Below are positions 1-60,408 of a DNA stretch of 60,408 bases, piece by piece (the stretch's first letter is position 1; every line of letters starts with the position of its first letter). The stretch is from Silicimonas sp. (lineage in GTDB: Bacteria > Pseudomonadota > Alphaproteobacteria > Rhodobacterales > Rhodobacteraceae): assembly GCA_013002465.1 (NCBI GenBank), contig JABDJO010000043.1:1-60408 (forward strand), given 5' to 3'. Both the position numbers and the translations under genes were made by a program. The notes beneath the pieces are model-generated. The model made no database searches and was not told the DNA's origin. It saw only the letters and a list, made by a program, of their open reading frames with translations.

Positions 1-437
1 ATATCGCCCGCACCGATCTCAGAACGCCCGAAGTTGCCCAGGCCGCAAGCGAAGTCGCCGTCATCCCCGAGGTGCGCGATGCCCTGGTGGCCTTCCAGCG
101 CGACTTTGCCCGTCGCGATGGCGGTGCCGTTCTTGACGGGCGCGACATCGGAACCGTGATCTGCCCGGACGCCGAGGTGAAGCTTTTCGTGACCGCCAAC
201 GACCGCACCCGGGCGCATCGCAGGTGGCTGGAACTGACCGCCAACGGCCACGAAACGTCCGAATCCGAAGTCCTTGCCAACGTCCGCGATCGCGATGAAC
301 GGGACGCCGGTCGGGAAGCCGCGCCCATGGTGGCGGCAGGCGATGCCATCAGCCTCGACACCTCGGAAATGTCCATCGACGAAGCTGTCGCGGCGGCCCA
401 GTCCATTGTCAGGAAAGCTTGGGAGGTGACCCCATGA
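1..437 (+). CDS. cmk: Cytidylate kinase, 5' end outside window
   Basis: Phosphorylates CMP and dCMP with ATP in pyrimidine nucleotide supply; cytoplasmic. About 144 C-terminal residues are visible, read in frame from base 3, so the P-loop and true start lie upstream of the window. The segment [17 protein letters not shown], followed by the [14 protein letters not shown] stretch, is the characteristic CMP-binding and LID region of bacterial Cmk. The stop overlaps the next gene's ATG (ATGA), so the two are probably translationally coupled. In many proteobacteria cmk is followed by rpsA; here an aldo/keto reductase follows. Recognition is secure; the gene is partial only because of the window edge. 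Confidence 0.95.
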
Positions 438-1429
438 AAACGACCACCCTTGGCCCTGGCGGCCCTCCCTGTTCGCGGTTCGGTGTCGGGGCAATGTCGT
501 TTGCCGGCTTTTACAACGAAACCAGCGAAACTGAGTGCCACGCCGTCCTGGATGCCGCCATGGCCGCCGGGGTCACACATATCGACACGGCGAATGTCTA
601 TGGCATGGGCCGGTCGGAACAGATCATCGGCACCTGGCTGGCTGCGAACCCATCTCTGCGACACGACGTGACGATTGCCACCAAGGCTGCGCTCACCCGG
701 CGCGACGGCGCCCGGGTCTTCGACAATTCCCTGCAGCATCTGGAGGAAGAACTGGACAATAGTCTGGAACGGCTTGGCACCGATTACGTCGATCTGTTCT
801 ATGTCCACCGCCTGGACGCCAACCGGCCCATCGAAGAGGTCGCCGGAAACCTTGGTGAACTGGTTCTGAAGGGCAAGGCAAGGACCATCGGGTTCTCCGA
901 AATCGCACCGACCTCGCTTCGGCGCGCGGTCAGCGAGCATCCGGTCGCCGCCGTGCAATCAGAGTATTCGCTGGCGACCCGGTATCCCGAACTCGGTCTT
1001 GTGCAGACCTGCGCCGAACTGGGCACCGCCCTCGTTGCGTTTTCGCCCGTCGGGCGGTCGCTTTTGACCGATGCGCCGCTCGATCCGAAGCGCGTGTCAA
1101 AGATCGACTTTCTGAAAACAAACCCGCGTTTCATGGAACCGAACTATTCCGCCAACATCGCGGGCACAGCGCCCTTTCGCGCGCTTGCCGCTGATATGGG
1201 CTTTCCGGCTGCGGGATTGGCCATCGCCTGGGTCATGGCTCAGGGTGATCATGTGATCCCCATTCCGGGCACCGGGTCGTTGGCGCATTTCAAGGACGTC
1301 GTGCGCGGGGCCGACATCGACCTTAGCCAGGACGATATCGCGCGGATCGAGACGGTTCTGCCCGTTGGCTGGGCCCATGGCGACCGCTACACGGCGGATC
1401 AATGGAATGGACCCGAAAAATACTGCTGA
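434..1429 (+). CDS. Aldo/keto reductase
   Basis: A 331-residue NADPH-dependent oxidoreductase of the aldo/keto reductase superfamily; cytoplasmic, substrate unknown. The (beta/alpha)8 family pattern is clear: HIDTANVYG carries the catalytic Asp and Tyr, IATKAA carries the Lys and FYVHRLD the His of the D-Y-K-H tetrad, and [10 protein letters not shown] near the C terminus is the cofactor-phosphate loop. The start at 434 is chosen because GGGAGGTGA lies just upstream; an in-frame start 15 bases earlier lacks such a site. It overlaps the cmk stop by four bases. It resembles the AKR11/13-type general stress reductases, but the subfamily is not certain. Confidence 0.92.
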
Positions 1430-1580
1430 CGGGGCCAATTTGCCTGCCATGACCGGTCGGCAGGCGCCATTTCCCATTATCCACTATTCGGAAACCCTCT
1501 GTTTCTAGACGGTTATTCGCTTCCCCGCGTCCGGCTGACGTGTTTATGGTTAACCGTTGTAGGGTGCCGGGGGATTACCA

Positions 1581-2192
1581 ATGCCAGAGAAACGTGGGAA
1601 AACCGCGGACCGTATTCTTGCGGCTGCGAAGAGCATCGTTCGCACAGACGGCCCCGATCACCTGACCTTCGACGCCGTTGCCGCCCGCGTCGGCGTGTCC
1701 AAACAGGCGGTGCTCTATTGGTTCCCCAACAAGGCCCGGCTGATCGAGGCCCTGGTGCGCCCCGCACTGGAAGCCGAAAGTGCCGCCGGGCGCGGCGCAG
1801 TGTCGGCCAATGACAGCGCCGATGACACCATCCGGGCCTATATCGGTGCCCTGGCGGTGTTTCACACCTCGGATCTGGATCGCTTTCGCCTGATGTATGT
1901 GACGCCTCAGATCGGCCAGCGCCCGGGACGCAACGGCACCATGCTGACCACCCTTGGTCGGCTCCACCCGGCGACAACCGAAATGTACGACGTCCTGGCC
2001 GACAAACTGGTTGGGGCCGGTCGCTATGACCGGCTGATCGACGCACGCCGCGCGGCAGCCGCCATTCACACCGCGCTTTTGGGTCTGATTCTGCGCATGG
2101 CCATGGCCGATGCGCTGAACGCCCCCCTAAGGCTAAGGGACGACGCACTGGTGGATGCTCTGGTCGGCGTGATGGCACCCGAAGCGGCCTGA
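1581..2192 (+). CDS. TetR/AcrR family transcriptional regulator
   Basis: A 203-residue one-component regulator. The N-terminal 55 residues form a typical TetR DNA-binding domain: RILAAAKSIVRTDGPDHLTFDAVAARVGVSKQ is interrupted only by the usual turn, and the recognition helix is followed by VLYWFPNKARLIEALV. The C-terminal helical region (about 70-203) is the ligand and dimer domain, not recognised to ligand level. It stands alone after a 150-base gap from the reductase, and the next gene starts 41 bases after it. It may control itself, the reductase, or the downstream Tat-signal/kinase pair. TetR assignment is firm; target and inducer are unknown. Confidence 0.9.
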   Translation: MPEKRGKTADRILAAAKSIVRTDGPDHLTFDAVAARVGVSKQAVLYWFPNKARLIEALVRPALEAESAAGRGAVSANDSADDTIRAYIGALAVFHTSDLDRFRLMYVTPQIGQRPGRNGTMLTTLGRLHPATTEMYDVLADKLVGAGRYDRLIDARRAAAAIHTALLGLILRMAMADALNAPLRLRDDALVDALVGVMAPEAA

Positions 2193-2233
2193 GACAGGTG
2201 GACAGCCGCACCATCTAGGCGCAAACTGCGCCC

Positions 2234-2584
2234 ATGATTACCCGCCGTGACACTGCAAAACTCGTCCTGGCCGGAGCAGCCATGCCTCTGGTGCCTCGGG
2301 CAGCCTTTGCGCGCCAGCCGGAAGACTGGGCGCGGCTCTTGCAACGGCGCCTGGACGAGCACCTTGTGACCGGGTGCGACGGCAAACTAACGCTCGTCCA
2401 ATTCGGTATGGCTCGACGAAGTGGCAAGTCCTACATGGTCGGTGCAATTCGATTGGATTGGCCACCTGGATATCGGTCGCGCGAATTCCGCGCCGACGGC
2501 CCCGACGATCAGGCCGTTTTCGACCATCTTCTGAACCTTGCGCTGTTCAACTTCGCAAAGGTCTGGCCCGGCTGCGTTGTGTGA
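2234..2584 (+). CDS. Tat-exported small protein of unknown function
   Basis: A 116-residue protein I do not recognise. It begins MITRRDTAKLVLAGAAMPLV, a twin-arginine signal (RRDTAKL) with a hydrophobic segment, ending around AAFARQ, so the mature protein of about 90 residues is probably exported folded to the periplasm. The mature part has no known motif; it carries two cysteines, near residues 48 and 114. Its stop shares GTGA with the start of the kinase-like gene, so the two are likely co-translated and may work together. No RBS stronger than the GC-rich background is visible. Confidence 0.72.
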   Translation: MITRRDTAKLVLAGAAMPLVPRAAFARQPEDWARLLQRRLDEHLVTGCDGKLTLVQFGMARRSGKSYMVGAIRLDWPPGYRSREFRADGPDDQAVFDHLLNLALFNFAKVWPGCVV

Positions 2585-3288
2585 CCGACCCCATCGACGA
2601 AATTCTGCGCCGCGCCAAAGGCGGAACCCGGCGGATTGAACGTCTTGACCTTGACGGGCGCGTCTATTGGATCAAGCGTCCGGAAAAACTCAGCCTCAGA
2701 ATGCGACTTCAAAAGGGCGACCCGATTGCCGCATTTGCCGCCGAAGTCGCGGCCCATAAGGCATTGTTCGATCGGGGCATGCCGGTGGCGCCTATCCTGG
2801 CCTCGGATGCCGATTTCCTGGTGACCCAGGACTGCGGCCCGACGTTGAAAGCCCTTGCGAATACGCAACCGGAAAAGCCGTTCCACAAAGCTCTGGCCTC
2901 GGCGGCGACCGCGCTGGCAGAGATTCATCAGGCCGGGCTTGCGCACGGGCGTCCCAGTCTGAAGGACATATGCTGGAAAGACGGCAAAATCGCCTTTCTC
3001 GATTTCGAACGGGCAGGGCGCGAAGGCAACGTGACCCGCGCCCAGACAATGGATGTGCTGATCCTGATCTTTTCGACCGCCGTGGAAACCGGCAACTCGG
3101 AACCTGCGATGAAGATCGCGCGCGATGCCTATCGTGCCGCCGGTGGTAACGAGATATGGACCAAAGCGCAGGCCCGCGCCCGCCGCTGGAGCCTCTTGCA
3201 GTTCCCCCTCTGGCCGATTGCCCGCATGCTTCGCGGCAACAGCGAATTCGACGCCATCGCACCGTTCTTCAGATTCATAAAAGACTAA
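2581..3288 (+). CDS. Protein kinase-fold protein (LPS kinase/ABC1/RIO-like)
   Basis: A 235-residue cytoplasmic protein with small-kinase features. VYWIKRPE (residues 28-35) supplies a candidate ATP-binding lysine, FAAEVAAHKAL a helix-C glutamate, HGRPSLKD (122-129) resembles a catalytic loop and FLDFERA (139-145) a DFG-like metal motif. The catalytic-loop Asp of the classic HxD motif is Arg/Pro here, as in divergent lipopolysaccharide or aminoglycoside kinase relatives, so activity is uncertain. The GTG start at 2581 is chosen because it overlaps the previous stop (GTGA); the open frame runs further upstream but only inside the other gene. Its end overlaps the convergent MFS gene. Substrate unknown. 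Confidence 0.75.
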   Translation: MTDPIDEILRRAKGGTRRIERLDLDGRVYWIKRPEKLSLRMRLQKGDPIAAFAAEVAAHKALFDRGMPVAPILASDADFLVTQDCGPTLKALANTQPEKPFHKALASAATALAEIHQAGLAHGRPSLKDICWKDGKIAFLDFERAGREGNVTRAQTMDVLILIFSTAVETGNSEPAMKIARDAYRAAGGNEIWTKAQARARRWSLLQFPLWPIARMLRGNSEFDAIAPFFRFIKD

Positions 3289-4496
3289 GGGCGCGCTGCC
3301 GCATTGCCGGTCGCCCGGTCACTGACCCAAAGCGTCACCGCGACGACTGTCATGAAGCCGCCCCAGTACAGGAAGTAATCCGAGGTCCTGGAAAGAATGA
3401 CAGCGGTAGGCGACAGGCACATCACCATGGCCGAAAGGCTGAACGCCATGTCTACACCTGCCTTCGTGCGCCCGACATTGGCCGCTTCGCAAGTCTGAAG
3501 GATGCGCCCGTCGATCACGATCCGGCCCAGCCAGACTGTCATGCCCATGGCCCCGTGGACGACCGCCAACGCAGGCACGCTTGCGCAAAATGAAAAAGCC
3601 AGGGTCGTGATGCCGGCAAGGGCCGCAAACACATACTCCATATGCCGCCCCGACAACCGCGCAATTCCCGTGCTCAGCATCAGCGCGGCCAGCATTCCAC
3701 CCATTGGCCAGGCTGCATCCACAATGCCGAACGCATCGCTACCCATGTGAAGATCATCGCGAATAAAGGACGACAGGATCGCATTCGACAGTTGCCCAAC
3801 CGGCAGGCTCACCGCCGCAAGAAGGGCCAAAAGCCGTATCGAACGGTTCTCGACAAATATCCGCACGCCGCCCTTCAGGTCCGACAGAAATGCCATGGCC
3901 CCCCGCGTCATCTGCTGCGGCGCCGCGGTGCGCACGAACAGCATCGGCAGGATCAGCGCAAACGAAGCACAGGCCGAAAACACGAAACCCATCCTTGGCG
4001 ACCCGGCCTCGATCACAAACCCGGCCAGAACCGTACCGACCGCTGTCGAAATCAGATGCACACCTCGAAACCGTGCCACGATCTTCATCAATTGGCCCGG
4101 TGGCGTTACCGTCTGGATCAACCCGTCATGGGACGAGTTATGCAGCATCCGCAAGGCGCTCGCCGCCGCGATCATTGCAAACAACGGCGCGACCCCCGGT
4201 GCCTGTTGTCCGAGCCAGACAAACCCCAGAAACAACATGGCAAGACCGATGCCGCCATGGGCAAGAATGACCAGCGCACGTCGGCTGTGGCGATCCACGA
4301 TTGTGCCGACAAAAGGGCCCAGGATCAGGGCCGTCAGCATCGCCACGATAAAGACCTGCCCGACCCGCGCGACATCGTTGGTCACGATCAGCGTCGTCCA
4401 GCCGACGCTGACCAAATACGATCCCCGTGACAGGCCCGAGAACACCTCCATCACGAACAGCAGCTTCAGATTGGCGGATCCATCCGACTGGGCCAT
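3285..4496 (-). CDS. MFS transporter (EntS-like exporter family)
   Basis: A 403-residue inner-membrane protein with about 11-12 hydrophobic segments spread over its whole length. The loop after the second helix, GTIVDRHSRRALVI, is the conserved major facilitator motif A (G-x-x-x-D-R-x-x-R-R). The overall layout resembles the MFS_3 group that includes the enterobactin exporter EntS, but the substrate cannot be read from sequence. The last bases overlap the convergent kinase-like gene. The citrate synthase-like gene lies upstream on the same strand with a 136-base gap, which could hold a promoter. Confidence 0.88.
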   Translation of the reverse strand: MAQSDGSANLKLLFVMEVFSGLSRGSYLVSVGWTTLIVTNDVARVGQVFIVAMLTALILGPFVGTIVDRHSRRALVILAHGGIGLAMLFLGFVWLGQQAPGVAPLFAMIAAASALRMLHNSSHDGLIQTVTPPGQLMKIVARFRGVHLISTAVGTVLAGFVIEAGSPRMGFVFSACASFALILPMLFVRTAAPQQMTRGAMAFLSDLKGGVRIFVENRSIRLLALLAAVSLPVGQLSNAILSSFIRDDLHMGSDAFGIVDAAWPMGGMLAALMLSTGIARLSGRHMEYVFAALAGITTLAFSFCASVPALAVVHGAMGMTVWLGRIVIDGRILQTCEAANVGRTKAGVDMAFSLSAMVMCLSPTAVILSRTSDYFLYWGGFMTVVAVTLWVSDRATGNAAARP

Positions 4497-4632
4497 GCCC
4501 GGACATTGGTGCGACCGGCAGACCAGTTCAAATGACGAATTGTGTCATGGGCGTAGTCGACGCGCGCAACTCCGCATCTTCCGGTCAACGTGCATATCAC
4601 GCACTTGGGGCCACAACGCGCGGGCCACACGT

Positions 4633-5436
4633 TCACGGCTTTCCTTCATACTCCGGCAAGAAGTTCGGGGGCATCGGCCCCTTGTTGCGTCCGCCTTGCT
4701 GCATCTGCTCCCAGCCGTGGGCCAGAATTCCGACGGACCGGGACAAGCAGAACAGGCCCCGCGACAAGGGCGGCGGAAAGCCCAGCTCGCAAAAGATCAC
4801 TGCTGTTGCCCCGTCGATGTTCATTGCAATCGGAGTGCCGCGTTCCTCGCCGATCTCGGCCTGCACGGCCTCTCCGATGTCGGCGAAACGACCTGTGACC
4901 GTGCCCGCCTTGGCGGCGTCGCGCACCAGTGCCATCAATCGCGGCGCGCGCGGATCAACGGGTTTGTGGAACCGGTGCCCGAAACCCGAAACGATCTTGC
5001 CATGGGTTTTGCGCCAGGCCGCGATGCCGACACGGGCTGCGTCCTTTAAACCGCTGCCGCCGTCGATCCGGCCAGCGATGTCAAGATAAAGCTCGGCGCA
5101 TTGTTCGCCCGCGCCGCCATGAACGTCACCTAGCATGTTGACACCCGTCGCCATGACGTTGTTCAACCCGACCCCACAAGTCGCCGCCATGCGCGCCGCG
5201 GCAATGGAAGGCGCCTGCGGCCCGTGATCGACGCCCGCCACCAGGGCGCACTCCAGCAAGCCGGCTTGTTCCTCAGACGGCATATCACCCCGTGTCAGCA
5301 ACCAGATCATCTGGCCGAACGAAACATTCCCGATCAGGTCTTCAACCGGATGGCCGCAAAACGCGATCCGCCCCGGCGACATGTCGATGATCGAAGTGCG
5401 CCACCAATGGCGTATGGCATCTGCGTCCTGGTTCAT
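4633..5436 (-). CDS. Citrate synthase/citryl-CoA lyase family protein
   Basis: A 267-residue protein of the citrate synthase superfamily, shorter than the roughly 430-residue housekeeping synthase. Recognisable blocks are IIDMSPGRIAFCGHPVEDLIG near the N terminus, MLGDVHGGAGEQCAEL (substrate His region) and KIVSGFGHRFHKPVDPRAP (the GFGHR-x-x-x-x-DPR block with active-site His and Arg). Short stand-alone members of this family are usually annotated as citryl-CoA lyase or citrate synthase-like lyase. Without the other citrate lyase subunits nearby the reaction is an inference. It is divergent from the GNAT/peptidase gene. Confidence 0.82.
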   Translation of the reverse strand: MNQDADAIRHWWRTSIIDMSPGRIAFCGHPVEDLIGNVSFGQMIWLLTRGDMPSEEQAGLLECALVAGVDHGPQAPSIAAARMAATCGVGLNNVMATGVNMLGDVHGGAGEQCAELYLDIAGRIDGGSGLKDAARVGIAAWRKTHGKIVSGFGHRFHKPVDPRAPRLMALVRDAAKAGTVTGRFADIGEAVQAEIGEERGTPIAMNIDGATAVIFCELGFPPPLSRGLFCLSRSVGILAHGWEQMQQGGRNKGPMPPNFLPEYEGKP

Positions 5437-5604
5437 GTGCCTTCAAAACCCCTCGTCTGCTGCATTTGCGTGTACCCGCGTCGGCTCCTGACATTAACCG
5501 CGATGGACACCAAACGCACGCCACGTCCTGAAAAGTGCCGTCCAGTTGCACGCCCTGGCCCACTTCCGCTACCGTGGCGCGATCCCGACCGAACGGAGCG
5601 CGGC

Positions 5605-6189
5605 ATGATCACAACAAGGCGACTTTCCCTTCGACGCGCGCGCATGGACGATCTGGAGGACCTGCACCGCGTGTTTTCGCATCCCGAGGCCATGCGGTAT
5701 TGGGACAGCCTGCCGTACGATAAAATCGAACAAACCGAACAGCTTCTGACCGCCATGGTCGCCGCCGCGCCCGGCGAAAGTGACGATTTCGTCGTCGAAC
5801 ACGAAGGCCGCGCCATCGGCAAGGCGGGGTGCTGGCAGCGTCCCGAGATCGGCTTCATCCTGCATCCCGACCACTGGGGCCAGGGCCTGGCCCATGAAGC
5901 GCTCAGCGCGGCCATCCCCCACATCTTTGCAAACCTGCAAATCGACCGGCTGAAGGCCGATGTCGATCCCAGAAATGGCGCGTCGCTCAGGCTTTTGAAG
6001 CGGCTTGGGTTCTCTGAAACCGGCCGCGCCGCCCGAACATTCCTGGTGGGCGACGAATGGTGCGACAGCGTCTATCTTGAACTCTTGCGCCCGCCCAAGC
6101 ACGAGCGACCATACCCGGCGTCAGCGCATGTGACATTGCCGGGCGGTTTGATAAGACAGCAAACAAAGCAGACGGGAAGGGGCGATCAC
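5605..6189 (+). CDS. GNAT acetyltransferase domain, in frame with the next gene
   Basis: About 170 residues of a RimJ/RimL-type GNAT N-acetyltransferase: MITTRRLSLRRARMDDLEDL opens strand 1, WGQGLAHEALSAAIPHIF is the acetyl-CoA loop and helix, and NGASLRLLKRLGFSETGR is the C-terminal family motif. The start at 5605 follows GGAGCGCGGC. Unusually there is no stop codon before the peptidase start at 6190: the frame stays open, so the two could be one 583-residue polypeptide. A GAAGGGGCG ribosome-binding site before 6190 argues that the peptidase can be made separately. The linker (about 25 residues, hydrophilic, low complexity) looks like read-through intergenic DNA. Confidence 0.8.
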
Positions 6190-7356
6190 ATGGCCGACAC
6201 TTTGGAACGCGGTTTTCCCGATGCCGAGTTCGAAGCGCGCACCGCCAGGGCTCAGGCCCAGATGGCGGAACAGGACGTAGCCGGGCTGTTGCTTATGACC
6301 GAACCCGACGTGCGCTATTTCAGCGGCTTTCACACCTTGTTCTGGCAAAGCCCCGCGCGACCCTGGTTTCTGTTTGTCCCCGCCTCGGGCAAGCCCATTG
6401 CCGTCATTCCCGAAATCGGCGCCGATCTGATGCGCCGGACCTGGCTTGACGATATCCGCACCTGGAGCGCGCCTGCCCCCGGTGACGATGGGATCAGCCT
6501 TTTGACCGAGCTTTTGGCCCCCATCGCCAACAGGGGCTCGACAATCGGTGTGATGAAGGGACACGAAACCGCCCTGCGCATGCCCCTTGGCGACTGGGAA
6601 CGCCTGATTGACGGATTGCCCGGGCTGCACATCGGCGACGCCACCCGGCTGGTGCAAGGACTGCGGATGGTCAAGTCGCAGGCCGAAATCGCAAAGCTTG
6701 CACATATCTGCGCCATAGGGTCCGCGACCTTCGTTGAAGTGCCGCAGATCGTCTCTGAAGGCATGCCGCTAGAAGACGTGTTCCGCGCCTTCCGCCGCGA
6801 GGCGCTGGCGCAAGGTGCCGATGACGCGCCCTATGTTGTCGGCGGGGCAGCACAAGGCGGCTATTCGGATGTGATCTCGCCCCCCACGCGCCAGCCATTG
6901 CAAGCGGGCGACGTCTTGATGATCGACACCGGCTGCACTTGGGATGGATATTTCTGCGACTTTGACCGCAACTGGGCCATTGGCCACGCCGACGATACGT
7001 CGCGCCGCGCCCACGACGTGCTCTGGCGCGCGACCGAGGCCGGGATCGCCGCCGCCCGCCCCGGTGCCACCTGCCGCGATCTGTTCCAGGCGATGTCCGA
7101 GGTGATCGCCGAAATGGACGACAGCGGCGGCGATATCGGGCGCCTTGGCCACGGCCTGGGCATGCAACTGACCGAACAGCCGTCGCACGCCGCCTTTGAC
7201 ACGACCGAGTTGAAAGAAAACATGGTGCTGACGCTGGAACCATCGCTGTCCTATGGCGACGGCCTGATGATGGTCCACGAAGAAAACATCGTCGTCACCC
7301 CATCGGGCGGCCACCTGCTGACCACCCGCGCGGCCCCGGAACTGCCGGTCATATAA
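6190..7356 (+). CDS. M24 family metallopeptidase (Xaa-Pro peptidase-like)
   Basis: A 388-residue creatinase/aminopeptidase P-type protein. Residues 1-150 form the N-terminal creatinase domain (EPDVRYFSGF); the rest is a pita-bread fold with the metal ligands visible in order: MIDTGC (Asp), CDFDRNW (Asp), LGHGLGM (His), LTLEPS (Glu) and MVHEENI (Glu). It may cleave Xaa-Pro dipeptides or hydrolyse a related amide. The following Lrp/AsnC gene recalls ectoine-degradation loci, where a DoeA hydrolase neighbours an Lrp-type regulator, but no other ectoine genes are present. The start at 6190 has a good GAAGGGGCG site. Confidence 0.88.
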   Translation: MADTLERGFPDAEFEARTARAQAQMAEQDVAGLLLMTEPDVRYFSGFHTLFWQSPARPWFLFVPASGKPIAVIPEIGADLMRRTWLDDIRTWSAPAPGDDGISLLTELLAPIANRGSTIGVMKGHETALRMPLGDWERLIDGLPGLHIGDATRLVQGLRMVKSQAEIAKLAHICAIGSATFVEVPQIVSEGMPLEDVFRAFRREALAQGADDAPYVVGGAAQGGYSDVISPPTRQPLQAGDVLMIDTGCTWDGYFCDFDRNWAIGHADDTSRRAHDVLWRATEAGIAAARPGATCRDLFQAMSEVIAEMDDSGGDIGRLGHGLGMQLTEQPSHAAFDTTELKENMVLTLEPSLSYGDGLMMVHEENIVVTPSGGHLLTTRAAPELPVI

Positions 7357-7460
7357 CGGCCCCCCTCGACATCCGCGAAACGCGACTGTTTTTTACCCGA
7401 ATTTCCGAAATCGTGACGAAATACATTGCCTCCGACCAAAACACCGAACTAAACCATGCC

Positions 7461-7910
7461 ATGGACGACAAGGATTTCGAAATTCTGCGCCTCGTGCAAT
7501 CGAACGCGCGATTGACCGCCGATGCTATCGGGCACGAAATCGGACTTTCCTCGCCCGCCGTGCAGAAGCGTCTGAAAAAGCTGCGCGAAACCGGTGTGAT
7601 CGAAAAGGAAATCGCGGTGCTGTCTCCGACCGCGGTCGGGCGCGACATGACCGTGATCGTGCAGGTCACACTGGAACGGGAAAGCCGGCTGCATCTAGAT
7701 ACCTTCAAACGCAGAATGAAGGCCGCCCCGGGGGTACAGCAATGTTATTACACGACCGGCGAAGCGGATTTCATCCTTGTTGTCGCCGTAAAGGACATCA
7801 GGGCTTACGAAGCCTTCACACAGGAATTCTTCTTTGACGAATCCAACGTCAGCAAGTTCACGTCCTCGATCGTCATGGACCGCGTCAAGGTCTCGCTCGA
7901 TACCCTCTGA
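7461..7910 (+). CDS. Lrp/AsnC family transcriptional regulator
   Basis: A 149-residue regulator. MDDKDFEILRLVQSNARLTA begins a winged helix-turn-helix (IGHEIGLSSPAVQKRLKKLRETGVIEK), and the C-terminal half is a RAM/AsnC ligand domain (PGVQQCYYTTGEADFILVV is the family block). The ATG at 7461 matches the usual Lrp N terminus; a GTG 48 bases earlier would add a polar 16-residue extension and is less likely. It lies about 100 bases downstream of the M24 peptidase on the same strand and probably controls that gene in response to an amino acid or derivative. Confidence 0.92.
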   Translation: MDDKDFEILRLVQSNARLTADAIGHEIGLSSPAVQKRLKKLRETGVIEKEIAVLSPTAVGRDMTVIVQVTLERESRLHLDTFKRRMKAAPGVQQCYYTTGEADFILVVAVKDIRAYEAFTQEFFFDESNVSKFTSSIVMDRVKVSLDTL

Positions 7911-7934
7911 TCGGCGCCGGAGCACCCGGCGGGT

Positions 7935-7964
7935 TCAATGCAGGCGGGTTCAATGCAGGCGGGC
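7935..7964. repeat. 15-bp tandem duplication
   Basis: The unit GGTTCAATGCAGGCG occurs twice in direct succession. On the minus strand the downstream copy contains the stop codon of the ParB/Srx-like gene, and the other copy carries a spare in-frame stop. It looks like a local replication-slippage event and has no evident function. Confidence 0.7.
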
Positions 7965-8198
7965 GCGAACCAGATAGCCCTCGACCGTTTCTTCCCCCAG
8001 CGCTTTCAGCGCCTCAAGCCTGTGATACCCTTCGATCAGCACAAAGCGGCCCTTGCCCTCTCTCAGCCGAATCGGCGTCTTCTGTCCGTTATCCAACATG
8101 TCATTCGCCAACGCCTCGACCTTCTCGGGATCAAGCGTCTTGGTCCGTTTCACGGGGACATGGATGGCTTCGATGGGGAAGGATTTCTTTTCAAGCAT
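7950..8198 (-). CDS. Small ParB/Srx N-terminal domain protein
   Basis: An 82-residue protein consisting of little more than a ParB/sulfiredoxin-fold domain. The core IPVxVKRTKTLDP...VEALANDMLDNGQKTPIRLRE followed by FVLIEGYHRLEALKALGEE matches the ParB nucleotide-binding boxes, with IEGYHRLEA in place of the usual GERRxRA. It lacks the HTH and dimer domains, so it is not a partition protein. Similar stand-alone small proteins are common in Rhodobacterales; their role is unknown. The start at 8198 begins MLEKKSFPIEAIHV; the longer reading frame upstream runs into repeat-containing intergenic DNA. Confidence 0.78.
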   Translation of the reverse strand: MLEKKSFPIEAIHVPVKRTKTLDPEKVEALANDMLDNGQKTPIRLREGKGRFVLIEGYHRLEALKALGEETVEGYLVRARLH

Positions 8199-8414
8199 GA
8201 GGACGGTGTAGCACGGAGCGGGATGCGTGTATCGGGGGAATTGTCGCCGTCGATTTGGGCGGCCTGCGCGGACCGCGATGAGGAGGACCAGCCGAAACTT
8301 CCAGCAGACGTTTCGCCCGACGAATACCCTTCCCCGGAAGGGCGCAAGGCAAAATATCCAAGACCACAACCGATGGAGGTGGCTTGCACCATTAACCGCT
8401 TGCGTTCCGTTGTG

Positions 8415-8443
8415 GCAAAGCGCCCACCCAAGGTTGGGCGCGG
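8415..8443. repeat. Intergenic hairpin repeat, copy 1
   Basis: Contains GCGCCCA (8420-8426) and TGGGCGC (8435-8441), a 7-bp inverted repeat with an 8-base spacer. The left arm and flank recur with few changes at 12594-12623 on the same strand, so this is a dispersed element and not a one-off terminator. There is no T-run after it. Confidence 0.6.
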
Positions 8444-8457
8444 TTCTCCGTTGCAAT

Positions 8458-8480
8458 GTAGGGCGGGGTTTCACCCCGCC
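8458..8480 (+). repeat. REP-like palindrome, GC-rich type, GTAG foot
   Basis: GTAG at 8458-8461 is immediately followed by GGCGGGGT-TTC-ACCCCGCC (8462-8480), a perfect 8-bp stem with a 3-base loop. A GTAG tetranucleotide 5' to a hairpin is the recognition pattern of REP-associated tyrosine transposases. The stem differs from the GGTGCGTG family beside the RAYT gene at 12 kb, so it is either a second REP class or an element of another RAYT elsewhere in the genome. Confidence 0.65.
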
Positions 8481-8537
8481 ACTCTTCCTCAATCGACACC
8501 AATCTGGGGGAAATGGTGCGGAAGCTTCTCGAACACT

Positions 8538-9809
8538 TTAAAAAAACCTATCGCCAAGGTGGCGAACAATTTCCGGCGCATGTTCTGGCGCGACGAAGTA
8601 AGTGGCTGCACTGACGACTGTCGATGTACAAGCGACCGTAAGCGAGGCACTGATGCCGGTGTAAAAGCCATTTTTAATCAGCCCTTTCACCTCTTTTGCT
8701 TTCGAGTCCACCAGTTCCTTTTCCAATGACTTGATGCGCAGTTGCAATTCCGCGATTTGCGCTTCTAACTGATTGGTCGCCTGATCTTTGATTTCATCGT
8801 TGACCTGTGCCTGAGCCAGACCGCCGCCAATTCGCGACAAAACATCCGCAATGGCCTCGAACGACCGAAGCTCCTCCGGTGTCTCGTTGACCCCATTTTC
8901 GTTGCAATAGGCGTCAATTGCCGACTTGATCTGCCACGCAAGTCCTAACGCGTTGAATTCGGTGGCGGCGCTTTGCTCAAGCAGGCGCCGGACATGCCGT
9001 TTTAGAGCGTCCCCGGATCGTTCCCTTTCCGCCTCGATGGCGTCAGTCGCCGGGCCACCGTCGAACTCGCGTTCAATTTCGGCGATTGCAGCAGCAACAG
9101 CTTGCGGCCCGTCATACCATATATCATCCGGAATCAGAGCGACATTCTGCTGCAATTCCTGATTCACAGGCAGGCCTCGTAGCAAGCTAGCGTACCATCT
9201 AAGCCAATACGACCAAGCCTCTTTTCCCATTCTTAGGGACTTGACTAGCGGAAGAGCCGCTACAAAATGCTCATCGGGCGTGAGTGAGGGCGGGCCATCT
9301 GCATCGGAATAGTCAAAATCGAGCTGGAAGAGTCGACGTGCCCAGTATTGGTCTTCTTCCGGAACTAAGATGAGCAAACCTTCGTGGTTGTATACAAGGC
9401 CGGGCTTCGATCCGAGCTTTCCTAGCCTGTGGAGCTTATCTATTGCTTCTTCCAAATGCTCAGTTGACGAAGATGTGTTTGAAAAAGAGTCCGCGCAGTT
9501 CGAGAGAAGCAAATTCTGGAGAACAGCCATGAAGTAACTACCCCTAACGTTATAGATCTCCTGGGGGCTGTCTTTTCTGGTGGTATTCAAGAACTGTAGA
9601 GCGAAGTGGTTTTGATCTACATCGACACCAGCGGCGACCGTTGCTAGTGCCCGCAGAACAGCAAACAAAAGAAGCTCGTCTTTCGAGAATTCCGGTCGTG
9701 CGCCCAATTGCAGTTCCCAGTAAAGGCCAATACTTCTCAACAATTCGCGGCAAATCGCGGTTTGTTGTGCCGAGATAGCTAAGTCCTCAAAGGGCTTTTC
9801 TTTTGGCAC
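8538..9809 (-). CDS. Unrecognised 423-aa protein with C-terminal coiled coil and TM segment
   Basis: Not recognised. The N-terminal 280 residues are helical and Trp/Tyr-rich; [17 protein letters not shown] followed by [23 protein letters not shown] resembles, from memory, a block in uncharacterised proteins of alphaproteobacterial variable regions. Residues about 330-385 ([20 protein letters not shown]) form a coiled coil and 390-415 ([20 protein letters not shown]) a membrane-spanning helix, so the protein is probably anchored with its bulk in the cytoplasm. Base composition, particularly 9180-9700, is visibly AT-richer than in the neighbours, suggesting transfer. GTG at 9809 is the best start; the frame continues upstream only by running antisense into lepA. 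A short well-primed ORF in another frame (9823-9879) precedes it. Confidence 0.65.
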
Positions 9810-9822
9810 GTTCTTCGTTCTC

Positions 9823-9879
9823 TCACGCTGCGCGTTGCGGAGGTAACTGCCTCTCGACAACCCCCCGCACCTGCTCCAT
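9823..9879 (-). other. Short 18-codon ORF with strong RBS upstream of the unrecognised gene
   Basis: ATG at 9879 is preceded by GGGAGGAT at normal spacing and reads [18 protein letters not shown] then stop, ending 14 bases before the GTG of the 423-aa gene in a different frame. It could be a leader peptide, the remnant of another gene's 5' end, or the true N terminus separated by a frameshift. The RBS is better than anything before GTG 9809. Confidence 0.4.
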
Positions 9880-9890
9880 ATCCTCCCACC

Positions 9891-11690
9891 ATGACCGACC
9901 TCGCGCATATCCGCAATTTCTCCATCGTGGCCCATATCGACCATGGGAAATCCACGCTGGCCGACCGGCTGATCCAGATGACCGGGACCGTGGCCGAGCG
10001 GGACATGAAGGAACAGATGCTTGACGCCATGGATATCGAGCGCGAGCGCGGCATCACCATCAAGGCCAACACCGTGCGGATCGAATACCCCGCCAAGGAC
10101 GGCCAGACCTATATCCTGAACCTGATCGACACGCCGGGCCACGTGGATTTCGCCTATGAGGTCTCGCGGTCCATGCAGGCCGTTGAAGGTTCGCTTCTGG
10201 TCGTCGATGCCTCCCAGGGGGTCGAGGCGCAGACGCTTGCCAACGTCTATCAGGCGATCGACGCGGATCACGAAATCGTCCCCGTCCTGAACAAGATCGA
10301 CCTGCCCGCCGCCGACGTCGATCGCGTGGCCGAACAGATCGAGGACGTCATCGGCATCGACGCCACCGACGCCGTGCAGATCAGCGCCAAGACCGGCATC
10401 GGCATCCCCAATGTGCTAGAGGCCATCGTCACGCGCCTGCCAACCCCCAAGGGCGACCGCGACGCCCCCCTCAAAGCCATGCTGGTCGATTCATGGTACG
10501 ACCCCTATCTGGGCGTCGTCGTGATGATCCGCGTCATCGACGGCGTGATCCGGAAGGGCGACCAGATCAAGATGATGCAGACCGGCGCCAAATACGGCGT
10601 CGACAAGCTTTCGGTCCTGAAGCCCCAGATGGTCGATATCAAGGAACTTGGTCCGGGCGAAATCGGCATCCTCACCGCTTCGATCAAACAGGTCCGCGAC
10701 ACCCGCGTCGGCGACACGATCACCCACGACAAGAAACCCTGCGCCCGGGCACTCCCCGGCTTCAAACCAGCGCAACCCGTGGTCTTCTGCGGCCTCTTCC
10801 CCGTCGACAACGCCGAATTCGAGGACCTGCGCGAAGCGATCTCGAAACTCGCCCTCAACGACGCCAGCTTCAGCTCTGAAATGGAAACCTCCGCCGCCCT
10901 CGGCTTTGGCTTCCGCTGCGGTTTCCTTGGCCTTCTCCACCTCGAAGTCATCCGTGACCGCATCGAACGCGAATACGACATCGACCTGATCACCACCGCG
11001 CCCAGCGTGATCTATCACATCTACATGCGCGACGGCACGATGTTGGAGCTTCACAACCCCGCCGACATGCCCGACCTGACGCACGTCGACCACCTCGAAG
11101 AACCGCGCATCAAGGCGACCATTCTTGTTCCGGATGAATACCTTGGCGACGTCCTGAAACTCTGCCAGGACCGCCGCGGCATCCAGGCCGATCTGACCTA
11201 CGCCGGGTCCCGCGCGATGGTGGTCTATGACCTGCCGCTGAACGAGGTCGTCTTCGACTTTTATGACCGCCTGAAATCGGTGACCAAGGGCTATGCCAGC
11301 TTTGACTACCAGATGACCGGTTACCGAGCCGATAACCTGGTGAAAATGTCGATCCTGGTGAACGACGAACCGGTCGACGCGCTGTCGATGATGGTCCACC
11401 GCGACCGCGCCGAGGCCCGCGGCCGCGCCATGGTCGAAAAACTCAAAGACCTGATCCCCCGCCACATGTTCAAAATCCCCATCCAGGCGGCAATAGGCGG
11501 CAAGGTCATCGCCCGCGAGACCCTATCGGCCTTGCGCAAGGACGTGACCGCCAAGTGCTATGGCGGAGACGCCACGCGGAAGAAGAAGCTGCTGGAAAAG
11601 CAGAAAGCGGGCAAGAAGAAGATGCGGCAGTTTGGGAAGGTGGAGATACCGCAGGAAGCTTTCATTAACGCCCTAAAAATGGACGGGTAG
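9891..11690 (+). CDS. lepA: Elongation factor 4 (LepA), ribosome back-translocase
   Basis: A 599-residue translational GTPase that acts on stalled or mis-translocated ribosomes. G-domain motifs are all present: [13 protein letters not shown] (G1), ERGITI (G2), DTPGHVDF (G3) and NKIDLPAAD (G4). The EF-G-like domains and the LepA-specific C terminus ([15 protein letters not shown]...[28 protein letters not shown]) are complete, and the length is normal. The stop codon TAG forms part of the GTAG foot of the first palindrome of the RAYT-associated cluster. The upstream gene is divergent and non-homologous. Confidence 0.98.
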
Positions 11691-11710
11691 GGTGCGTGCT
11701 CGCACGCACC
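11687..11710 (+). repeat. RAYT-associated palindrome R1
   Basis: GTAG (11687-11690) followed by GGTGCGTGCTCGCACGCACC (11691-11710): perfect 9-bp stem, 2-base loop. The TAG of the foot is the lepA stop codon. It is identical to R4 including the foot and the following ACCGCC. Confidence 0.85.
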
Positions 11711-11751
11711 ACCGCCAAAACCCACGCACCACCCCTTCCAACCCGCGCAAA

Positions 11752-11771
11752 GGTGCGTGAGATCACGCACC
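11752..11771. repeat. RAYT-associated palindrome R2 (no GTAG foot)
   Basis: GGTGCGTGAGATCACGCACC: 9-bp stem with GA loop. It lacks GTAG on either side. Its right flank (ACCGCCAAAACCCACGCACC) repeats the right flank of R1, so R1 and R2 are parts of a 61-base tandem unit. Confidence 0.8.
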
Positions 11772-11814
11772 ACCGCCAAAACCCACGCACCACCCCCTTG
11801 CCAACTCATGCAAT

Positions 11815-11838
11815 GGTGCGTGAAATCACGCACCCTAC
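11815..11838 (-). repeat. RAYT-associated palindrome R3, inverted
   Basis: Plus strand GGTGCGTGAAATCACGCACC followed by CTAC (11835-11838); on the minus strand this is GTAG plus a 9-bp-stem hairpin. Its orientation is opposite to R1 and R4, giving a BIME-like head-to-head arrangement. Confidence 0.82.
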
Positions 11839-11876
11839 GCCTCCGGTCGGTTTCCGGGACAGGCCTCACCCTCTCC

Positions 11877-11900
11877 GTAGGGTGCGTGCTCGCACGCACC
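11877..11900 (+). repeat. RAYT-associated palindrome R4
   Basis: GTAG (11877-11880) plus GGTGCGTGCTCGCACGCACC (11881-11900), identical to R1. It lies 36 bases beyond the RAYT gene's 3' end. Confidence 0.85.
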
Positions 11901-11936
11901 ACCGCCGCAACCAACTCTCCCAACACATCACCCACC

Positions 11937-12401
11937 TTACGGCGCATCGCGGTGAAACGATGAATACGGCCACTCCTCTGGTTCATCCACGTACCCGTGC
12001 TTCACGGGATTGAACCAACAATATTCGATGTGTGCGGCGTGATCCGCCGCATCCCGGATATGGTGCTCCCAAAATCGGCGCTGCCAAATGCCCCGTTCCT
12101 GTCGGCGTCGGTGGCTCGGTCTCAATTTGCCTTTCGGCAATTGCCGGGAAAACCGGGATTTGATCAATCGCCATCTGGTGGCGTAGTCGCTGTCATCGAC
12201 CGGTAATGTCCAGACGCAGTGCATGTGATCCGGCAAAACAACCCATGCATCAATTCCAAAGGCTCTTTCGGCGCGTGTGATGCGAACCGCATGGCGCAGG
12301 GCGTCTATTCTCTCGGTAAGAAGACGTGATGCCCGGTCGGCGAGTGTGACGGTGAAAAACACCGTTGCGCCGGAGATCTTTGGGCGGATGTAATTTGACA
12401 T
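11937..12401 (-). mobile_element. REP-associated tyrosine transposase (RAYT, Y1 HUH)
   Basis: A 154-residue single-domain Y1 transposase relative that nicks and joins single-stranded REP hairpins; usually single copy and domesticated. It opens with the family signature MSNYIRPKISGATVFFTV. LPDHMHCVW (residues 57-64) holds the HUH histidines H59 and H61; HIEYCWFNPVKHGYV holds the catalytic tyrosine Y127 and the NPVKHG motif; the C terminus has WPYSSFHR. No frameshift is seen. GTAG-footed hairpins lie both upstream (12430-12453, same orientation) and downstream (R1-R4), as expected for a RAYT with its cognate REPs. No inverted terminal repeats or second transposase are present, so it is not an IS200 copy. 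Confidence 0.9.
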
Positions 12402-12429
12402 TGCGGCATCCTGCCGGGGTCCGGTTAAC

Positions 12430-12453
12430 GGCGCGTGTAAACACGCACCCTAC
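12430..12453 (-). repeat. RAYT-associated palindrome R5, upstream of the transposase
   Basis: On the minus strand GTAG (12453-12450) precedes GGTGCGTGTTTACACGCGCC, a 9-bp stem with one G-T wobble and a TT loop. It sits 29 bases upstream of the RAYT start codon in the same orientation as the gene. Confidence 0.82.
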
Positions 12454-12593
12454 CAAGTGAAATGGTGATGTGTGGCTTCATTCCAGACCGGTCCGCGCCC
12501 GATCCTCACGGGCGGGAGGGCGCACATCACCACCACAGCAGACCTCAATCAGACAATGCAGACCCAGCCATCAACCACACCCGTTCAAACGCC

Positions 12594-12623
12594 GCAAAAG
12601 CGCCCACCCAGGGTCGAACGCGG
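12594..12623. repeat. Intergenic hairpin repeat, copy 2 (degraded)
   Basis: Shares GCAAAAGCGCCCACCCAGGG with copy 1 at 8415-8443 apart from one inserted A and one substitution; the right arm has lost pairing (TCGAACGCGG against TTGGGCGCGG). It is probably a decayed copy of the same dispersed element. Confidence 0.5.
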
Positions 12624-12712
12624 CCCGGGCCGGTCACCCAAGCAACCTGCATTTGCGCCTCCCACGACAACCCCGTCAAAACTCCGCCACATTCCCCCGC
12701 CAAACTCCCCTC

Positions 12713-12880
12713 ATGACCCGGTTGTTCGTCATCCTCGGCCTCTGCGCCGCCGCCTTCTTTGTCCTCGACGGCAATGGCACCGTGCGGATTTCCTCGGGCG
12801 GTGGCTCAACCGGCGCGATCTCTGGCTACACCGGCGCCTCGGCCCCCGCCATCAAGGGCATCGCCAACGCCGCTGGTTAA
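12713..12880 (+). CDS. Tiny membrane or secreted protein, glycine/serine-rich tail
   Basis: A 55-residue ORF: MTRLFVILGLCAAAFFVLDG is a basic start followed by a hydrophobic segment, then a Gly/Ser/Ala-rich tail (SSGGGSTGAISGYTGASAPA). It resembles in layout the two small proteins at 15936 and 16244. There is no strong RBS, so expression is less certain. Function unknown. Confidence 0.5.
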   Translation: MTRLFVILGLCAAAFFVLDGNGTVRISSGGGSTGAISGYTGASAPAIKGIANAAG

Positions 12881-12898
12881 TCGTCTTTCGGCGCCAAA

Positions 12899-12918
12899 GC
12901 GCGGGGTGAACCCCGTCC
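12899..12918. repeat. Degenerate GC-rich palindrome
   Basis: GCGGGGT-GA-ACCCCGT (12901-12916) resembles the stem of the palindrome at 8462-8480 (GGCGGGGT/ACCCCGCC) but has no GTAG foot on either strand. Probably a decayed copy. Confidence 0.45.
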
Positions 12919-13043
12919 TCCCGCACGCCATCGAAAACCGCGCCTTGATCACCGGTGAAGCCATTCCGCCCCACCGCCAACACAATCCCACCATATTCGC
13001 CCGCTAAACCGCCCGCATCTGTCCAACCAAAAAGGCCCGAGCC

Positions 13044-13145
13044 ATGACCTCTTCAACCCTGATCACCATTGCCGCCGTGCTCTGTGGTGTGGCGCTGCTG
13101 TATCTTGTCGTCTCACGCACTATCAAGAAGCGCGACGACCAGTAA
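13044..13145 (+). CDS. 33-residue single-TM protein
   Basis: Reads MTSSTLITIAAVLCGVALLY then LVVSRTIKKRDDQ and stop: a short polar start, one membrane-spanning segment of about 20 residues and a basic cytoplasmic tail (positive-inside). It is too short for standard gene callers. Upstream AAAGGCCCGAGCC gives only a weak RBS. Function unknown; candidate small membrane protein. Confidence 0.5.
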   Translation: MTSSTLITIAAVLCGVALLYLVVSRTIKKRDDQ

Positions 13146-13166
13146 CCACCCGCGCCTCGGTGCCCG

Positions 13167-13529
13167 TCACTTTTCCGGACGGTCGCCGTAGCCCGCCAGT
13201 TCCAGATCGATTTCGACGGCCCGCAGTTTTGCCGGGTCGCCCGACCGTTCGGCTTTCAAAAGGCGCCGCACCCAATACATGAAACCCCGCCCCGTCCGGC
13301 TTCCGGTCTTCGGGTTGCGCGGCCCCAACTCTATGTCATCCGACTTTTCCCGGATCAGTTCCATGTCGGCCTTGCTGACCAGGTACACCGGGTCCATCCC
13401 CCGGCGTTTGATGCACACCCAGTCGTCGCCATAGCGGACCATCGCGATGTAATGGGCCATCCAGCGGCGAAACTGGGTAACGGTGATAACCTCGCGGATG
13501 TTGTCGGGGTGGTCTTCATAGTTGATCAT
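13167..13529 (-). CDS. YefM/Phd antitoxin-like protein, orphan
   Basis: A 120-residue protein. Residues 14-65 follow the Phd/YefM pattern: VITVTQFRRWMAHYIAMVR (strand plus helix), GDDWVCIKRRGMDPVYLVSK (beta hairpin with R-R-G) and ADMELIREK (helix). The remaining 55 residues are a basic extension longer than in YefM and with no known toxin motif. No RelE/YoeB- or Doc-like gene is adjacent: neighbours are a 33-aa membrane protein and a DksA-like gene. Two TGTACA hexamers (13555-13560, 13587-13592) lie just upstream; TGTACA is the core of the E. coli YefM-YoeB operator. I infer an autoregulated DNA-binding protein; antitoxin activity is unproven. Confidence 0.65.
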   Translation of the reverse strand: MINYEDHPDNIREVITVTQFRRWMAHYIAMVRYGDDWVCIKRRGMDPVYLVSKADMELIREKSDDIELGPRNPKTGSRTGRGFMYWVRRLLKAERSGDPAKLRAVEIDLELAGYGDRPEK

Positions 13530-13554
13530 TGCTCAATCCATACGTTCGATGCTC

Positions 13555-13592
13555 TGTACAAAACGGAGAAACTGGCGTCAGACTAATGTACA
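13555..13592 (-). promoter_or_regulatory. Pair of TGTACA boxes upstream of the YefM-like gene
   Basis: TGTACA at 13555-13560 and 13587-13592, 32 bases centre to centre (about three helical turns), 26 to 63 bases upstream of the start at 13529. The hexamer is self-complementary and matches the known core of YefM-type operators. Likely autoregulatory operator. Confidence 0.5.
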
Positions 13593-13733
13593 ATTCTCGA
13601 TCAAACGCGATTTTGCCGGACGTACCGGTCATCGCGCGTTAAGCCTTGGGCCTCTCTGCATTGAATTGTCCCAGATCAAATGCATCCACCCCGGGCTGTG
13701 CCACCTTGTGACAAACCAGAACGGAGACCGACC

Positions 13734-14063
13734 ATGCCCGAACACGACGCACTTATCGCCGGCCTGAAAGCGCGCCGTATGGAATTGGTGCAAGACCTTG
13801 AAAAAATTGAGGATACGCTTGACGACGAACCCCCCAAGGATTGGGAGGATCGGGCCGCCGAACGCCAGGGCGACGAGGTGCTTGAAGCCATGGGTCAGCA
13901 CGACCTCGAAGAACTCCGCCGCATCGACGCCGCCCTCGCACGCCACGCCGCCGGCGAATACGGCGCCTGCGTCCAATGCGGCGAAGACATTGCTCCCGCA
14001 AGACTAAATGCCGTGCCCGACACGCCCTTCTGCGTCAAATGCGCCGCCCAATCCGGGGCCTGA
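13734..14063 (+). CDS. DksA/TraR-type C4 zinc finger protein
   Basis: A 109-residue protein. The N-terminal 75 residues are a helical coiled-coil hairpin rich in Glu/Asp/Arg; the C terminus (CVQCGEDIAPARLNAVPDTP followed by FCVKCAAQ) holds four cysteines in CxxC-CxxC spacing typical of TraR/DksA zinc fingers. It is shorter than canonical DksA (about 150) and lacks the DxxDxA tip motif, so it is more likely a TraR/DksA-like accessory regulator than the stringent-response factor. ATG at 13734 follows ACGGAGACC. Confidence 0.85.
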   Translation: MPEHDALIAGLKARRMELVQDLEKIEDTLDDEPPKDWEDRAAERQGDEVLEAMGQHDLEELRRIDAALARHAAGEYGACVQCGEDIAPARLNAVPDTPFCVKCAAQSGA

Positions 14064-14128
14064 TCCAAATCAAGGCGGACTTGGCACATCCCTGATATCT
14101 TTGCGGAAATTCACGACAGGAGGCCTTG

Positions 14129-14317
14129 ATGCTCCCCCTTTTTCTCATCGTTCACATCTTCGTCGGCTCGACCTTCGCAGGCGCCGGCGTCATCGCCGCC
14201 CTGTCCGTTGGGCTTGATACACTGACCCCCTTGCTGGTCGCCGCCCTTCTGGGATTTCTCGTCTCGATCCCGGTCTCGTGGTTTGTCGCCAAGCGGATGA
14301 TGGACGTCGCGAAATAG
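14129..14317 (+). CDS. Small two-helix membrane protein
   Basis: A 62-residue protein with two hydrophobic segments (MLPLFLIVHIFVGSTFAGAG and LTPLLVAALLGFLVSIPVSW) and a short basic tail. ATG at 14129 is chosen over TTG at 14126 because GACAGGAGG lies at good spacing. It sits between the DksA-like gene and another membrane protein on the same strand. Function unknown. Confidence 0.7.
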   Translation: MLPLFLIVHIFVGSTFAGAGVIAALSVGLDTLTPLLVAALLGFLVSIPVSWFVAKRMMDVAK

Positions 14318-14422
14318 CCCGAACAGGGCAGGCGCCAGCCAATTTCCGCAATCCGGAAAAACCATGCTACGCTCTCCTCAGTTCGGGGAAAATACCCCGG
14401 GGCCAACGAGGGAGTTAAGACC

Positions 14423-14773
14423 ATGACCGAAGACCAAAGATTGCAAATCCTGATCGCGCGCACGGGCGACTATTTCGGGATTATGCGAACCACGCTTTTC
14501 GTACTTCTGGGTATCGGTATCGCGTTGCATTTCGGTGACGGTTATTCGGCCCCGCTTATGGTTTTGGCCATAGCGATAACGGCATACGGCGTTCTGGCCG
14601 GGGGAACGGCCCTGGATGACATCATCGCGATCCGCGAAGACATGCCCGAGGCCACGGCAAACACCGCCTATGGTCGCGGCGTGGCAGCGCGCAATATCCC
14701 GATGCTGAAGGCGATCTCGGCTGGGCTGATCGGCCTTGCGGGGCTCGCGGCAGTTTTGGGTGTGCTGATCTAG
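14423..14773 (+). CDS. Uncharacterised inner-membrane protein
   Basis: A 116-residue protein with probable membrane segments at about residues 20-40 (IMRTTLFVLLGIGIALHFG), 43-62 (SAPLMVLAIAITAYGVLAGG) and 95-115 (KAISAGLIGLAGLAAVLGVL). The loop TALDDIIAIREDMPEATANT is acidic. GAGGGAG precedes the start. No family recognised. Confidence 0.75.
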   Translation: MTEDQRLQILIARTGDYFGIMRTTLFVLLGIGIALHFGDGYSAPLMVLAIAITAYGVLAGGTALDDIIAIREDMPEATANTAYGRGVAARNIPMLKAISAGLIGLAGLAAVLGVLI

Positions 14774-14820
14774 GGCGTTCCGCCTAACACCTGAAATCCG
14801 AAGCGGTGAAAGTTCAAGAC

Positions 14821-14835
14821 GGGGCGTAACGCCCC
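14821..14835. terminator. Possible hairpin terminator
   Basis: GGGGCG-TAA-CGCCCC, a perfect 6-bp GC-only stem 48 bases after the membrane protein's stop. Only ATTTG follows, not a clear T-run, so it is a weak intrinsic terminator at best. Confidence 0.35.
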
Positions 14836-14940
14836 ATTTGCGCTTTGGGTCAGGGCCAGCGATCCCAGATCAAGAAGATGTACGAATGCGAACGACCTAC
14901 CGAAGGGACGAACGCATCGTCATGGCTTGCTCATGGGGGA

Positions 14941-15081
14941 TCAGAAAAGATCGCGGCCCCGGTCTTCGGCAAGCGTGTCCGCAGCAATGGCGCCCCCGGC
15001 GCCAATCGCCACCGGTACGCACCCTGAAAGCGCCGGAATTGTCAGGATCAACCCGATGATCATGAATGTCTTGGCCCGCAT
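14941..15081 (-). CDS. Small lipoprotein
   Basis: A 46-residue protein starting MRAKTFMIIGLILTIPALSG with a lipobox (ALSGC) at residues 17-21, then VPVAIGAGGAIAADTLAEDR. The mature peptide is only about 26 residues and would be anchored by its lipidated cysteine. TTGAGGAGACGACC before ATG at 15081 is a good RBS and fixes the start; the longer open frame upstream lacks one. Function unknown. Confidence 0.7.
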   Translation of the reverse strand: MRAKTFMIIGLILTIPALSGCVPVAIGAGGAIAADTLAEDRGRDLF

Positions 15082-15630
15082 TGGTCGTCTCCTCAATTTC
15101 ATTGCTCGCACAATAGGCCCAGATCGAGGGCGGCGCCAGCCCCGGCGATTCGCGTTGGTCAGGCCGGTCAGCCCGCAAATTGGCACGGATTGCCGCAAAT
15201 ATCTGTGCTGTTTTCTCCGATTGGGTTTTCCCGACGGAGGCCATTCTGGGCATTGAATAAATTCAACTTATCCACAGGAATTTCAGTTAAAATCCAGATA
15301 GTTATCCCCAGGAATTTTCACTATCAGCGCGCTTTTTTCTTGCCCGCGGTAAAGGCATTTGGCACGTTTGGATCACCGCAGAGAGTTTTCGGACAGGACG
15401 CGGAGCACAAAGACCCCACGGAGCCGGAGGCGAGGAAGCGGGACATCAGTACCGTGACTTCGAGGAAGGCTTGAGGGTTCGAAGCGGAAGGCGAGGGTTC
15501 TTCGGGATCAACGCTGGAAACGTCGGAAACTGGGTTGAGTGTGTCAGGTCGGGCAACCGGAATGGCAGGTGGCGGATCGCAAGATACGTCGCAAAATGGG
15601 CCAGACGCCCTTTGGGGGGAAAGGTTCAGG

Positions 15631-15697
15631 AAGGCGTCAGGATGTGTTGGCAACAGCACTATGCGAGGACCGCGTCTGAGCACCTGACGCCTTTTTC
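15631..15697 (+). terminator. Long-loop inverted repeat ending in T-run
   Basis: AAGGCGTCAGG (15631-15641) pairs perfectly with CCTGACGCCTT (15683-15693), followed by TTTCC, so the right arm merges into a run of five T. The 41-base loop is large for a simple terminator; it could be the end of a small RNA or a remnant of a transcribed element. Confidence 0.35.
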
Positions 15698-15739
15698 CAT
15701 TGGCTTGAACAATGGAAATACAGGTTCATAGACCGAAGT

Positions 15740-15769
15740 GGGGCCCGGATAAGTCCATATCCGAGCCCC
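15740..15769. repeat. Hairpin with 11-bp stem
   Basis: GGGGCCCGGAT (15740-15750) and ATCCGAGCCCC (15759-15769) pair with one mismatch around an 8-base loop. No T-run. It lies about 165 bases upstream of the small membrane protein gene; possible structured leader or terminator. Confidence 0.35.
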
Positions 15770-15935
15770 GTCTGCGTCAGTGTATGCGACCGCGTCTTTT
15801 CGCACCTATGCCGACCGGATAGTTGGTATTGTTGCCGATGACAACACAATCTGGTGCCTTCGACACAAAAAATAACAAGACTTGCTGATATGTATGCGTC
15901 TGCGATCTATGTTATAAGTCGTCGGGGGGAATGCT

Positions 15936-16172
15936 ATGCAACGTATTTTATTACTGATCGCGGTTCTTGTCGGTGCCGGTTTCCTGTTCGAAGGCTACAC
16001 AGGCCAGGACATCGGGTTCAACAAGACGTTCGAACTAACCAAAGGTGCGGTATCCGGCGGATTTGCCGGTGGTTACGGTATGGCAACCGATGCCGGCCGG
16101 TCTGTAGGTGGCGCAGCATCTGGTATGGCCAATGGGATATCCAACAATATGGGCAGCGTTTTCGGGAAATAG
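15936..16172 (+). CDS. Small membrane protein with glycine-zipper-like tail
   Basis: A 78-residue protein: MQRILLLIAVLVGAGFLFEG is a hydrophobic helix with one Arg before it; the rest (GAVSGGFAGGYGMATDAGRS then VGGAASGMANGISNNMGSVF) is glycine-rich with repeated small residues spaced like a glycine zipper, suggesting helix packing or oligomerisation in a membrane. The start is preceded by a six-G run (CGGGGGGAATGCT), almost the same leader as the gene at 16244. Function unknown; not a recognised bacteriocin or toxin. Confidence 0.65.
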   Translation: MQRILLLIAVLVGAGFLFEGYTGQDIGFNKTFELTKGAVSGGFAGGYGMATDAGRSVGGAASGMANGISNNMGSVFGK

Positions 16173-16243
16173 ACCCAAGATTCGCAAGAAATCCCAATTT
16201 ATGGTAAGTTCTCGGCATTTGAATGTGCATTGGGGGGCTTGCT

Positions 16244-16411
16244 ATGCATGTAAGGCTTCTATCAATTGTTGTGTTGCTGTTTGCCGGGTATCTCGCGTTC
16301 GGAGGGTATCTTCATGCCAGTATGACCATGACGCCAGAGAATCTGATCGGTGACTTGGGCAACGCAATTGTTGGGGTCGTCAGCAGCGTGAAAAGCGCAA
16401 TATTTGGCTGA
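16244..16411 (+). CDS. Small membrane protein, likely paralogue-like neighbour
   Basis: A 55-residue protein: MHVRLLSIVVLLFAGYLAFG is a basic start plus hydrophobic helix, then a mostly hydrophobic amphipathic tail (NLIGDLGNAIVGVVSSVKSA). ATG at 16244 is chosen because TTGGGGGGCTTGCT precedes it, closely matching the leader of the gene at 15936 (six G, then TGCTATGCA); an ATG at 16223 lacks an RBS. The two genes are 71 bases apart on the same strand and probably of common origin. Confidence 0.62.
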   Translation: MHVRLLSIVVLLFAGYLAFGGYLHASMTMTPENLIGDLGNAIVGVVSSVKSAIFG

Positions 16412-16523
16412 CGCCTGAGGAAAACAGACGGAAATTCAGTGCGCCCTTGCAGCGGGCGGCAAAGTGGTTTTTGCGCCAAAGCCGCCAAAGAATTCTTGGG
16501 CGGTCGCAAAAGGTATTGCGCCC

Positions 16524-17273
16524 TCAGGCTTCCAGAAATGCCGCAATGGCGGCTTCGAAAGCCCGTGGATTGTCGGCATGAAGCCAGTGCCCGGCGTTCG
16601 GAATTTTCGCGAACCGGGCAGAGGGGAAATATGATTTTATATCGGGGCGATGATCCCGCGTGACATAGTCGCTTTCGGTTCCTGACAGGAACAACGTGGG
16701 TCCCTCGAAGCTTCCCGACATCGTTGGAAATCCGATGATACTGGGCATCTCGGCTTCAAGTGCATCAAGGTTCAAACGCCATCGCCGGGCAGGGACATCC
16801 AGTGATTGCAATAGAAAGGCGCGCACTCCGGGATCGTCAACGACCGTTTCCAGTTGCGTGTCGGCATCGCGCCGGCTTGTGATTTTGGACATGTCCACAG
16901 TGCGCATCGCATCAATCATGGGTTGCTGGGTGTGGGAATAGGCCACAGGGGCGATATCAGCGACAATCAGGCGCCGCACCCGGTCGGGATAGGTCAGCGC
17001 CAGTGCCATGGCCGCCTTGCCTCCCATCGAATGGCCCAGAACGTCCGACGTCCCGGAGATGGCATGCGCCAGATCGTCAGCCAGGTCAGGATAGCTATGC
17101 GCGTCGGACCAGGGACTTTCCCCGTGATTGCGCATGTCGACCGACGTGACATGCCGCGTGCCCGAAAAGCGCTTGGCAATCACACCCCAATTCCTGGCCG
17201 AACCAAAAAGCCCGTGGGCTATCAAAAGCGATGGCTTGTCGGTTGGGGAACCGTAGTGGATGGCATTCAGCAT
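16524..17273 (-). CDS. Alpha/beta hydrolase (YbfF-type esterase)
   Basis: A 249-residue cytoplasmic esterase. PSLLIAHGLFGSARNW carries the oxyanion region, VDMRNHGESPWS is a family block, LGHSMGGKAAMALAL holds the nucleophilic serine (GHSMG), and PNAGHWLHADNP the catalytic His; the acid is probably the Asp in LFLSGTESDYV. This block order matches the E. coli YbfF group. ATG at 17273 (MLNAIHYGS) is preferred over the 14-residue-longer frame, which would overlap the divergent gene's promoter. Confidence 0.88.
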   Translation of the reverse strand: MLNAIHYGSPTDKPSLLIAHGLFGSARNWGVIAKRFSGTRHVTSVDMRNHGESPWSDAHSYPDLADDLAHAISGTSDVLGHSMGGKAAMALALTYPDRVRRLIVADIAPVAYSHTQQPMIDAMRTVDMSKITSRRDADTQLETVVDDPGVRAFLLQSLDVPARRWRLNLDALEAEMPSIIGFPTMSGSFEGPTLFLSGTESDYVTRDHRPDIKSYFPSARFAKIPNAGHWLHADNPRAFEAAIAAFLEA

Positions 17274-17314
17274 GGCTTTTCTTAGCGCCCGGAACGCGGT
17301 ATCGCCAGAGCACA

Positions 17315-17680
17315 ATGGACGTCAAGAAGACAGCAGACAGCCTTGCGGCGCGCATGGCGACCCAGCTTAGGGTCAAGGGCGAAGGATTGGCCGAGGTCAC
17401 GGCCAAGGCCGGGCGTCGTCTGCCAAGGCATATGCGGTCCGCAGCCGAGACGATCGTGCAGGCGCAAACCATGGCAGAACACCCCAAACTCGCCCGATTG
17501 GTGGATGAAAGAGAGATCAGACGCGCCGAGCGAAAGCTGGCGAAATACCTCGCACGCCAAAACCCGCGCGCTGAACGGCTGAACGAAACCCTGGACGTGA
17601 TCGCAAAGATCGCATTCGTGATTTTCGTGATTGTCCTGGCGGTGTTCTTCTTCTTGCTATGGCGCGGCTATCTGACCTGA
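17315..17680 (+). CDS. Uncharacterised protein with C-terminal membrane anchor
   Basis: A 121-residue protein. Residues 1-90 are polar, basic and helical (RRLPRHMRSAAETIVQAQTM); residues 95-117 (IAFVIFVIVLAVFFFLLWRG) are a strongly hydrophobic C-terminal anchor. ATG at 17315 (MDVKKTADS) is chosen; the longer frame runs antisense into the hydrolase gene. It ends 3 bases before the convergent glyA stop. The set hydrolase-this gene-glyA looks familiar from Roseobacter genomes, but the function is unknown. Confidence 0.75.
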   Translation: MDVKKTADSLAARMATQLRVKGEGLAEVTAKAGRRLPRHMRSAAETIVQAQTMAEHPKLARLVDEREIRRAERKLAKYLARQNPRAERLNETLDVIAKIAFVIFVIVLAVFFFLLWRGYLT

Positions 17681-17683
17681 AAT

Positions 17684-18979
<1,296 letters not shown>

Positions 18980-19142
18980 GGGTGTCCTCCTGAGAAAGGT
19001 TGACGGTTTCTAAACGGATTGGGTCGCTGCGAAAAGCACTGAATCCGGCACTTTGGGGTGCCACGGCGTCGCGGCGAAATTATCCGGCCCTTGAGTTTCC
19101 CGTCTGCAAGGGCAATCGTGGCCGAAATGCGGGAAGAGGTTC

Positions 19143-19910
19143 ATGCGTCCATCCAAGTCCATTTCGTTTCGCGCCAGTGATGCGCCCGCCGCGGAACTCG
19201 CTCTGGCCGACTTGATCAAACGGTACGGACAATCGGAAGTCGAAGACGCCGATGTTGTGGTTGCGCTTGGTGGCGACGGGTTCATGTTGGACACGTTGAA
19301 AGACGTTCGCCCCCTGGACAAGCCAGTCTATGGCATGAACCGGGGCACGGTCGGATTTCTGATGAACGAATACGAGGAAAACGACCTGCCCGCCCGGCTT
19401 GCCTCGGCCGAAGAGGCCACAATCAATCCTTTGCACATGCGTGCCAAAAGCGGCGATGGCACAATCTCGGAAGGGCTGGCAATTAACGAGGTTTCGCTTT
19501 TGCGCGAGGGACCGCAAGCGGCGCGGCTTCAGATCAGCGTGGATGGAAATCTGCGCCTGACCGAATTGGTCTGTGACGGGGCTTTGGTGGCCACGCCGGC
19601 GGGGTCGACAGCTTACAATTACTCGGCCCACGGACCTATCTTGCCAATCGGTTCAGAAGTGCTGGCCCTGACCGCCGTTGCGCCTTTTCGCCCCAGACGT
19701 TGGCGGGGCGCATTGCTGCCAAAAACCGCGAAGGTGCGATTTGATGTTCAAAACCCGGCAAAGCGCCCGGTGATGGCGGATGCCGACGGAAAACCAGTAC
19801 GCAATGTGCATTGGGTCGAGGTGCGTAGCGAACCGGACGTGCGCCACCGCATCCTCTTTGACCCAGGACACGGCCTTGAAGAGCGGTTGATCCGCGAACA
19901 ATTCCTTTAG
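19143..19910 (+). CDS. nadK: NAD kinase
   Basis: A 255-residue ATP-NAD kinase, the only route to NADP. VALGGDGFMLDTL is the diagnostic GGDG motif, YGMNRGTVGFLMN the second substrate loop, and LVATPAGSTAYNYSAHGPIL the conserved C-terminal domain block. It matches the short alphaproteobacterial form without an N-terminal extension. GCGGGAAGAGGTTC before the ATG gives the RBS. It is divergent from glyA. Confidence 0.96.
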   Translation: MRPSKSISFRASDAPAAELALADLIKRYGQSEVEDADVVVALGGDGFMLDTLKDVRPLDKPVYGMNRGTVGFLMNEYEENDLPARLASAEEATINPLHMRAKSGDGTISEGLAINEVSLLREGPQAARLQISVDGNLRLTELVCDGALVATPAGSTAYNYSAHGPILPIGSEVLALTAVAPFRPRRWRGALLPKTAKVRFDVQNPAKRPVMADADGKPVRNVHWVEVRSEPDVRHRILFDPGHGLEERLIREQFL

Positions 19911-19979
19911 TTCATCAAGATTTAGACACAAACCACCAATACCAGAGGACGACCGTTTGCGAACCGGAGACATCTTGCC

Positions 19980-20513
19980 GTGACCAGATTCCTTGCGAAA
20001 TTCATTCCCATCCTTGTGCTTGCGGCCTGCGGAACAGCGTTGCCAAGGGGCGAGGCGGTGCCAATTCAGAAGGTCTTGGCCGATACAAGGGGTCTGAATT
20101 ACGAGTGCGTCAACTACGACGCTTCGACTGATTCATGCGAAGGTCTCGCACGCCGCAAAGTGCGTGGCGACAGAATATACTATGACGCCTCGTTCATCTT
20201 TCCGGGACCCAATTTCGACGTGATCCGCATGAGCATGGCGGCCGATTTCCGCATTGAAGGTGGCCGCTATTGCGGTGACATGTCGGATGCCGACATCAAG
20301 ATAGAAGGCAAGTTAAGTGCCGGACAGCGCAGCCTGATCGAAGAAATCATGCTGGCCGAGATGCTTTCATTGGGCGAGGTCTGCGGCGTCTATTACCGCG
20401 AAAACGGCCAATACGTCAGCGTCACCACCGACCGTGCCGGGCGTGTCCTGCCCGACGGGGTCGAAAGCGTGCGGTTCTTCAAGCGCCCGAAGCAGCTGCG
20501 CCTTATGCCTTAG
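19980..20513 (+). CDS. Putative lipoprotein of unknown function
   Basis: A 177-residue protein with a lipoprotein signal: FLAKFIPILVLAACG places a lipobox (LAAC) at about residues 14-17. The mature part has four Cys in pairs (YECVNYDASTDSCEG, GRYCGD, GEVCGVYY), suggesting periplasmic disulfides. GTG start at 19980. The 3' end overlaps the convergent prpE gene by 11 bases. No known domain recognised. Confidence 0.75.
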   Translation: MTRFLAKFIPILVLAACGTALPRGEAVPIQKVLADTRGLNYECVNYDASTDSCEGLARRKVRGDRIYYDASFIFPGPNFDVIRMSMAADFRIEGGRYCGDMSDADIKIEGKLSAGQRSLIEEIMLAEMLSLGEVCGVYYRENGQYVSVTTDRAGRVLPDGVESVRFFKRPKQLRLMP

Positions 20514-22395
20514 CGTAGCCGATTTTACCAAGGGCGGTCTTGATTTCATCCAGGATTGCCGGATCGTCGATAGTTGCGGGCATCTTGAATTCCTCGCTGT
20601 CCGCGATCTTGACCATGGTGCCGCGCAGGATCTTGCCCGAACGTGTTTTGGGTAGGCGATCCACGACAACTGCGTGTTTGAACGCTGCCACCGGCCCGAT
20701 CTTTTCACGCACGAGCTTCACGCATTCCTCGATGATATCGTTGTCCGTGCGGTCGGTGCCAGAGTTTGTGCAAAGGAACCCAAGCGGCAACTGCCCTTTC
20801 AACTGATCGGTGGCACCGATCACTGCACATTCAGCCACGTCCGGATGACCGGCCAGAACTTCCTCCATCGCACCGGTCGACAGGCGGTGGCCTGCAACGT
20901 TGATGACGTCGTCGGTGCGCGCCATGATATAGAGGTAGCCGTCCTCGTCTTTATATCCGGCGTCGCCGGTTTCGTAATACCCGGGGAAATGCTCTAGATA
21001 GCTTTTCAAGTAGCGTTCTTCGGCATTCCACAGGTTCGGCAATGTGCCCGGTGGCAAGGGAAGCTTGACCGCGATTGCACCCATGTCGCCCGTCGGCACC
21101 TCGTGGCCGCCCTCGTCAAGAATATGCACGTCATACCCAGGCATCGGGACCGAGGGCGAACCAAGCTTGACGGGCAGTTCCTCGATCCCGAGGGGGTTGG
21201 CGGCAATGGCCCACCCGGTTTCGGTCTGCCACCAGTGGTCGATCACCGGAACGTTAAGCTGATCCTGTGCCCACTGGATGGTGTCGGGGTCAGCACGTTC
21301 GCCCGCCAAGTAGACCGCACGCAGGCCGGCAAGGTCGTATTTCTTGACATAATCGCCCGCCGAATCTTCCCGCTTGACGGCGCGGAAGGCGGTTGGTGCC
21401 GTAAAAAAGCTTTTGACGTCATGCTCAGAAATAACCCGCCAGAAAGTGCCTGCGTCGGGCGTGCCGACAGGTTTGCCTTCGAACACAATAGTCGTGTTTC
21501 CGGCGATCAGCGGCGCATAGCAGATATAGGAATGCCCCACCACCCAGCCCACATCCGAGGCGGCCCAGAAAACCTCGCCCGGGTTGACGTTATAGATGTT
21601 CTTCATTGTCCAGTGCAGTGCCACCAGTTGCCCGCCCGTGTGGCGTATGACCCCCTTTGGCTGGCCAGTGGTGCCCGAGGTGTAAAGAATATAGGCCGGG
21701 TGGTTGCCCTCGACGGGCACACAGTCTGCAGGAGCGATTCCGTGCTGAAAATCGTCCCAGTTGACGTCCCGACCGGGTGTTAGATCGGCAACTTCTTGTT
21801 CGCGCTGGAAAATCACGCAGAAGTCCGGCTTGTGTGACGCCATCTCGATGGCACCATCCAAAAGCGGCTTGTAATGGACCACGCGCCCGGGTTCCAAACC
21901 GCACGAAGCGGCGATAATGCACTTGGGGGCGCAATCGTCGATACGCACCGCCAATTCGTTGGCCGCAAATCCGCCGAAGACCACCGAATGGACCGCCCCG
22001 AGACGGGCACAGGCCAGCATGGCTTCCAAGGCTTCGGGCACCATGGGCATGTAGATTATGACGCGGTCGCCTTTTTCGACGCCCTTGGCCCGGAGCGCTC
22101 CGGCAAGCGAGGCGACACGATCCTTCAACTCGCCATAGGTGATCGCCCGCTTAGTATGTGTGATCGGGCTGTCATAGATGATGGCCGCTTGATCCCCGCG
22201 GCCAGCCTCGACATGGCGATCAACGGCGTTCCAGCAGGTGTTGACCATGCCGTCGGTAAACCATTCGTAAAGTGGAGCCTTGTCGTCGTTCAGTGCTCGC
22301 GTGGGCTTTTGATCCCAGTCGATCGCTTCGGCGGCGTCCATCCAGAAACGCTCCGGGTCGCTCTGCCAAGCGCCATAGATTTCGCGATAGCCCAT
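20503..22395 (-). CDS. prpE: Propionyl-CoA synthetase
   Basis: A 630-residue acyl-CoA synthetase activating propionate (and possibly acrylate) with ATP and CoA. AMP-binding blocks: YILYTSGTTGQPKGVIRHTG (P-loop-like), WWQTETGWAIAANP (A5), YYETGDAG (A7) and LPKTRSGKILRGTM (A10, catalytic lysine). It matches PrpE, not Acs: N terminus MGYREIYGAWQSDPERFW and C terminus MPATIDDPAILDEI are typical. Propionyl-CoA metabolism is important in roseobacters that degrade DMSP. The region upstream of its start contains clustered TTTGCAAA half-sites, the motif class of ScfR/PccR regulators. Confidence 0.93.
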   Translation of the reverse strand: MGYREIYGAWQSDPERFWMDAAEAIDWDQKPTRALNDDKAPLYEWFTDGMVNTCWNAVDRHVEAGRGDQAAIIYDSPITHTKRAITYGELKDRVASLAGALRAKGVEKGDRVIIYMPMVPEALEAMLACARLGAVHSVVFGGFAANELAVRIDDCAPKCIIAASCGLEPGRVVHYKPLLDGAIEMASHKPDFCVIFQREQEVADLTPGRDVNWDDFQHGIAPADCVPVEGNHPAYILYTSGTTGQPKGVIRHTGGQLVALHWTMKNIYNVNPGEVFWAASDVGWVVGHSYICYAPLIAGNTTIVFEGKPVGTPDAGTFWRVISEHDVKSFFTAPTAFRAVKREDSAGDYVKKYDLAGLRAVYLAGERADPDTIQWAQDQLNVPVIDHWWQTETGWAIAANPLGIEELPVKLGSPSVPMPGYDVHILDEGGHEVPTGDMGAIAVKLPLPPGTLPNLWNAEERYLKSYLEHFPGYYETGDAGYKDEDGYLYIMARTDDVINVAGHRLSTGAMEEVLAGHPDVAECAVIGATDQLKGQLPLGFLCTNSGTDRTDNDIIEECVKLVREKIGPVAAFKHAVVVDRLPKTRSGKILRGTMVKIADSEEFKMPATIDDPAILDEIKTALGKIGYAKA

Positions 22396-22494
22396 AAACG
22401 GTCCTCCTCCAATTCCATGGCGTTGGTGTTACGAGACCGCCCGGCGTTCGCGCAAGTCCCGTTGACGTTGGTCGCGGCAGATGGCCGCAATTTA

Positions 22495-22592
22495 TTTGCA
22501 GAATTTGCTGTTGGTCGCTGCAAATTTTTGCAAACCCACGCAATCGCCACACAACATCAGGCAAACTTGGTGCTGTTCTGCAAATTTGCAAA
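22495..22592 (-). promoter_or_regulatory. Cluster of TTTGCAAA half-sites (ScfR/PccR-like operators)
   Basis: Perfect TTTGCAAA occurs at 22527-22534 and 22585-22592, each preceded by a CTGCAAA partner (22518-22524 and 22578-22584); a third pair of weaker half-sites, TTTGCAGA and TTTGCTG, is at 22495-22510. All lie 100-197 bases upstream of the prpE start in the only gap before maeB. TTTGCAAA pairs are the published site class of the short-chain acyl-CoA regulator PccR of Rhodobacter sphaeroides, which makes propionyl-CoA-responsive control of prpE a reasonable inference. Confidence 0.6.
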
Positions 22593-22598
22593 GCCAAT

Positions 22599-24881
22599 CT
22601 ATCCGTAATGAGCCACCGGCGTTCCTGCCAAAGCCGAGATGTTCAGCAGCCCCCGCGCGGTGATCGACGGCGTCACGATGTGGGCGCGGTTGGCCATGCC
22701 CATCAGGATCGGACCAACCTCCAGACCGCCGGCTTTCATCTTGAGGATGTTGCGCACGGCCGACGCGGCGTCGGTGTTGGCAAAAACCAGAACATTGGCC
22801 TGCCCCGAGAACCGGGCGTTCGGCATGATCCGTTCGCGGATGTTCACATCAAGCGCCGTGTCGGTGTGCATTTCGCCTTCGTAGGCAAAGTCCTGAGGTT
22901 CGGAATCGAGGATTTCAAGCGCCGCTCTCATCCGGCGTCCGGTGTCGCAATCAAGGTTTCCGAACTGGCTGTGACTGCAGAGGGCAATCTTGGGATTCTG
23001 TCCGAACCGGCGAACGTGCCGTGCCGCGCCTACGACTGTTTCTGCGATCTGCTCGGCAGTCGGTTCCGGATGGACGTGCGTGTCGGCAATGAACAAGGGG
23101 CCATCTTCCAGGATCACCAGGCTGAGGGCGCCGATCGGGTGCCGACCCTCAGTGGCCAGGACCTCGTCAACATAGCGCAGGTGCCACAGATATTGACCGA
23201 AGGTGCCGCAGATCAGGCTGTCGGCCTCGCCCCGATGGACCATTACCGCGCCGATGGCGGTATTGTTGGTGCGCATGATCGCGCGAGCCAGTTCCGGCGT
23301 GACGCCACGGCGTTCCATCAATTGGTGGTAGGTGGTCCAATAGTCCCGATAGCGAGGGTCGTCTTGAGGGTTGCACAATTCGAAATCCCGTCCAACCTTG
23401 ATCGGCAGACCCAGGCGGTCGATCCGGGCCTCGACAACCTCGGGTCGGCCAATCAGGACCGGTTTGTCCGCCATCTCTTCCAGCATGGCGGTCGCGGCGC
23501 GCAGAACGCGCTCGTTTTCGCCCTCGGCAAAGACGATTGTGCGGCCGACCGTCGAAGCCGCCTCAAAGACCGGTCGCATGATCATCGTCGACTTGAAGAC
23601 CGACGCGTTCAGGCGATGCTTGTAAGCGTCGATATCGGCAATCGGGCGTGTTGCAACTCCGGTTTCCATTGCAGCCTTGGCCACTGCAACCGCAACAACC
23701 CCACTAAGACGCGGATCAAACGGCTTGGGAATCAGATAGTTGCGGCCAAACGTCATCTCTTCGCCGCTATAGGCCGCAGCGGCTTCGGCTGATGTTGTGG
23801 CGCGGGCGAGTTTTGCAATGCCCTCCACGCAAGCGATTTTCATTTCGTCATTGATCGTCGTCGCCCCGACATCCAGCGCTCCACGAAAGATAAAGGGAAA
23901 ACACAGGACGTTGTTGACCTGATTGGGCACGTCCGAGCGACCTGTGGCAATGATCGCGTCGGGTGCCACCTTGCGGACCTCGTCGGGCATGATCTCGGGG
24001 TCCGGGTTGGCAAGCGCGAAGACAATAGGAGGTGACGCCATCTTCGCCACCATGGCGCCGTTCAGAACACCGGGGCCAGAGAGACCAAGAAACAGATCGG
24101 CGTCGTCGATGACATCATCCAGCGAGCGTGGGCCGCCAGGTTGGGCGAATTCGGCCTTTTGCGGTGTCATGTCCGCTTCGCGCCCTTCATGAACAAGCCC
24201 TTCAAGGTCGCAAAGCCAGATGTTTTCGCGTTTCACGCCCAGCTTGACCAGCATATTGAGGCAGGCGATCCCTGCCGCGCCCCCGCCGGTCGAAACGACC
24301 TTGATGTCCTCAAAGGATTTTTCCGCCACGCGAAGGGCGTTCGTTGCAGCAGCCCCCACGACGATGGCCGTGCCATGCTGATCGTCGTGAAAGACCGGAA
24401 TGTTCATGCGCTCGTTGCACAGCTTTTCGACAACGAAACAGTCGGGGGATTTGATGTCTTCAAGGTTGATCGCACCGAATGTGGGTTCCAGGGCACAAAC
24501 GATGTCGGCCACCCGTTCGGGGTCGCTTTCGTTCAATTCGATGTCAAAACAGTCGATATTGGCAAAGTTCTTGAACAGCACCGCCTTGCCTTCCATCACC
24601 GGCTTTGCCGCCAGGCCGCCGATGTTTCCCAGCCCCAAAACCGCCGAACCATTGGTAACAACAGCCACCATATTGGCGCGGGCGGTGAATTTACTGGCCG
24701 CCATCGGATCGGCCTTTATTTCAAGGCAGGCCTCGGCCACGCCTGGGCTGTAAGCCAAGGACAGATCGCGACCGTTGGCCAGTGGTTTGGTTGCGCGGAT
24801 TTCCAGTTTTCCGGGCTTTGGCAATTCGTGGTAATCAAGCGCGGGATGCCGGGCCGGAGTTTCGCGTGCGTCGTGTGTCAT
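22599..24881 (-). CDS. maeB: NADP-dependent malic enzyme with phosphotransacetylase-like domain
   Basis: A 760-residue two-domain enzyme converting malate to pyruvate plus CO2. Residues 1-430 are the malic enzyme part: [36 protein letters not shown] (metal Asp) and [15 protein letters not shown] (NADP site). Residues 440-760 resemble phosphotransacetylase ([14 protein letters not shown]...LCSHSQFGN) but serve a regulatory role in MaeB proteins. Length is typical. GGAGGGACAGG precedes the ATG, and a 24-bp palindrome lies just upstream of that. Confidence 0.95.
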
Positions 24882-24895
24882 CCTGTCCCTCCGAC

Positions 24896-24919
24896 AAATA
24901 GTTTAACGCTAAACTATTT
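24896..24919 (-). promoter_or_regulatory. 24-bp palindromic operator candidate before maeB
   Basis: AAATAGTTTA-ACGC-TAAACTATTT: perfect 10-bp arms around a 4-base centre, 15-38 bases upstream of the maeB ATG and in the only intergenic gap with divergent cdd. AT-rich with symmetric arms separated by one helical-turn spacing, it looks like the operator of a dimeric winged-HTH (MarR-like) or similar regulator; no regulator gene is adjacent. Confidence 0.6.
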
Positions 24920-25072
24920 TGACTTCTGCCTATGCGCCCGCCGTCAAGCCGTCAATGCGGAATGCGGGCATTCGTGCAGTCTGCGGTGAAGTTTGGCTCG
25001 GAGCAAGGGGGTGCGGCTCTTGCCTTCCGCGCAGCGCCGCGCCACCTTGGCCGAAAACAAAGGACACCGCCC

Positions 25073-25465
25073 ATGGACCTGACAGAAGCAGCCGCCGCAG
25101 TTCGCCAGAACGCCTATGCGCCTTATTCCAATTTCAAGGTCGGCGCAGCAGTGAAATCCAGATCGGGGAAGGTGTACAGGGGTTGCAATGTTGAGAATAC
25201 CGCTTATCCCGAAGGCACCTGCGCCGAAGCGGGAGCGATTGCTGCAATGGTGGCAGCCGGCGAGTCATCGCTTACTGAAGTAGCAGTAATTGCAGACAGT
25301 CCGGAACCGGTGACGCCCTGCGGTGGTTGTCGCCAGAAGCTTTTCGAATTCGCAACGTCGGATGCAAAAATCACCATGGCGTCGGTTTCCGGCAAGATCG
25401 TGACAATGAACGTCTCGGACCTATTGCCGGGCGCCTTTGTGAAATCCCAGATGGAAAAGCACTGA
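25073..25465 (+). CDS. cdd: Cytidine deaminase
   Basis: A 130-residue zinc enzyme deaminating cytidine and deoxycytidine. NAYAPYSNFKVGAAV is the substrate-binding block, GTCAEAGAIAAM carries the zinc Cys and catalytic Glu, and TPCGGCRQKLFEF the other two zinc cysteines: the CAE...PCGGC layout of the tetrameric class. ATG at 25073 follows AAAGGACACC; the longer open frame upstream has no site and would add 47 atypical residues. First gene of the salvage operon, one base before deoA. Confidence 0.95.
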   Translation: MDLTEAAAAVRQNAYAPYSNFKVGAAVKSRSGKVYRGCNVENTAYPEGTCAEAGAIAAMVAAGESSLTEVAVIADSPEPVTPCGGCRQKLFEFATSDAKITMASVSGKIVTMNVSDLLPGAFVKSQMEKH

Positions 25466-25466
25466 C

Positions 25467-26768
25467 ATGGACGCCCGCGCAATCATTGAAAAGCTACGGG
25501 ACGGTCGCGAACCAACCCAGGCGGAGTTGAACTGGTTTGCCTCGGGGCTGGCAAACAGGGCGGTGTCAGACGCCCAGGCCGGAGCGTTCGCGATGGCAGT
25601 TTGTCTTCGCGGCTTGTCAGAAGAAGCGCGGGTCGCGCTGACACTGGCCATGCGCGACAGCGGCGATGTCTTGAAGTGGGACGTGGGCGGCCCTGTTGTG
25701 GACAAGCATTCCACCGGCGGAATCGGGGACTGTCCGTCGCTTCTTCTTGCGCCGATGCTGGCGGCGGTTGGGGTGGCAAACCCCATGATTTCGGGCCGTG
25801 GGCTTGGGCATACGGGTGGCACGTTGGACAAACTGGAGGCCATTCCCGGAGTTTCGACGGCTGTAGACGAGGCCGGGTTTCGGCGAATGGTCGACGATAT
25901 CGGATGCGCCATCGTGTCTGCCAGTTCCAGGATCGCGCCCGCGGACAAGAAACTTTATGCGGTACGCGACGTGACCGGCACTGTTGAAAGCATTGATCTG
26001 ATCACCGCATCCATTCTGTCAAAGAAACTGGCGGCGGGCCTTGATGCGCTGATTTTGGACGTGAAGTATGGCTCGGGCGCATTCATGGAATCTGTCGAGG
26101 ATGCCAAGGCGCTGGCACGGTCCCTGGTTGACACAGCCAAGGGAGCCGGTTGTCCGACCGTCGCATTGATTACGGACATGAACCAGCCACTGGCCTCGGC
26201 CGCGGGCAATGCCCTTGAGATTGCCGAGGTCATGGAGGCACTGACCGAGCCAAAGAACTCGCGTTTGGTCGACCTTACGCTGGCCTTGGGGGCGGAGCTT
26301 TTGGTGCTGGCTGGAATTGAGACGGCGCCCGAAGTGGCGGCTGTGAAACTGCGCGACGCCCTGCAATCGGGCGCCGCTGCCGAAAAGTTCGACGCGATGG
26401 TTACGGCTCTTGGCGGACCTGCGTCCTTCAGCTCGGATTGGCGTCAGCGTTTGCCCGAGGCCAGTGTTATCCGTGAAATCCCGGCGCCGGCCTCGGGCAC
26501 GATCACCGGTTTTGACGGCCATGCCATCGGGCTGGCTGTTGTGCGCCTTGGTGGTGGGCGGATGCGCGAAGGTGACCGGATCGACGCGTCGGTCGGGTTC
26601 TCTGATATCCTTGCCCTTGGAACCGAGGTTCAAAAGGGCCAGCCAGTGGCCCGCCTTCACGCCGCGAACGAAAAGGCTGCCCTTGCTGCAGAACGTGCGT
26701 TCAGGGATAGCCTGACAATTGGGGAGAACAGCGAATTCCCACCCCTAATCATCGAAAAGGTCACCTGA
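25467..26768 (+). CDS. deoA: Thymidine phosphorylase
   Basis: A 433-residue enzyme splitting thymidine and deoxyuridine to base and deoxyribose-1-phosphate. The signature SGRGLGHTGGTLDKLEAIPG is complete, the phosphate loop is KHSTGGIGD and the catalytic region is DVKYGSGAFM. It starts right after cdd and its TGA overlaps the deoB ATG, so the operon is tightly coupled. Length matches E. coli DeoA (440). Confidence 0.97.
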   Translation: MDARAIIEKLRDGREPTQAELNWFASGLANRAVSDAQAGAFAMAVCLRGLSEEARVALTLAMRDSGDVLKWDVGGPVVDKHSTGGIGDCPSLLLAPMLAAVGVANPMISGRGLGHTGGTLDKLEAIPGVSTAVDEAGFRRMVDDIGCAIVSASSRIAPADKKLYAVRDVTGTVESIDLITASILSKKLAAGLDALILDVKYGSGAFMESVEDAKALARSLVDTAKGAGCPTVALITDMNQPLASAAGNALEIAEVMEALTEPKNSRLVDLTLALGAELLVLAGIETAPEVAAVKLRDALQSGAAAEKFDAMVTALGGPASFSSDWRQRLPEASVIREIPAPASGTITGFDGHAIGLAVVRLGGGRMREGDRIDASVGFSDILALGTEVQKGQPVARLHAANEKAALAAERAFRDSLTIGENSEFPPLIIEKVT

Positions 26769-27979
26769 TGGCGCGTGCGTTCCTTGTCGTGATGGACAGT
26801 GTCGGTGCTGGTGGTGCCCCGGATGCAGACAAGTTCTTCAACGGCGACACGCCAGACACCGGATCAAACACTCTGGCGCATATTGCCGAGGCATGTGCGG
26901 ATGGAAAGGCAGAAGAGGGGCGGTCGGGACCATTAAACATGCCCAACCTTGATCGACTTGGTTTGGGCCAGGCGGTGCAACTGGCAAGCCAGGCGACGAT
27001 GGCAGGTTTCCAGGCGGACCCTGAAGGCCTTTGGGTCGCGGCAACCGAGGTTTCCAAGGGCAAGGACACACCCTCGGGCCATTGGGAACTAGCCGGTGTA
27101 CCGGTGCCGTGGGATTGGCACTATTTCCCCGATGAAGACCCTGCATTCCCCCTGGAAGTCATGGCCGAGGCCGCGCGGCTTGCGGGAACCGAGGGTACGC
27201 TTGGGAACTGTCACGCGTCTGGCACTGCGATCATCGAGGAACTGGGCGAAGCGCATCTGAAAACCGGCTGGCCTATCTGCTACACCTCGGTCGACAGCGT
27301 GTTTCAGATCGCGGCCCACGAAGAGGCTTTCGGGCTGGAACGCCTGCTGGACATGTGTCGCGGGCTGGCTCCGATGTTGCACGACATGAAAGTGGGTCGT
27401 GTAATCGCCCGCCCCTTCCTTGGTGAACCGGGATCCTTTTCACGGACCACTCATCGACGCGATTTTGCCGTCAGCCCCCCTGAGAAAACGCTGTGTGACT
27501 GGGTCAGTGACGCTGGCGGAATGGTTCACGCCGTTGGAAAGATCGGAGATATCTTTTCCATGCAGGGGATCGACGACGTTGTGAAAGGTACAGATGCAGA
27601 CCTGATGGAGCATCTTGTGCGGCTGACCGCCGAGGCCGAAGAGGACAGCCTGACGTTTGCGAATTTCGTCGAATTCGATTCGCTTTTTGGCCATCGCCGC
27701 GATGTTTCGGGCTATGCCCGTGCGCTTGAGTGGTTCGACAGCCAACTTCCGCGTGTCATGGGTAATCTTGGCCCTGGTGATCTTATTCTCTTCACGGCCG
27801 ATCATGGCAACGATCCGACCTGGATCGGCACCGATCACACGCGCGAACGAGTTCCCGTCGTCGGATGGGGCGGGGAGGCACGCGGCATCGGGCAAGTTGG
27901 ATTCGTCGATGTCGCCGCATCGGTCGCGACGCACCTGGGCCTTGACCAGACTGGCCCCGGCAACAGTTTTCTGACCTAA
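26768..27979 (+). CDS. deoB: Phosphopentomutase
   Basis: A 403-residue alkaline-phosphatase-superfamily mutase converting (deoxy)ribose-1-phosphate to the 5-phosphate. [14 protein letters not shown] gives the first metal Asp; [14 protein letters not shown] carries the catalytic Thr region; [16 protein letters not shown] gives the second metal set. It overlaps deoA by one base (TGATG). It joins the phosphorylase product to central metabolism. Confidence 0.97.
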
Positions 27980-27993
27980 CGCAAGGAACCAAC

Positions 27994-28626
27994 ATGAGCG
28001 AACACCTTACCCACGTCGATCACCCATTGGTCCAGCACAAGCTGACGCTGATGCGCGAGCAGGACACATCGACGGCCGTGTTCCGCCAGCTCTTGCGCGA
28101 GATCAGCACGCTTCTGGCATATGAAGTGACCCGCAACCTGCCCATGACGACCCGCAAGATCGAAACGCCTTTAGTCGAGATGGACGCGCCGGTTCTGGAT
28201 GGTCGCAAGCTGGCCCTGGTGTCGATCCTCAGGGCCGGGAACGGCTTACTGGATGGTATGCTCGATCTCATCCCCTCGGCGCGCGTGGGGTTTGTCGGGC
28301 TTTATCGTGACGAAGAAACCCTTGAACCCGTGCAGTATTATTGCAAATTGCCCGGCGACCTTCAGGACCGGCTGGTTATTGCAGTCGACCCCATGCTGGC
28401 GACGGGCAACAGTTCGGTGGCCGCCATTGATCTGATCAAGAAAGCGGGGGCGACGAACATCCGGTTTCTTTGCCTTCTGGCCGCGCCCGAGGGCGTGCAG
28501 CGCATGAAAGAGGCGCACCCGGATGTACCAATCGTGACGGCAGCGGTGGACGAGCGGTTGAACGAAAAAGGATATATTGTACCCGGTCTGGGCGATGCGG
28601 GCGATCGGATGTTCGGCACCAAGTGA
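27994..28626 (+). CDS. upp: Uracil phosphoribosyltransferase
   Basis: A 210-residue type I PRTase making UMP from uracil and [24 protein letters not shown] is the PRPP loop, [20 protein letters not shown] the substrate loop and [15 protein letters not shown] the C-terminal uracil-binding block. AAGGAACCAAC precedes the ATG, 15 bases after deoB, so it closes the pyrimidine salvage operon. Confidence 0.97.
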
Positions 28627-28686
28627 ACCTTTACGAATCGTTAACGAATTGTCACCTTGGCCAAACTGCACCCAGGGGATGATACA

Positions 28687-28941
28687 TTGAAACGTTTGCT
28701 GATAGTTCCGTTGATATGCGCTGTTTCATCCACTGTATGGGCGGATGATGGAAATCCGGCAGGGCAAATTCCTGACCCTGATAGGTCGGCTTCGGAGTAT
28801 GTGGACAACCAGGGTTGCCTTTACGAACGTGCAAACGTGGGTGGGTGGACCTTGTGGGTTCAGCGTCTGGACAAAAGCACTGTCGGCTGCCTAAAATCCG
28901 AGAAGAAAAGCCTCACTTCCAACGCTTTTGAGTCGATCTAG
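28687..28941 (+). CDS. Small exported protein of unknown function
   Basis: An 84-residue protein with a Sec signal peptide: TTG start, MKRLLIVPLICAVSSTVWAD with a predicted cut after VWA. The mature part (EYVDNQGCLYERANVGGWTL and later VGCLKSEKK) has two cysteines. TTG at 28687 is preferred because it opens directly with a signal peptide after CAGGGGATGATACA; a TTG at 28657 would add ten polar residues. No family recognised. Confidence 0.62.
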   Translation: MKRLLIVPLICAVSSTVWADDGNPAGQIPDPDRSASEYVDNQGCLYERANVGGWTLWVQRLDKSTVGCLKSEKKSLTSNAFESI

Positions 28942-28951
28942 GCCAATACGA

Positions 28952-29959
28952 CTAGTCTTCGCAGATTCTTTGCAGGGCGATCCAATCACCGTCTTCCAGC
29001 ATTGGCGCTTCGGATTCCACGCTTGCCTCGATCAAATCACGAGTGCCCTCGCCGGCTATGTCACGGGCAAAGGCATAAGGCTTGCTTGGGACATTCGCCA
29101 CTTTCATTCGAGCAATCAGGGCATCGTCGGGCACCTTTTCAGGGACCCGCGCAACAACCCACTCGGCCATCCGCTTTAGCGTGTTCTCCGGCAGACGACC
29201 TTGCGACAAAAGGGTCAGCGCTGCGCGAAGTCCAGCGCCATTCAATAACCGCGCGAGTGGGTCCTTTTGATTTCGACGCACGTCCTCCGCCAAAAGAAAT
29301 CCGGCCAGAACTTCGGGCGTTTCGTAGTCTTCGACCAGTTTGTGCGAAATCATGATGGCGCCGCCCGGCAAGTGCCCGGTCTCGGTCAGGGCGGACGGCA
29401 GGACGACCAGTTTGGTGGCTAGATCTGGAAATAGTCGTTCTTCCAGGCGACGAAGCGCCCGTTCGCCGGCGGGTGCGTCACATGGCGCGCCGGTCACCCG
29501 GTCCATTTCGCTCAAAAGGGTTGCACCAATCGAACTGCGCGCAGCTTCGGGTACGAGAGAGGCCGTGTGCCTGATAATTGCGTTTGGCAGCCACCAGATC
29601 GCGACGCCAATGACAAGTATCGCAATCCCGATGGTTATCAGCGTACGCAATCGCCCAGGATGTTTTTGGCCGCGTTCGATGGCCCTCAGGACCTTTTCGA
29701 CCGCCGTCACCATTTCATCATCAAGCAGTTCAAGTACTTCTTCCGAGTCTTCTCCCGGGCGATAAAGTGCTGGCGTTTCGTCAGGGTTCAATCGCTGGAT
29801 TGCCGGTAAAGACCAATGGGCCAGGGCCAGACCGTTCGCAGTCGATATCGTGATCGTCGCCTTGCCGATCGAGACGATGACGTCAATGCGTTGAGACTTT
29901 TGGTTCGGGCGCCAAATGCCTTCGGCCTCAAGCCGTTGGTATTTCGCAAGTACCGTCAC
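28952..29959 (-). CDS. Uncharacterised membrane-anchored protein
   Basis: A 335-residue protein with one membrane segment near residues 100-125 (LITIGIAILVIGVAIWWLPN). The N-terminal 95 residues are cytoplasmic with an acidic patch (EDSEEVLELLDDEMVTAVEK); the C-terminal 210 residues would be periplasmic and contain ALTETGHLPGGAIMISHKLV, loosely reminiscent of M48-type proteins but without the HExxH zinc motif, so not called a peptidase. GTG at 29959 (VTVLAKYQRLEAEG) is the chosen start; the frame upstream overlaps divergent sseA. Confidence 0.72.
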   Translation of the reverse strand: MTVLAKYQRLEAEGIWRPNQKSQRIDVIVSIGKATITISTANGLALAHWSLPAIQRLNPDETPALYRPGEDSEEVLELLDDEMVTAVEKVLRAIERGQKHPGRLRTLITIGIAILVIGVAIWWLPNAIIRHTASLVPEAARSSIGATLLSEMDRVTGAPCDAPAGERALRRLEERLFPDLATKLVVLPSALTETGHLPGGAIMISHKLVEDYETPEVLAGFLLAEDVRRNQKDPLARLLNGAGLRAALTLLSQGRLPENTLKRMAEWVVARVPEKVPDDALIARMKVANVPSKPYAFARDIAGEGTRDLIEASVESEAPMLEDGDWIALQRICED

Positions 29960-30081
29960 GCCCCCACTGCTCTCCTGCTGTTTTGGGTATCTTAACGGAT
30001 GCCTTGGGGCCTCACAATCTGCCACCGCTTCTTGCCTTGAATGGAAACTGGGCATAGCAGGGAACCACAGGGAGTGCTGCG

Positions 30082-30930
30082 ATGACTGATGATCCGAAAA
30101 CGCTTGTTTCAACCGATTGGCTGGCCCGGCATTTGGATAACCCGGACCTTCGTGTATTCGACGCATCCTGGTATTTACCCGACATGAACCGCAATGCCCG
30201 CGCCGAATACGACAGGGCGCATGTGCCGGGTGCGCGTTTCTTTGACATCGACGACATCAGCGATCAGCGCTCGGAATTGCCACACATGGTGCCGCCGGTC
30301 GAAAAGTTCATGAGCCGTATGCGTGCAATGGGTGTGGGCGACGGCCACCAGGTTGTCGTGTATGACGGGGCCGGTCTGTTTTCGGCCGCGCGGGTCTGGT
30401 GGTTGCTGCGGCTCATGGGCAAGACCGATGTCGCCGTTCTGGATGGCGGATTTCCCAAGTGGCAGAGCGAAGGCCACCCGACCGAGGACGAACCACCCAT
30501 CCTTCGCGACCGGCACATCACGGTGTCGCGCCAAAACCATCTGGTCAAAGACGTCACCCAGGTCGCTGCGGCGTCGAAACTGGGGGACCAACAGATTGTG
30601 GATGCCCGCGCACTTGGGCGTTTTCGCGGAGAAGAGCCCGAGCCGCGCGCAGGTCTGCGGGCGGGGCACATTCCTGGATCGACGTGCGTACACTATCGAA
30701 GGCTCTTGAACGAAGACGGGACGATGCGCTCTGTGCCCGAGTTGAAAAGCGTTTTCGAGACATCGGGAGTGGATCTTTCACAGCCGGTCATCACAAGTTG
30801 CGGCTCGGGTGTCACTGCTGCGATCCTGAGCCTGGCACTGGAACGAATTGGGCACCGTAACCACTCACTCTACGATGGCTCATGGGCGGAATGGGGCATG
30901 TTTAGCGAGTTGAAAGTCGAAACCGGATGA
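30082..30930 (+). CDS. sseA: 3-mercaptopyruvate sulfurtransferase
   Basis: A 282-residue tandem rhodanese. The N-terminal domain (about 5-130) contains VFDASWYLPDMNRNARAEYD, the C-terminal domain the catalytic loop ITSCGSGVTAAILSLAL; CG[S/T]GVTA is the mercaptopyruvate sulfurtransferase signature, as opposed to CRxGxx of thiosulfate sulfurtransferases. It transfers sulfur from 3-mercaptopyruvate. It overlaps the next gene (ATGA) and is likely co-transcribed with the acetyltransferase and the aminotransferase, which could supply 3-mercaptopyruvate from cysteine by transamination. Confidence 0.93.
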   Translation: MTDDPKTLVSTDWLARHLDNPDLRVFDASWYLPDMNRNARAEYDRAHVPGARFFDIDDISDQRSELPHMVPPVEKFMSRMRAMGVGDGHQVVVYDGAGLFSAARVWWLLRLMGKTDVAVLDGGFPKWQSEGHPTEDEPPILRDRHITVSRQNHLVKDVTQVAAASKLGDQQIVDARALGRFRGEEPEPRAGLRAGHIPGSTCVHYRRLLNEDGTMRSVPELKSVFETSGVDLSQPVITSCGSGVTAAILSLALERIGHRNHSLYDGSWAEWGMFSELKVETG

Positions 30931-31493
30931 GTGTTCAGCGGGCAGGCGAGGAAGTCACCTACACCATCACCTTTCTTGAGATGGAGACGCGACCCGAGTT
31001 CGATTGGCCGCACCTGCCGCTTGGGTCGACCGCCGCGCTTTTGAAAGCCGAAAAGCCACCCGTTTGGTGGTTCATGACGCTATATGACGCGGTCGGGCGC
31101 GACTATGCCTGGGAAGACGTGCATACTTGGGAACACGATAAGATCGAAGACTGGCTGCGGCGCGACCACCGCGCATTGTTCACTTTGCTCGACCATGGTT
31201 GGCCTCAGGGTTTCTTCATTCTTGGCGACGACGGCGACGGGGTCGTCAACCTTGAATACTTCGGCATGGTTCCCGAGGCATTGGGCAAAGGGCTTGGAGG
31301 CTGGTTGCTGAAAACAGCCATTCTGACGGCATGGGATTTGCCCGGAACTCGCAAGCTGACAGTGAACACCTGCACCCTGGATCACCCCCGCGCCCTTGCG
31401 CTTTATCAGAAAAACGGCTTCATGCCGGTGCGGCGGGAAGAGTGTACGCGCGTTCTGGCCCGAGACCGCGATTTGTCACGGATACCGTCCTAA
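30927..31493 (+). CDS. GNAT family acetyltransferase
   Basis: A 188-residue N-acetyltransferase. VVNLEYFGMVPEALGKGLGG carries the acetyl-CoA loop (Q/K-G-x-G-x-G/A-type GKGLGG), and NTCTLDHPRALALYQKNGFM the C-terminal NxxAxxLYxxxGF motif. The substrate is unknown. It starts inside sseA's stop (ATGA) and ends 10 bases before the aminotransferase, so it belongs to that operon. Confidence 0.88.
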   Translation: MSVQRAGEEVTYTITFLEMETRPEFDWPHLPLGSTAALLKAEKPPVWWFMTLYDAVGRDYAWEDVHTWEHDKIEDWLRRDHRALFTLLDHGWPQGFFILGDDGDGVVNLEYFGMVPEALGKGLGGWLLKTAILTAWDLPGTRKLTVNTCTLDHPRALALYQKNGFMPVRREECTRVLARDRDLSRIPS

Positions 31494-31503
31494 GGAGCGA
31501 GAC

Positions 31504-32688
31504 ATGCTGACCGAACTGACGCAGCAACCCCCCGACAAGATCCTGGAACTCATGCAAATGTTCCGCGACGATCCACGCGAACGAAAGATCGACCTGGGTG
31601 TCGGAGTCTACAAGAACGCCGAGGGTGTCACGCCCGTGATGCGAGCCGTGAAAACGGCCGAGGCGCAGCTTGTTCGGGATCAGGGAACCAAGGCCTATAC
31701 CAGTCTGATTGGTGATCCGGCATTTTCGACGGCCATGCGGAGACTTGTCCTGGGCGACAGTGTTGATGCCGGTCGCGTGGCGGCCGCCGCCACGCCGGGC
31801 GGCACGGGCGCGATACGACAAGGCCTGGAGCTGATCCAATACGCAGACCGCGACGCCTCAGTCTGGGTGTCATCGCCAACTTGGCCCAACCATCTGACGA
31901 TCATCAAATATCTTGGCGTTCCGATGCGGGAGTACCGGTACTTTGACGCCACTACGCGCGGTGTGGATTTCGCTGGCATGATGGAGGACCTGAAGGACGT
32001 CAAGAAAGGCGACGTGGTTTTGCTTCATGGCTGCTGTCACAACCCGACCGGCGCCAACCTAACGGGCGACCAATGGACTGAAGTGGCCGACCATCTTGAG
32101 GCCACAGGAGCGGTACCCTTCGTCGACATCGCCTATCAGGGCTTTGGGGACGGGTTGGAGGAAGATGCGTCGGGTGTCCGACATCTGGCGTCCCGGATGC
32201 CAGAGATGATCATTGCCGCCAGTTGCTCGAAGAATTTCGGTGTCTATCGCGAACGGACCGGGCTTTTGATGGCGATTGCCCCGGATGCAAAGTTCAAGGG
32301 CGAGGCTCAGGCAACGCTTGCTTTCCTCAACCGGCAAAACTTTTCCTTTCCGCCAGATCATGGGGCGCGCGTTGTTCAAATGATCCTGGATGATTCTGCG
32401 TTGCGCGCCGATTGGCAGGCTGAACTGGAAGATGTGCGCAAAGGTATGCTTGGATTGCGCGAACAACTGGCCAACGAATTGCGACAGAGAAGCAACTCGG
32501 ACCGTTTCGATTTCATCGCCAGGCACAGAGGCATGTTTTCACGCATTGGAGCAACACCAGAGCAGGTGCTGGAACTGCGTGAAAAGCACGGCGTCTATAT
32601 GGTGGGTGACAGCCGCATGAACATCGCCGGGCTGAATGCGGCTACCGTGCCAATCCTGGCCCAGGCAATCGTTGACGTTGGTGTCTAA
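31504..32688 (+). CDS. Aromatic/aspartate aminotransferase, class I (TyrB/AspC group)
   Basis: A 394-residue PLP transaminase of the Ib family. IDLGVGVYKNAEGVTPVMRA is the N-terminal arm and substrate block; TPGGTGAIRQG, GCCHNPTGANL and ASCSKNFGVYRERTG (PLP lysine in CSKNF) complete the set. GAGCGAGAC lies before ATG 31504. It probably acts on aspartate and aromatic amino acids; sharing an operon with sseA suggests it may also transaminate cysteine. Confidence 0.93.
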   Translation: MLTELTQQPPDKILELMQMFRDDPRERKIDLGVGVYKNAEGVTPVMRAVKTAEAQLVRDQGTKAYTSLIGDPAFSTAMRRLVLGDSVDAGRVAAAATPGGTGAIRQGLELIQYADRDASVWVSSPTWPNHLTIIKYLGVPMREYRYFDATTRGVDFAGMMEDLKDVKKGDVVLLHGCCHNPTGANLTGDQWTEVADHLEATGAVPFVDIAYQGFGDGLEEDASGVRHLASRMPEMIIAASCSKNFGVYRERTGLLMAIAPDAKFKGEAQATLAFLNRQNFSFPPDHGARVVQMILDDSALRADWQAELEDVRKGMLGLREQLANELRQRSNSDRFDFIARHRGMFSRIGATPEQVLELREKHGVYMVGDSRMNIAGLNAATVPILAQAIVDVGV

Positions 32689-32803
32689 CTTCTAACCAAT
32701 GAAATTGCGCTGCGCTTTCGTTCATCTTTGATCTGCCTGTCGATCAGGCGTGTGAGCCAGGTCATGGTGTATCGCTCGCTTCGCGGCCAAAAGAGCGGGC
32801 CTG

Positions 32804-34081
32804 TCAGCCGTTCTCGCGCAGTACGGCACCCGCAAGATAGAGCGACCCACAGATCAAAACCCGCGCCTTGGGAGTGTCTGCGACAATGTCGGCAAGCGCA
32901 TCGGCGACCGAAGCGGCGGTGACGGCGTCAAAACCTACGGATTTGGCGGCGGCTTCGGTGTCTTCGGCTGAAAGCGTGGCGGTCTCGCCCGGAATGGCCA
33001 CGGCGTGCAGACTTTCGGCAACCTTTTTCAGGGGCGCAAGATACCCCGTGACATCCTTGGTCGATAGCATCCCGCAAATCAGGTGCGTCGGTCGGGAGGG
33101 CATTGATTTCAAAGTTTCGACCAGGGCTTCGGCGGCAGCCGGGTTGTGCCCCCCATCCAACCAAAGCTCGGCTTCGGGTGCTGCCTCCAGCAACGGCCCT
33201 TCCTTCAAACGCTGCATCCGGGCGGGCCAAAAAGCGGAACTCACTGCCCCGATGCAAGCGCTTTCATCGAATCCGAGATGTCTGAGAGCGGCAACCGCCA
33301 TGCCCGCATTTCCCAACTGGTGAGGTCCCCGCAGATTCGGAAGCGGCAAATCCAAAAGCCCGGATTCATCCTGATAGATCATCCGTCCGCGCTCTTCCCA
33401 GACGTGCCAGTGCTGACCATGCACAATCAACGGAGCCCCTAACCTGCGGGCCTCGTCCTCGATAACGGACAAGCCTTCTTCGTGCTGGGGCCCGACAACC
33501 ACCGGGACGCCTCGCTTGATGATCCCGGCCTTCTGAAATGCGATTTCGGCAATGGTTTCGCCCAGGAACTGCTGATGGTCCAGATCGACCTTGGTGATGA
33601 TTGTAAGGCGCGGATTGTCAACGACATTGGTGGCGTCGTGGCGCCCGCCAAGACCCACCTCAAGCAATGTCCAATCGGCCTTCACCTTGGCGAACGCCAA
33701 AAAAGCGGCGACCGTTGTAATCTCGAAATAGGTGATCGTTTCGCCGTCATTGGCGGTATAGACCTCGTCAAGAAGGCTGATCAGTTCGGGCTCGGAAATC
33801 AGCTTTCCGGCAACCCGGATGCGTTCGTGAAATCGTGCCAGATGTGGCGAAGTATAGGCGTGGACGGTTTGACCCGCCGATTCCAACCCGGCCCGGATCA
33901 TCGCCTGCGTGGACCCTTTTCCATTGGTTCCCGCCAAATGGATGATCGGAGGCAAATCAAGCTCTGGATTACCAACAGCCTCAAGGCATCGCCCCATGCG
34001 ATCCAAAGTCAGATCAATGACCTTGGGATGCAGCCGTTGCATCCGTTCAAGCACGGCGTCTGAGGAGGAGAAATTTGTCAA
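32804..34081 (-). CDS. folC: Bifunctional folylpolyglutamate/dihydrofolate synthase
   Basis: A 425-residue Mur-ligase-family enzyme adding glutamate to folates. HLAGTNGKGSTQAMI is the ATP loop and the C-terminal domain has LWLDGGHNPAAAEALVETL. VLERMQRLHPKVIDLTLDRM is the usual N terminus, which supports a TTG start at 34081. No strong RBS is visible; translation may be coupled to accD 15 bases upstream. The accD-folC pair is standard in alphaproteobacteria; trpB, which often precedes it, is absent here. Confidence 0.95.
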   Translation of the reverse strand: MTNFSSSDAVLERMQRLHPKVIDLTLDRMGRCLEAVGNPELDLPPIIHLAGTNGKGSTQAMIRAGLESAGQTVHAYTSPHLARFHERIRVAGKLISEPELISLLDEVYTANDGETITYFEITTVAAFLAFAKVKADWTLLEVGLGGRHDATNVVDNPRLTIITKVDLDHQQFLGETIAEIAFQKAGIIKRGVPVVVGPQHEEGLSVIEDEARRLGAPLIVHGQHWHVWEERGRMIYQDESGLLDLPLPNLRGPHQLGNAGMAVAALRHLGFDESACIGAVSSAFWPARMQRLKEGPLLEAAPEAELWLDGGHNPAAAEALVETLKSMPSRPTHLICGMLSTKDVTGYLAPLKKVAESLHAVAIPGETATLSAEDTEAAAKSVGFDAVTAASVADALADIVADTPKARVLICGSLYLAGAVLRENG

Positions 34082-34096
34082 GACAGGGAGCCTCGG

Positions 34097-35038
34097 TCAG
34101 CCGTCGGCGGATTGGGCCTGGGACGCATCAGTCTGGGCCTCGGGTGTTTCAACCATGTCGGGGGCAGGAAGTTCGCCTGTGACCGCAGGTGGCTCATGCA
34201 TCAACATCCGGATAATGCTGACCAATTCATTTTTCATGTCGCGCCGGTGGGTCACCCGATCAAGCATGCCGTGATCCAGAAGATATTCGGCCCGTTGGAA
34301 GCCCTCGGGCAGTTTTTCGCGGATCGTCTGTTCGATGACGCGCGGGCCGGCAAAGCAGATCAATGCGTTCGGCTCGGCAATATGGACATCGCCCAGCATG
34401 GCATAAGACGCGGTGACGCCCCCGGTCGTGGGATGGGTCAGCACAACAATATAGGGCAGGCCCGCATCGCGGACCATTTCAACGGCGACAGTCGTGCGCG
34501 GCATTTGCATGAGCGACAGGATGCCTTCCTGCATCCGCGCACCTCCGGCTGCGGAGAACAGCACCAGAGGGCGCTTCCGTTGCACTGCGCGTTGTGCAGC
34601 CGCGATGATCGCATTGCCAACAAACATGCCCATGGACCCGCCCATGAAACTGAAATCCTGGCAAGCCACGACTATTGGCGTCCGCCCGATTTCACCTTCG
34701 GCGACAATCATGGCCTCTTTCTCGCCGGTGTCCCTTTGCGCAGTGCGAAGTCGATCAGGGTACTTTTTCTGATCGCGGAACGTCAAAGGGTCTGTCGTTG
34801 GCTGGGGAACTTCAAATTCGGTGAAGACGCCGTTGTCGAACAGCGCCGTCAAGCGATCCCGTGCCGAAAGCGCCATGTGGTGATCGCAGCTTGAGCATAC
34901 GCCAAGGTTTTCGGTCAGTTCCCGATGAAACAGCATGGTGCCGCATTCAGGGCATTTCGACCAAAGGTTTTCAGGCACTTCCCGACGCGAGAAGAGCGAA
35001 TTGATCTTTGGACGAACGTAGTTGGATATCCAGTTCAT
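34097..35038 (-). CDS. accD: Acetyl-CoA carboxylase carboxyltransferase beta subunit
   Basis: A 313-residue subunit that with AccA forms malonyl-CoA, the first step of fatty acid synthesis. The N-terminal zinc ribbon [12 protein letters not shown] and [10 protein letters not shown] supplies four cysteines; the crotonase-fold part has [28 protein letters not shown] and [18 protein letters not shown] Gln/Ala/Pro/Asp-rich tail follows residue 285. ATG at 35038 gives the standard [12 protein letters not shown] start. Confidence 0.97.
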
Positions 35039-35092
35039 ATGTGCTGCCCGTATGTGTTGGATCCAGTTAATCCGAGCAAGATCAAATTGCAA

Positions 35093-35983
35093 TCAGACTG
35101 ACAAAAGCCGCCGGATCAATGCCCAGATTGCCGTAAGCGCTAAAATTTCTATGGCAATCAAAGGGGTGGCGGTCATTTGCTCGGAAAAAGACATGGTGCT
35201 GCGGTATAATCCCAATCCTCCCAGCGATTCCTGCCCGGATACGAATAGGACGGTCAAAGTATTGTTTGCAAAGTGAAACCCCCATGCTGCGCCGATGCTT
35301 CCCGTACGCGCAGTCAGATCAGCGGCAAGGATCCCGAAGAGGATTGCAACCAATACAACTGACAGAGCCGGAAGAATAGGCAAGGATGGCATGAAGTGAA
35401 GCGCACCGAACAACAGCGCGGGCACTATCATCCAAACCTTTGGATTGGAAAATCGGGCTGCAATTTGGCTTTGCAGATACCCTCGGAACAGAACTTCTTC
35501 TGACCCGGTTTGTGCGGCAACGACCAAAAGACCAAGCGGAAACCAGACCAGCCACAGCCAGGGATCAAGGTTGGGTACCGGCGATGAAATGAACGGAAGG
35601 AGCGCGGCCGCGAAAACCGCCATGGCGGCCCAACTTGCCCCGGCGGCAACCATGAAGTGGCGCAGAGTGCGCGGACCGGGACCGACCAACGAAACCGGAC
35701 CACGGCCATGCCAGAAACGCGCGGCAAGCAAGGTTCCGACGCCCATGCCGACGACCAGAAACAGATACAATGCGGTGCCGGCCGGTTTTTGGTCTTCAAG
35801 TCGCATCACATCCGTCATCGCGGCGCTTAGCGGGACGTCCATTCGCAACGCGGCTAACCACACAACACCGATCACCCAGACGAAGGTAACGACCACGATG
35901 CTGGCCAGGCCAAATCCTAGGCGCCAGAGCGAGGCCTTGGACCGGGCGTCCTCGATCATGATAGCAAAGCGGGGAAAATTCAT
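35093..35983 (-). CDS. CPBP family intramembrane protease
   Basis: A 296-residue polytopic membrane protein with about eight hydrophobic segments. The Abi/CAAX-protease motifs are intact: [13 protein letters not shown] (EExxxR), [10 protein letters not shown] (FxxxH) and [10 protein letters not shown] (HxxxN). Bacterial members are glutamic intramembrane peptidases with mostly unknown substrates. Located upstream of accD on the same strand, 54 bases away. The assignment to the family is firm; the target is unknown. Confidence 0.92.
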
Positions 35984-36117
35984 GGCAAGACCCTAGAAAG
36001 CTTTCGGCCCACGTCAATGCAGGAAGCTGCCAAGAAAGCTGGAAATTGCGCCAAGCGATCTTGCCCCTGCATCCGGCGGCGTCTATGCCTTCGGTCGCAG
36101 AACCGGGGAGGCACGCC

Positions 36118-37851
36118 ATGCTGAAGAAAAAGTTCGACAAGACCCATTTGCCCAGCCGTCATGTGACAGAAGGGCCGGCGCGGGCACCACATCGGTCGTA
36201 TTATTATGCCATGGGGATCTCGGAAGAAGAGATCGCACAACCCTTCATCGGTGTTGCCACTTGCTGGAACGAGGCCGCCCCCTGCAACATCGCGTTGAAC
36301 CGGCAGGCCCAGGCCGTGAAACTGGGTGTCAAGGAAGGTTCTGGCACACCACGCGAATTCACCACGATCACCGTGACGGACGGCATTGCCATGGGACACG
36401 AAGGCATGCGGTCGTCGCTGGCCAGTCGAGAAGCCATCGCGGACACAGTCGAATTGACTATGCGCGGCCATTGCTATGACGCCATCGTCGGGCTTGCCGG
36501 ATGCGACAAGTCGCTGCCGGGGATGATGATGGCGATGGTGCGTCTGAACGTGCCCAGCGTCTTCATCTATGGCGGTTCGATCATGCCGGGCCGGTTCCAG
36601 GGCCGGGACGTCACCGTGCAGGACGTGTTCGAAGCCGTCGGCCGACATCAGGCCGGTGCCAATTCTGACGAGGAATTGCGCGCCCTTGAAAAGGTTGCCT
36701 GTCCCTCGGCCGGGGCCTGCGGCGGTCAGTTTACCGCCAACACGATGGCCTGCGTCTCCGAAGCGATCGGCCTGGCACTTTTGAACTCTTCCGGCGCACC
36801 CGCGCCTTATGAAAGCCGTGATGCCTATGCGACCGCCAGTGGTCTGGCGGTGATGGAACTTTTGGAAAGGAATATCCGCGCCCGCGACGTTGTAACCCGG
36901 AAATCCCTTGAAAATGCGGCGCGCGTGGTGGCTTGCACTGGTGGGTCGACCAATGCCGGGTTGCACCTGCCCGCCATTGCCCATGAGGCCGGGATTGATT
37001 TCGACCTTGATGACGTCTGTGACATATTCCGCGACACACCGTATTTCGTTGATCTGAAACCGGGTGGCCAATACGTGGCCAAGGACCTTTACGAAGTCGG
37101 CGGTGTTCCCGTCGTGATGAAGGAACTGCGTAAAGCTGGTCTGATCCACGAGGATTGCATCACCGCCAATGGCATCACGATTGGCGAGGCATTGGACACG
37201 GTCGAGGGCCATGCCGATGGTCGAGTGATCTTTCCAGTCGACAAGCCCATCACTGAGACCGGTGGCGTTGTCGGGTTGAAAGGGAACCTTGCCCCGGATA
37301 GCGCTATCGTCAAAGTTGCCGGGATGAGCGAAGATGAACAGGTCTTCACCGGCCCGGCACGTGTTTTCGAATGCGAGGAAGATGCTTTCGAAGCGGTCAA
37401 GGCCCGCACTTACAAGGAAGGCGAGGTTCTGGTGATCCGCAACGAAGGCCCCGCAGGCGGTCCGGGCATGCGCGAGATGCTGGCAACCACGGCAGCTTTG
37501 TCTGGTCAGGGCATGGGCAAGAAAGTCGCTCTGATCACAGACGGTCGGTTTTCGGGCGCAACGCGCGGTTTCTGCGTCGGCCACGTCGGCCCTGAATCGG
37601 CTCATGGCGGTCCGATTGCCTTGTTGGAAGACGGCGATGTGATCACTATTGACGCCATCAAGGGCGAACTTTCCGTCGCGCTTTCCAACGAGGAACTGGC
37701 CGCGCGCAAAGCCAACTGGACGGGTGCGCGTGAGACGATTTACCAGTCTGGTGCTCTCTGGAAATACGCCCAACTGGTTGGCTCGACACGCCTCGGTGCC
37801 GTGACCCACCCCGGTGCCAAGAAGGAAGCGCACGTCTATGCGGATCTCTAA
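36118..37851 (+). CDS. ilvD: Dihydroxy-acid dehydratase
   Basis: A 577-residue Fe-S enzyme of valine, leucine and isoleucine synthesis. [31 protein letters not shown] and [20 protein letters not shown] hold the cluster cysteines and are diagnostic; [19 protein letters not shown] is the C-terminal signature. ATG at 36118 follows GGGGAGGCACGCC. It lacks neighbours from the branched-chain pathway. The last 14 bases overlap the lipoprotein gene. Confidence 0.97.
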
Positions 37852-38437
37852 GCTTTCCATCACCTTGTGTGCCCTTTTGTTGGGCGGCTGTGCCGAGGGG
37901 TTCAACGTGACTCGCAATGCGCCAAGCAGCATCCAGTTGCCCAATGGAACGGTCGTCGCGGCGGCTCGGGGCTGGTGCGTCGATACCTCGACGTCTCGCG
38001 CACGTGGCGACACGGCAGTGGTGGTATTGGGAAGTTGTGCTGCCCTGGCCGGTAATGCCCTTGCCCCACGGCCCGATGTGCCTGGCGTTGTCACGGTTTC
38101 GGTGGAAAGCGAAGCTGGAGTATCGCCTTCACCCAAAGAACTGGAGACCTTTTTCGTCTCGGATGCAGGGCGTGCTGCTTTGGCCCATGATGGCCGGGCC
38201 GAAAGTGTCGACATTCTTGAAACCCGCCGCGAAGACGACCTGTTCATCTTGCAAGCCGAGGATCAAAGCGCGCTCCCCGGAGCATCGCCGGTTACGTGGC
38301 GGGCGCTGTTCGATCTGGAGGGGCGGTTCGTATCGGTTTCGCTCTATGGACTGTCAGATCGTCCAATCGGTCGAAGCGAGGGTCTTCAGACGCTGGAAGC
38401 GCAGGTCGATCGGTTGATTGCGGCGAATGACCCTTGA
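37838..38437 (+). CDS. Putative lipoprotein
   Basis: A 199-residue protein with lipoprotein signal [20 protein letters not shown], lipobox LGGC at 15-18. The mature part is periplasmic, mixed alpha/beta, with no recognised domain; [20 protein letters not shown] and [10 protein letters not shown] supply two cysteines. ATG at 37838 after AAGAAGGAAG overlaps the end of ilvD by 14 bases, so it may be translationally coupled. It probably belongs to a Rhodobacterales-restricted family. Confidence 0.8.
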
Positions 38438-38540
38438 GGGGCGACTTATCCACAGAAAGTTACGTCTGAACGTCGCGCAACATATTGCCTGTATTTGGTA
38501 GCCGTTGGTAAGGTGCATACCAGACCATGTAGGCACAGCG

Positions 38541-39302
38541 ATGTCCGGACCACTATCAGGATTGCTAGACAAACGCACCCTTCGCCGTTGGGAAAGGGCG
38601 GCGGCACGGGTTGATTCAGTCGATGCCTCGGAACTGAAGGCGCTGAGAACCAGGGCGAGGGCGCTCAGTCGACGCGTTGACCGCGTGCTGCATGTGGCGG
38701 AAGGGCGGTTGGCATTGCCCCTTGCCGGGCAGGCAGCAATTCGCCGCCCGATGCACTCGGATTGGGCCTGGCGACCCGAGTTGTGGAGCGGGCCGGTTAA
38801 GCCGTGTGGCCTAGCTTCGGTTGCCAATAAGACATCCATTGGGCGAGAGGCAAAGCTATTCCACGATTGTGCGTTGTCAGAGCTTTCGATCCGCCAGGTC
38901 CGCAACACCCGCGCCGAGGACATTGCCCCATATGGTGTCCGGTTGGATGTGTTTCGCTTTGATGGATCATTTCTGAGCCTTGTGGTCGATTTGCCGGATC
39001 CCGGACTGGATGGATTATCCCGTCGGCATCTGATCCGCCTTGAGATTCGCGCCGAGACTGAGAAACCGCTTGAAATCTTCGGGCGCCTGAATGTGCGTCA
39101 CGGTCCCAACGTAGAACAACTGGTCCGCGAATTTTCGGGCTCGACGGGCGAGTTTGCTGTAGAGTTCGATTTGTCCGCCACCCGCATGAACGCGGCGCGG
39201 GTCGAACGGGCTTGGCTGGACCTGATTTTCGAGGGCCCGGAAATGAACGAGATCGTGTTGAGGGACGTTACACTAAGTCGACGCCCCCGTGCCGAGATTT
39301 GA
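38541..39302 (+). CDS. DUF6478 family protein
   Basis: A 253-residue soluble protein restricted, as far as I recall, to Rhodobacterales. The N-terminal third is basic and helical (LLDKRTLRRWERAAARVDSV); the middle and C-terminal parts contain DWAWRPELWSGP, LFHDCALSELSIRQVRNTR, YGVRLDVFRFDGSFLSLVVD and WLDLIFEGPEMNEIVLRDVT, all typical blocks of this family. Role unknown. ATG at 38541 is preferred over a start 36 bases earlier. The following gene begins 14 bases downstream. Confidence 0.8.
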   Translation: MSGPLSGLLDKRTLRRWERAAARVDSVDASELKALRTRARALSRRVDRVLHVAEGRLALPLAGQAAIRRPMHSDWAWRPELWSGPVKPCGLASVANKTSIGREAKLFHDCALSELSIRQVRNTRAEDIAPYGVRLDVFRFDGSFLSLVVDLPDPGLDGLSRRHLIRLEIRAETEKPLEIFGRLNVRHGPNVEQLVREFSGSTGEFAVEFDLSATRMNAARVERAWLDLIFEGPEMNEIVLRDVTLSRRPRAEI

Positions 39303-39316
39303 GAGGATCGGTTTCT

Positions 39317-39697
39317 TTGTCTGAGACGACGCTCATACGCATGCGTCTGGCAGAAGGGGTCTGGGAGGGCCTTTTGTCGGCCCGCGATGCCACGGCGCCG
39401 CGGTTGTTGTTGCGTCACAAGGATGAATTGGTCGGCGAACCCGAAGCGGTTGTCGCCGGTGAAGGCCCCGAAGGCACGGCGAATTGGTTGGTCAGGTTCA
39501 GGCTTCCAGTTGAGCGAATTTCCGACGGCATTCAGACTTTCACGATCGAAGACGCCGAGACCGGTGACGCTCTGGCCCATGAAACGGTGGTTGCAGGCGA
39601 AGTTCTTGAAGAGGACATTCGTGCAGAGGTGTCACTGCTAAGGGCCGAACTTGATCTGCTGAAGCGCGCGTTTCGGCGACATTGCTCGGAAGAGTGA
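39317..39697 (+). CDS. Uncharacterised protein following DUF6478
   Basis: A 126-residue protein with probable TTG start at 39317 (MSETTLIRMRLAEGVWEGLL) after GAGAGGATCG. It has a beta-rich core (LLLRHKDELVGEPEAVVAGE) and a C-terminal helix (AEVSLLRAELDLLKRAFRRH). No family recognised. The frame is open further upstream, but that part overlaps the DUF6478 gene and lacks an RBS. Likely co-transcribed with DUF6478. Confidence 0.7.
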   Translation: MSETTLIRMRLAEGVWEGLLSARDATAPRLLLRHKDELVGEPEAVVAGEGPEGTANWLVRFRLPVERISDGIQTFTIEDAETGDALAHETVVAGEVLEEDIRAEVSLLRAELDLLKRAFRRHCSEE

Positions 39698-39708
39698 AGC
39701 GCGTTACG

Positions 39709-39894
39709 TCATTCTGACGCCAAAATATATCGCTTGTCGCAGTATCCGCATTCGACCCAGCCCGTTTTCGGGTCGACTAGAAGCCAGACCCTTGGGTGGC
39801 CCAGTGCGCCTTCTCCGCCATCGCAGGCAACCCGCGTTGTTGTCACCGTTTCTGTCTCGGGCGGCGGTTGTGTCTTGGCAGTGTCAGAACTCAT
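39709..39894 (-). CDS. Zinc-finger domain protein (NDUFS6-like, CHCC type)
   Basis: A 61-residue protein. [20 protein letters not shown] and [14 protein letters not shown] give the C-x(7-8)-GHP-x(n)-CxxC zinc motif also found in the mitochondrial complex I assembly subunit NDUFS6. In alphaproteobacteria this small protein is conserved and probably linked to complex I or redox-centre biogenesis; this rests on homology. It reads convergent to the preceding gene. Confidence 0.85.
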
Positions 39895-39977
39895 GTTCGT
39901 CCCATTCCCTGAAATTCGGTCGCGAGCCAGAGTGTAGCTTTCGCAGGCCCGCTCGCAAGTGCCAACTCGGGCCGTCC

Positions 39978-40355
39978 TCAGCCAGGCTGAAGCATACGTC
40001 CCATCGGACGCCCGGCCAATACATGCAGATGGAAATGTTGAACTTCCTGAACCCCATCATGACCCGAATTGGCAATCATCCGATAGCCACCGCCGACGTC
40101 CGGGGCAATTCGCAGATCAGAACAAATCACTGCAAAAGTTCGCCAAAAATCAAGAACTTCGGTATCGCTTGCTTCTGCGGCGAAGTGATCGGCCGTGACA
40201 TAGGCGCCCTTGGGGATCACCAGCACATGGTGCGGAGCTTGCGGCTGAATGTCATGAAAGGCCAGTGTGTGTTCGGTCTCGGTGTGGGTGTTGTTTGGGA
40301 TCTCGCCACGCAAAATTTTAGCAAAGATGTTCTGGTCGTCATAAGTATAGGCCAT
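39978..40355 (-). CDS. HIT family nucleotide hydrolase (HinT-like)
   Basis: A 125-residue histidine-triad protein. [16 protein letters not shown] is the catalytic HxHxH block, and [18 protein letters not shown] the usual N terminus. It likely hydrolyses adenosine phosphoramidates. ATG at 40355 follows GAGGATACCG. It starts 8 bases after the glycosyltransferase gene on the same strand. Confidence 0.93.
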
Positions 40356-40363
40356 CGGTATCC

Positions 40364-41941
40364 TCAATCGACAAAGATGTACTCGGTTGCCGCGATTTCG
40401 AGCGCCTTGGCGCGATCAAGTCCAAGGAATTCGGCAAGCGGCGTTGTGTTTTCTTCGGCTGTAGCCTTTTCGCGGAAGCGATAGAATTCAGGGAAGTTCT
40501 GATCACGGATCAACTCGCTTTCCCGAAAAACATCGTTGCGAATTGTGGGGACAAGCGTCTGAAACGTCTCTGGCGATGTATGCTCGCCGGCAAGGCCCAC
40601 GCGTTTGGCGTGGCCTTCAAGGTATTCGTCGCTGTACAGACAGTCGATCTCTAAAAGCCGGGTTTCGCTGCGGTCCGAATAGAAGTCCCGGAAAAGCTCA
40701 AGGTTTGCAGGATCAAGGCAGATGAGCAACGTGTCTGTTTCAAAATAGTCAAACAGCATCCGCATCAGGGCCCGCCGGTGGCGCGTGCGCTTGCCAAGCG
40801 TTGCCTGGATCCCCCCAAGGTCGGGCAGGGGCGTCGCTTCTTCGTCGAAGAGGTATTCAATGGTTGGCAAGTTCGACACCGAACCGATTCGATCAAGCAA
40901 CCGCTTGGCCACGTGCCACTTCTTGCAGGTTACGATCAGGAGGGACCTTTCACGGCCAATGGTCGAATCCTTTTCCCAGAACCGGGGCGCGAAACGTTCG
41001 CCAATCCGACCTTGTCCAGTCAGAAAGGAAAACAGTCTGCGGCCCTCGTCCGACGGTTGGAAGCGAACCCCTTCTTTGGCATAAAGTTCGCCCAGCTTGG
41101 ACTTCAGATCATGCGCGTCGGTGCTGATCTTGCGGGCAAAAGAGAAATCCTGAGCCAAAAGAAGGTCGTAGTGATCGTTGTAAAACGTAACTGGCATCCC
41201 ATAGTCCGAGAACATCAGAAAGGTGAGCGTCCGGCAGTCAATCTCGGATTCAGGCACCAGATGGCGCACAAGCGTCTGAAAGAATGTTTCGTCAGGGATC
41301 CACGTGGTCTTGAAAAATCGAACAACGTCGCGGCGTTCGGATATGAACTCTAGTATTGCCTCGGCAGTTTGGCGCCTGAGGCACCACCACTGGCTGCCGA
41401 TCATCATTTGAATGTCGCCCGGCACCTTGCGCGTCAGCCCGAGTTTTCTCTGGAGATTGAATGCCGCATAGAAAAGTTTGGCCTGGCTGCGTTCGTTGAA
41501 CCAGTGACGATAAACTAGGCGTTCTTCCTTGAAACCGGTTTTGATCCAGTCGCTTTCAAAGAAATCATAGCTTTCGATAAAGTCGGCATCCCGGCCATCC
41601 AGAAATTCCCGCGTGTATTCCGCGGTCTTGATGGGCATGCAATCACCCGAAAGCATGTAAAAATGCGTCGCCCGCGGAAAGGCATCGACTGCGGCTTGCA
41701 GCGTGTTGATGGTTGCGCCGACCAGGCTCCACTCTCCCCAGCCGCATTTCAGCCGGTTCTTTGGGAACACGACGTTCGCATTGTCGGCCAATTCGGCTTG
41801 CAGACGATCATAATCGGATTTCGGTGATCGCGCGTCGAAGTGGATCGCCATCACATCGCCCATGGCCGTTAACTGCCGTGCCTGTGCAACAATCGACGCG
41901 ACATTCTTGTGGCACAAAAGTATATAGGCGATTTGCGCCAA
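40364..41941 (-). CDS. GT14-type (core-2/I-branching) glycosyltransferase with C-terminal DUF5928-like domain
   Basis: A 525-residue protein. Residues 1-280 match the bacterial core-2/I-branching beta-1,6-N-acetylglucosaminyltransferase family: IAYILLCHKNVASIVAQARQ, VVFPKNRLKCGWGEWSLVGA (as in GT14 enzymes), HFYMLSGDCMPIKT, GSQWWCLRR and IPDETFFQTLV (acidic DE near the catalytic site). Residues 290-525 form an extra domain seen with this family in roseobacters, from memory DUF5928. It probably adds sugar to a surface or exported glycan. The sulfotransferase gene is divergent 145 bases away. Confidence 0.82.
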   Translation of the reverse strand: MAQIAYILLCHKNVASIVAQARQLTAMGDVMAIHFDARSPKSDYDRLQAELADNANVVFPKNRLKCGWGEWSLVGATINTLQAAVDAFPRATHFYMLSGDCMPIKTAEYTREFLDGRDADFIESYDFFESDWIKTGFKEERLVYRHWFNERSQAKLFYAAFNLQRKLGLTRKVPGDIQMMIGSQWWCLRRQTAEAILEFISERRDVVRFFKTTWIPDETFFQTLVRHLVPESEIDCRTLTFLMFSDYGMPVTFYNDHYDLLLAQDFSFARKISTDAHDLKSKLGELYAKEGVRFQPSDEGRRLFSFLTGQGRIGERFAPRFWEKDSTIGRERSLLIVTCKKWHVAKRLLDRIGSVSNLPTIEYLFDEEATPLPDLGGIQATLGKRTRHRRALMRMLFDYFETDTLLICLDPANLELFRDFYSDRSETRLLEIDCLYSDEYLEGHAKRVGLAGEHTSPETFQTLVPTIRNDVFRESELIRDQNFPEFYRFREKATAEENTTPLAEFLGLDRAKALEIAATEYIFVD

Positions 41942-42085
41942 GCCTTGTCACCCTGCTGTTCGATACCTCTTGAACCTGTTTAGACCAAGTCGTGGGATTG
42001 AAGAAACCTCAGAAGTTTGCTTTTTACTCGCAAATAGGTTCCGTACACACGGAAAAGGTGATTGCAGAGGTTAGGGTTTCGCCAG

Positions 42086-42889
42086 ATGGGCTTTCCCGGC
42101 ACATGGATGACAGAGAGCGAAAGCGTGGTTTACCGCGTGGTGCCGAAGTGTGCCTGTTCGACCATTGGTCAAATCATGTACTTTTCGGACCACGGAGAAT
42201 TCTTCGACGGCGACATCCATGATGCCAAAAGTGGCATTCACAAGTGGGCACAGGAAGAAAGTCATCAGCCGATCGAAGAAAACGTGCGTGACAAGGACAC
42301 CTTCGCTTTTACCTTCGTCCGCAATCCCTACACGCGCATTCTCTCGTCGTTTTTTGACAAGATATGCGGCATTCAAAGGAATGGTCAGCGCTACCGTGGC
42401 AATCTGATCCCGCAGTTGGCGCAGAACTACGGCATCGACGTTGAAGGGGATTTCGACCAGATCGCCATGTTCCGCCGGTTCCTGCTGTTTGCACGCGACA
42501 CGATCCGTTTTCGCAAGCCAATGGACCCCGACATTCACTGGTCATCAATGGCCGGCCATATTTCGACCTTCGTTGCCAATGGCGGGCGCTATGATCGCAT
42601 TTTGTGGACCGAGAAATTCAACGAAGGCATGCAGGATGTTCTGGACCATATCCCGGTCAAGGTGCCCGTAGATCTGGGCAGTATGCCGCGCTTCAACGAA
42701 AGCGAAGGCCACGGTCCCCAAAGGGCTCATCCGGTCGAGGATTTCTTCGACGATTTGTCGATGCATCTGGTCTATGAAATCTATAAGCCCGACTTCAACC
42801 TGTTCTCTTATGACTTCCAGAACCCGGCAAACCCATTGCCGATTGGAGAAATCGACCTGGAAGAAGTCCACAAAAAACTTGGCGACTAA
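42086..42889 (+). CDS. Sulfotransferase family 2 protein
   Basis: A 267-residue PAPS-dependent sulfotransferase. VVPKCACSTIGQIMYFSDHG is the 5'-phosphosulfate loop (as in HNK-1/chondroitin-type enzymes, PKCACST), and FVRNPYTRILSSFFDKI the 3'-phosphate binding block with the R and S. ATG at 42086 (MGFPGTWMTES) is likely; TTG at 42062 and ATG at 42107 are alternatives. It probably transfers sulfate to a surface carbohydrate, fitting the divergent GT14 gene, but the acceptor is unknown. Confidence 0.82.
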   Translation: MGFPGTWMTESESVVYRVVPKCACSTIGQIMYFSDHGEFFDGDIHDAKSGIHKWAQEESHQPIEENVRDKDTFAFTFVRNPYTRILSSFFDKICGIQRNGQRYRGNLIPQLAQNYGIDVEGDFDQIAMFRRFLLFARDTIRFRKPMDPDIHWSSMAGHISTFVANGGRYDRILWTEKFNEGMQDVLDHIPVKVPVDLGSMPRFNESEGHGPQRAHPVEDFFDDLSMHLVYEIYKPDFNLFSYDFQNPANPLPIGEIDLEEVHKKLGD

Positions 42890-43114
42890 TCCAAGCGCGA
42901 ATCGCCTGGTCAAGCTGCGCTGCAGCATTGCCCAAACAGGTGGGCTCAATGATATATCCACAAGGTTCAGGACATTTCCCATCCAAATTCAGCATATTAG
43001 TGGCGATTTTTTGTGAATTTACCTTCACTCAGATGTTCCGTGAGCCGACCTTTCGTCTTATAGTCTGTCTGGTTCTCGGGCCGAAATACTCGGCAGGCAA
43101 ACTCGGGGGGAAAG

Positions 43115-43399
43115 ATGATAAGATCCGAACTGGTGCAGAAGATTGCTGACGAGAACCCTCACCTGTACCAACGAGATGTTGAGCGCATTGTCGCGACCAT
43201 TTTCGATGAGGTGATCGAAGCCATGTCGCGCGGCGACCGGGTCGAGCTTCGAGGTTTTGGTGCATTCTCGGTCAAGAAACGGGATGCGCGCGTTGGCCGC
43301 AATCCCCGCACAGGCGACAGCGTTCAGGTCGAAGAAAAACACGTGCCATTCTTCAAGACCGGAAAACTCTTGCGGGATCGGCTGAACGGAAAAGCCTAA
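43115..43399 (+). CDS. ihfB: Integration host factor beta subunit
   Basis: A 94-residue DNA-bending protein of the HU/IHF fold. [25 protein letters not shown] is split here by the usual beta arm; [20 protein letters not shown] is the signature, with the Pro of the intercalating arm. GGGGGGAAAGATG leads to the ATG region. In relatives it follows rpsA; here a 225-base gap and the sulfotransferase precede it. It overlaps the next gene by one base (TAATG). Confidence 0.97.
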
Positions 43400-43743
43400 T
43401 GCGTTTGATCCGCATGATCATACTGGCTGTTGTGGCCATTATTCTTGTGACCATCGCTCTTGCCAATCGTGACCCGCTGACACTTCGGCTTTTGCCGGAA
43501 GAATTGTCGCGTCTGCTTGGCTTCAGTTGGGATATCACCTTGCCGGTCTTTGCCGTACTGCTTGGCGCGGTGCTCGCCGGTTTGGCCTTGGGGTTCATCT
43601 GGGAGTGGGTGCGCGAGCACAAGCACCGTGCGACCGCCGCAGCCGAACGTAAGGAACGTCAACGCTTGGAACAGGAAGTCAAGAAAGTCGCACCTTCCCC
43701 AAATACAGGCGACGATGTGCTGGCTTTGCTTGAGGGCCGCTAG
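43399..43743 (+). CDS. lapA: LapA/DUF1049 domain membrane protein
   Basis: A 114-residue protein with two membrane segments (MIILAVVAIILVTIALANRD and ITLPVFAVLLGAVLAGLALG) followed by a cytoplasmic, basic, coiled-coil tail (RATAAAERKERQRLEQEVKK). This layout matches lipopolysaccharide assembly protein A, which works with LapB in LpxC turnover in E. coli; no lapB is adjacent. Coupled to ihfB. Confidence 0.85.
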   Translation: MRLIRMIILAVVAIILVTIALANRDPLTLRLLPEELSRLLGFSWDITLPVFAVLLGAVLAGLALGFIWEWVREHKHRATAAAERKERQRLEQEVKKVAPSPNTGDDVLALLEGR

Positions 43744-43764
43744 CCCCGGGGATAAACCCTTTTC

Positions 43765-44406
43765 ATGGCTTCTGCGATACGCACGAAAATCTGTGGTATT
43801 TCGACTGTCGACTCCCTGAACACTGCTGTGGATGCGGGGGCGGCTTATGTCGGATTTGTTTTCTTTCCAAAATCACCGCGCTATCTGGAATTGGCCCAAG
43901 CGAATGCTCTGGCCATCGAAGTGCCACCAGGAGTCGCCAAAGTGGCACTGGTGGTCAACGCCGATGACGCCGAACTCGATGCCATCACAGCACACGTACC
44001 GCTTGATATGCTGCAGCTTCACGGTGCGGAAACTCCTGAACGGGTAAGCGAGGTGCGCGAAAAGTTCGGCCTGCCCGTCATGAAGGCGATTGGTGTGGCG
44101 GATCAATCGGATGTCGCGAAGATCGACACCTATTCACGGGTCGCGGATCAGCTTTTGATTGACGCCAAACCGCCATCCCAAGGCGGGCTTCCGGGCGGGA
44201 ATGGCCTGACCTTCGACTGGCGGCTGATTGCCAATCGACGGTGGAGCGTTCCCTGGATGCTGGCTGGCGGTCTTGTGCCGGAGAATGTGGCCGAAGCGAT
44301 TGCGCTGACAGGTGCCAAACAAGTCGATGTCTCGACCGGTGTAGAAAGCGCGCCTGGCGTCAAAGACAACGATCTGATCCGTGCCTTTCTTCGGGCCGTG
44401 AGATGA
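43765..44406 (+). CDS. trpF: Phosphoribosylanthranilate isomerase
   Basis: A 213-residue TIM-barrel enzyme of tryptophan synthesis. [20 protein letters not shown] is the KICG N-terminal signature with the catalytic Cys, [12 protein letters not shown] supplies the middle block with its Glu, and LLIDAKPP carries the catalytic Asp; [14 protein letters not shown] is the C-terminal phosphate loop. trpB, its frequent downstream partner, is not in the window; a GNAT gene overlaps the stop (ATGA). Confidence 0.96.
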
Positions 44407-44852
44407 AGGTGCGTTTTCGCGAGGCGACCGAGGCGGACCTTCCCGCCGCGGTGGCCCTGATGACCGACGACATACTGGGGCAGGGCCGCGAAGGAGCTGA
44501 CTTTGGGATCTATCTTGAGGCATTTAGGGCGATGGCGGCCGAACCCTGCAATTTTCTGATTGTAGGTGAAACTGCTACGGTCGATGTGGTTGCCGTGTAT
44601 CAGTTCACCCTGATGACCGGGATCGCCCAGAAAGGGTTGCGCCGTGCCCAGATCGAAGCGATCCGTGTTGCCTCCGATCTTCGGGGGAAGGGTATCGGCA
44701 AAATGCTCATGGACGACGCCGAGGATCGGGCGCGAAGTGCCGGGGCGCGCCTTTTGCAGTTGACGACCAATAGGGAGCGCGATCGCACGCACGCCTTTTA
44801 TCGCCGTCAGGGATATGTGGACACTCACCTGGGTTTCAAGAAACCTCTCTGA
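44403..44852 (+). CDS. GNAT family acetyltransferase
   Basis: A 149-residue N-acetyltransferase. [20 protein letters not shown] is the acetyl-CoA loop (RGKGIG), and [20 protein letters not shown] the C-terminal block (LTTNxxRxxAxxFYxxxGF-like). ATG at 44403 overlaps the trpF stop by four bases. Substrate unknown. Its end is 12 bases from the convergent penicillin-binding protein gene. Confidence 0.9.
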
Positions 44853-44864
44853 GACTACTCCGGA

Positions 44865-47003
44865 TCAACGGTTGCCGAATAATTCGTCAAGGATGTTGAT
44901 GATCACCCTTTCGGCAGTGTTGCCACCAGAGTTGCGGCGTTGCCGTTCGCGTCCAGGAGTGGTCACGGCGACTGTCTCGGGAACCGACATTGGTAAAGCA
45001 CGGGGCGGCAGACCTTCGTGGATTCGGGTCATCGCCTCTTTCCAGATTTCAGCCGGAAGCCCGCCGCCGCCGACACCGGTAAGCGGCGTGTTGTCGTCGT
45101 ATCCCATCCAGACGCCAGCCACGTAATCAGCCGTAAAGCCGATGAACCAGGCATCGCGCGAGGCTTGCGTCGTGCCGGTTTTGCCCGCGACTTCGCGCCC
45201 CGGCAAAAGCCCGCGCCGACCGGTGCCTCGCTCGACGACCTGATGCATCATATAGACCAGTTCCTTGGCGGCTTTCGGGCTGATCACCCTTTCACCGATG
45301 CCGCCTTCTTGTTCAAGAAGCGACGAGTTGTCCCCTTTCAGGCGCAATTCGACCAGCCCGTACGGTTCAACAGACGAGCCGCCATTCAGGATACCGGCAT
45401 AGGCCCCCGTCATTTCCAACAGTGTCGACTCCGAGGTGCCAAGGGCGATGGCGGGGCCAACGGCCAGATCGCTCTCAATCCCGAAATCGGCGGCGATCTT
45501 GACCACGGCTTCGCGCCCAACCCGCTCCAGGATCTTCACAGCCGGGATGTTGCGCGACTGGGCCAGAGCCTGGGTCAGGGTCATCTTGCCCTTGAAATCC
45601 TTGGTGTAGTTCTTTGGGCACCACTGGCCCGAGCCGGGTACGTCCAGGCAATAGGGTTCATCCGTGACGGCCGCATTGGGCGAAAACCCTAGATCGAGCG
45701 CTGCGGCATAGACAAAAGGTTTGAACGACGATCCTGTCTGACGTTTTGCCTGAATGGCGCGGTTGAATTGCCCGGCGACACCCTTGAACTTGCGTCCGCC
45801 CACCATGGCGCGCACAGCGCCATCGGCACTCATCACAACAATGGCAGCCTGAGCTTTTGAACCCGACTTGACCTTGGTGTCGAAAATGAACTGAAGCGCC
45901 TCTTCGGCATCGCTTTGGATCTTCTGGTCAAACGTGGTGCGGATCACGACATCTTCGGTGGTTTCCTCGGTTAGGTAATTCGGGCCTTGGTCCATCACCC
46001 AATCGGCAAAGTACCCGCCCGCCCGGGCCTCGGCCGCGGAAGAAAGCTGCGCGGGATATTCCCTGGCATCGCGTGCATCTTCAGCCGAAAGATATCCCTG
46101 TTCTTCCATTAACTTGAGGATCGTGGCCGCCCTGTCGCGGCTGCGCTGCAAATTCGCCGTCGGGGCATATCGGCTTGGCGCCTTCAGAAGACCGGCAAGC
46201 ATTGCGGCCTCGGAGGGAAGAACTTCGTTGGCCGAAATGCCGAAATACCGTTGCGCCGCGGCCTCGAAACCCCGCGCGCCTGCGCCAAGATAGGCGCGGT
46301 TAAGATAGATCGTCAGGATATCATCCTTGGAATACCTGAGCTCCATCGCGAGAGCATAGAGCGCTTCCTTCACCTTGCGCACCAAGGTGGTACGGCGGCA
46401 ATCGGCTTCAAACTCGGCCTCGGTCATACCGCTGGCTGGCGTATAGCGCGTGCCCAGACACAACAGCTTGGCAGTTTGCTGGGTGATGGTCGAACCACCG
46501 TGCCCGGACAAGGGACCCCGTCCCTCGGAAAGGTTGATCCGCACCGCACTTGCGATGCCCCGTGGCGAGATGCCGAAATGGCCATAGAACCGCTTGTCCT
46601 CGGTGGCGATCACGGCATTCTTAAGATGCGGGGATACGGAATTTGCGGTGATCTGTCCTCCAAATTGCTCGCCCCGCCAGGCAAAGACCTTTCCATCCCG
46701 GTCCAGCAACGTCACCGACCCCCGCGAACGGCCGTCAACAAGTGCTGAAACCGGTGGAAGTGTTGCAGTATAGAAAAGCACAGCCCCCATGATTGCCAGC
46801 GTGACAAGGGCTGTGATGCGCCAGCCAATGCCCCAGATCAGGCGGGTAACAAGCCGCATTAGCCACACAAGCGGATTGCGCGACGTCTTTTTCTTGGGCG
46901 CCCGCCGTTTTCGCGGGGCCTTTCTTGTTGATTTCGCCGAGGCGCGTTTGTCAGCCACCAGGGCCGGTCGCGTTTTTTTTGACCCACTCATAACTTGGTC
47001 CAT
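44865..47003 (-). CDS. Class A penicillin-binding protein (transglycosylase/transpeptidase)
   Basis: A 712-residue bifunctional peptidoglycan synthase. A basic cytoplasmic tail (residues 1-45, RKAPRKRRAPKKKTSRNP) and one membrane helix (ALVTLAIMGAVLFYTATLPP) precede the GT51 domain: AVIATEDKRFYGHFGISPRG (catalytic Glu) and HGGSTITQQTAKLLCLG. The transpeptidase has QTGSSFKPFVYAAAL (SxxK serine), AQSRNIPAVK (SxN) and VAGKTGTTQ (KTG). ATG at 47003 after GGCAGGACA is preferred over ATG at 46991. Family is PBP1A/1C-like; the exact subclass is not certain. Confidence 0.93.
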   Translation of the reverse strand: MDQVMSGSKKTRPALVADKRASAKSTRKAPRKRRAPKKKTSRNPLVWLMRLVTRLIWGIGWRITALVTLAIMGAVLFYTATLPPVSALVDGRSRGSVTLLDRDGKVFAWRGEQFGGQITANSVSPHLKNAVIATEDKRFYGHFGISPRGIASAVRINLSEGRGPLSGHGGSTITQQTAKLLCLGTRYTPASGMTEAEFEADCRRTTLVRKVKEALYALAMELRYSKDDILTIYLNRAYLGAGARGFEAAAQRYFGISANEVLPSEAAMLAGLLKAPSRYAPTANLQRSRDRAATILKLMEEQGYLSAEDARDAREYPAQLSSAAEARAGGYFADWVMDQGPNYLTEETTEDVVIRTTFDQKIQSDAEEALQFIFDTKVKSGSKAQAAIVVMSADGAVRAMVGGRKFKGVAGQFNRAIQAKRQTGSSFKPFVYAAALDLGFSPNAAVTDEPYCLDVPGSGQWCPKNYTKDFKGKMTLTQALAQSRNIPAVKILERVGREAVVKIAADFGIESDLAVGPAIALGTSESTLLEMTGAYAGILNGGSSVEPYGLVELRLKGDNSSLLEQEGGIGERVISPKAAKELVYMMHQVVERGTGRRGLLPGREVAGKTGTTQASRDAWFIGFTADYVAGVWMGYDDNTPLTGVGGGGLPAEIWKEAMTRIHEGLPPRALPMSVPETVAVTTPGRERQRRNSGGNTAERVIINILDELFGNR

Positions 47004-47195
47004 TGTCCTGCCTGTCGGACAGATTACGATGTTCCGCAGGTCTGCACCAGATGGCGTGTTCGGCGCTTGAAGCGGCGGATAATTTGCAACACGCCAAGTG
47101 TGATTTATGCAGGCTGCAATCAAGAACCCCATCCCGTTCCATCGTGCACCAAGGGACCAGGTGGGGAAACGAGTTATTTGATAAGTGAGGATATC

Positions 47196-47615
47196 ATGCC
47201 AAGCCATCACACAGGGTCATGCCTTTGCAGAGCGGTGACTTTTCGGGTTGCAGGCCCTCTGCGCTCGGTGATTGCTTGCCATTGTCAACAGTGCCGGAAA
47301 TCGAGCGGGTTCCATGTGGCCGCCACGTCGGCGCCGCGAGGAACGGTTACCGTCGAGGGCGATGTTCAGTGGTACCAATCCTCGGCATCCGCGCGGCGTG
47401 GGTTCTGTCCCATATGCGGATCAAATCTGTTCTGGGACGGACCCGGAGAAAACTTGTCCATATTTGCCGGGGTGCTGGACGAACCGACGGGTCTTACGTT
47501 GATCGGGCATATTTATTGCGCCGACAAAGGAGACTATTATGAGATCGGCGATGATCTGCCCCAAGCGGCGGCCCGTGATCCCAGACTAACAACGATGGTG
47601 TCAGATCAGCAGTGA
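47196..47615 (+). CDS. GFA family zinc protein
   Basis: A 139-residue protein of the glutathione-dependent formaldehyde-activating (GFA, DUF636) fold. TGSCLCRAVTF, IACHCQQCRKSSGFHVA and RGFCPICGSNLFW place the seven zinc-binding cysteines of the family. Most such proteins are not proven formaldehyde enzymes. ATG at 47196 follows AGTGAGGATATC. It overlaps the 3' end of the convergent ogt gene by 15 bases. Confidence 0.92.
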   Translation: MPSHHTGSCLCRAVTFRVAGPLRSVIACHCQQCRKSSGFHVAATSAPRGTVTVEGDVQWYQSSASARRGFCPICGSNLFWDGPGENLSIFAGVLDEPTGLTLIGHIYCADKGDYYEIGDDLPQAAARDPRLTTMVSDQQ

Positions 47616-48053
47616 CGCAGCCCCTTCAAGTTTTAACAGCGCGACCTTTTTCTCGATCCCGTCGGGTGCCGAGAAACCACCAAGATTGGTGCTGCCAGTA
47701 ACGCGATGGCAAGGGATGATGATCCCGATCGGATTTGCGCCACATGCCTGCCCGGCGGCCTGGGCGGATATCCCAAGCTGCTTTGCCATATCTCCGTAAG
47801 TCCTTGTTTCACCGTATGGAATATCACAAAGCGCGTCCAAGAAGCGTTGTTGTGACGGCGTCACCTTTGGCGCAAGAGGAAGGGTGAAACGGGTAAGATC
47901 GCCCTCGAAGTATCGCTTCAGCTGTCGAACCGCCTCATCCAGCAGTGGGGTATGGTCGTCGTCGCCGTCACGCCAAAGCAAGCGGGTAAGGTCGCCGTCT
48001 TCTTCGACCAAGGTCAACGGACCTATTGGGCTATCCATGGACAGGGATGGCAT
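47601..48053 (-). CDS. ogt: Methylated-DNA-protein-cysteine methyltransferase
   Basis: A 150-residue suicide repair protein for O6-methylguanine. IIIPCHRVTGSTNLGGFSAP contains the PCHRV active site; IPYGETRTYGDMAKQLGISA is the DNA-binding helix block. It is the short Ogt form without an Ada domain. ATG at 48053 (MPSLSMDSPIGPL) is the natural start; 14 extra upstream residues are atypical. Confidence 0.95.
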   Translation of the reverse strand: MPSLSMDSPIGPLTLVEEDGDLTRLLWRDGDDDHTPLLDEAVRQLKRYFEGDLTRFTLPLAPKVTPSQQRFLDALCDIPYGETRTYGDMAKQLGISAQAAGQACGANPIGIIIPCHRVTGSTNLGGFSAPDGIEKKVALLKLEGAASLLI

Positions 48054-48111
48054 ACGAATGATCGTGACCTCAAAGGCCGTCAAAGGCAATTTCAAAGCTC
48101 CGAACCCTTAT

Positions 48112-48246
48112 ATGAAGGGTGACGCAGTTGTGAGGTGTGTTGGCAGCACTTCTCTCGTCCAAAACCGCCTGGTCGCGGTGCCATTTGTGGTCAATGTACT
48201 CGAAGACGGCAAGTTCGAGACGCCTTTCGACACCGAGGTTGACTGA
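48112..48246 (+). pseudogene. Unidentified 44-codon fragment
   Basis: ATG at 48112 opens MKGDAVVRCVGSTSLVQNRL and ends FVVNVLEDGKFETPFDTEVD then stop. It reads like the C-terminal end of a larger protein and has no RBS. Because it lies just before the livH remnant, it may come from the same lost transporter locus (for example a substrate-binding protein), but I cannot establish that. Confidence 0.35.
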
Positions 48247-48336
48247 ACCGCCGGCATGGTGGCGCACTCCCCGCCGTCGCGAATGGCCCCTGGCTGAAAT
48301 TTGCCCCCGGGGCATTCATCCCCCACGAGCATTGAG

Positions 48337-48609
48337 ATGGTACAGACACTCGCCAGCGGTATCCATCTGGGTGCGCAATACGTGATGATTGCCCTTGGAT
48401 TGACATTGATTTTTGCGCTGACGGACCTGCTGAACTTTGCGCACCGGCAAATGTACGTCTTGCGCGGCTTCGTCACCCAGACCTTCTACGGTCAACTCGG
48501 CTGCCCGTTTGTGCTGGCGCCTTTGATGTCATGCATCACACTGGCTGTGATGGGGGCACTCGTCGAAAAGTGCCAGTTCGGCCCGGTCATTCGCCGTTCC
48601 GCGCCAGTG
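48337..48609 (+). pseudogene. Truncated branched-chain amino acid ABC permease (livH-like)
   Basis: About 90 residues resembling the LivH N terminus: GIHLGAQYVMIALGLTLIFA, LTDLLNFAHRQMYVLRGFVT and LAPLMSCITLAVMGALVEKC. A normal LivH has about 290 residues; homology stops near RRSAP, directly at the 3' end of ileS, and the frame then runs antisense into ileS. The conserved NFAHG and LGAF glycines appear as Arg (NFAHRQMYVLRGF), consistent with decay. No other liv genes are nearby. Interpreted as a deletion remnant. Confidence 0.7.
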
Positions 48610-48634
48610 AAAGCCCGGCCATCGGCAAAGACTG

Positions 48635-51574
48635 TCAACCCAGGGCGTCGTTGCACCTGGCACAGGTTCCTGGATGGGCGTGGGTCCCGACATCAGGCAG
48701 AATTTTCCAGCAGCGTTGGCATTTCTCGCCGTCGGCGGTTTCAAATACCACGCCAATGCCTGAGGTTTCAGGCAGCCGGAAAGCTTCCGAAGGTGCCGGG
48801 TCCGAGGTGACCGAGATGCCGCTGGTGATACAGATGTCGGCAAAATCGACAGTTTTAAGCGCCTCGATCACGTCCGTATCTTCGATGTGGACCACCGGCG
48901 CGGCTTCAAGCGACGCTCCGATCACCTTGTCTCGGCGTTGAACTTCGAGCGCGGCGGTGACGACGCGGCGCGTGCGACGGATGCCGGACCATTTCTGTGC
49001 CAGTGGTTCATCAAGCCAGTCGGCAGGAGTATTAGGCATGTCCGTCAAATGGATCGAGGTTTCGGCGCCCGGGAAACGTTCAAGCCAGACTTCCTCCATG
49101 GTGAACACCAGGACCGGCGCAAGCCAGGTGGTGAGGCGATGGAACAAGAGATCCAGGACAGTGCGCGCGGCGCGGCGCTCAATGCTGCCATCGGCGTCGC
49201 AATAGAGCGTGTCCTTGCGGATGTCGAAATAGAAAGACGAAAGATCGGCGTTCGCGAAATCGAAAACCTCGCGAAAAACGCCCTGAAAATCGTAGGCGTC
49301 ATAGCCTGTGCGCACCTTGTGATCGAGTTCCGCCATGCGGTGGAGGACCCATCGTTCAAGTTCGGGCATGTCATCGGCGGCGATTTTTTCATCGTCCGAG
49401 AACCCGGTGAGGTTTCCGAGCAAAAAGCGCATCGTGTTCCGAAGTCGGCGATAGCTGTCTGCCACACCCTTCAAGATCTCCGGGCCGATCCGCTGGTCGC
49501 CGGTATAATCGGTTTGGGCGACCCAGAGGCGAAGGATATCGGCGCCGTATTGGTTGACAACCTCGTCCGGCAAGATGGTGTTGCCCAAGGACTTGGACAT
49601 CTTGTTGCCCTTCTCGTCGAGCGTGAAGCCGTGAGTGAGGACCCCGCGATACGGCGCACGACCGTTGGTGCCGCAGGATTGCAGAAGGGATGAGTGAAAC
49701 CAGCCGCGGTGCTGGTCGGTGCCTTCCAGGTAAAGATCGGCGATGCCGTCTTCCGAGCCGTCGTCGCGGTCCCGCAGAACAAATGCGTGGGTAGAGCCGG
49801 AATCGAACCAGACGTCGAGGATGTCGGTGACTTGGTCGTAATCGTCATGGGCGACGTCATTGCCAAGGAAACGTTCCTTGGCACCCGGTTTGTACCAGGC
49901 GTCGGCCCCTTCGGCTTCGAAGGCTTCCAAGATGCGGGCGTTGACGGCTTCGTTGCGCAACAGGAAATCATCGTCAGTCGGCAGGGCGCTTTTCTTCACG
50001 AAACAAGTCAACGGCACACCCCAGGCGCGTTGGCGGGAAAGGACCCAGTCGGGGCGGGCTTCCATCATCGAGTAAAGACGGTTGCGGCCCGATTTCGGGG
50101 TCCATTTGACGTTGTCGATCTCGGTCAGGGCGCGCTCGCGGATGGTGGTGCCGTATTCGTCCTGGCCGTCGCCCACGGGTCTGTCGATCGCGGCGAACCA
50201 TTGGGGCGTATTGCGATAGATAATCGGGGCCTTGGAGCGCCAACTATGCGGATAGCTGTGCTTGATCTTGCCGCGGGCCAGAAGGCCGCCGGTTTCCACC
50301 AGCTTGTCGATCACCGCCTTGTTGGCGGTGCCTTCGCCGCCCTTGCGGCTGAGAATGTATTGACCCCCGAAGAAGGGCAGGTCATCGCGGAATTTGCCGT
50401 CGTCTTCGACGTTGTAGGTTATGACCTTGTCCAGCATGCCAAGGTCGCGGAAAAGTTCGTATTCTTCCATCCCGTGGGAGGGGGCACAGTGGACAAAGCC
50501 GGTGCCTTCCTCGTCGGTGACGAAATCGGCGGCGCGGAAGTCGCGGGGCTCGTCCCATTCGCCTTTGGAGTCCGGGGTGTTGGCGAGGGGGTGCGCGACG
50601 CCGGTGATGGCGGACGGGTCCACGTCGCACAACCGGCGGCACATGGTGTCATCGAGGCGGGCGCGGGTCATGACGTCGGCGGCCAGCTTGTCAGCAAGGA
50701 TGTATTTTTCGCCGATGCGGGCCCAGCATTCCTCGGGGCGGCCGGTGATCTCGTAAAGGCCGTAGGAGATGTCGCTGCCGTAGACCACGGCCTTGTTGGA
50801 CGGGATGGTCCAGGGCGTGGTTGTCCAGATTACTACATGCGAGCCGAGCAATTGTTGCGAACGCTTTTCGACGTCCGCCAAGTCTGTCCCTGATGCCCCA
50901 AGTTCAACGACCTTGAACTTCACCCAAACCGTAAAACTTTCCTTGTCGTGGTACTCCACCTCGGCCTCGGCGAGCGCGGTCTGCTCAATAGGCGACCACA
51001 TCACAGGCTTGGAACCCTGGTACAACGTGCCGTTCATCAGGAATTTCTGGAACTCTTCGGCAATCACGCGTTCGGCATGGAAATCCATCGTCAGGTACGG
51101 CTCGGCCCATTTGCCGGTCACGCCCAGACGTTTGAACTCCTCGCGCTGGATGTCGATCCAGCCCGTCGCGAACTCGCGGCATTCTTGGCGGAACTCGACG
51201 ATGTCGACGTCGTCCTTGTTCTTGCCTTTCTTCCTGTACTGCTCCTCGATCTTCCATTCGATCGGCAGACCATGGCAGTCCCAGCCAGGGATATAGCGCG
51301 CGTCCTTACCCATCATCTGCTGGCTGCGTACCACCATGTCCTTCAGGATCTTGTTCAGCGCGTGGCCGATATGGAGGTGGCCGTTGGCATAAGGCGGCCC
51401 GTCGTGGAGCGTGAAGGGCGCACGGCCCGAAGTCTCGCGCAGACGGTCATAGACGCCAATCTTCTCCCATCTTTCAAGCCAGGCAGGTTCGCGTTTCGGA
51501 AGTCCCGCGCGCATCGGAAATTCGGTTTCCGGCAGGTTCAGCGTGTCTTTATAGTCGGGCGTTTCGGCAGACAT
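48635..51574 (-). CDS. ileS: Isoleucyl-tRNA synthetase
   Basis: A 979-residue class I aminoacyl-tRNA synthetase. GPPYANGHLHIGHALNKILK is the HIGH motif, NKMSKSLGNTILPDE the KMSKS loop, WTTTPWTIPSNKAVV the editing-domain threonine-rich block, and the C terminus has the zinc ribbon KCQRCWKILP and GTCARCNDAL. ATG at 51574 after GAAGGACAAGAT is preferred over the 19-residue-longer frame. Length is typical for the bacterial type. Confidence 0.98.
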   Translation of the reverse strand: MSAETPDYKDTLNLPETEFPMRAGLPKREPAWLERWEKIGVYDRLRETSGRAPFTLHDGPPYANGHLHIGHALNKILKDMVVRSQQMMGKDARYIPGWDCHGLPIEWKIEEQYRKKGKNKDDVDIVEFRQECREFATGWIDIQREEFKRLGVTGKWAEPYLTMDFHAERVIAEEFQKFLMNGTLYQGSKPVMWSPIEQTALAEAEVEYHDKESFTVWVKFKVVELGASGTDLADVEKRSQQLLGSHVVIWTTTPWTIPSNKAVVYGSDISYGLYEITGRPEECWARIGEKYILADKLAADVMTRARLDDTMCRRLCDVDPSAITGVAHPLANTPDSKGEWDEPRDFRAADFVTDEEGTGFVHCAPSHGMEEYELFRDLGMLDKVITYNVEDDGKFRDDLPFFGGQYILSRKGGEGTANKAVIDKLVETGGLLARGKIKHSYPHSWRSKAPIIYRNTPQWFAAIDRPVGDGQDEYGTTIRERALTEIDNVKWTPKSGRNRLYSMMEARPDWVLSRQRAWGVPLTCFVKKSALPTDDDFLLRNEAVNARILEAFEAEGADAWYKPGAKERFLGNDVAHDDYDQVTDILDVWFDSGSTHAFVLRDRDDGSEDGIADLYLEGTDQHRGWFHSSLLQSCGTNGRAPYRGVLTHGFTLDEKGNKMSKSLGNTILPDEVVNQYGADILRLWVAQTDYTGDQRIGPEILKGVADSYRRLRNTMRFLLGNLTGFSDDEKIAADDMPELERWVLHRMAELDHKVRTGYDAYDFQGVFREVFDFANADLSSFYFDIRKDTLYCDADGSIERRAARTVLDLLFHRLTTWLAPVLVFTMEEVWLERFPGAETSIHLTDMPNTPADWLDEPLAQKWSGIRRTRRVVTAALEVQRRDKVIGASLEAAPVVHIEDTDVIEALKTVDFADICITSGISVTSDPAPSEAFRLPETSGIGVVFETADGEKCQRCWKILPDVGTHAHPGTCARCNDALG

Positions 51575-51824
51575 ATCTTGTCCTTCGGGAATGGGCAGGG
51601 GCGGTGGAGCCATGCTCGACACCTGGAACAACCCGGCGGCTCGTCAGTTTCAGAGCGCCGGGACAGTAATTCGAATGATGATCGCCAACCGGGTCATGAA
51701 AAAGGCTTATAGGCAAGGGGCTCAGGCAGGACAAGCGCCCATTGGTGACGATGATTTGCACTTGAATTGCCGGTTTCCCCCAAGGTCGACCTGTGCGATC
51801 CCTTGGGGTAGCGACGGAGGCAAT

Positions 51825-52715
51825 ATGGAAGACGATTTCGACGACAGAAAGACCCGCGCAAGCGGTTGGTTTCGCGCCCTGCGCGACGAGATCGTGGCCG
51901 CTTTCGAGGATGTGGAAGACAGCCAGACCAAGGGGCCGTTGTCCGACATGGCGCCCGGCCGGTTCGAAGTGACCCAGACCAAACGTTCGTCAGACGATGG
52001 CTCGGACGCAGGCGGTGGCTTGATGAGTGTTATGCGGGGAGGCCGCGTGTTCGAGAAGGTGGGCGTCAACGTCTCGACCGTCTTCGGCACTTTGGGCGAG
52101 CGTGCTCAAAAGGCGATGGCCGCGCGCGGAGTGCCCGGAATGGAGGACGATCCGCGATTCTGGGCCAGCGGAATATCCCTTGTCGCCCACATGCAGAACC
52201 CGCATGTGCCCGCCGTGCATATGAACACCCGCATGTTCTGGACGCCCCACGCCTGTTGGTTTGGGGGCGGATCGGATCTGAACCCTTGCATCGAGTATGA
52301 CGAGGACACGCGCGATTTCCATGACGTTCAAAAGGCGCATTGTGACCCCCACGGCAGCGATATCTATCCTAAGCTGAAGGCCTGGGCGGACGAGTATTTC
52401 TATGTGCCGCACAGAGGTCGCGCGCGCGGCGTCGGTGGAATTTTCTTTGACGACCTGAACACCGGAGATTGGGAGGCGGATTTCGCCTTCACTCAGGATG
52501 TGGGCCGGGCGTTCCTTAAGGCGTATCTACCTTTGGTCGAACGCCGCCGGAATATGGACTGGAGCGATGCGGACAAGGAAACGCAGCTTGTTCACCGGGG
52601 ACTCTATGCGGAGTACAATTTGGTATATGACAGGGGCACAAAGTTTGGACTGGAAACCGGCCATGATGCCAATGCCGTGTTGATGAGCTTGCCGCCCTTG
52701 GCAAAATGGATTTGA
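51825..52715 (+). CDS. hemF: Oxygen-dependent coproporphyrinogen III oxidase
   Basis: A 296-residue enzyme decarboxylating coproporphyrinogen III with O2 in haem (and bacteriochlorophyll) synthesis. SLVAHMQNPHVPAVHMNTRM, WWFGGG-type block ACWFGGGSDLNPC, PHRGRARGVGGIFFDDLN and RGLYAEYNLVYDRGTKFGLE are all signature regions. ATG at 51825 follows CGACGGAGGC. It is monocistronic; no FNR-type box was recognised in the 250 bases upstream. Confidence 0.97.
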   Translation: MEDDFDDRKTRASGWFRALRDEIVAAFEDVEDSQTKGPLSDMAPGRFEVTQTKRSSDDGSDAGGGLMSVMRGGRVFEKVGVNVSTVFGTLGERAQKAMAARGVPGMEDDPRFWASGISLVAHMQNPHVPAVHMNTRMFWTPHACWFGGGSDLNPCIEYDEDTRDFHDVQKAHCDPHGSDIYPKLKAWADEYFYVPHRGRARGVGGIFFDDLNTGDWEADFAFTQDVGRAFLKAYLPLVERRRNMDWSDADKETQLVHRGLYAEYNLVYDRGTKFGLETGHDANAVLMSLPPLAKWI

Positions 52716-52770
52716 TGCTCGCCGGTGGCGCTACGCCGGGATGCTTTTCGAACAGATGACGACTTGAGCG

Positions 52771-53517
52771 TCAGCGACGGAGTGCGGGCAGACCAATGCC
52801 CACGGCCTCGAACCCGCCATCCGCAGCAAGGCACTGGCCTGTGATGAAACTGGCCTTGTCCGAACAGAGGAACACGATTGCCTCGGCAATTTCGCGCTCG
52901 CTTCCATATCGGTTGAGCGGAAGCGCGTCGTGGTAGGCATCTATGATATCCTTGGAATGGACCGCCATCGCCAGCTTTGTTTGCACGGGGCCCGGTGCCA
53001 CCGCATTTGCCCGGATTCCATATTCCCCAAGCTCTGCGGCCTGCTGGAGCGTCAGTTGGATTACGGCAGCTTTGGACGTGCCATAAGCCACCCGCAGGGT
53101 CGATGCGCGCAGGCCCGAGATCGACGCAATGTTGACGATTGCGCCCTTGGTTTCTTTCAGGGCGGGCGTGGCGGCCTGAGTACATAGAAATGGTCCGTCC
53201 AGGTTCGTCGCCATAACGGTTTTCCAGCGCTCGAACGACGTGTCCTCGATGGGGCCGAAATCGGCGACGCCGGCATTGTTTACCAAGGCGTCGACGCGGT
53301 TGAATGACGCCCGCACCTCGCCAATCATTGCATCGACCTGATCGGGGAAGGAAACGTCGCAAACGACCGGATGAACGCCTTCAAGGGATTCGGATGCCGC
53401 CAGAAGCGCAGGTGCATCCCGGTCGATCATGGCGACTTGCCAGCCCTCTTCAAGAAAGAGTTTCGTTGAAGCCAGGCCTATCCCCCGCGCAGCACCAGTG
53501 ACGATTGCGGTCTTCAT
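52771..53517 (-). CDS. SDR family oxidoreductase
   Basis: A 248-residue classical short-chain dehydrogenase. VTGAARGIGLAST is the NAD(P) loop (TGxxxGIG), VDALVNNAGVADFG the NNAG motif, IVNIASISGL the catalytic serine and VAYGTSKAAVIQL the YxxxK pair. Asp in MIDRDAPA after strand 2 favours NAD(H). The start overlaps the HupE stop by four bases. Substrate unknown. Confidence 0.92.
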   Translation of the reverse strand: MKTAIVTGAARGIGLASTKLFLEEGWQVAMIDRDAPALLAASESLEGVHPVVCDVSFPDQVDAMIGEVRASFNRVDALVNNAGVADFGPIEDTSFERWKTVMATNLDGPFLCTQAATPALKETKGAIVNIASISGLRASTLRVAYGTSKAAVIQLTLQQAAELGEYGIRANAVAPGPVQTKLAMAVHSKDIIDAYHDALPLNRYGSEREIAEAIVFLCSDKASFITGQCLAADGGFEAVGIGLPALRR

Positions 53518-54959
53518 GGAAACTCTCTGGCGGTGTCAGGGCCGCCAAGCGATTGCATACGCAATGCCAATACCCAAATCAAAGTGAGGAAGAGCGTGAC
53601 CAGCCAATCGCCTGAAGTGAACGCGGCAACGACAGCAAGAAACATCCCGAACGATGTCAGAATACCTGCAAAATCGCGCACGTTATCGTATGTGCTGCCA
53701 ACAAGCGATACCACTGTCAGGAGGAACGCCAGCGCCGCCCCCGCCGCCAGGGTCCAAACGGTTGAGAAACCGCCTTCGGTTAAGGCGGAAAACAGTGCCC
53801 AGGGTCCGGTGGCACCAATAACGTCCGTGCGTTCAAACACCCAGAATACCGCGATCATGGCGATCGCGATCGACACCGGGGCGGCAATGCGTCGATGATA
53901 CCATTCATAACGCCCAAAAAGCGCCGCCAGAGCAATCCACGCAGCGGCAATGACTGCAAGCTGCCCGACCTCAACACCTACATTGAAGCCGATCAGTTTT
54001 GCCACGAAGTTCGAAGAACCCAAACCGAAGTCTTGCAAGACCGCTGCAAATCCCAACCCATGGAGAAGACCGAAGCAGAACACGACCACAGGCCGCCAGG
54101 GCACAAGCCGCCGCACCAGAACGTTCTCGATGCCCACATAAACGATGGAAGCCGCAATGAGCGGCTCGACCAGTTCGGGCGGAAGTCGAAGGATGTCAAG
54201 CGCTCCGAGCGCCAGTGTGACGGTGTGGGCCAGTGTAAATGCCGTCACCTGCCAAAGAAGGGGCCTGAGGTTCAGGGACAAAAGGAAAAGCCCAAGGACG
54301 AATAAAATATGGTCCAAGCCCTGCGGCACGATGTGGTCGAACCCCACCGCGACATAGTCAAGAAAGGCTTTGAATGCGCCTTGGGCACTTCCGCCAGTTC
54401 GGGGAATTGGGTCAGAGATTTGCCCGGCTGTCAGATAACCCGCATAGCCGTCTTCAATGGTGCGCTGCCGGACAATGAGCGGGCCAAGGTCGGCGGCCCA
54501 ACCGATAGTAATAGGGTCGTTTCCCGGTGGTAGAATGGCCGTTAGTTCAATGGTCGAGGTCCGGGCCAACTCGATGTCGCCCGGAGCGGGTATGCTGATC
54601 GAGGTGAGCTCGGGCGTCAGCCGCACGTCGCCCGCCATGATGAAGAACTTGTCGCGCAGACCGGGCCAAGCGGCACGAAACGCATCTTCCATGGCAGCGG
54701 GGTCAAGGGCGCGCAAGCGAAGATACTCGTCTTCCTGATCCGAGGCGTTGGTATCTTCCAGCCCCTCAAGGTCGATGCCAGCGACGGGGGCCTCGATTAT
54801 CCATTCGACGAAGATTTCCAGTTTGTCTTCGACCATCTCGATGTCCATCACGCCGGGCTGGACTTCGTGCGCTCGCGCGGCTGTGAGGACAAGAAGGCTT
54901 GACAGCAGAGCCGCAAGGATCACCTTCAATCGAATAGAATGTGAAAGTAAGACCGTCAT
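53514..54959 (-). CDS. HupE/UreJ family membrane protein
   Basis: A 481-residue protein: signal peptide (LKVILAALLSSLLVLTAARA), a periplasmic domain of about 200 residues, then a HupE/UreJ membrane domain with about seven helices. VGFDHIVPQGLDHILFVLGL is the diagnostic HxxxDHxxF block with metal-binding histidines, and CFGLLHGLGFAAVL follows. HupE/UreJ relatives transport nickel or cobalt; this large form is an uncharacterised subfamily. AGAAGGG eight bases before ATG 54959 supports the start, which overlaps the divergent gene's ATG. Confidence 0.85.
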   Translation of the reverse strand: MTVLLSHSIRLKVILAALLSSLLVLTAARAHEVQPGVMDIEMVEDKLEIFVEWIIEAPVAGIDLEGLEDTNASDQEDEYLRLRALDPAAMEDAFRAAWPGLRDKFFIMAGDVRLTPELTSISIPAPGDIELARTSTIELTAILPPGNDPITIGWAADLGPLIVRQRTIEDGYAGYLTAGQISDPIPRTGGSAQGAFKAFLDYVAVGFDHIVPQGLDHILFVLGLFLLSLNLRPLLWQVTAFTLAHTVTLALGALDILRLPPELVEPLIAASIVYVGIENVLVRRLVPWRPVVVFCFGLLHGLGFAAVLQDFGLGSSNFVAKLIGFNVGVEVGQLAVIAAAWIALAALFGRYEWYHRRIAAPVSIAIAMIAVFWVFERTDVIGATGPWALFSALTEGGFSTVWTLAAGAALAFLLTVVSLVGSTYDNVRDFAGILTSFGMFLAVVAAFTSGDWLVTLFLTLIWVLALRMQSLGGPDTAREFP

Positions 54960-55767
54960 GCTTAGAACCCTTCTGATCGCCATTTCAATGGCATGTATTG
55001 CGATGACCGCCAAGGGGCATGAGTTTTGGATTGACCCGGTGAAGTATCAGACTGCTTCTGACGAACAGGTCGTCGCAGATCTGCGTGTTGGTCAGGATTT
55101 CGAAGGATCAAGCCAGTCGTACATCCCTCGGAATTTCGTGCGGTTCGAGGCCTGGCTTGGTGAAATGCGCAATGACGTGCCCGGTGTTGTGGGCGACCGG
55201 CCCGCCGTTAACATGGCCGCACCCGGCGAAGGCTTGTTGGTGATGGTTCACGAAACAACGGACAGTTTTCTGACCTGGAGCACTTGGGAAAAGTTTGTCG
55301 GTTTTCTGGTTCACAAGGATGCGGAATGGGTCATCGCCAGGCATGATGCCGGTGGGTATTCGCGCGAAAAAATCCGCGAGGCCTATTCCCGCTACGCCAA
55401 ATCCCTGATCGCAGTGGGCAACGGCGCGGGCCGGGACCAAGCTGTGGGGTTGATCACCGAATTTGTCGCCCTTGAGAATCCCTATACCGGGCAGATGGAT
55501 GACGGCATCGACGTGCTGGTGCTGTACGAGGACATGCCACGTGCCGACAGCCAGATTGAAGTTTTCGAAAAATCCCCCGACGGATCGGTCGCGGTTTTCA
55601 CGCAAAAGACCGACAAGGACGGGCAAGCAACCATCCCGGTCCAGCGCGGCCATCGGTATATGCTGGACGCCGTTGTGCTTCGTAAGCCATCCTCGGACCT
55701 TGCCGACAAGAATGTGCTGTGGGAAAGCCTTTGGGCGAACCTCACGTTCCTGGTGCCACCGAATTAG
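54958..55767 (+). CDS. DUF4198-type periplasmic protein
   Basis: A 269-residue exported protein: MLRTLLIAISMACIAMTAKG is a signal peptide and the mature protein starts HEFWIDPVKYQ, the N-terminal His typical of DUF4198 proteins often found beside nickel/cobalt transport genes. The C-terminal 80 residues form a carboxypeptidase-regulatory-like beta domain (KTDKDGQATIPVQRGHRYML). It is divergent from HupE; the two starts share CATG. Probably binds metal in the periplasm and works with HupE (inference). Confidence 0.82.
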   Translation: MLRTLLIAISMACIAMTAKGHEFWIDPVKYQTASDEQVVADLRVGQDFEGSSQSYIPRNFVRFEAWLGEMRNDVPGVVGDRPAVNMAAPGEGLLVMVHETTDSFLTWSTWEKFVGFLVHKDAEWVIARHDAGGYSREKIREAYSRYAKSLIAVGNGAGRDQAVGLITEFVALENPYTGQMDDGIDVLVLYEDMPRADSQIEVFEKSPDGSVAVFTQKTDKDGQATIPVQRGHRYMLDAVVLRKPSSDLADKNVLWESLWANLTFLVPPN

Positions 55768-55774
55768 TATCGGT

Positions 55775-56548
55775 TCAGCAAGGCCCGAATACGTCAGGCT
55801 GATAGACAACCTGCATCAGATATAGGCCATAAGGCGGCGCGACAGGGCCGCAGGCGGCTCGGTCTTTTGCCTCAAGGGCGGACTTGACGTCGTTTGGATG
55901 CCAGGCCCCGGCGCCGACGCGTTCCAACGTACCCATGATCGAGCGGACCTGATTGTGCAGAAAACTGCGTGCTCTGAGGTGTGCGGTGATTTCGGACCCG
56001 GCGTTGGTTTGCCGGACGTTTATCTTGATCTCGTCCAGGGTCTTGACCGGACTTTGCGATTGGCATTGCACAGAGCGGAATGTGGTAAAATCATGGGTGC
56101 CGATCAGGTGGTCAGCCCCCGCTTGCATGGCGTCGGTATCAAGCATTTTGCTAACTCGCCACGCCTTGCCAGCGTCATGAACCAGCGGGGCACGTCGCAG
56201 GATGATCCGATAGATATAGCGTCTTTCAACAGCAGAAAACCGCGCGTGCCAATCGTCACCGACCTCCGCGCACGCGGTGATGGCAATGGGATCGGGCTTC
56301 AGGTGATGGTTCAGGGCTTCGCTCAGGCGAAAAGGGTTCCATTTTCGCGACATGTCGCAATGCGCCACCTGTCCGAAAGCGTGAACTCCTGCGTCGGTCC
56401 GTCCTGCTGCGGCAATCGAGGGGGCGTCCGGTTCAAACTTTAAAAGCGCCGATTCGACGGCTGCTTGAACCGATGGAACCGAGTTCTGGCGTTGCCACCC
56501 CGAAAAGGGGCGTCCGTCGTACTCAATTTTCATAGCAAATCGCGGCAT
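55775..56548 (-). CDS. truA: tRNA pseudouridine synthase A
   Basis: A 257-residue enzyme modifying U38-40 of tRNA anticodon arms. [20 protein letters not shown] contains the catalytic Asp (GRTDAGV); [16 protein letters not shown] is the N terminus and [17 protein letters not shown] the C-terminal block. ATG at 56548 is chosen; a GTG 21 bases upstream gives a slightly longer form. It ends 7 bases from the convergent DUF4198 gene. Confidence 0.96.
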
Positions 56549-56579
56549 CGCCTTAGCCTTAAACGCCACTCACGGAATG

Positions 56580-56621
56580 CACAAGTGTCACAATTTAAGT
56601 GATGCAAATCAATCACTTGTG
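56580..56621. promoter_or_regulatory. Nested inverted repeats upstream of truA
   Basis: CACAAGTG (56580-56587) and CACTTGTG (56614-56621) form 8-bp arms, and inside them AAGTGAT (56597-56603) pairs with ATCACTT (56612-56618) around an 8-base spacer. Located between divergent truA and the two-component operon; candidate operator for either. Confidence 0.45.
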
Positions 56622-56722
56622 GGGAAATCCCGGAGTTTGAAAAATCTCTGCACAGCCTCTGCACGAGCATCGCAGCCGTTCTGCACTTCGATGTTAGATA
56701 TTTATCACGAGGCACGCATTTC

Positions 56723-56761
56723 ACCTGCCGGGAAGTATTGTCCCCTCGCTCCCCGGCAGGT
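56723..56761 (+). promoter_or_regulatory. 10-bp inverted repeat before the response regulator gene
   Basis: ACCTGCCGGG (56723-56732) and CCCGGCAGGT (56752-56761) are perfect complements separated by 19 bases, 50 bases before the regulator ATG. It could be a leader hairpin or an operator bound by the response regulator itself. Confidence 0.5.
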
Positions 56762-56810
56762 ACGCCCATAACCTCTCACACAACACACATTACCCAGGCC
56801 CCACCCAGTC

Positions 56811-57518
56811 ATGAGTTCTCAGACCATACTTGTTGTCGACGATGACCCTCAGATCCGTGAAGTTCTGGGGATGGCGCTTGAACGGGCCGGGTTTGAAGCC
56901 GTTATGGCGCGTGATGGTGCCGAGGGGCTGGTGCAGGCGCGCTCTGTCCAGCCCGCGCTCGCTGTGCTTGACATCGGCTTGCCCGAAATGGACGGTCTTG
57001 AGCTTTGCAAGGCAATCCGGCGCGAAAGTGACCTTCCAATTCTGTTCCTGACAGCCCGGGACGACGAAGTCGACCGCATACTTGGGTTGGAACTTGGCGG
57101 TGACGATTATGTCACCAAGCCTTTCAGCCCGCGCGAACTGGTGGCTCGGGTACGGGCGATCCTCAAGCGGGTCGGAGGTGGCGCAGCTACATCGGAAGAG
57201 CCCGAGACCGGTGTCTTGCAGATTGGTCGGTTGTCTTTGGTGCCTGAGTCTCATGTCTGCAAGGTCGATGATCAGAGCGTAACTTTAACGTCGACGGAAA
57301 TCACCATCCTTGGCAAGCTCATGTCACGTCCGAAACAGGTCTTTAGCCGCCCCGCGCTTGTGGATGCGATCTGGGGCCCGGGAATGGTCGTCAGCGATCG
57401 TACGCTTGATAGTCACTTGCGAAACTTGCGCTCGAAACTGGCTGACGCTGGTTGCCCGGATGCAATTGAAACTCTTCATGGTGTCGGGCTTAGGATGGGG
57501 CCGTGTCTAGGTATGTAG
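56811..57518 (+). CDS. OmpR/PhoB-family response regulator
   Basis: A 235-residue regulator. Receiver domain 1-120 with VVDDDPQ (acidic pocket), VLDIGLPEMDG (phospho-acceptor Asp54), LTARDD (Thr81) and VTKPFSPREL (Lys103); winged-helix domain 135-235 ending SHLRNLRSKLADAG and ETLHGVGLRMGP. It resembles the CreB/KdpE branch. It overlaps the kinase gene by 16 bases, so the pair is coupled. Signal and targets are unknown. Confidence 0.93.
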   Translation: MSSQTILVVDDDPQIREVLGMALERAGFEAVMARDGAEGLVQARSVQPALAVLDIGLPEMDGLELCKAIRRESDLPILFLTARDDEVDRILGLELGGDDYVTKPFSPRELVARVRAILKRVGGGAATSEEPETGVLQIGRLSLVPESHVCKVDDQSVTLTSTEITILGKLMSRPKQVFSRPALVDAIWGPGMVVSDRTLDSHLRNLRSKLADAGCPDAIETLHGVGLRMGPCLGM

Positions 57519-58480
57519 CCCCAAAATGGCGCCCACCCTTGATGTTCGTACTGGGTGGGTCGCTTTTGGCGATCCTAGTGCTGCCAGTCTATGCAACGCT
57601 TTTTGCTGAGTATCTGACACCACTTCTTGGTCGCAAGAACGCGATTTTCACGGTGGCGTCGGGATCATTCCTGGCGACTCTTGTTCTGGGCTGGTTGTTA
57701 TGGCGCTTGATCCTGTCGCCGGTTCAGGCCCTGGCCGCAAAGGCCGAGGAGATTCGCGGCGGTAGCGCGCCCGAAGCATTGGACCACTACGGAACACCTG
57801 AGATCGGAGAGTTGGCGCAGGCCGTCCTGGATATGGCCGAGGTCCTGCAATCGCGTGAAATGGCGGTTCGGGGTTATACCGACCACGTTACCCATGAATT
57901 GAAGACGCCTTTGACGGCCATTCGTGGCGCTGCGGAACTGCTTGAGGTGGAAGAGGACCTGCCTGCCGGTGCCAAGCGCCTGGTGGCAACCATTGCCGGG
58001 GCAGAAAAGCGCGCAGTCAAGCTTCTGGGTGCCGCCCGTTCGATTGCCGCCGCCCGGATGCCAGAACATCGTGGCACGACCACATTGCACGATTGTATCC
58101 CCGAATTAAATTCGCGTGTCGAAAAGCTTTCGATCGAAGTTCAGAACGCCCGAGAATCCTTGCCTCTTGCCAAATCCGGACTGAACGTCGTTCTGGGGCA
58201 TATTGTCGAAAACGCGGAAGAAGCCGGTGCGACGCGGGTCACGCTTGATAGCGGGCGTGACGACAATGGCGCATGGCTGACCGTGGCTGACAACGGTCCC
58301 GGTATTAGCGATGGCAATGTTGGGCAAGTCTTTGAGCCGTTTTTCACAACGCGCCGGGATTCGGGCGGCACAGGGATGGGATTGGCCATCGTGCAAACGC
58401 TATTGCTGGCTCACGGTTGCAGGATTGAACTGGTGGACACCGGCGAGGATGGTGGAACCAAGTTTCGGATAGATTTCTAG
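57503..58480 (+). CDS. Sensor histidine kinase
   Basis: A 325-residue membrane kinase: TM1 about 12-35, a very short periplasmic loop, TM2 about 50-72, HAMP-like region to 120, then DHVTHELKTPLTAIRGAAEL with the phospho-acceptor His131 and an HATPase domain with LTVADNGPGISDGN (N/G1) and GGTGMGLAIVQTLL (G2). The small sensor loop suggests it perceives a membrane or intracellular cue or a partner protein; the layout recalls CreC. GTG start at 57503 inside the regulator gene. Confidence 0.92.
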   Translation: MSRYVAPKWRPPLMFVLGGSLLAILVLPVYATLFAEYLTPLLGRKNAIFTVASGSFLATLVLGWLLWRLILSPVQALAAKAEEIRGGSAPEALDHYGTPEIGELAQAVLDMAEVLQSREMAVRGYTDHVTHELKTPLTAIRGAAELLEVEEDLPAGAKRLVATIAGAEKRAVKLLGAARSIAAARMPEHRGTTTLHDCIPELNSRVEKLSIEVQNARESLPLAKSGLNVVLGHIVENAEEAGATRVTLDSGRDDNGAWLTVADNGPGISDGNVGQVFEPFFTTRRDSGGTGMGLAIVQTLLLAHGCRIELVDTGEDGGTKFRIDF

Positions 58481-58514
58481 ATCTGGGGTCGGATAACTGG
58501 CTGCAGCGGCAGTA

Positions 58515-58682
58515 TCAGGATTTGCCAGCGCGCCCGGTCTTTTGAGGGATCACCGGGTTGTCTGCAAGGTGGATAATCAAGGTCGAACATTTGACATGCA
58601 GGAATAGCGTCATCGACCTGGCAGGCTTGGGTGAAACACGCTTGGCCACGGCGGGTTGCGGAAATGAAATGACGTTGTTCAT
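58515..58682 (-). CDS. Small unknown protein (55 aa)
   Basis: ATG at 58682, preceded by CAGGAGTATAGTTTG, opens MNNVISFPQPAVAKRVSPKP then a mixed, partly hydrophobic stretch (MTLFLHVKCSTLIIHLADNP) and stops at 58515. Short basic proteins starting MNNVIxFP are common in roseobacters, which with the good RBS supports it. It fills most of the gap between the kinase and the MBL gene. Function unknown. Confidence 0.5.
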   Translation of the reverse strand: MNNVISFPQPAVAKRVSPKPARSMTLFLHVKCSTLIIHLADNPVIPQKTGRAGKS

Positions 58683-58857
58683 CAAACTATACTCCTGAAC
58701 CTAAGCCGAGTGTGACCGCGGTTTGTGACCGAGTATGGGCACAAACAGGGTATCTTTTCGGTTAATGTTGAGAACGTAAGAACAGTTAATGAAGGAAAAG
58801 CGTCCAACGTCAGATGGTTACAGTTGAAAATGCTGGCAATTCAGAAGCGCGTCAGCC

Positions 58858-59682
58858 TTAGTGTTTGCCGTTTTTCCCAAAGGACACATCCGGCAGGCTT
58901 AAGCGCATGCCGTCATAGGCGGGTTCGACCGTATCCGGGGTGTCGTTCTGAACCGTTTCATAGTCCATGTCGATGTGCATGTTCGTCAGCACCGCGCGCT
59001 TGGGTGAGAGCCGTTCGATCCACTCCAGCGTTCTTTCAAGATGGGCATGGGTTGGATGCGGATCACGTCTGAGAGCATCGACGATCCAAATGTCCAAGTT
59101 CTCTAGGAAATGCCAGCTTTCCTTATATATTTCAGATACATCTGGTAGATAAACCAATCCGCCAATGCGAAAACCCAAAGCGTCTATTGCACCGTGATCC
59201 ACAGGGAAGGGCTTGAACGTGATTTCGCCACCGGCGCCACCAATTACCACATCTCCGTTGATCGTGTGCATATCCAGAATGGGCGGATAGGGTGACCCCT
59301 CGGGTTGCACGAAGGCATAGCCAAAGCTGGCGAACAAGCGTTCTTGGGTCGGGCCATCGGCCCAGACCGACAGCCGTTCCCGGCGGTTGAATACGATCAT
59401 GCGCAGGTCGTCGATACCATGCACATGATCGGCATGGCCATGGGTGAAGATAACGGCGTCAAGCACTCCCACGTCGGCGTTCAAAAGCTGTTGGCGCATG
59501 TCGGGCGAGGTGTCGATTAAAACTCTTGTGGTCCCGGCCTCGCTGGTTCGTTCCACCAGCAAGGAACAACGGCTGCGGCGGTTCTTTGGGTTTGTCGGAT
59601 CACAAGCTCCCCAAAGCCCGCCAAGCCGTGGAACACCACCCGAAGAGCCGCACCCGAGGATGGTAAACGTCAGCTCCCCCAT
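58858..59682 (-). CDS. MBL-fold metallohydrolase (PhnP-like)
   Basis: A 274-residue metallo-beta-lactamase-fold phosphodiesterase. FTHGHADHVHGIDDLR is the HxHxDH metal motif, ILGCGSSGGVPRLG the N-terminal strand and loop, FPVDHG the third metal-ligand region and TNMHIDMDYE the late ligand. It resembles PhnP (cyclic ribose phosphodiesterase) but no phn genes are near. It overlaps tatD by 13 bases; the tatD-MBL pair is a common alphaproteobacterial arrangement, often following metG or holB. Confidence 0.9.
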   Translation of the reverse strand: MGELTFTILGCGSSGGVPRLGGLWGACDPTNPKNRRSRCSLLVERTSEAGTTRVLIDTSPDMRQQLLNADVGVLDAVIFTHGHADHVHGIDDLRMIVFNRRERLSVWADGPTQERLFASFGYAFVQPEGSPYPPILDMHTINGDVVIGGAGGEITFKPFPVDHGAIDALGFRIGGLVYLPDVSEIYKESWHFLENLDIWIVDALRRDPHPTHAHLERTLEWIERLSPKRAVLTNMHIDMDYETVQNDTPDTVEPAYDGMRLSLPDVSFGKNGKH

Positions 59683-60408
59683 GCCGCTGCCTTCGCAAAA
59701 AGCCGATTGAAGTTATCCTCAGTCTGAGCAGCGAAGTCCTTGTATTCCATTGCAAAGACCTCAGCCCCTATTCGCGCCGTATCGACCACGAAAGAGGGTT
59801 CGTTTCGCTTGCCACGATTTGGCGGTGGCGCCAGATAGGGAGCATCGGTTTCCACCAGGATACGATCCACAGGCGTCGCGGCGAAAATTTCCCTCAATGC
59901 CTGGCTTTTTGGAAACGCCGCGATCCCCGACATCGACAGAAAAAACCCAAGCTGAAGGGCGGCTTCGGCAAGTGCGGCACCCGAAGAAAAGCAATGCATG
60001 ACGCAGCCATATCCCCCAGCACGATATTCGTCACCGAGGATCCGAGCCATATCCTCGTCTGCATCGCGGGCATGAATGATAAGCGGCAATCCGGTTTGGC
60101 GCGCCGCCTCGATGTGGATACGCAGGCTTTCCTGCTGAATGGCGAGACTGTCGCGTGTGTAATAGTAATCAAGCCCGGTCTCTCCGATCCCGACGAGTTT
60201 TGGATGATCCGCCAAAGTCACCAGGTCCTCGACAGCGACCAGGGGCTCTTTAGCCGCAGACATAGGATGCGTCCCGGCGGCATAGAAAACGGGATCGTGG
60301 GCTTCGGCGATGGCCCGAACAGCCGATTCTTGTGAAAGCCGCGTGCAGATCGTTACCATACGGTTAACGCCGCGCGATCGGGCGCGCGCGACAAGTGCGT
60401 CAAGCTCT
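59670..60408 (-). CDS. tatD: TatD family metal-dependent hydrolase, 5' end outside window
   Basis: About 246 C-terminal residues of a TIM-barrel nuclease of the TatD/YcfH family. GIGETGLDYYY carries the metal Glu, IIHARDADEDM a metal His, VMHCFSSG another His and VETDAPYLAPPPNRGKRNEP the Asp and the TDAPxLxP signature. The frame stays open to the window edge upstream of Met 60359 (residues LDALVARARSRGVNR precede it), so that Met is internal. TatD nucleases degrade DNA or trim RNA in repair and quality control. Confidence 0.94.
   Translation of the reverse strand, partial: ELDALVARARSRGVNRMVTICTRLSQESAVRAIAEAHDPVFYAAGTHPMSAAKEPLVAVEDLVTLADHPKLVGIGETGLDYYYTRDSLAIQQESLRIHIEAARQTGLPLIIHARDADEDMARILGDEYRAGGYGCVMHCFSSGAALAEAALQLGFFLSMSGIAAFPKSQALREIFAATPVDRILVETDAPYLAPPPNRGKRNEPSFVVDTARIGAEVFAMEYKDFAAQTEDNFNRLFAKAAAWGS

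Follow-up and report, generated by a model that had tools for sequence, protein, structure and literature searches.

A probable REPtron with short, bulge-free GTAG hairpins next to lepA in a Silicimonas genome

The window, i.e., the whole stretch of DNA analysed here (60,408 nucleotides from Silicimonas sp., Rhodobacteraceae; contig JABDJO010000043.1), codes for elongation factor 4 (lepA, 9891..11690, plus strand) and, convergent to it, for a 154-residue REP-associated tyrosine transposase (RAYT; 11937..12401, minus strand). Around the latter lie five hairpins of one family, each of 20 nt and folding into 8 bp with a 4-nt loop and no bulge. Four of these match the family pattern exactly, viz., R1 (11687..11710, plus; hairpin 11691-11710, loop CTCG), R2 (11752..11771, loop ATCT on the minus strand), R3 (11815..11838, minus; hairpin 11815-11834, loop ATTT), and R4 (11877..11900, plus; hairpin 11881-11900, loop CTCG); R5 (12430..12453, minus; hairpin 12430-12449, loop TTTA) shows a single mismatch, which forms a T-G pair on its GTAG-tagged strand. 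The GTAG lies directly 5' of the hairpin on the plus strand in R1, where it overlaps the TAG stop codon of lepA, and in R4, and on the minus strand in R3 and R5; R2 is without it. This agrees with the first-pass annotation, which had recognized a single family of palindromes, GTAG at the foot of four of the five, and the opposite orientation of R3 and R5 relative to R1 and R4. The tagged version with the CTCG loop reads GTAG-GGTGCGTG-CTCG-CACGCACC. R4, the closest REP 3' of the RAYT gene, and R5, separated from its start codon by 28 nt, lie on either side of the gene as an inverted pair, both GTAGs facing outward. A search of the window with the pattern, allowing up to three mismatches, recovered seven matches, namely R1 to R5 and two weak ones (43608 and 44774), against a mean of 0.65 and a maximum of 3 in the shuffled control.

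The window protein matches the NCBIfam model for REP-associated tyrosine transposases (NF047646) with 185.3 bits against a curated cutoff of 80, and a Pfam search with it returned zero matches. Its reading frame is intact, and it displays the RAYT/TnpAREP hallmarks listed in PMC2817692, i.e., an HUH motif (H59-M60-H61), a catalytic tyrosine (Y127), and the NP(L/V)(R/K)xG signature (NPVKHG at 131-136), which bears out its initial designation as an HUH-tyrosine RAYT. By sequence, it matches the REP-bound structure of E. coli TnpAREP (PDB 4ER8; E 1e-43), and its predicted structure (pLDDT 90) aligns with the same entry in Foldseek with a TMq of 0.86 and 48% identity. In the alignment, Q107 and R116 correspond to E. 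coli Q95 and R104, which PMC6006769 and PMC8266576 name as contacting GTAG, and W106 to W94, whose role is described as unclear. In contrast, K82 of the E. coli enzyme, which contacts the REP bulge (PMC8266576), is replaced by Ser82; this position is highly variable across the family and, since it is so in both REP classes, K82 was rejected as a marker for bulged REPs. The genome contains no further copy of the window RAYT; its second RAYT (RAYT2, G000:C132) is a 61% paralogue with a hairpin of a different type, GTAG-GATGGGTG.

The anticipated dispersal of the hairpins in the genome is observed: there are 15 exact copies on 7 contigs, 14 of them with GTAG, and 19 and 24 copies at up to one and two mismatches, respectively, whereas the reversed pattern yields 0 exact copies and 1 at up to two mismatches. 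As would be the case for dispersed, extragenic cognate REPs, most of the 10 merged sites apart from the RAYT have an identified gene on at least one side, being situated in a gap or at a gene end. The genome is not fully annotated, and some of these sites are overlapped by further ORFs, most of which lack a Pfam match. PMC2817692 describes REPs as typically, if not obligatorily, abundant, usually with >100 copies per genome; the 15 exact copies, or 19 at up to one mismatch, fall below this figure.

Across a family sample of 295 genomes, at least three tagged matches are found in 16 of 98 RAYT-positive genomes vs 2 of 197 RAYT-negative ones (p=7e-7), and the hairpin arms largely track RAYT clades on the tree. 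The window hairpin is hence strongly linked to RAYTs, yet it is not confined to them. Among the 18 genomes with at least three tagged matches, nine have a RAYT classed as flanked by this hairpin (hand-listed from fetched loci rather than from all RAYT places, with G199 included on one-mismatch hairpins and G107 left out although its L138 has a one-mismatch copy), seven have RAYTs not classed in this way, and two have none above the cutoff. The earlier expectation that the hairpin would be limited to strains carrying this RAYT is at most partly supported, a RAYT so classed being absent from 9 of the 18. Strict confinement to RAYT carriers is likewise rejected by G034, the only clear multi-copy orphan, in which no RAYT was found despite 12 tagged copies. 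We dropped G132 as an orphan-REP genome, because its lepA contig stops 428 bases downstream of lepA, a stretch that contains two tagged hairpins, and it has two weak sub-cutoff RAYT matches, so that a RAYT could be missing through a break in the assembly. At G107 L138, the near copy of the window hairpin lies alongside a protein of another subclade.

The hairpins further share a base in the loop: T occupies loop position 2 in 134 of 142 tagged hairpins, as against 4 when read in the opposite sense, in a tally drawn from the listed places of 27 of the 41 hairpin-bearing genomes (up to 13 each, double-footed sites left out). Across all arm types near RAYTs, the corresponding counts are 89 of 124 vs 2. 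GTAG together with T at loop position 2 is thus a strand-specific signature. By this rule, the loop of R2 (ATCT on the minus strand) suggests that R2 is a minus-strand REP that has lost its foot.

To place these elements, we parsed 202 RAYT genes, of which 192 were retained by score and length and 178 after removal of duplicates; the FastTree tree comprises the 111 rows with a called REP class and a score of at least 140 (L072 left out). The Rhodobacterales RAYTs form a clade (SH-like 97, SH-aLRT 99) nested among the E. coli-type RAYTs (66-row clade, SH-aLRT 89), and L215, the one row that represents group 3, branches outside the E. coli-type rows. The trees and the structure and sequence matches concur in pointing to common descent with E. 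coli TnpAREP (RAYT group 2, subclass 2.2). In the Rhodobacterales clade, each of the 77 rows for which a REP was called has short hairpins of 18-21 nt without a bulge (64 of the 178 rows, and 45 of 123 family rows, are without a called REP), and the loop of these hairpins begins at the position where the E. coli bulge begins. Short hairpins as such were rejected as a Rhodobacterales-only trait, being also found outside the clade in L091, L207, L222, and L102. Neither are bulge-free stems peculiar to Rhodobacterales, as the median number of stem defects is zero in 9 of the 31 rows with long REPs that lie outside it (L072, L075, L077, L083, L086, L209, L213, L214, and L228), several of which combine an 8-bp stem with a larger loop. 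A RAYT of the same family, L153, is associated with 40-nt REPs that have an upper stem.

Comparison with the E. coli REPtron (TnpAREP/RayT) yields a mixed picture. The two systems share the predicted fold and core, the HUH motif and tyrosine, the Q95/R104 equivalents, GTAG directly at the hairpin foot, and inverted REPs by the gene. However, the E. coli REPs are bulged hairpins of 29-37 nt, and group 2 REPs in general are characterized in PMC6006769 as long and, for the most part, bulged by a mismatch within the stem, unlike the window hairpins. Activity depends on the bulge and the upper stem, with the E. coli enzyme being severely impaired on a perfect-hairpin REP or one without upper stem and loop (PMC8266576); as the window hairpins have no bulge, the parallel drawn at the outset is only half right. 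The group 3 (subclass 2.5) REPtrons of Stenotrophomonas (Sm) and Marinomonas (Mb) resemble the window locus in their REPs, which are short, perfectly palindromic, and small-looped, one base of the loop being critical (G13 in Sm, T13 in Mb; PMC8266576). However, the window protein has YCWFNP and FWEH where group 3 has YI[VI]ANP and WQ (PMC6006769). The GTAG repeats of Bradyrhizobium and Rhodopseudomonas are likewise alphaproteobacterial GTAG REPs (PMC3733652) near E. coli-type RAYTs, but those of L068, L070, L094, L095, and L099 have a median of 25-28 nt, stem defects, and a RAYT with the tail kept; L093 in this group has a shorter REP.

Taken together, we consider it probable that the locus is a REPtron, an already known kind of system, though one whose hairpins are here simpler than those of E. 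coli, and that the RAYT, judging by its E. coli counterpart, would recognize, cut, and spread the inverted GTAG hairpins. The RAYT would likely recognize the folded single strand via the GTAG foot and the loop T and, by analogy to E. coli TnpAREP, might cut next to the hairpin through Tyr127. REPs could then be copied or moved to other intergenic gaps, singly or as inverted doublets, with mobilization presumably occurring in trans during single-stranded phases of the DNA. More tentatively, and with somewhat less than even confidence, we propose that the Rhodobacterales E. coli-type RAYTs rewired their DNA recognition: the upper stem would have been lost, with a near-invariant loop T standing 7-9 bp above GTAG at the place of the bulge, so that the small loop is predicted to stand in functionally for the bulge of the E. 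coli REP stem. The window branch is further predicted to read GTAG despite having dropped the C-terminal tail. Confidence in this proposal is lowered by the report (PMC8266576) that the activity of the E. coli enzyme rose on deletion of its last 13 residues, a stretch that by numbering holds the GTAG-contacting G160 and E161; the GTAG contacts of the tail are hence dispensable even there.

The missing tail is the basis of the strongest alternative. Subclass 2.2 RAYTs have a C-terminal extension of ~20 residues (PMC8266576), and the E. coli enzyme has 26 residues after FHR vs 3 in the window RAYT. The E. coli enzyme was crippled by removal of 21 or 34 residues from its C-terminus (PMC8266576); as the window RAYT ends about where these harmful deletions begin, it could by analogy be weak or inactive. 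No activity data were found for it or its close kin. Accordingly, the hairpins might belong to a RAYT system in which the window protein persists as a tail-less relic or acts in regulation, with an ancestral RAYT or a different one having spread the copies, a reading also favored by the count of only 15 exact copies, the lost GTAG of R2, and the 12 tagged copies of G034. However, the tail ending in GE is kept in 0 of 36 rows with GGTG(C/T)G hairpins, including the RAYTs of G180, G191, and G199, which have 13 to 24 tagged matches each (counted per strand, with double-footed sites counting twice, e.g., 13 matches at 10 sites in G180 and 4 at 3 in G257), making the tail-less state normal for a clade that seems to be successful. 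Given also the intact frame and core motifs and the GTAG kept in 14 of the 15 exact hairpins, we regard the relic reading as unlikely. Tail loss as a single event was rejected, there being 17 changes on the FastTree tree.

The locations of the hairpins, at the ends of genes and between cistrons (e.g., the lepA stop, rplQ/rpoA, rpsE/rplR, and rpoB/rpoC; neighbors in relatives were surveyed in 80 regions of 10 genomes picked for several copies, with G165 and part of G132 left out), would also suit transcription terminators or mRNA-stabilizing elements kept for an RNA function, with the RAYT being coincidental. This is quite improbable, as GTAG and the loop T single out one strand of the DNA, the doublets have both orientations in one gap, copy number tracks RAYTs, and no T run follows any of the window hairpins; a secondary RNA role may nevertheless exist.

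Least credible, and rejected on its single copy and lepA location, is the notion that R4, the RAYT gene, and R5 are a minimal IS200/IS605-like insertion sequence moving as a unit: the outward-facing GTAG brackets do span 577 bases, a layout shared by G180:C85 (578 bases) and G257:C21 (574 bases), but the predicted structure resembles TnpAREP far more than it does IS200/IS605 transposases, and in 10 of the 68 RAYT-positive genomes that allowed the test, a RAYT lies convergent to lepA. IS608 and ISDra2 of that family do share the Y1 HUH single-strand transposase fold and hairpin recognition with contact to an unpaired T (PMC8266576), but they have 12-19% identity to the window RAYT with a TMq of about 0.5, and in place of near-identical multiple copies there is one copy and the 61% paralogue. 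Given the lack of a second copy, the description of the element as autonomous is at most partly supported; the recurrent lepA location instead indicates that the RAYT gene is probably inherited in place and is not a moving unit.

A literature search, covering titles and abstract openings of the hits listed, found no prior description of REPtrons in Rhodobacteraceae, into which the present locus would extend them well. The pairing of two RAYT protein groups with two recognition strategies (PMC8266576) is misfitted by an E. coli-type clade on bulge-free 18-21-nt hairpins, whose small, simple substrates would make it possible, by part swaps among close relatives, to tell apart what GTAG, the loop base, the stem sequence, and the tail each do. 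Finally, RAYTs at the same lepA locus bear different hairpin arms and, if the above proposal is true, would for that reason constitute a natural series for reading the RAYT-REP specificity code.

The window RAYT gene (minus strand, 11937-12401) encodes a 154-aa protein with the motifs H59-M60-H61, Y127 and NPVKHG. Its first-pass annotation as a transposase is borne out by NCBIfam NF047646, the model for REP-associated tyrosine transposases, at 185 bits (cutoff 80), and by its sole PDB sequence match at E 0.001, E. coli TnpAREP (4ER8; E 1e-43); a Pfam search at E 0.001 gave no match. Modelled with AlphaFold2 from a 41-row alignment (mean pLDDT 90, pTM 0.85), the protein superposes on 4ER8 with a TMq of 0.86 and an rmsd of 1.4 at 48% identity, and reaches a TMq of about 0.5 with IS200/IS605 transposases. 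Elsewhere in the window, a 120-aa ORF (13167-13529) has a sub-threshold match to the Phd/YefM antitoxins (20.9 bits, cutoff 29.8).

The five hairpins reported around this gene, R1-R4 on its 3′ side and R5 on its 5′ side, are real and exceed chance, and GTAG does stand at the foot of four of them (R1, R3, R4 and R5), R2 being without it. R4 and R5 stand on either side of the gene, inverted and with GTAG outward, and R3 and R4 point toward each other. Folded with DNA parameters on the tagged strand (R2 on the minus strand), each forms 8 pairs and a four-base loop, with energies between -8.6 kcal/mol and, for R5 with its T-G pair, -6.8 kcal/mol. R1-R3 (11691-11835) have the appearance of a decayed array with 61-63-base spacing and half-hairpins CCCACGCACCACCCC in between. 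The TAG stop of lepA lies directly 5′ of a REP hairpin both in the window (11687-11690) and in a Maritimibacter locus (L032), with differing arms; the rpoB stop TAG of the window's own genome likewise overlaps a hairpin (L021:1879).

The predicted dispersal of the hairpin is evident in that genome (G000; 3.68 Mb, 137 contigs, the window being C130; the only genome of its genus in the set), where 15 exact copies are spread over 7 contigs. Allowing one mismatch raises the count to 19 and allowing two to 24, against none exact and one at up to two mismatches for the reversed pattern. GTAG is found on 14 of the 15 exact copies (the fourteenth in L025). Opposite-orientation doublets with feet inward occur on C81 (twice), C92, C103 and C134 (twice), one partner on C134 having GTGG in place of GTAG. 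A second RAYT (C132:14149-14628; L018), 61% identical to the first, has a 22-aa GE-ending tail and its own flanking hairpin family, GTAG-GATGGGTG, whose 12-base head occurs five times in the genome, three of these at that locus. A third hairpin type with a GTAG foot, GGTGGGTG-N4-CACCCACC, is present at C103:3559-3578 and C124:8-27.

Five of the 10 merged hairpin sites away from the RAYT in this genome fall in intergenic gaps of operons for ribosomal proteins or RNA polymerase (C134:10515-10568, C134:19543-19596, C103:141-189, C103:3672-3691 and C92:8678-8697; loci L024, L025, L023 and L021), namely tuf/rpsJ, before rplB, rpsE/rplR, rplQ/rpoA and rpoB/rpoC. One further site follows atpB, another separates an ABC transporter gene from an amidohydrolase gene, and three are in one glutamine-synthetase/glutamate-synthase cluster (C81:27942-31291; L019), where a hairpin or doublet occupies each of three successive gaps, that in the middle gap having 1 mismatch. 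Among relatives, 7 of 80 fetched regions lie in such operon gaps (one each in G023, G180, G246, G132 and G034, two in G191); in a rough control of 169 RAYT loci 4 matched, all via fusA in loci holding lepA-like ORFs. The enrichment has p values of 5e-8 (own genome) and 2e-5 (relatives) if the target is about 1% of the genome, which is our own estimate, the own-genome case having been noticed post hoc and some of the sites possibly being shared by descent. Possible reasons for such placement are that highly transcribed operons expose single-stranded DNA, or that effects on mRNA are selected there.

For the wider distribution we sampled 295 genomes, one per genus, of the Rhodobacteraceae, taken as the family because the best 33 of 80 named RAYT loci all carry names from it or its order. 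An exact tagged hairpin is present in 41 of these genomes and a RAYT match in 98. At least three hairpin matches occur in 16/98 RAYT-positive versus 2/197 RAYT-negative genomes (p 7e-7), and at least one in 26/98 versus 15/197 (p 2e-5). All nine genomes with a fetched RAYT locus flanked by the window-type hairpin (a hand list) have at least three matches, against 9/286 others, a comparison that is partly circular because RAYT-flanking copies are counted; G257 has a single site away from its RAYT. The earlier expectation that the hairpin is restricted to RAYT carriers thus stands as a strong association and fails as a restriction: one 99% complete genome (G034) has no RAYT match yet carries an orphan REP population of 12 tagged hairpins on C1, and a re-search of the 15 hairpin-positive, RAYT-negative genomes with NF047646 gave none over the cutoff and two weak matches, both in G132. 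The hairpin is therefore strongly linked to RAYTs, yet confined neither to them nor to those of the window's clade. The hairpin type of the second RAYT is found in 8/295 genomes, all eight RAYT-positive.

REPtrons as a kind are already known: RAYTs with flanking inverted GT(A/G)G REPs, and their coevolution, were reported in 2010, for gammaproteobacteria only (PMC2817692), and GTAG repeats are described from every division of Proteobacteria, the alphaproteobacterial cases being Bradyrhizobium and R. palustris (PMC3733652). A later classification assigns long and long-bulged REPs to subclass 2.2 (group 2, E. coli-type) and short ones to subclass 2.5 (group 3), and lists Alphaproteobacteria as having few such genes, or none, in each genome (PMC6006769). 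Among the best matches listed from the open-licence PMC literature we found no description of Rhodobacteraceae REPtrons, and a term search of PMC12306157 returned no 'rhodobacter'. What is new is that REPs with a small loop and no bulge go together with an enzyme that is of the E. coli type but has no tail, whereas the E. coli REPtron combines long bulged REPs with a tailed enzyme.

To relate hairpin type to protein descent, we parsed RAYT-like genes, 202 in all, from loci both named and unnamed, that of E. coli among them, and sought GT(A/G)G hairpins up to about 250 bases away. The 178 non-redundant rows comprise 83 with short hairpins, 31 with long ones and 64 with none called. In a FastTree phylogeny (111 rows, tail columns omitted), 77 rows group in a single clade with a support of 97. 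Every row of this clade has short hairpins, and its named members are Rhodobacterales except L067, an alphaproteobacterial MAG. With IQ-TREE (74 rows), 41 Rhodobacterales-type rows (SH-aLRT 99) nest within a 66-row E. coli-type clade (89), outside which the single group 3-type row (L215) lies on a long branch, its placement unsure. Elements of the 31 long rows, which come from E. coli, beta- and gammaproteobacteria, Bradyrhizobium and others, have a median length of 26 nt; 22 of these rows have unpaired stem bases and 9 a median of none. Short hairpins also occur outside the 77-row clade (L091, L207, L222, L102), and 45/123 family rows are without a called REP, among them L153, with 40-nt REPs that have an upper stem. 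Within the clade, the arms GGTGCGTG, GGTGCGCA, GGCGGGGT and GGTGGGCA largely track subclades, with exceptions including L138 and L132. The small loop sits about where the E. coli bulge sits, since both begin 7-9 bp above the foot: the first unpaired base in 61/82 long elements (after 7 bp in E. coli, L199), and the loop in 141/141 distinct tagged short hairpins, in a scan that admitted 7-9 only.

With a palindromic stem, any asymmetry that the loop shows with respect to GTAG carries information. Near RAYTs, loop position 2 is T in 32/32 four-base and 5/5 five-base loops of single-footed GGTGCGTG hairpins, and across all arm types T in 89/124 and C in 26, with T in the opposite sense in 2. Among tagged hairpins at listed places in 27 genomes, position 2 is T in 134/142 (4 when read on the other strand) and the outer loop bases are complementary in 138/142; the copies behind these counts are related and hence not independent events. 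By this rule, R2 would be a minus-strand REP whose foot has been lost. For two group 3 REPs, loop bases that are critical, G13 and T13, have been described (PMC8266576).

The same study reports that deleting the last 13 residues of the E. coli RAYT, which by that numbering include the GTAG-contacting G160/E161, raised activity, and that a 21-residue C-terminal deletion cripples it (PMC8266576). GTAG contacts of the tail are thus non-essential even in E. coli, the needed region being the stretch between the two endpoints. A tail of at least 18 residues is present in 28/30 long-REP versus 26/77 Rhodobacterales-type tree rows, and GE-ending tails in 0/36 rows whose hairpins are GGTG(C/T)G, among them that of the window, versus 21/41 with other arms; other tails of at least 18 residues occur in 4 of those 36. 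The window RAYT ends 3 residues past FHR, near the endpoint of the E. coli 21-residue deletion, and conserves the residues aligned to E. coli W94, Q95 and R104. GTAG conservation suggests that it reads the tag. By analogy with E. coli TnpAREP and IS200/IS605, the enzyme would bind the folded tagged strand, cut close to it through Tyr127, forming a covalent link, and transfer REPs or doublets to other single-stranded sites; we predict that the loop T takes the place of the bulge as the unpaired base read by the enzyme.

In the window, and at 11 more loci among the 202, which are of varied flank length, RAYT and lepA face each other with their 3′ ends. These 11 have several hairpin types and come from Maritimibacter, Cognatishimia, Cribrihabitans, Paracoccus, Pararhodobacter, Marivivens, Sulfitobacter and four others; L028 has lepA-like ORFs in a different arrangement. 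A search for lepA in 74 of the 98 RAYT-positive genomes located it in 68, of which 10 (G000, G018, G023, G055, G107, G115, G152, G191, G221 and G229) have a convergent RAYT within 2 kb and 58 have none at lepA. The simplest reading is that the RAYT was inherited in place at lepA with its hairpins diverging; repeated RAYT insertion beside lepA is a tenable alternative. Another shared RAYT neighbourhood is seen in four Marivita loci.
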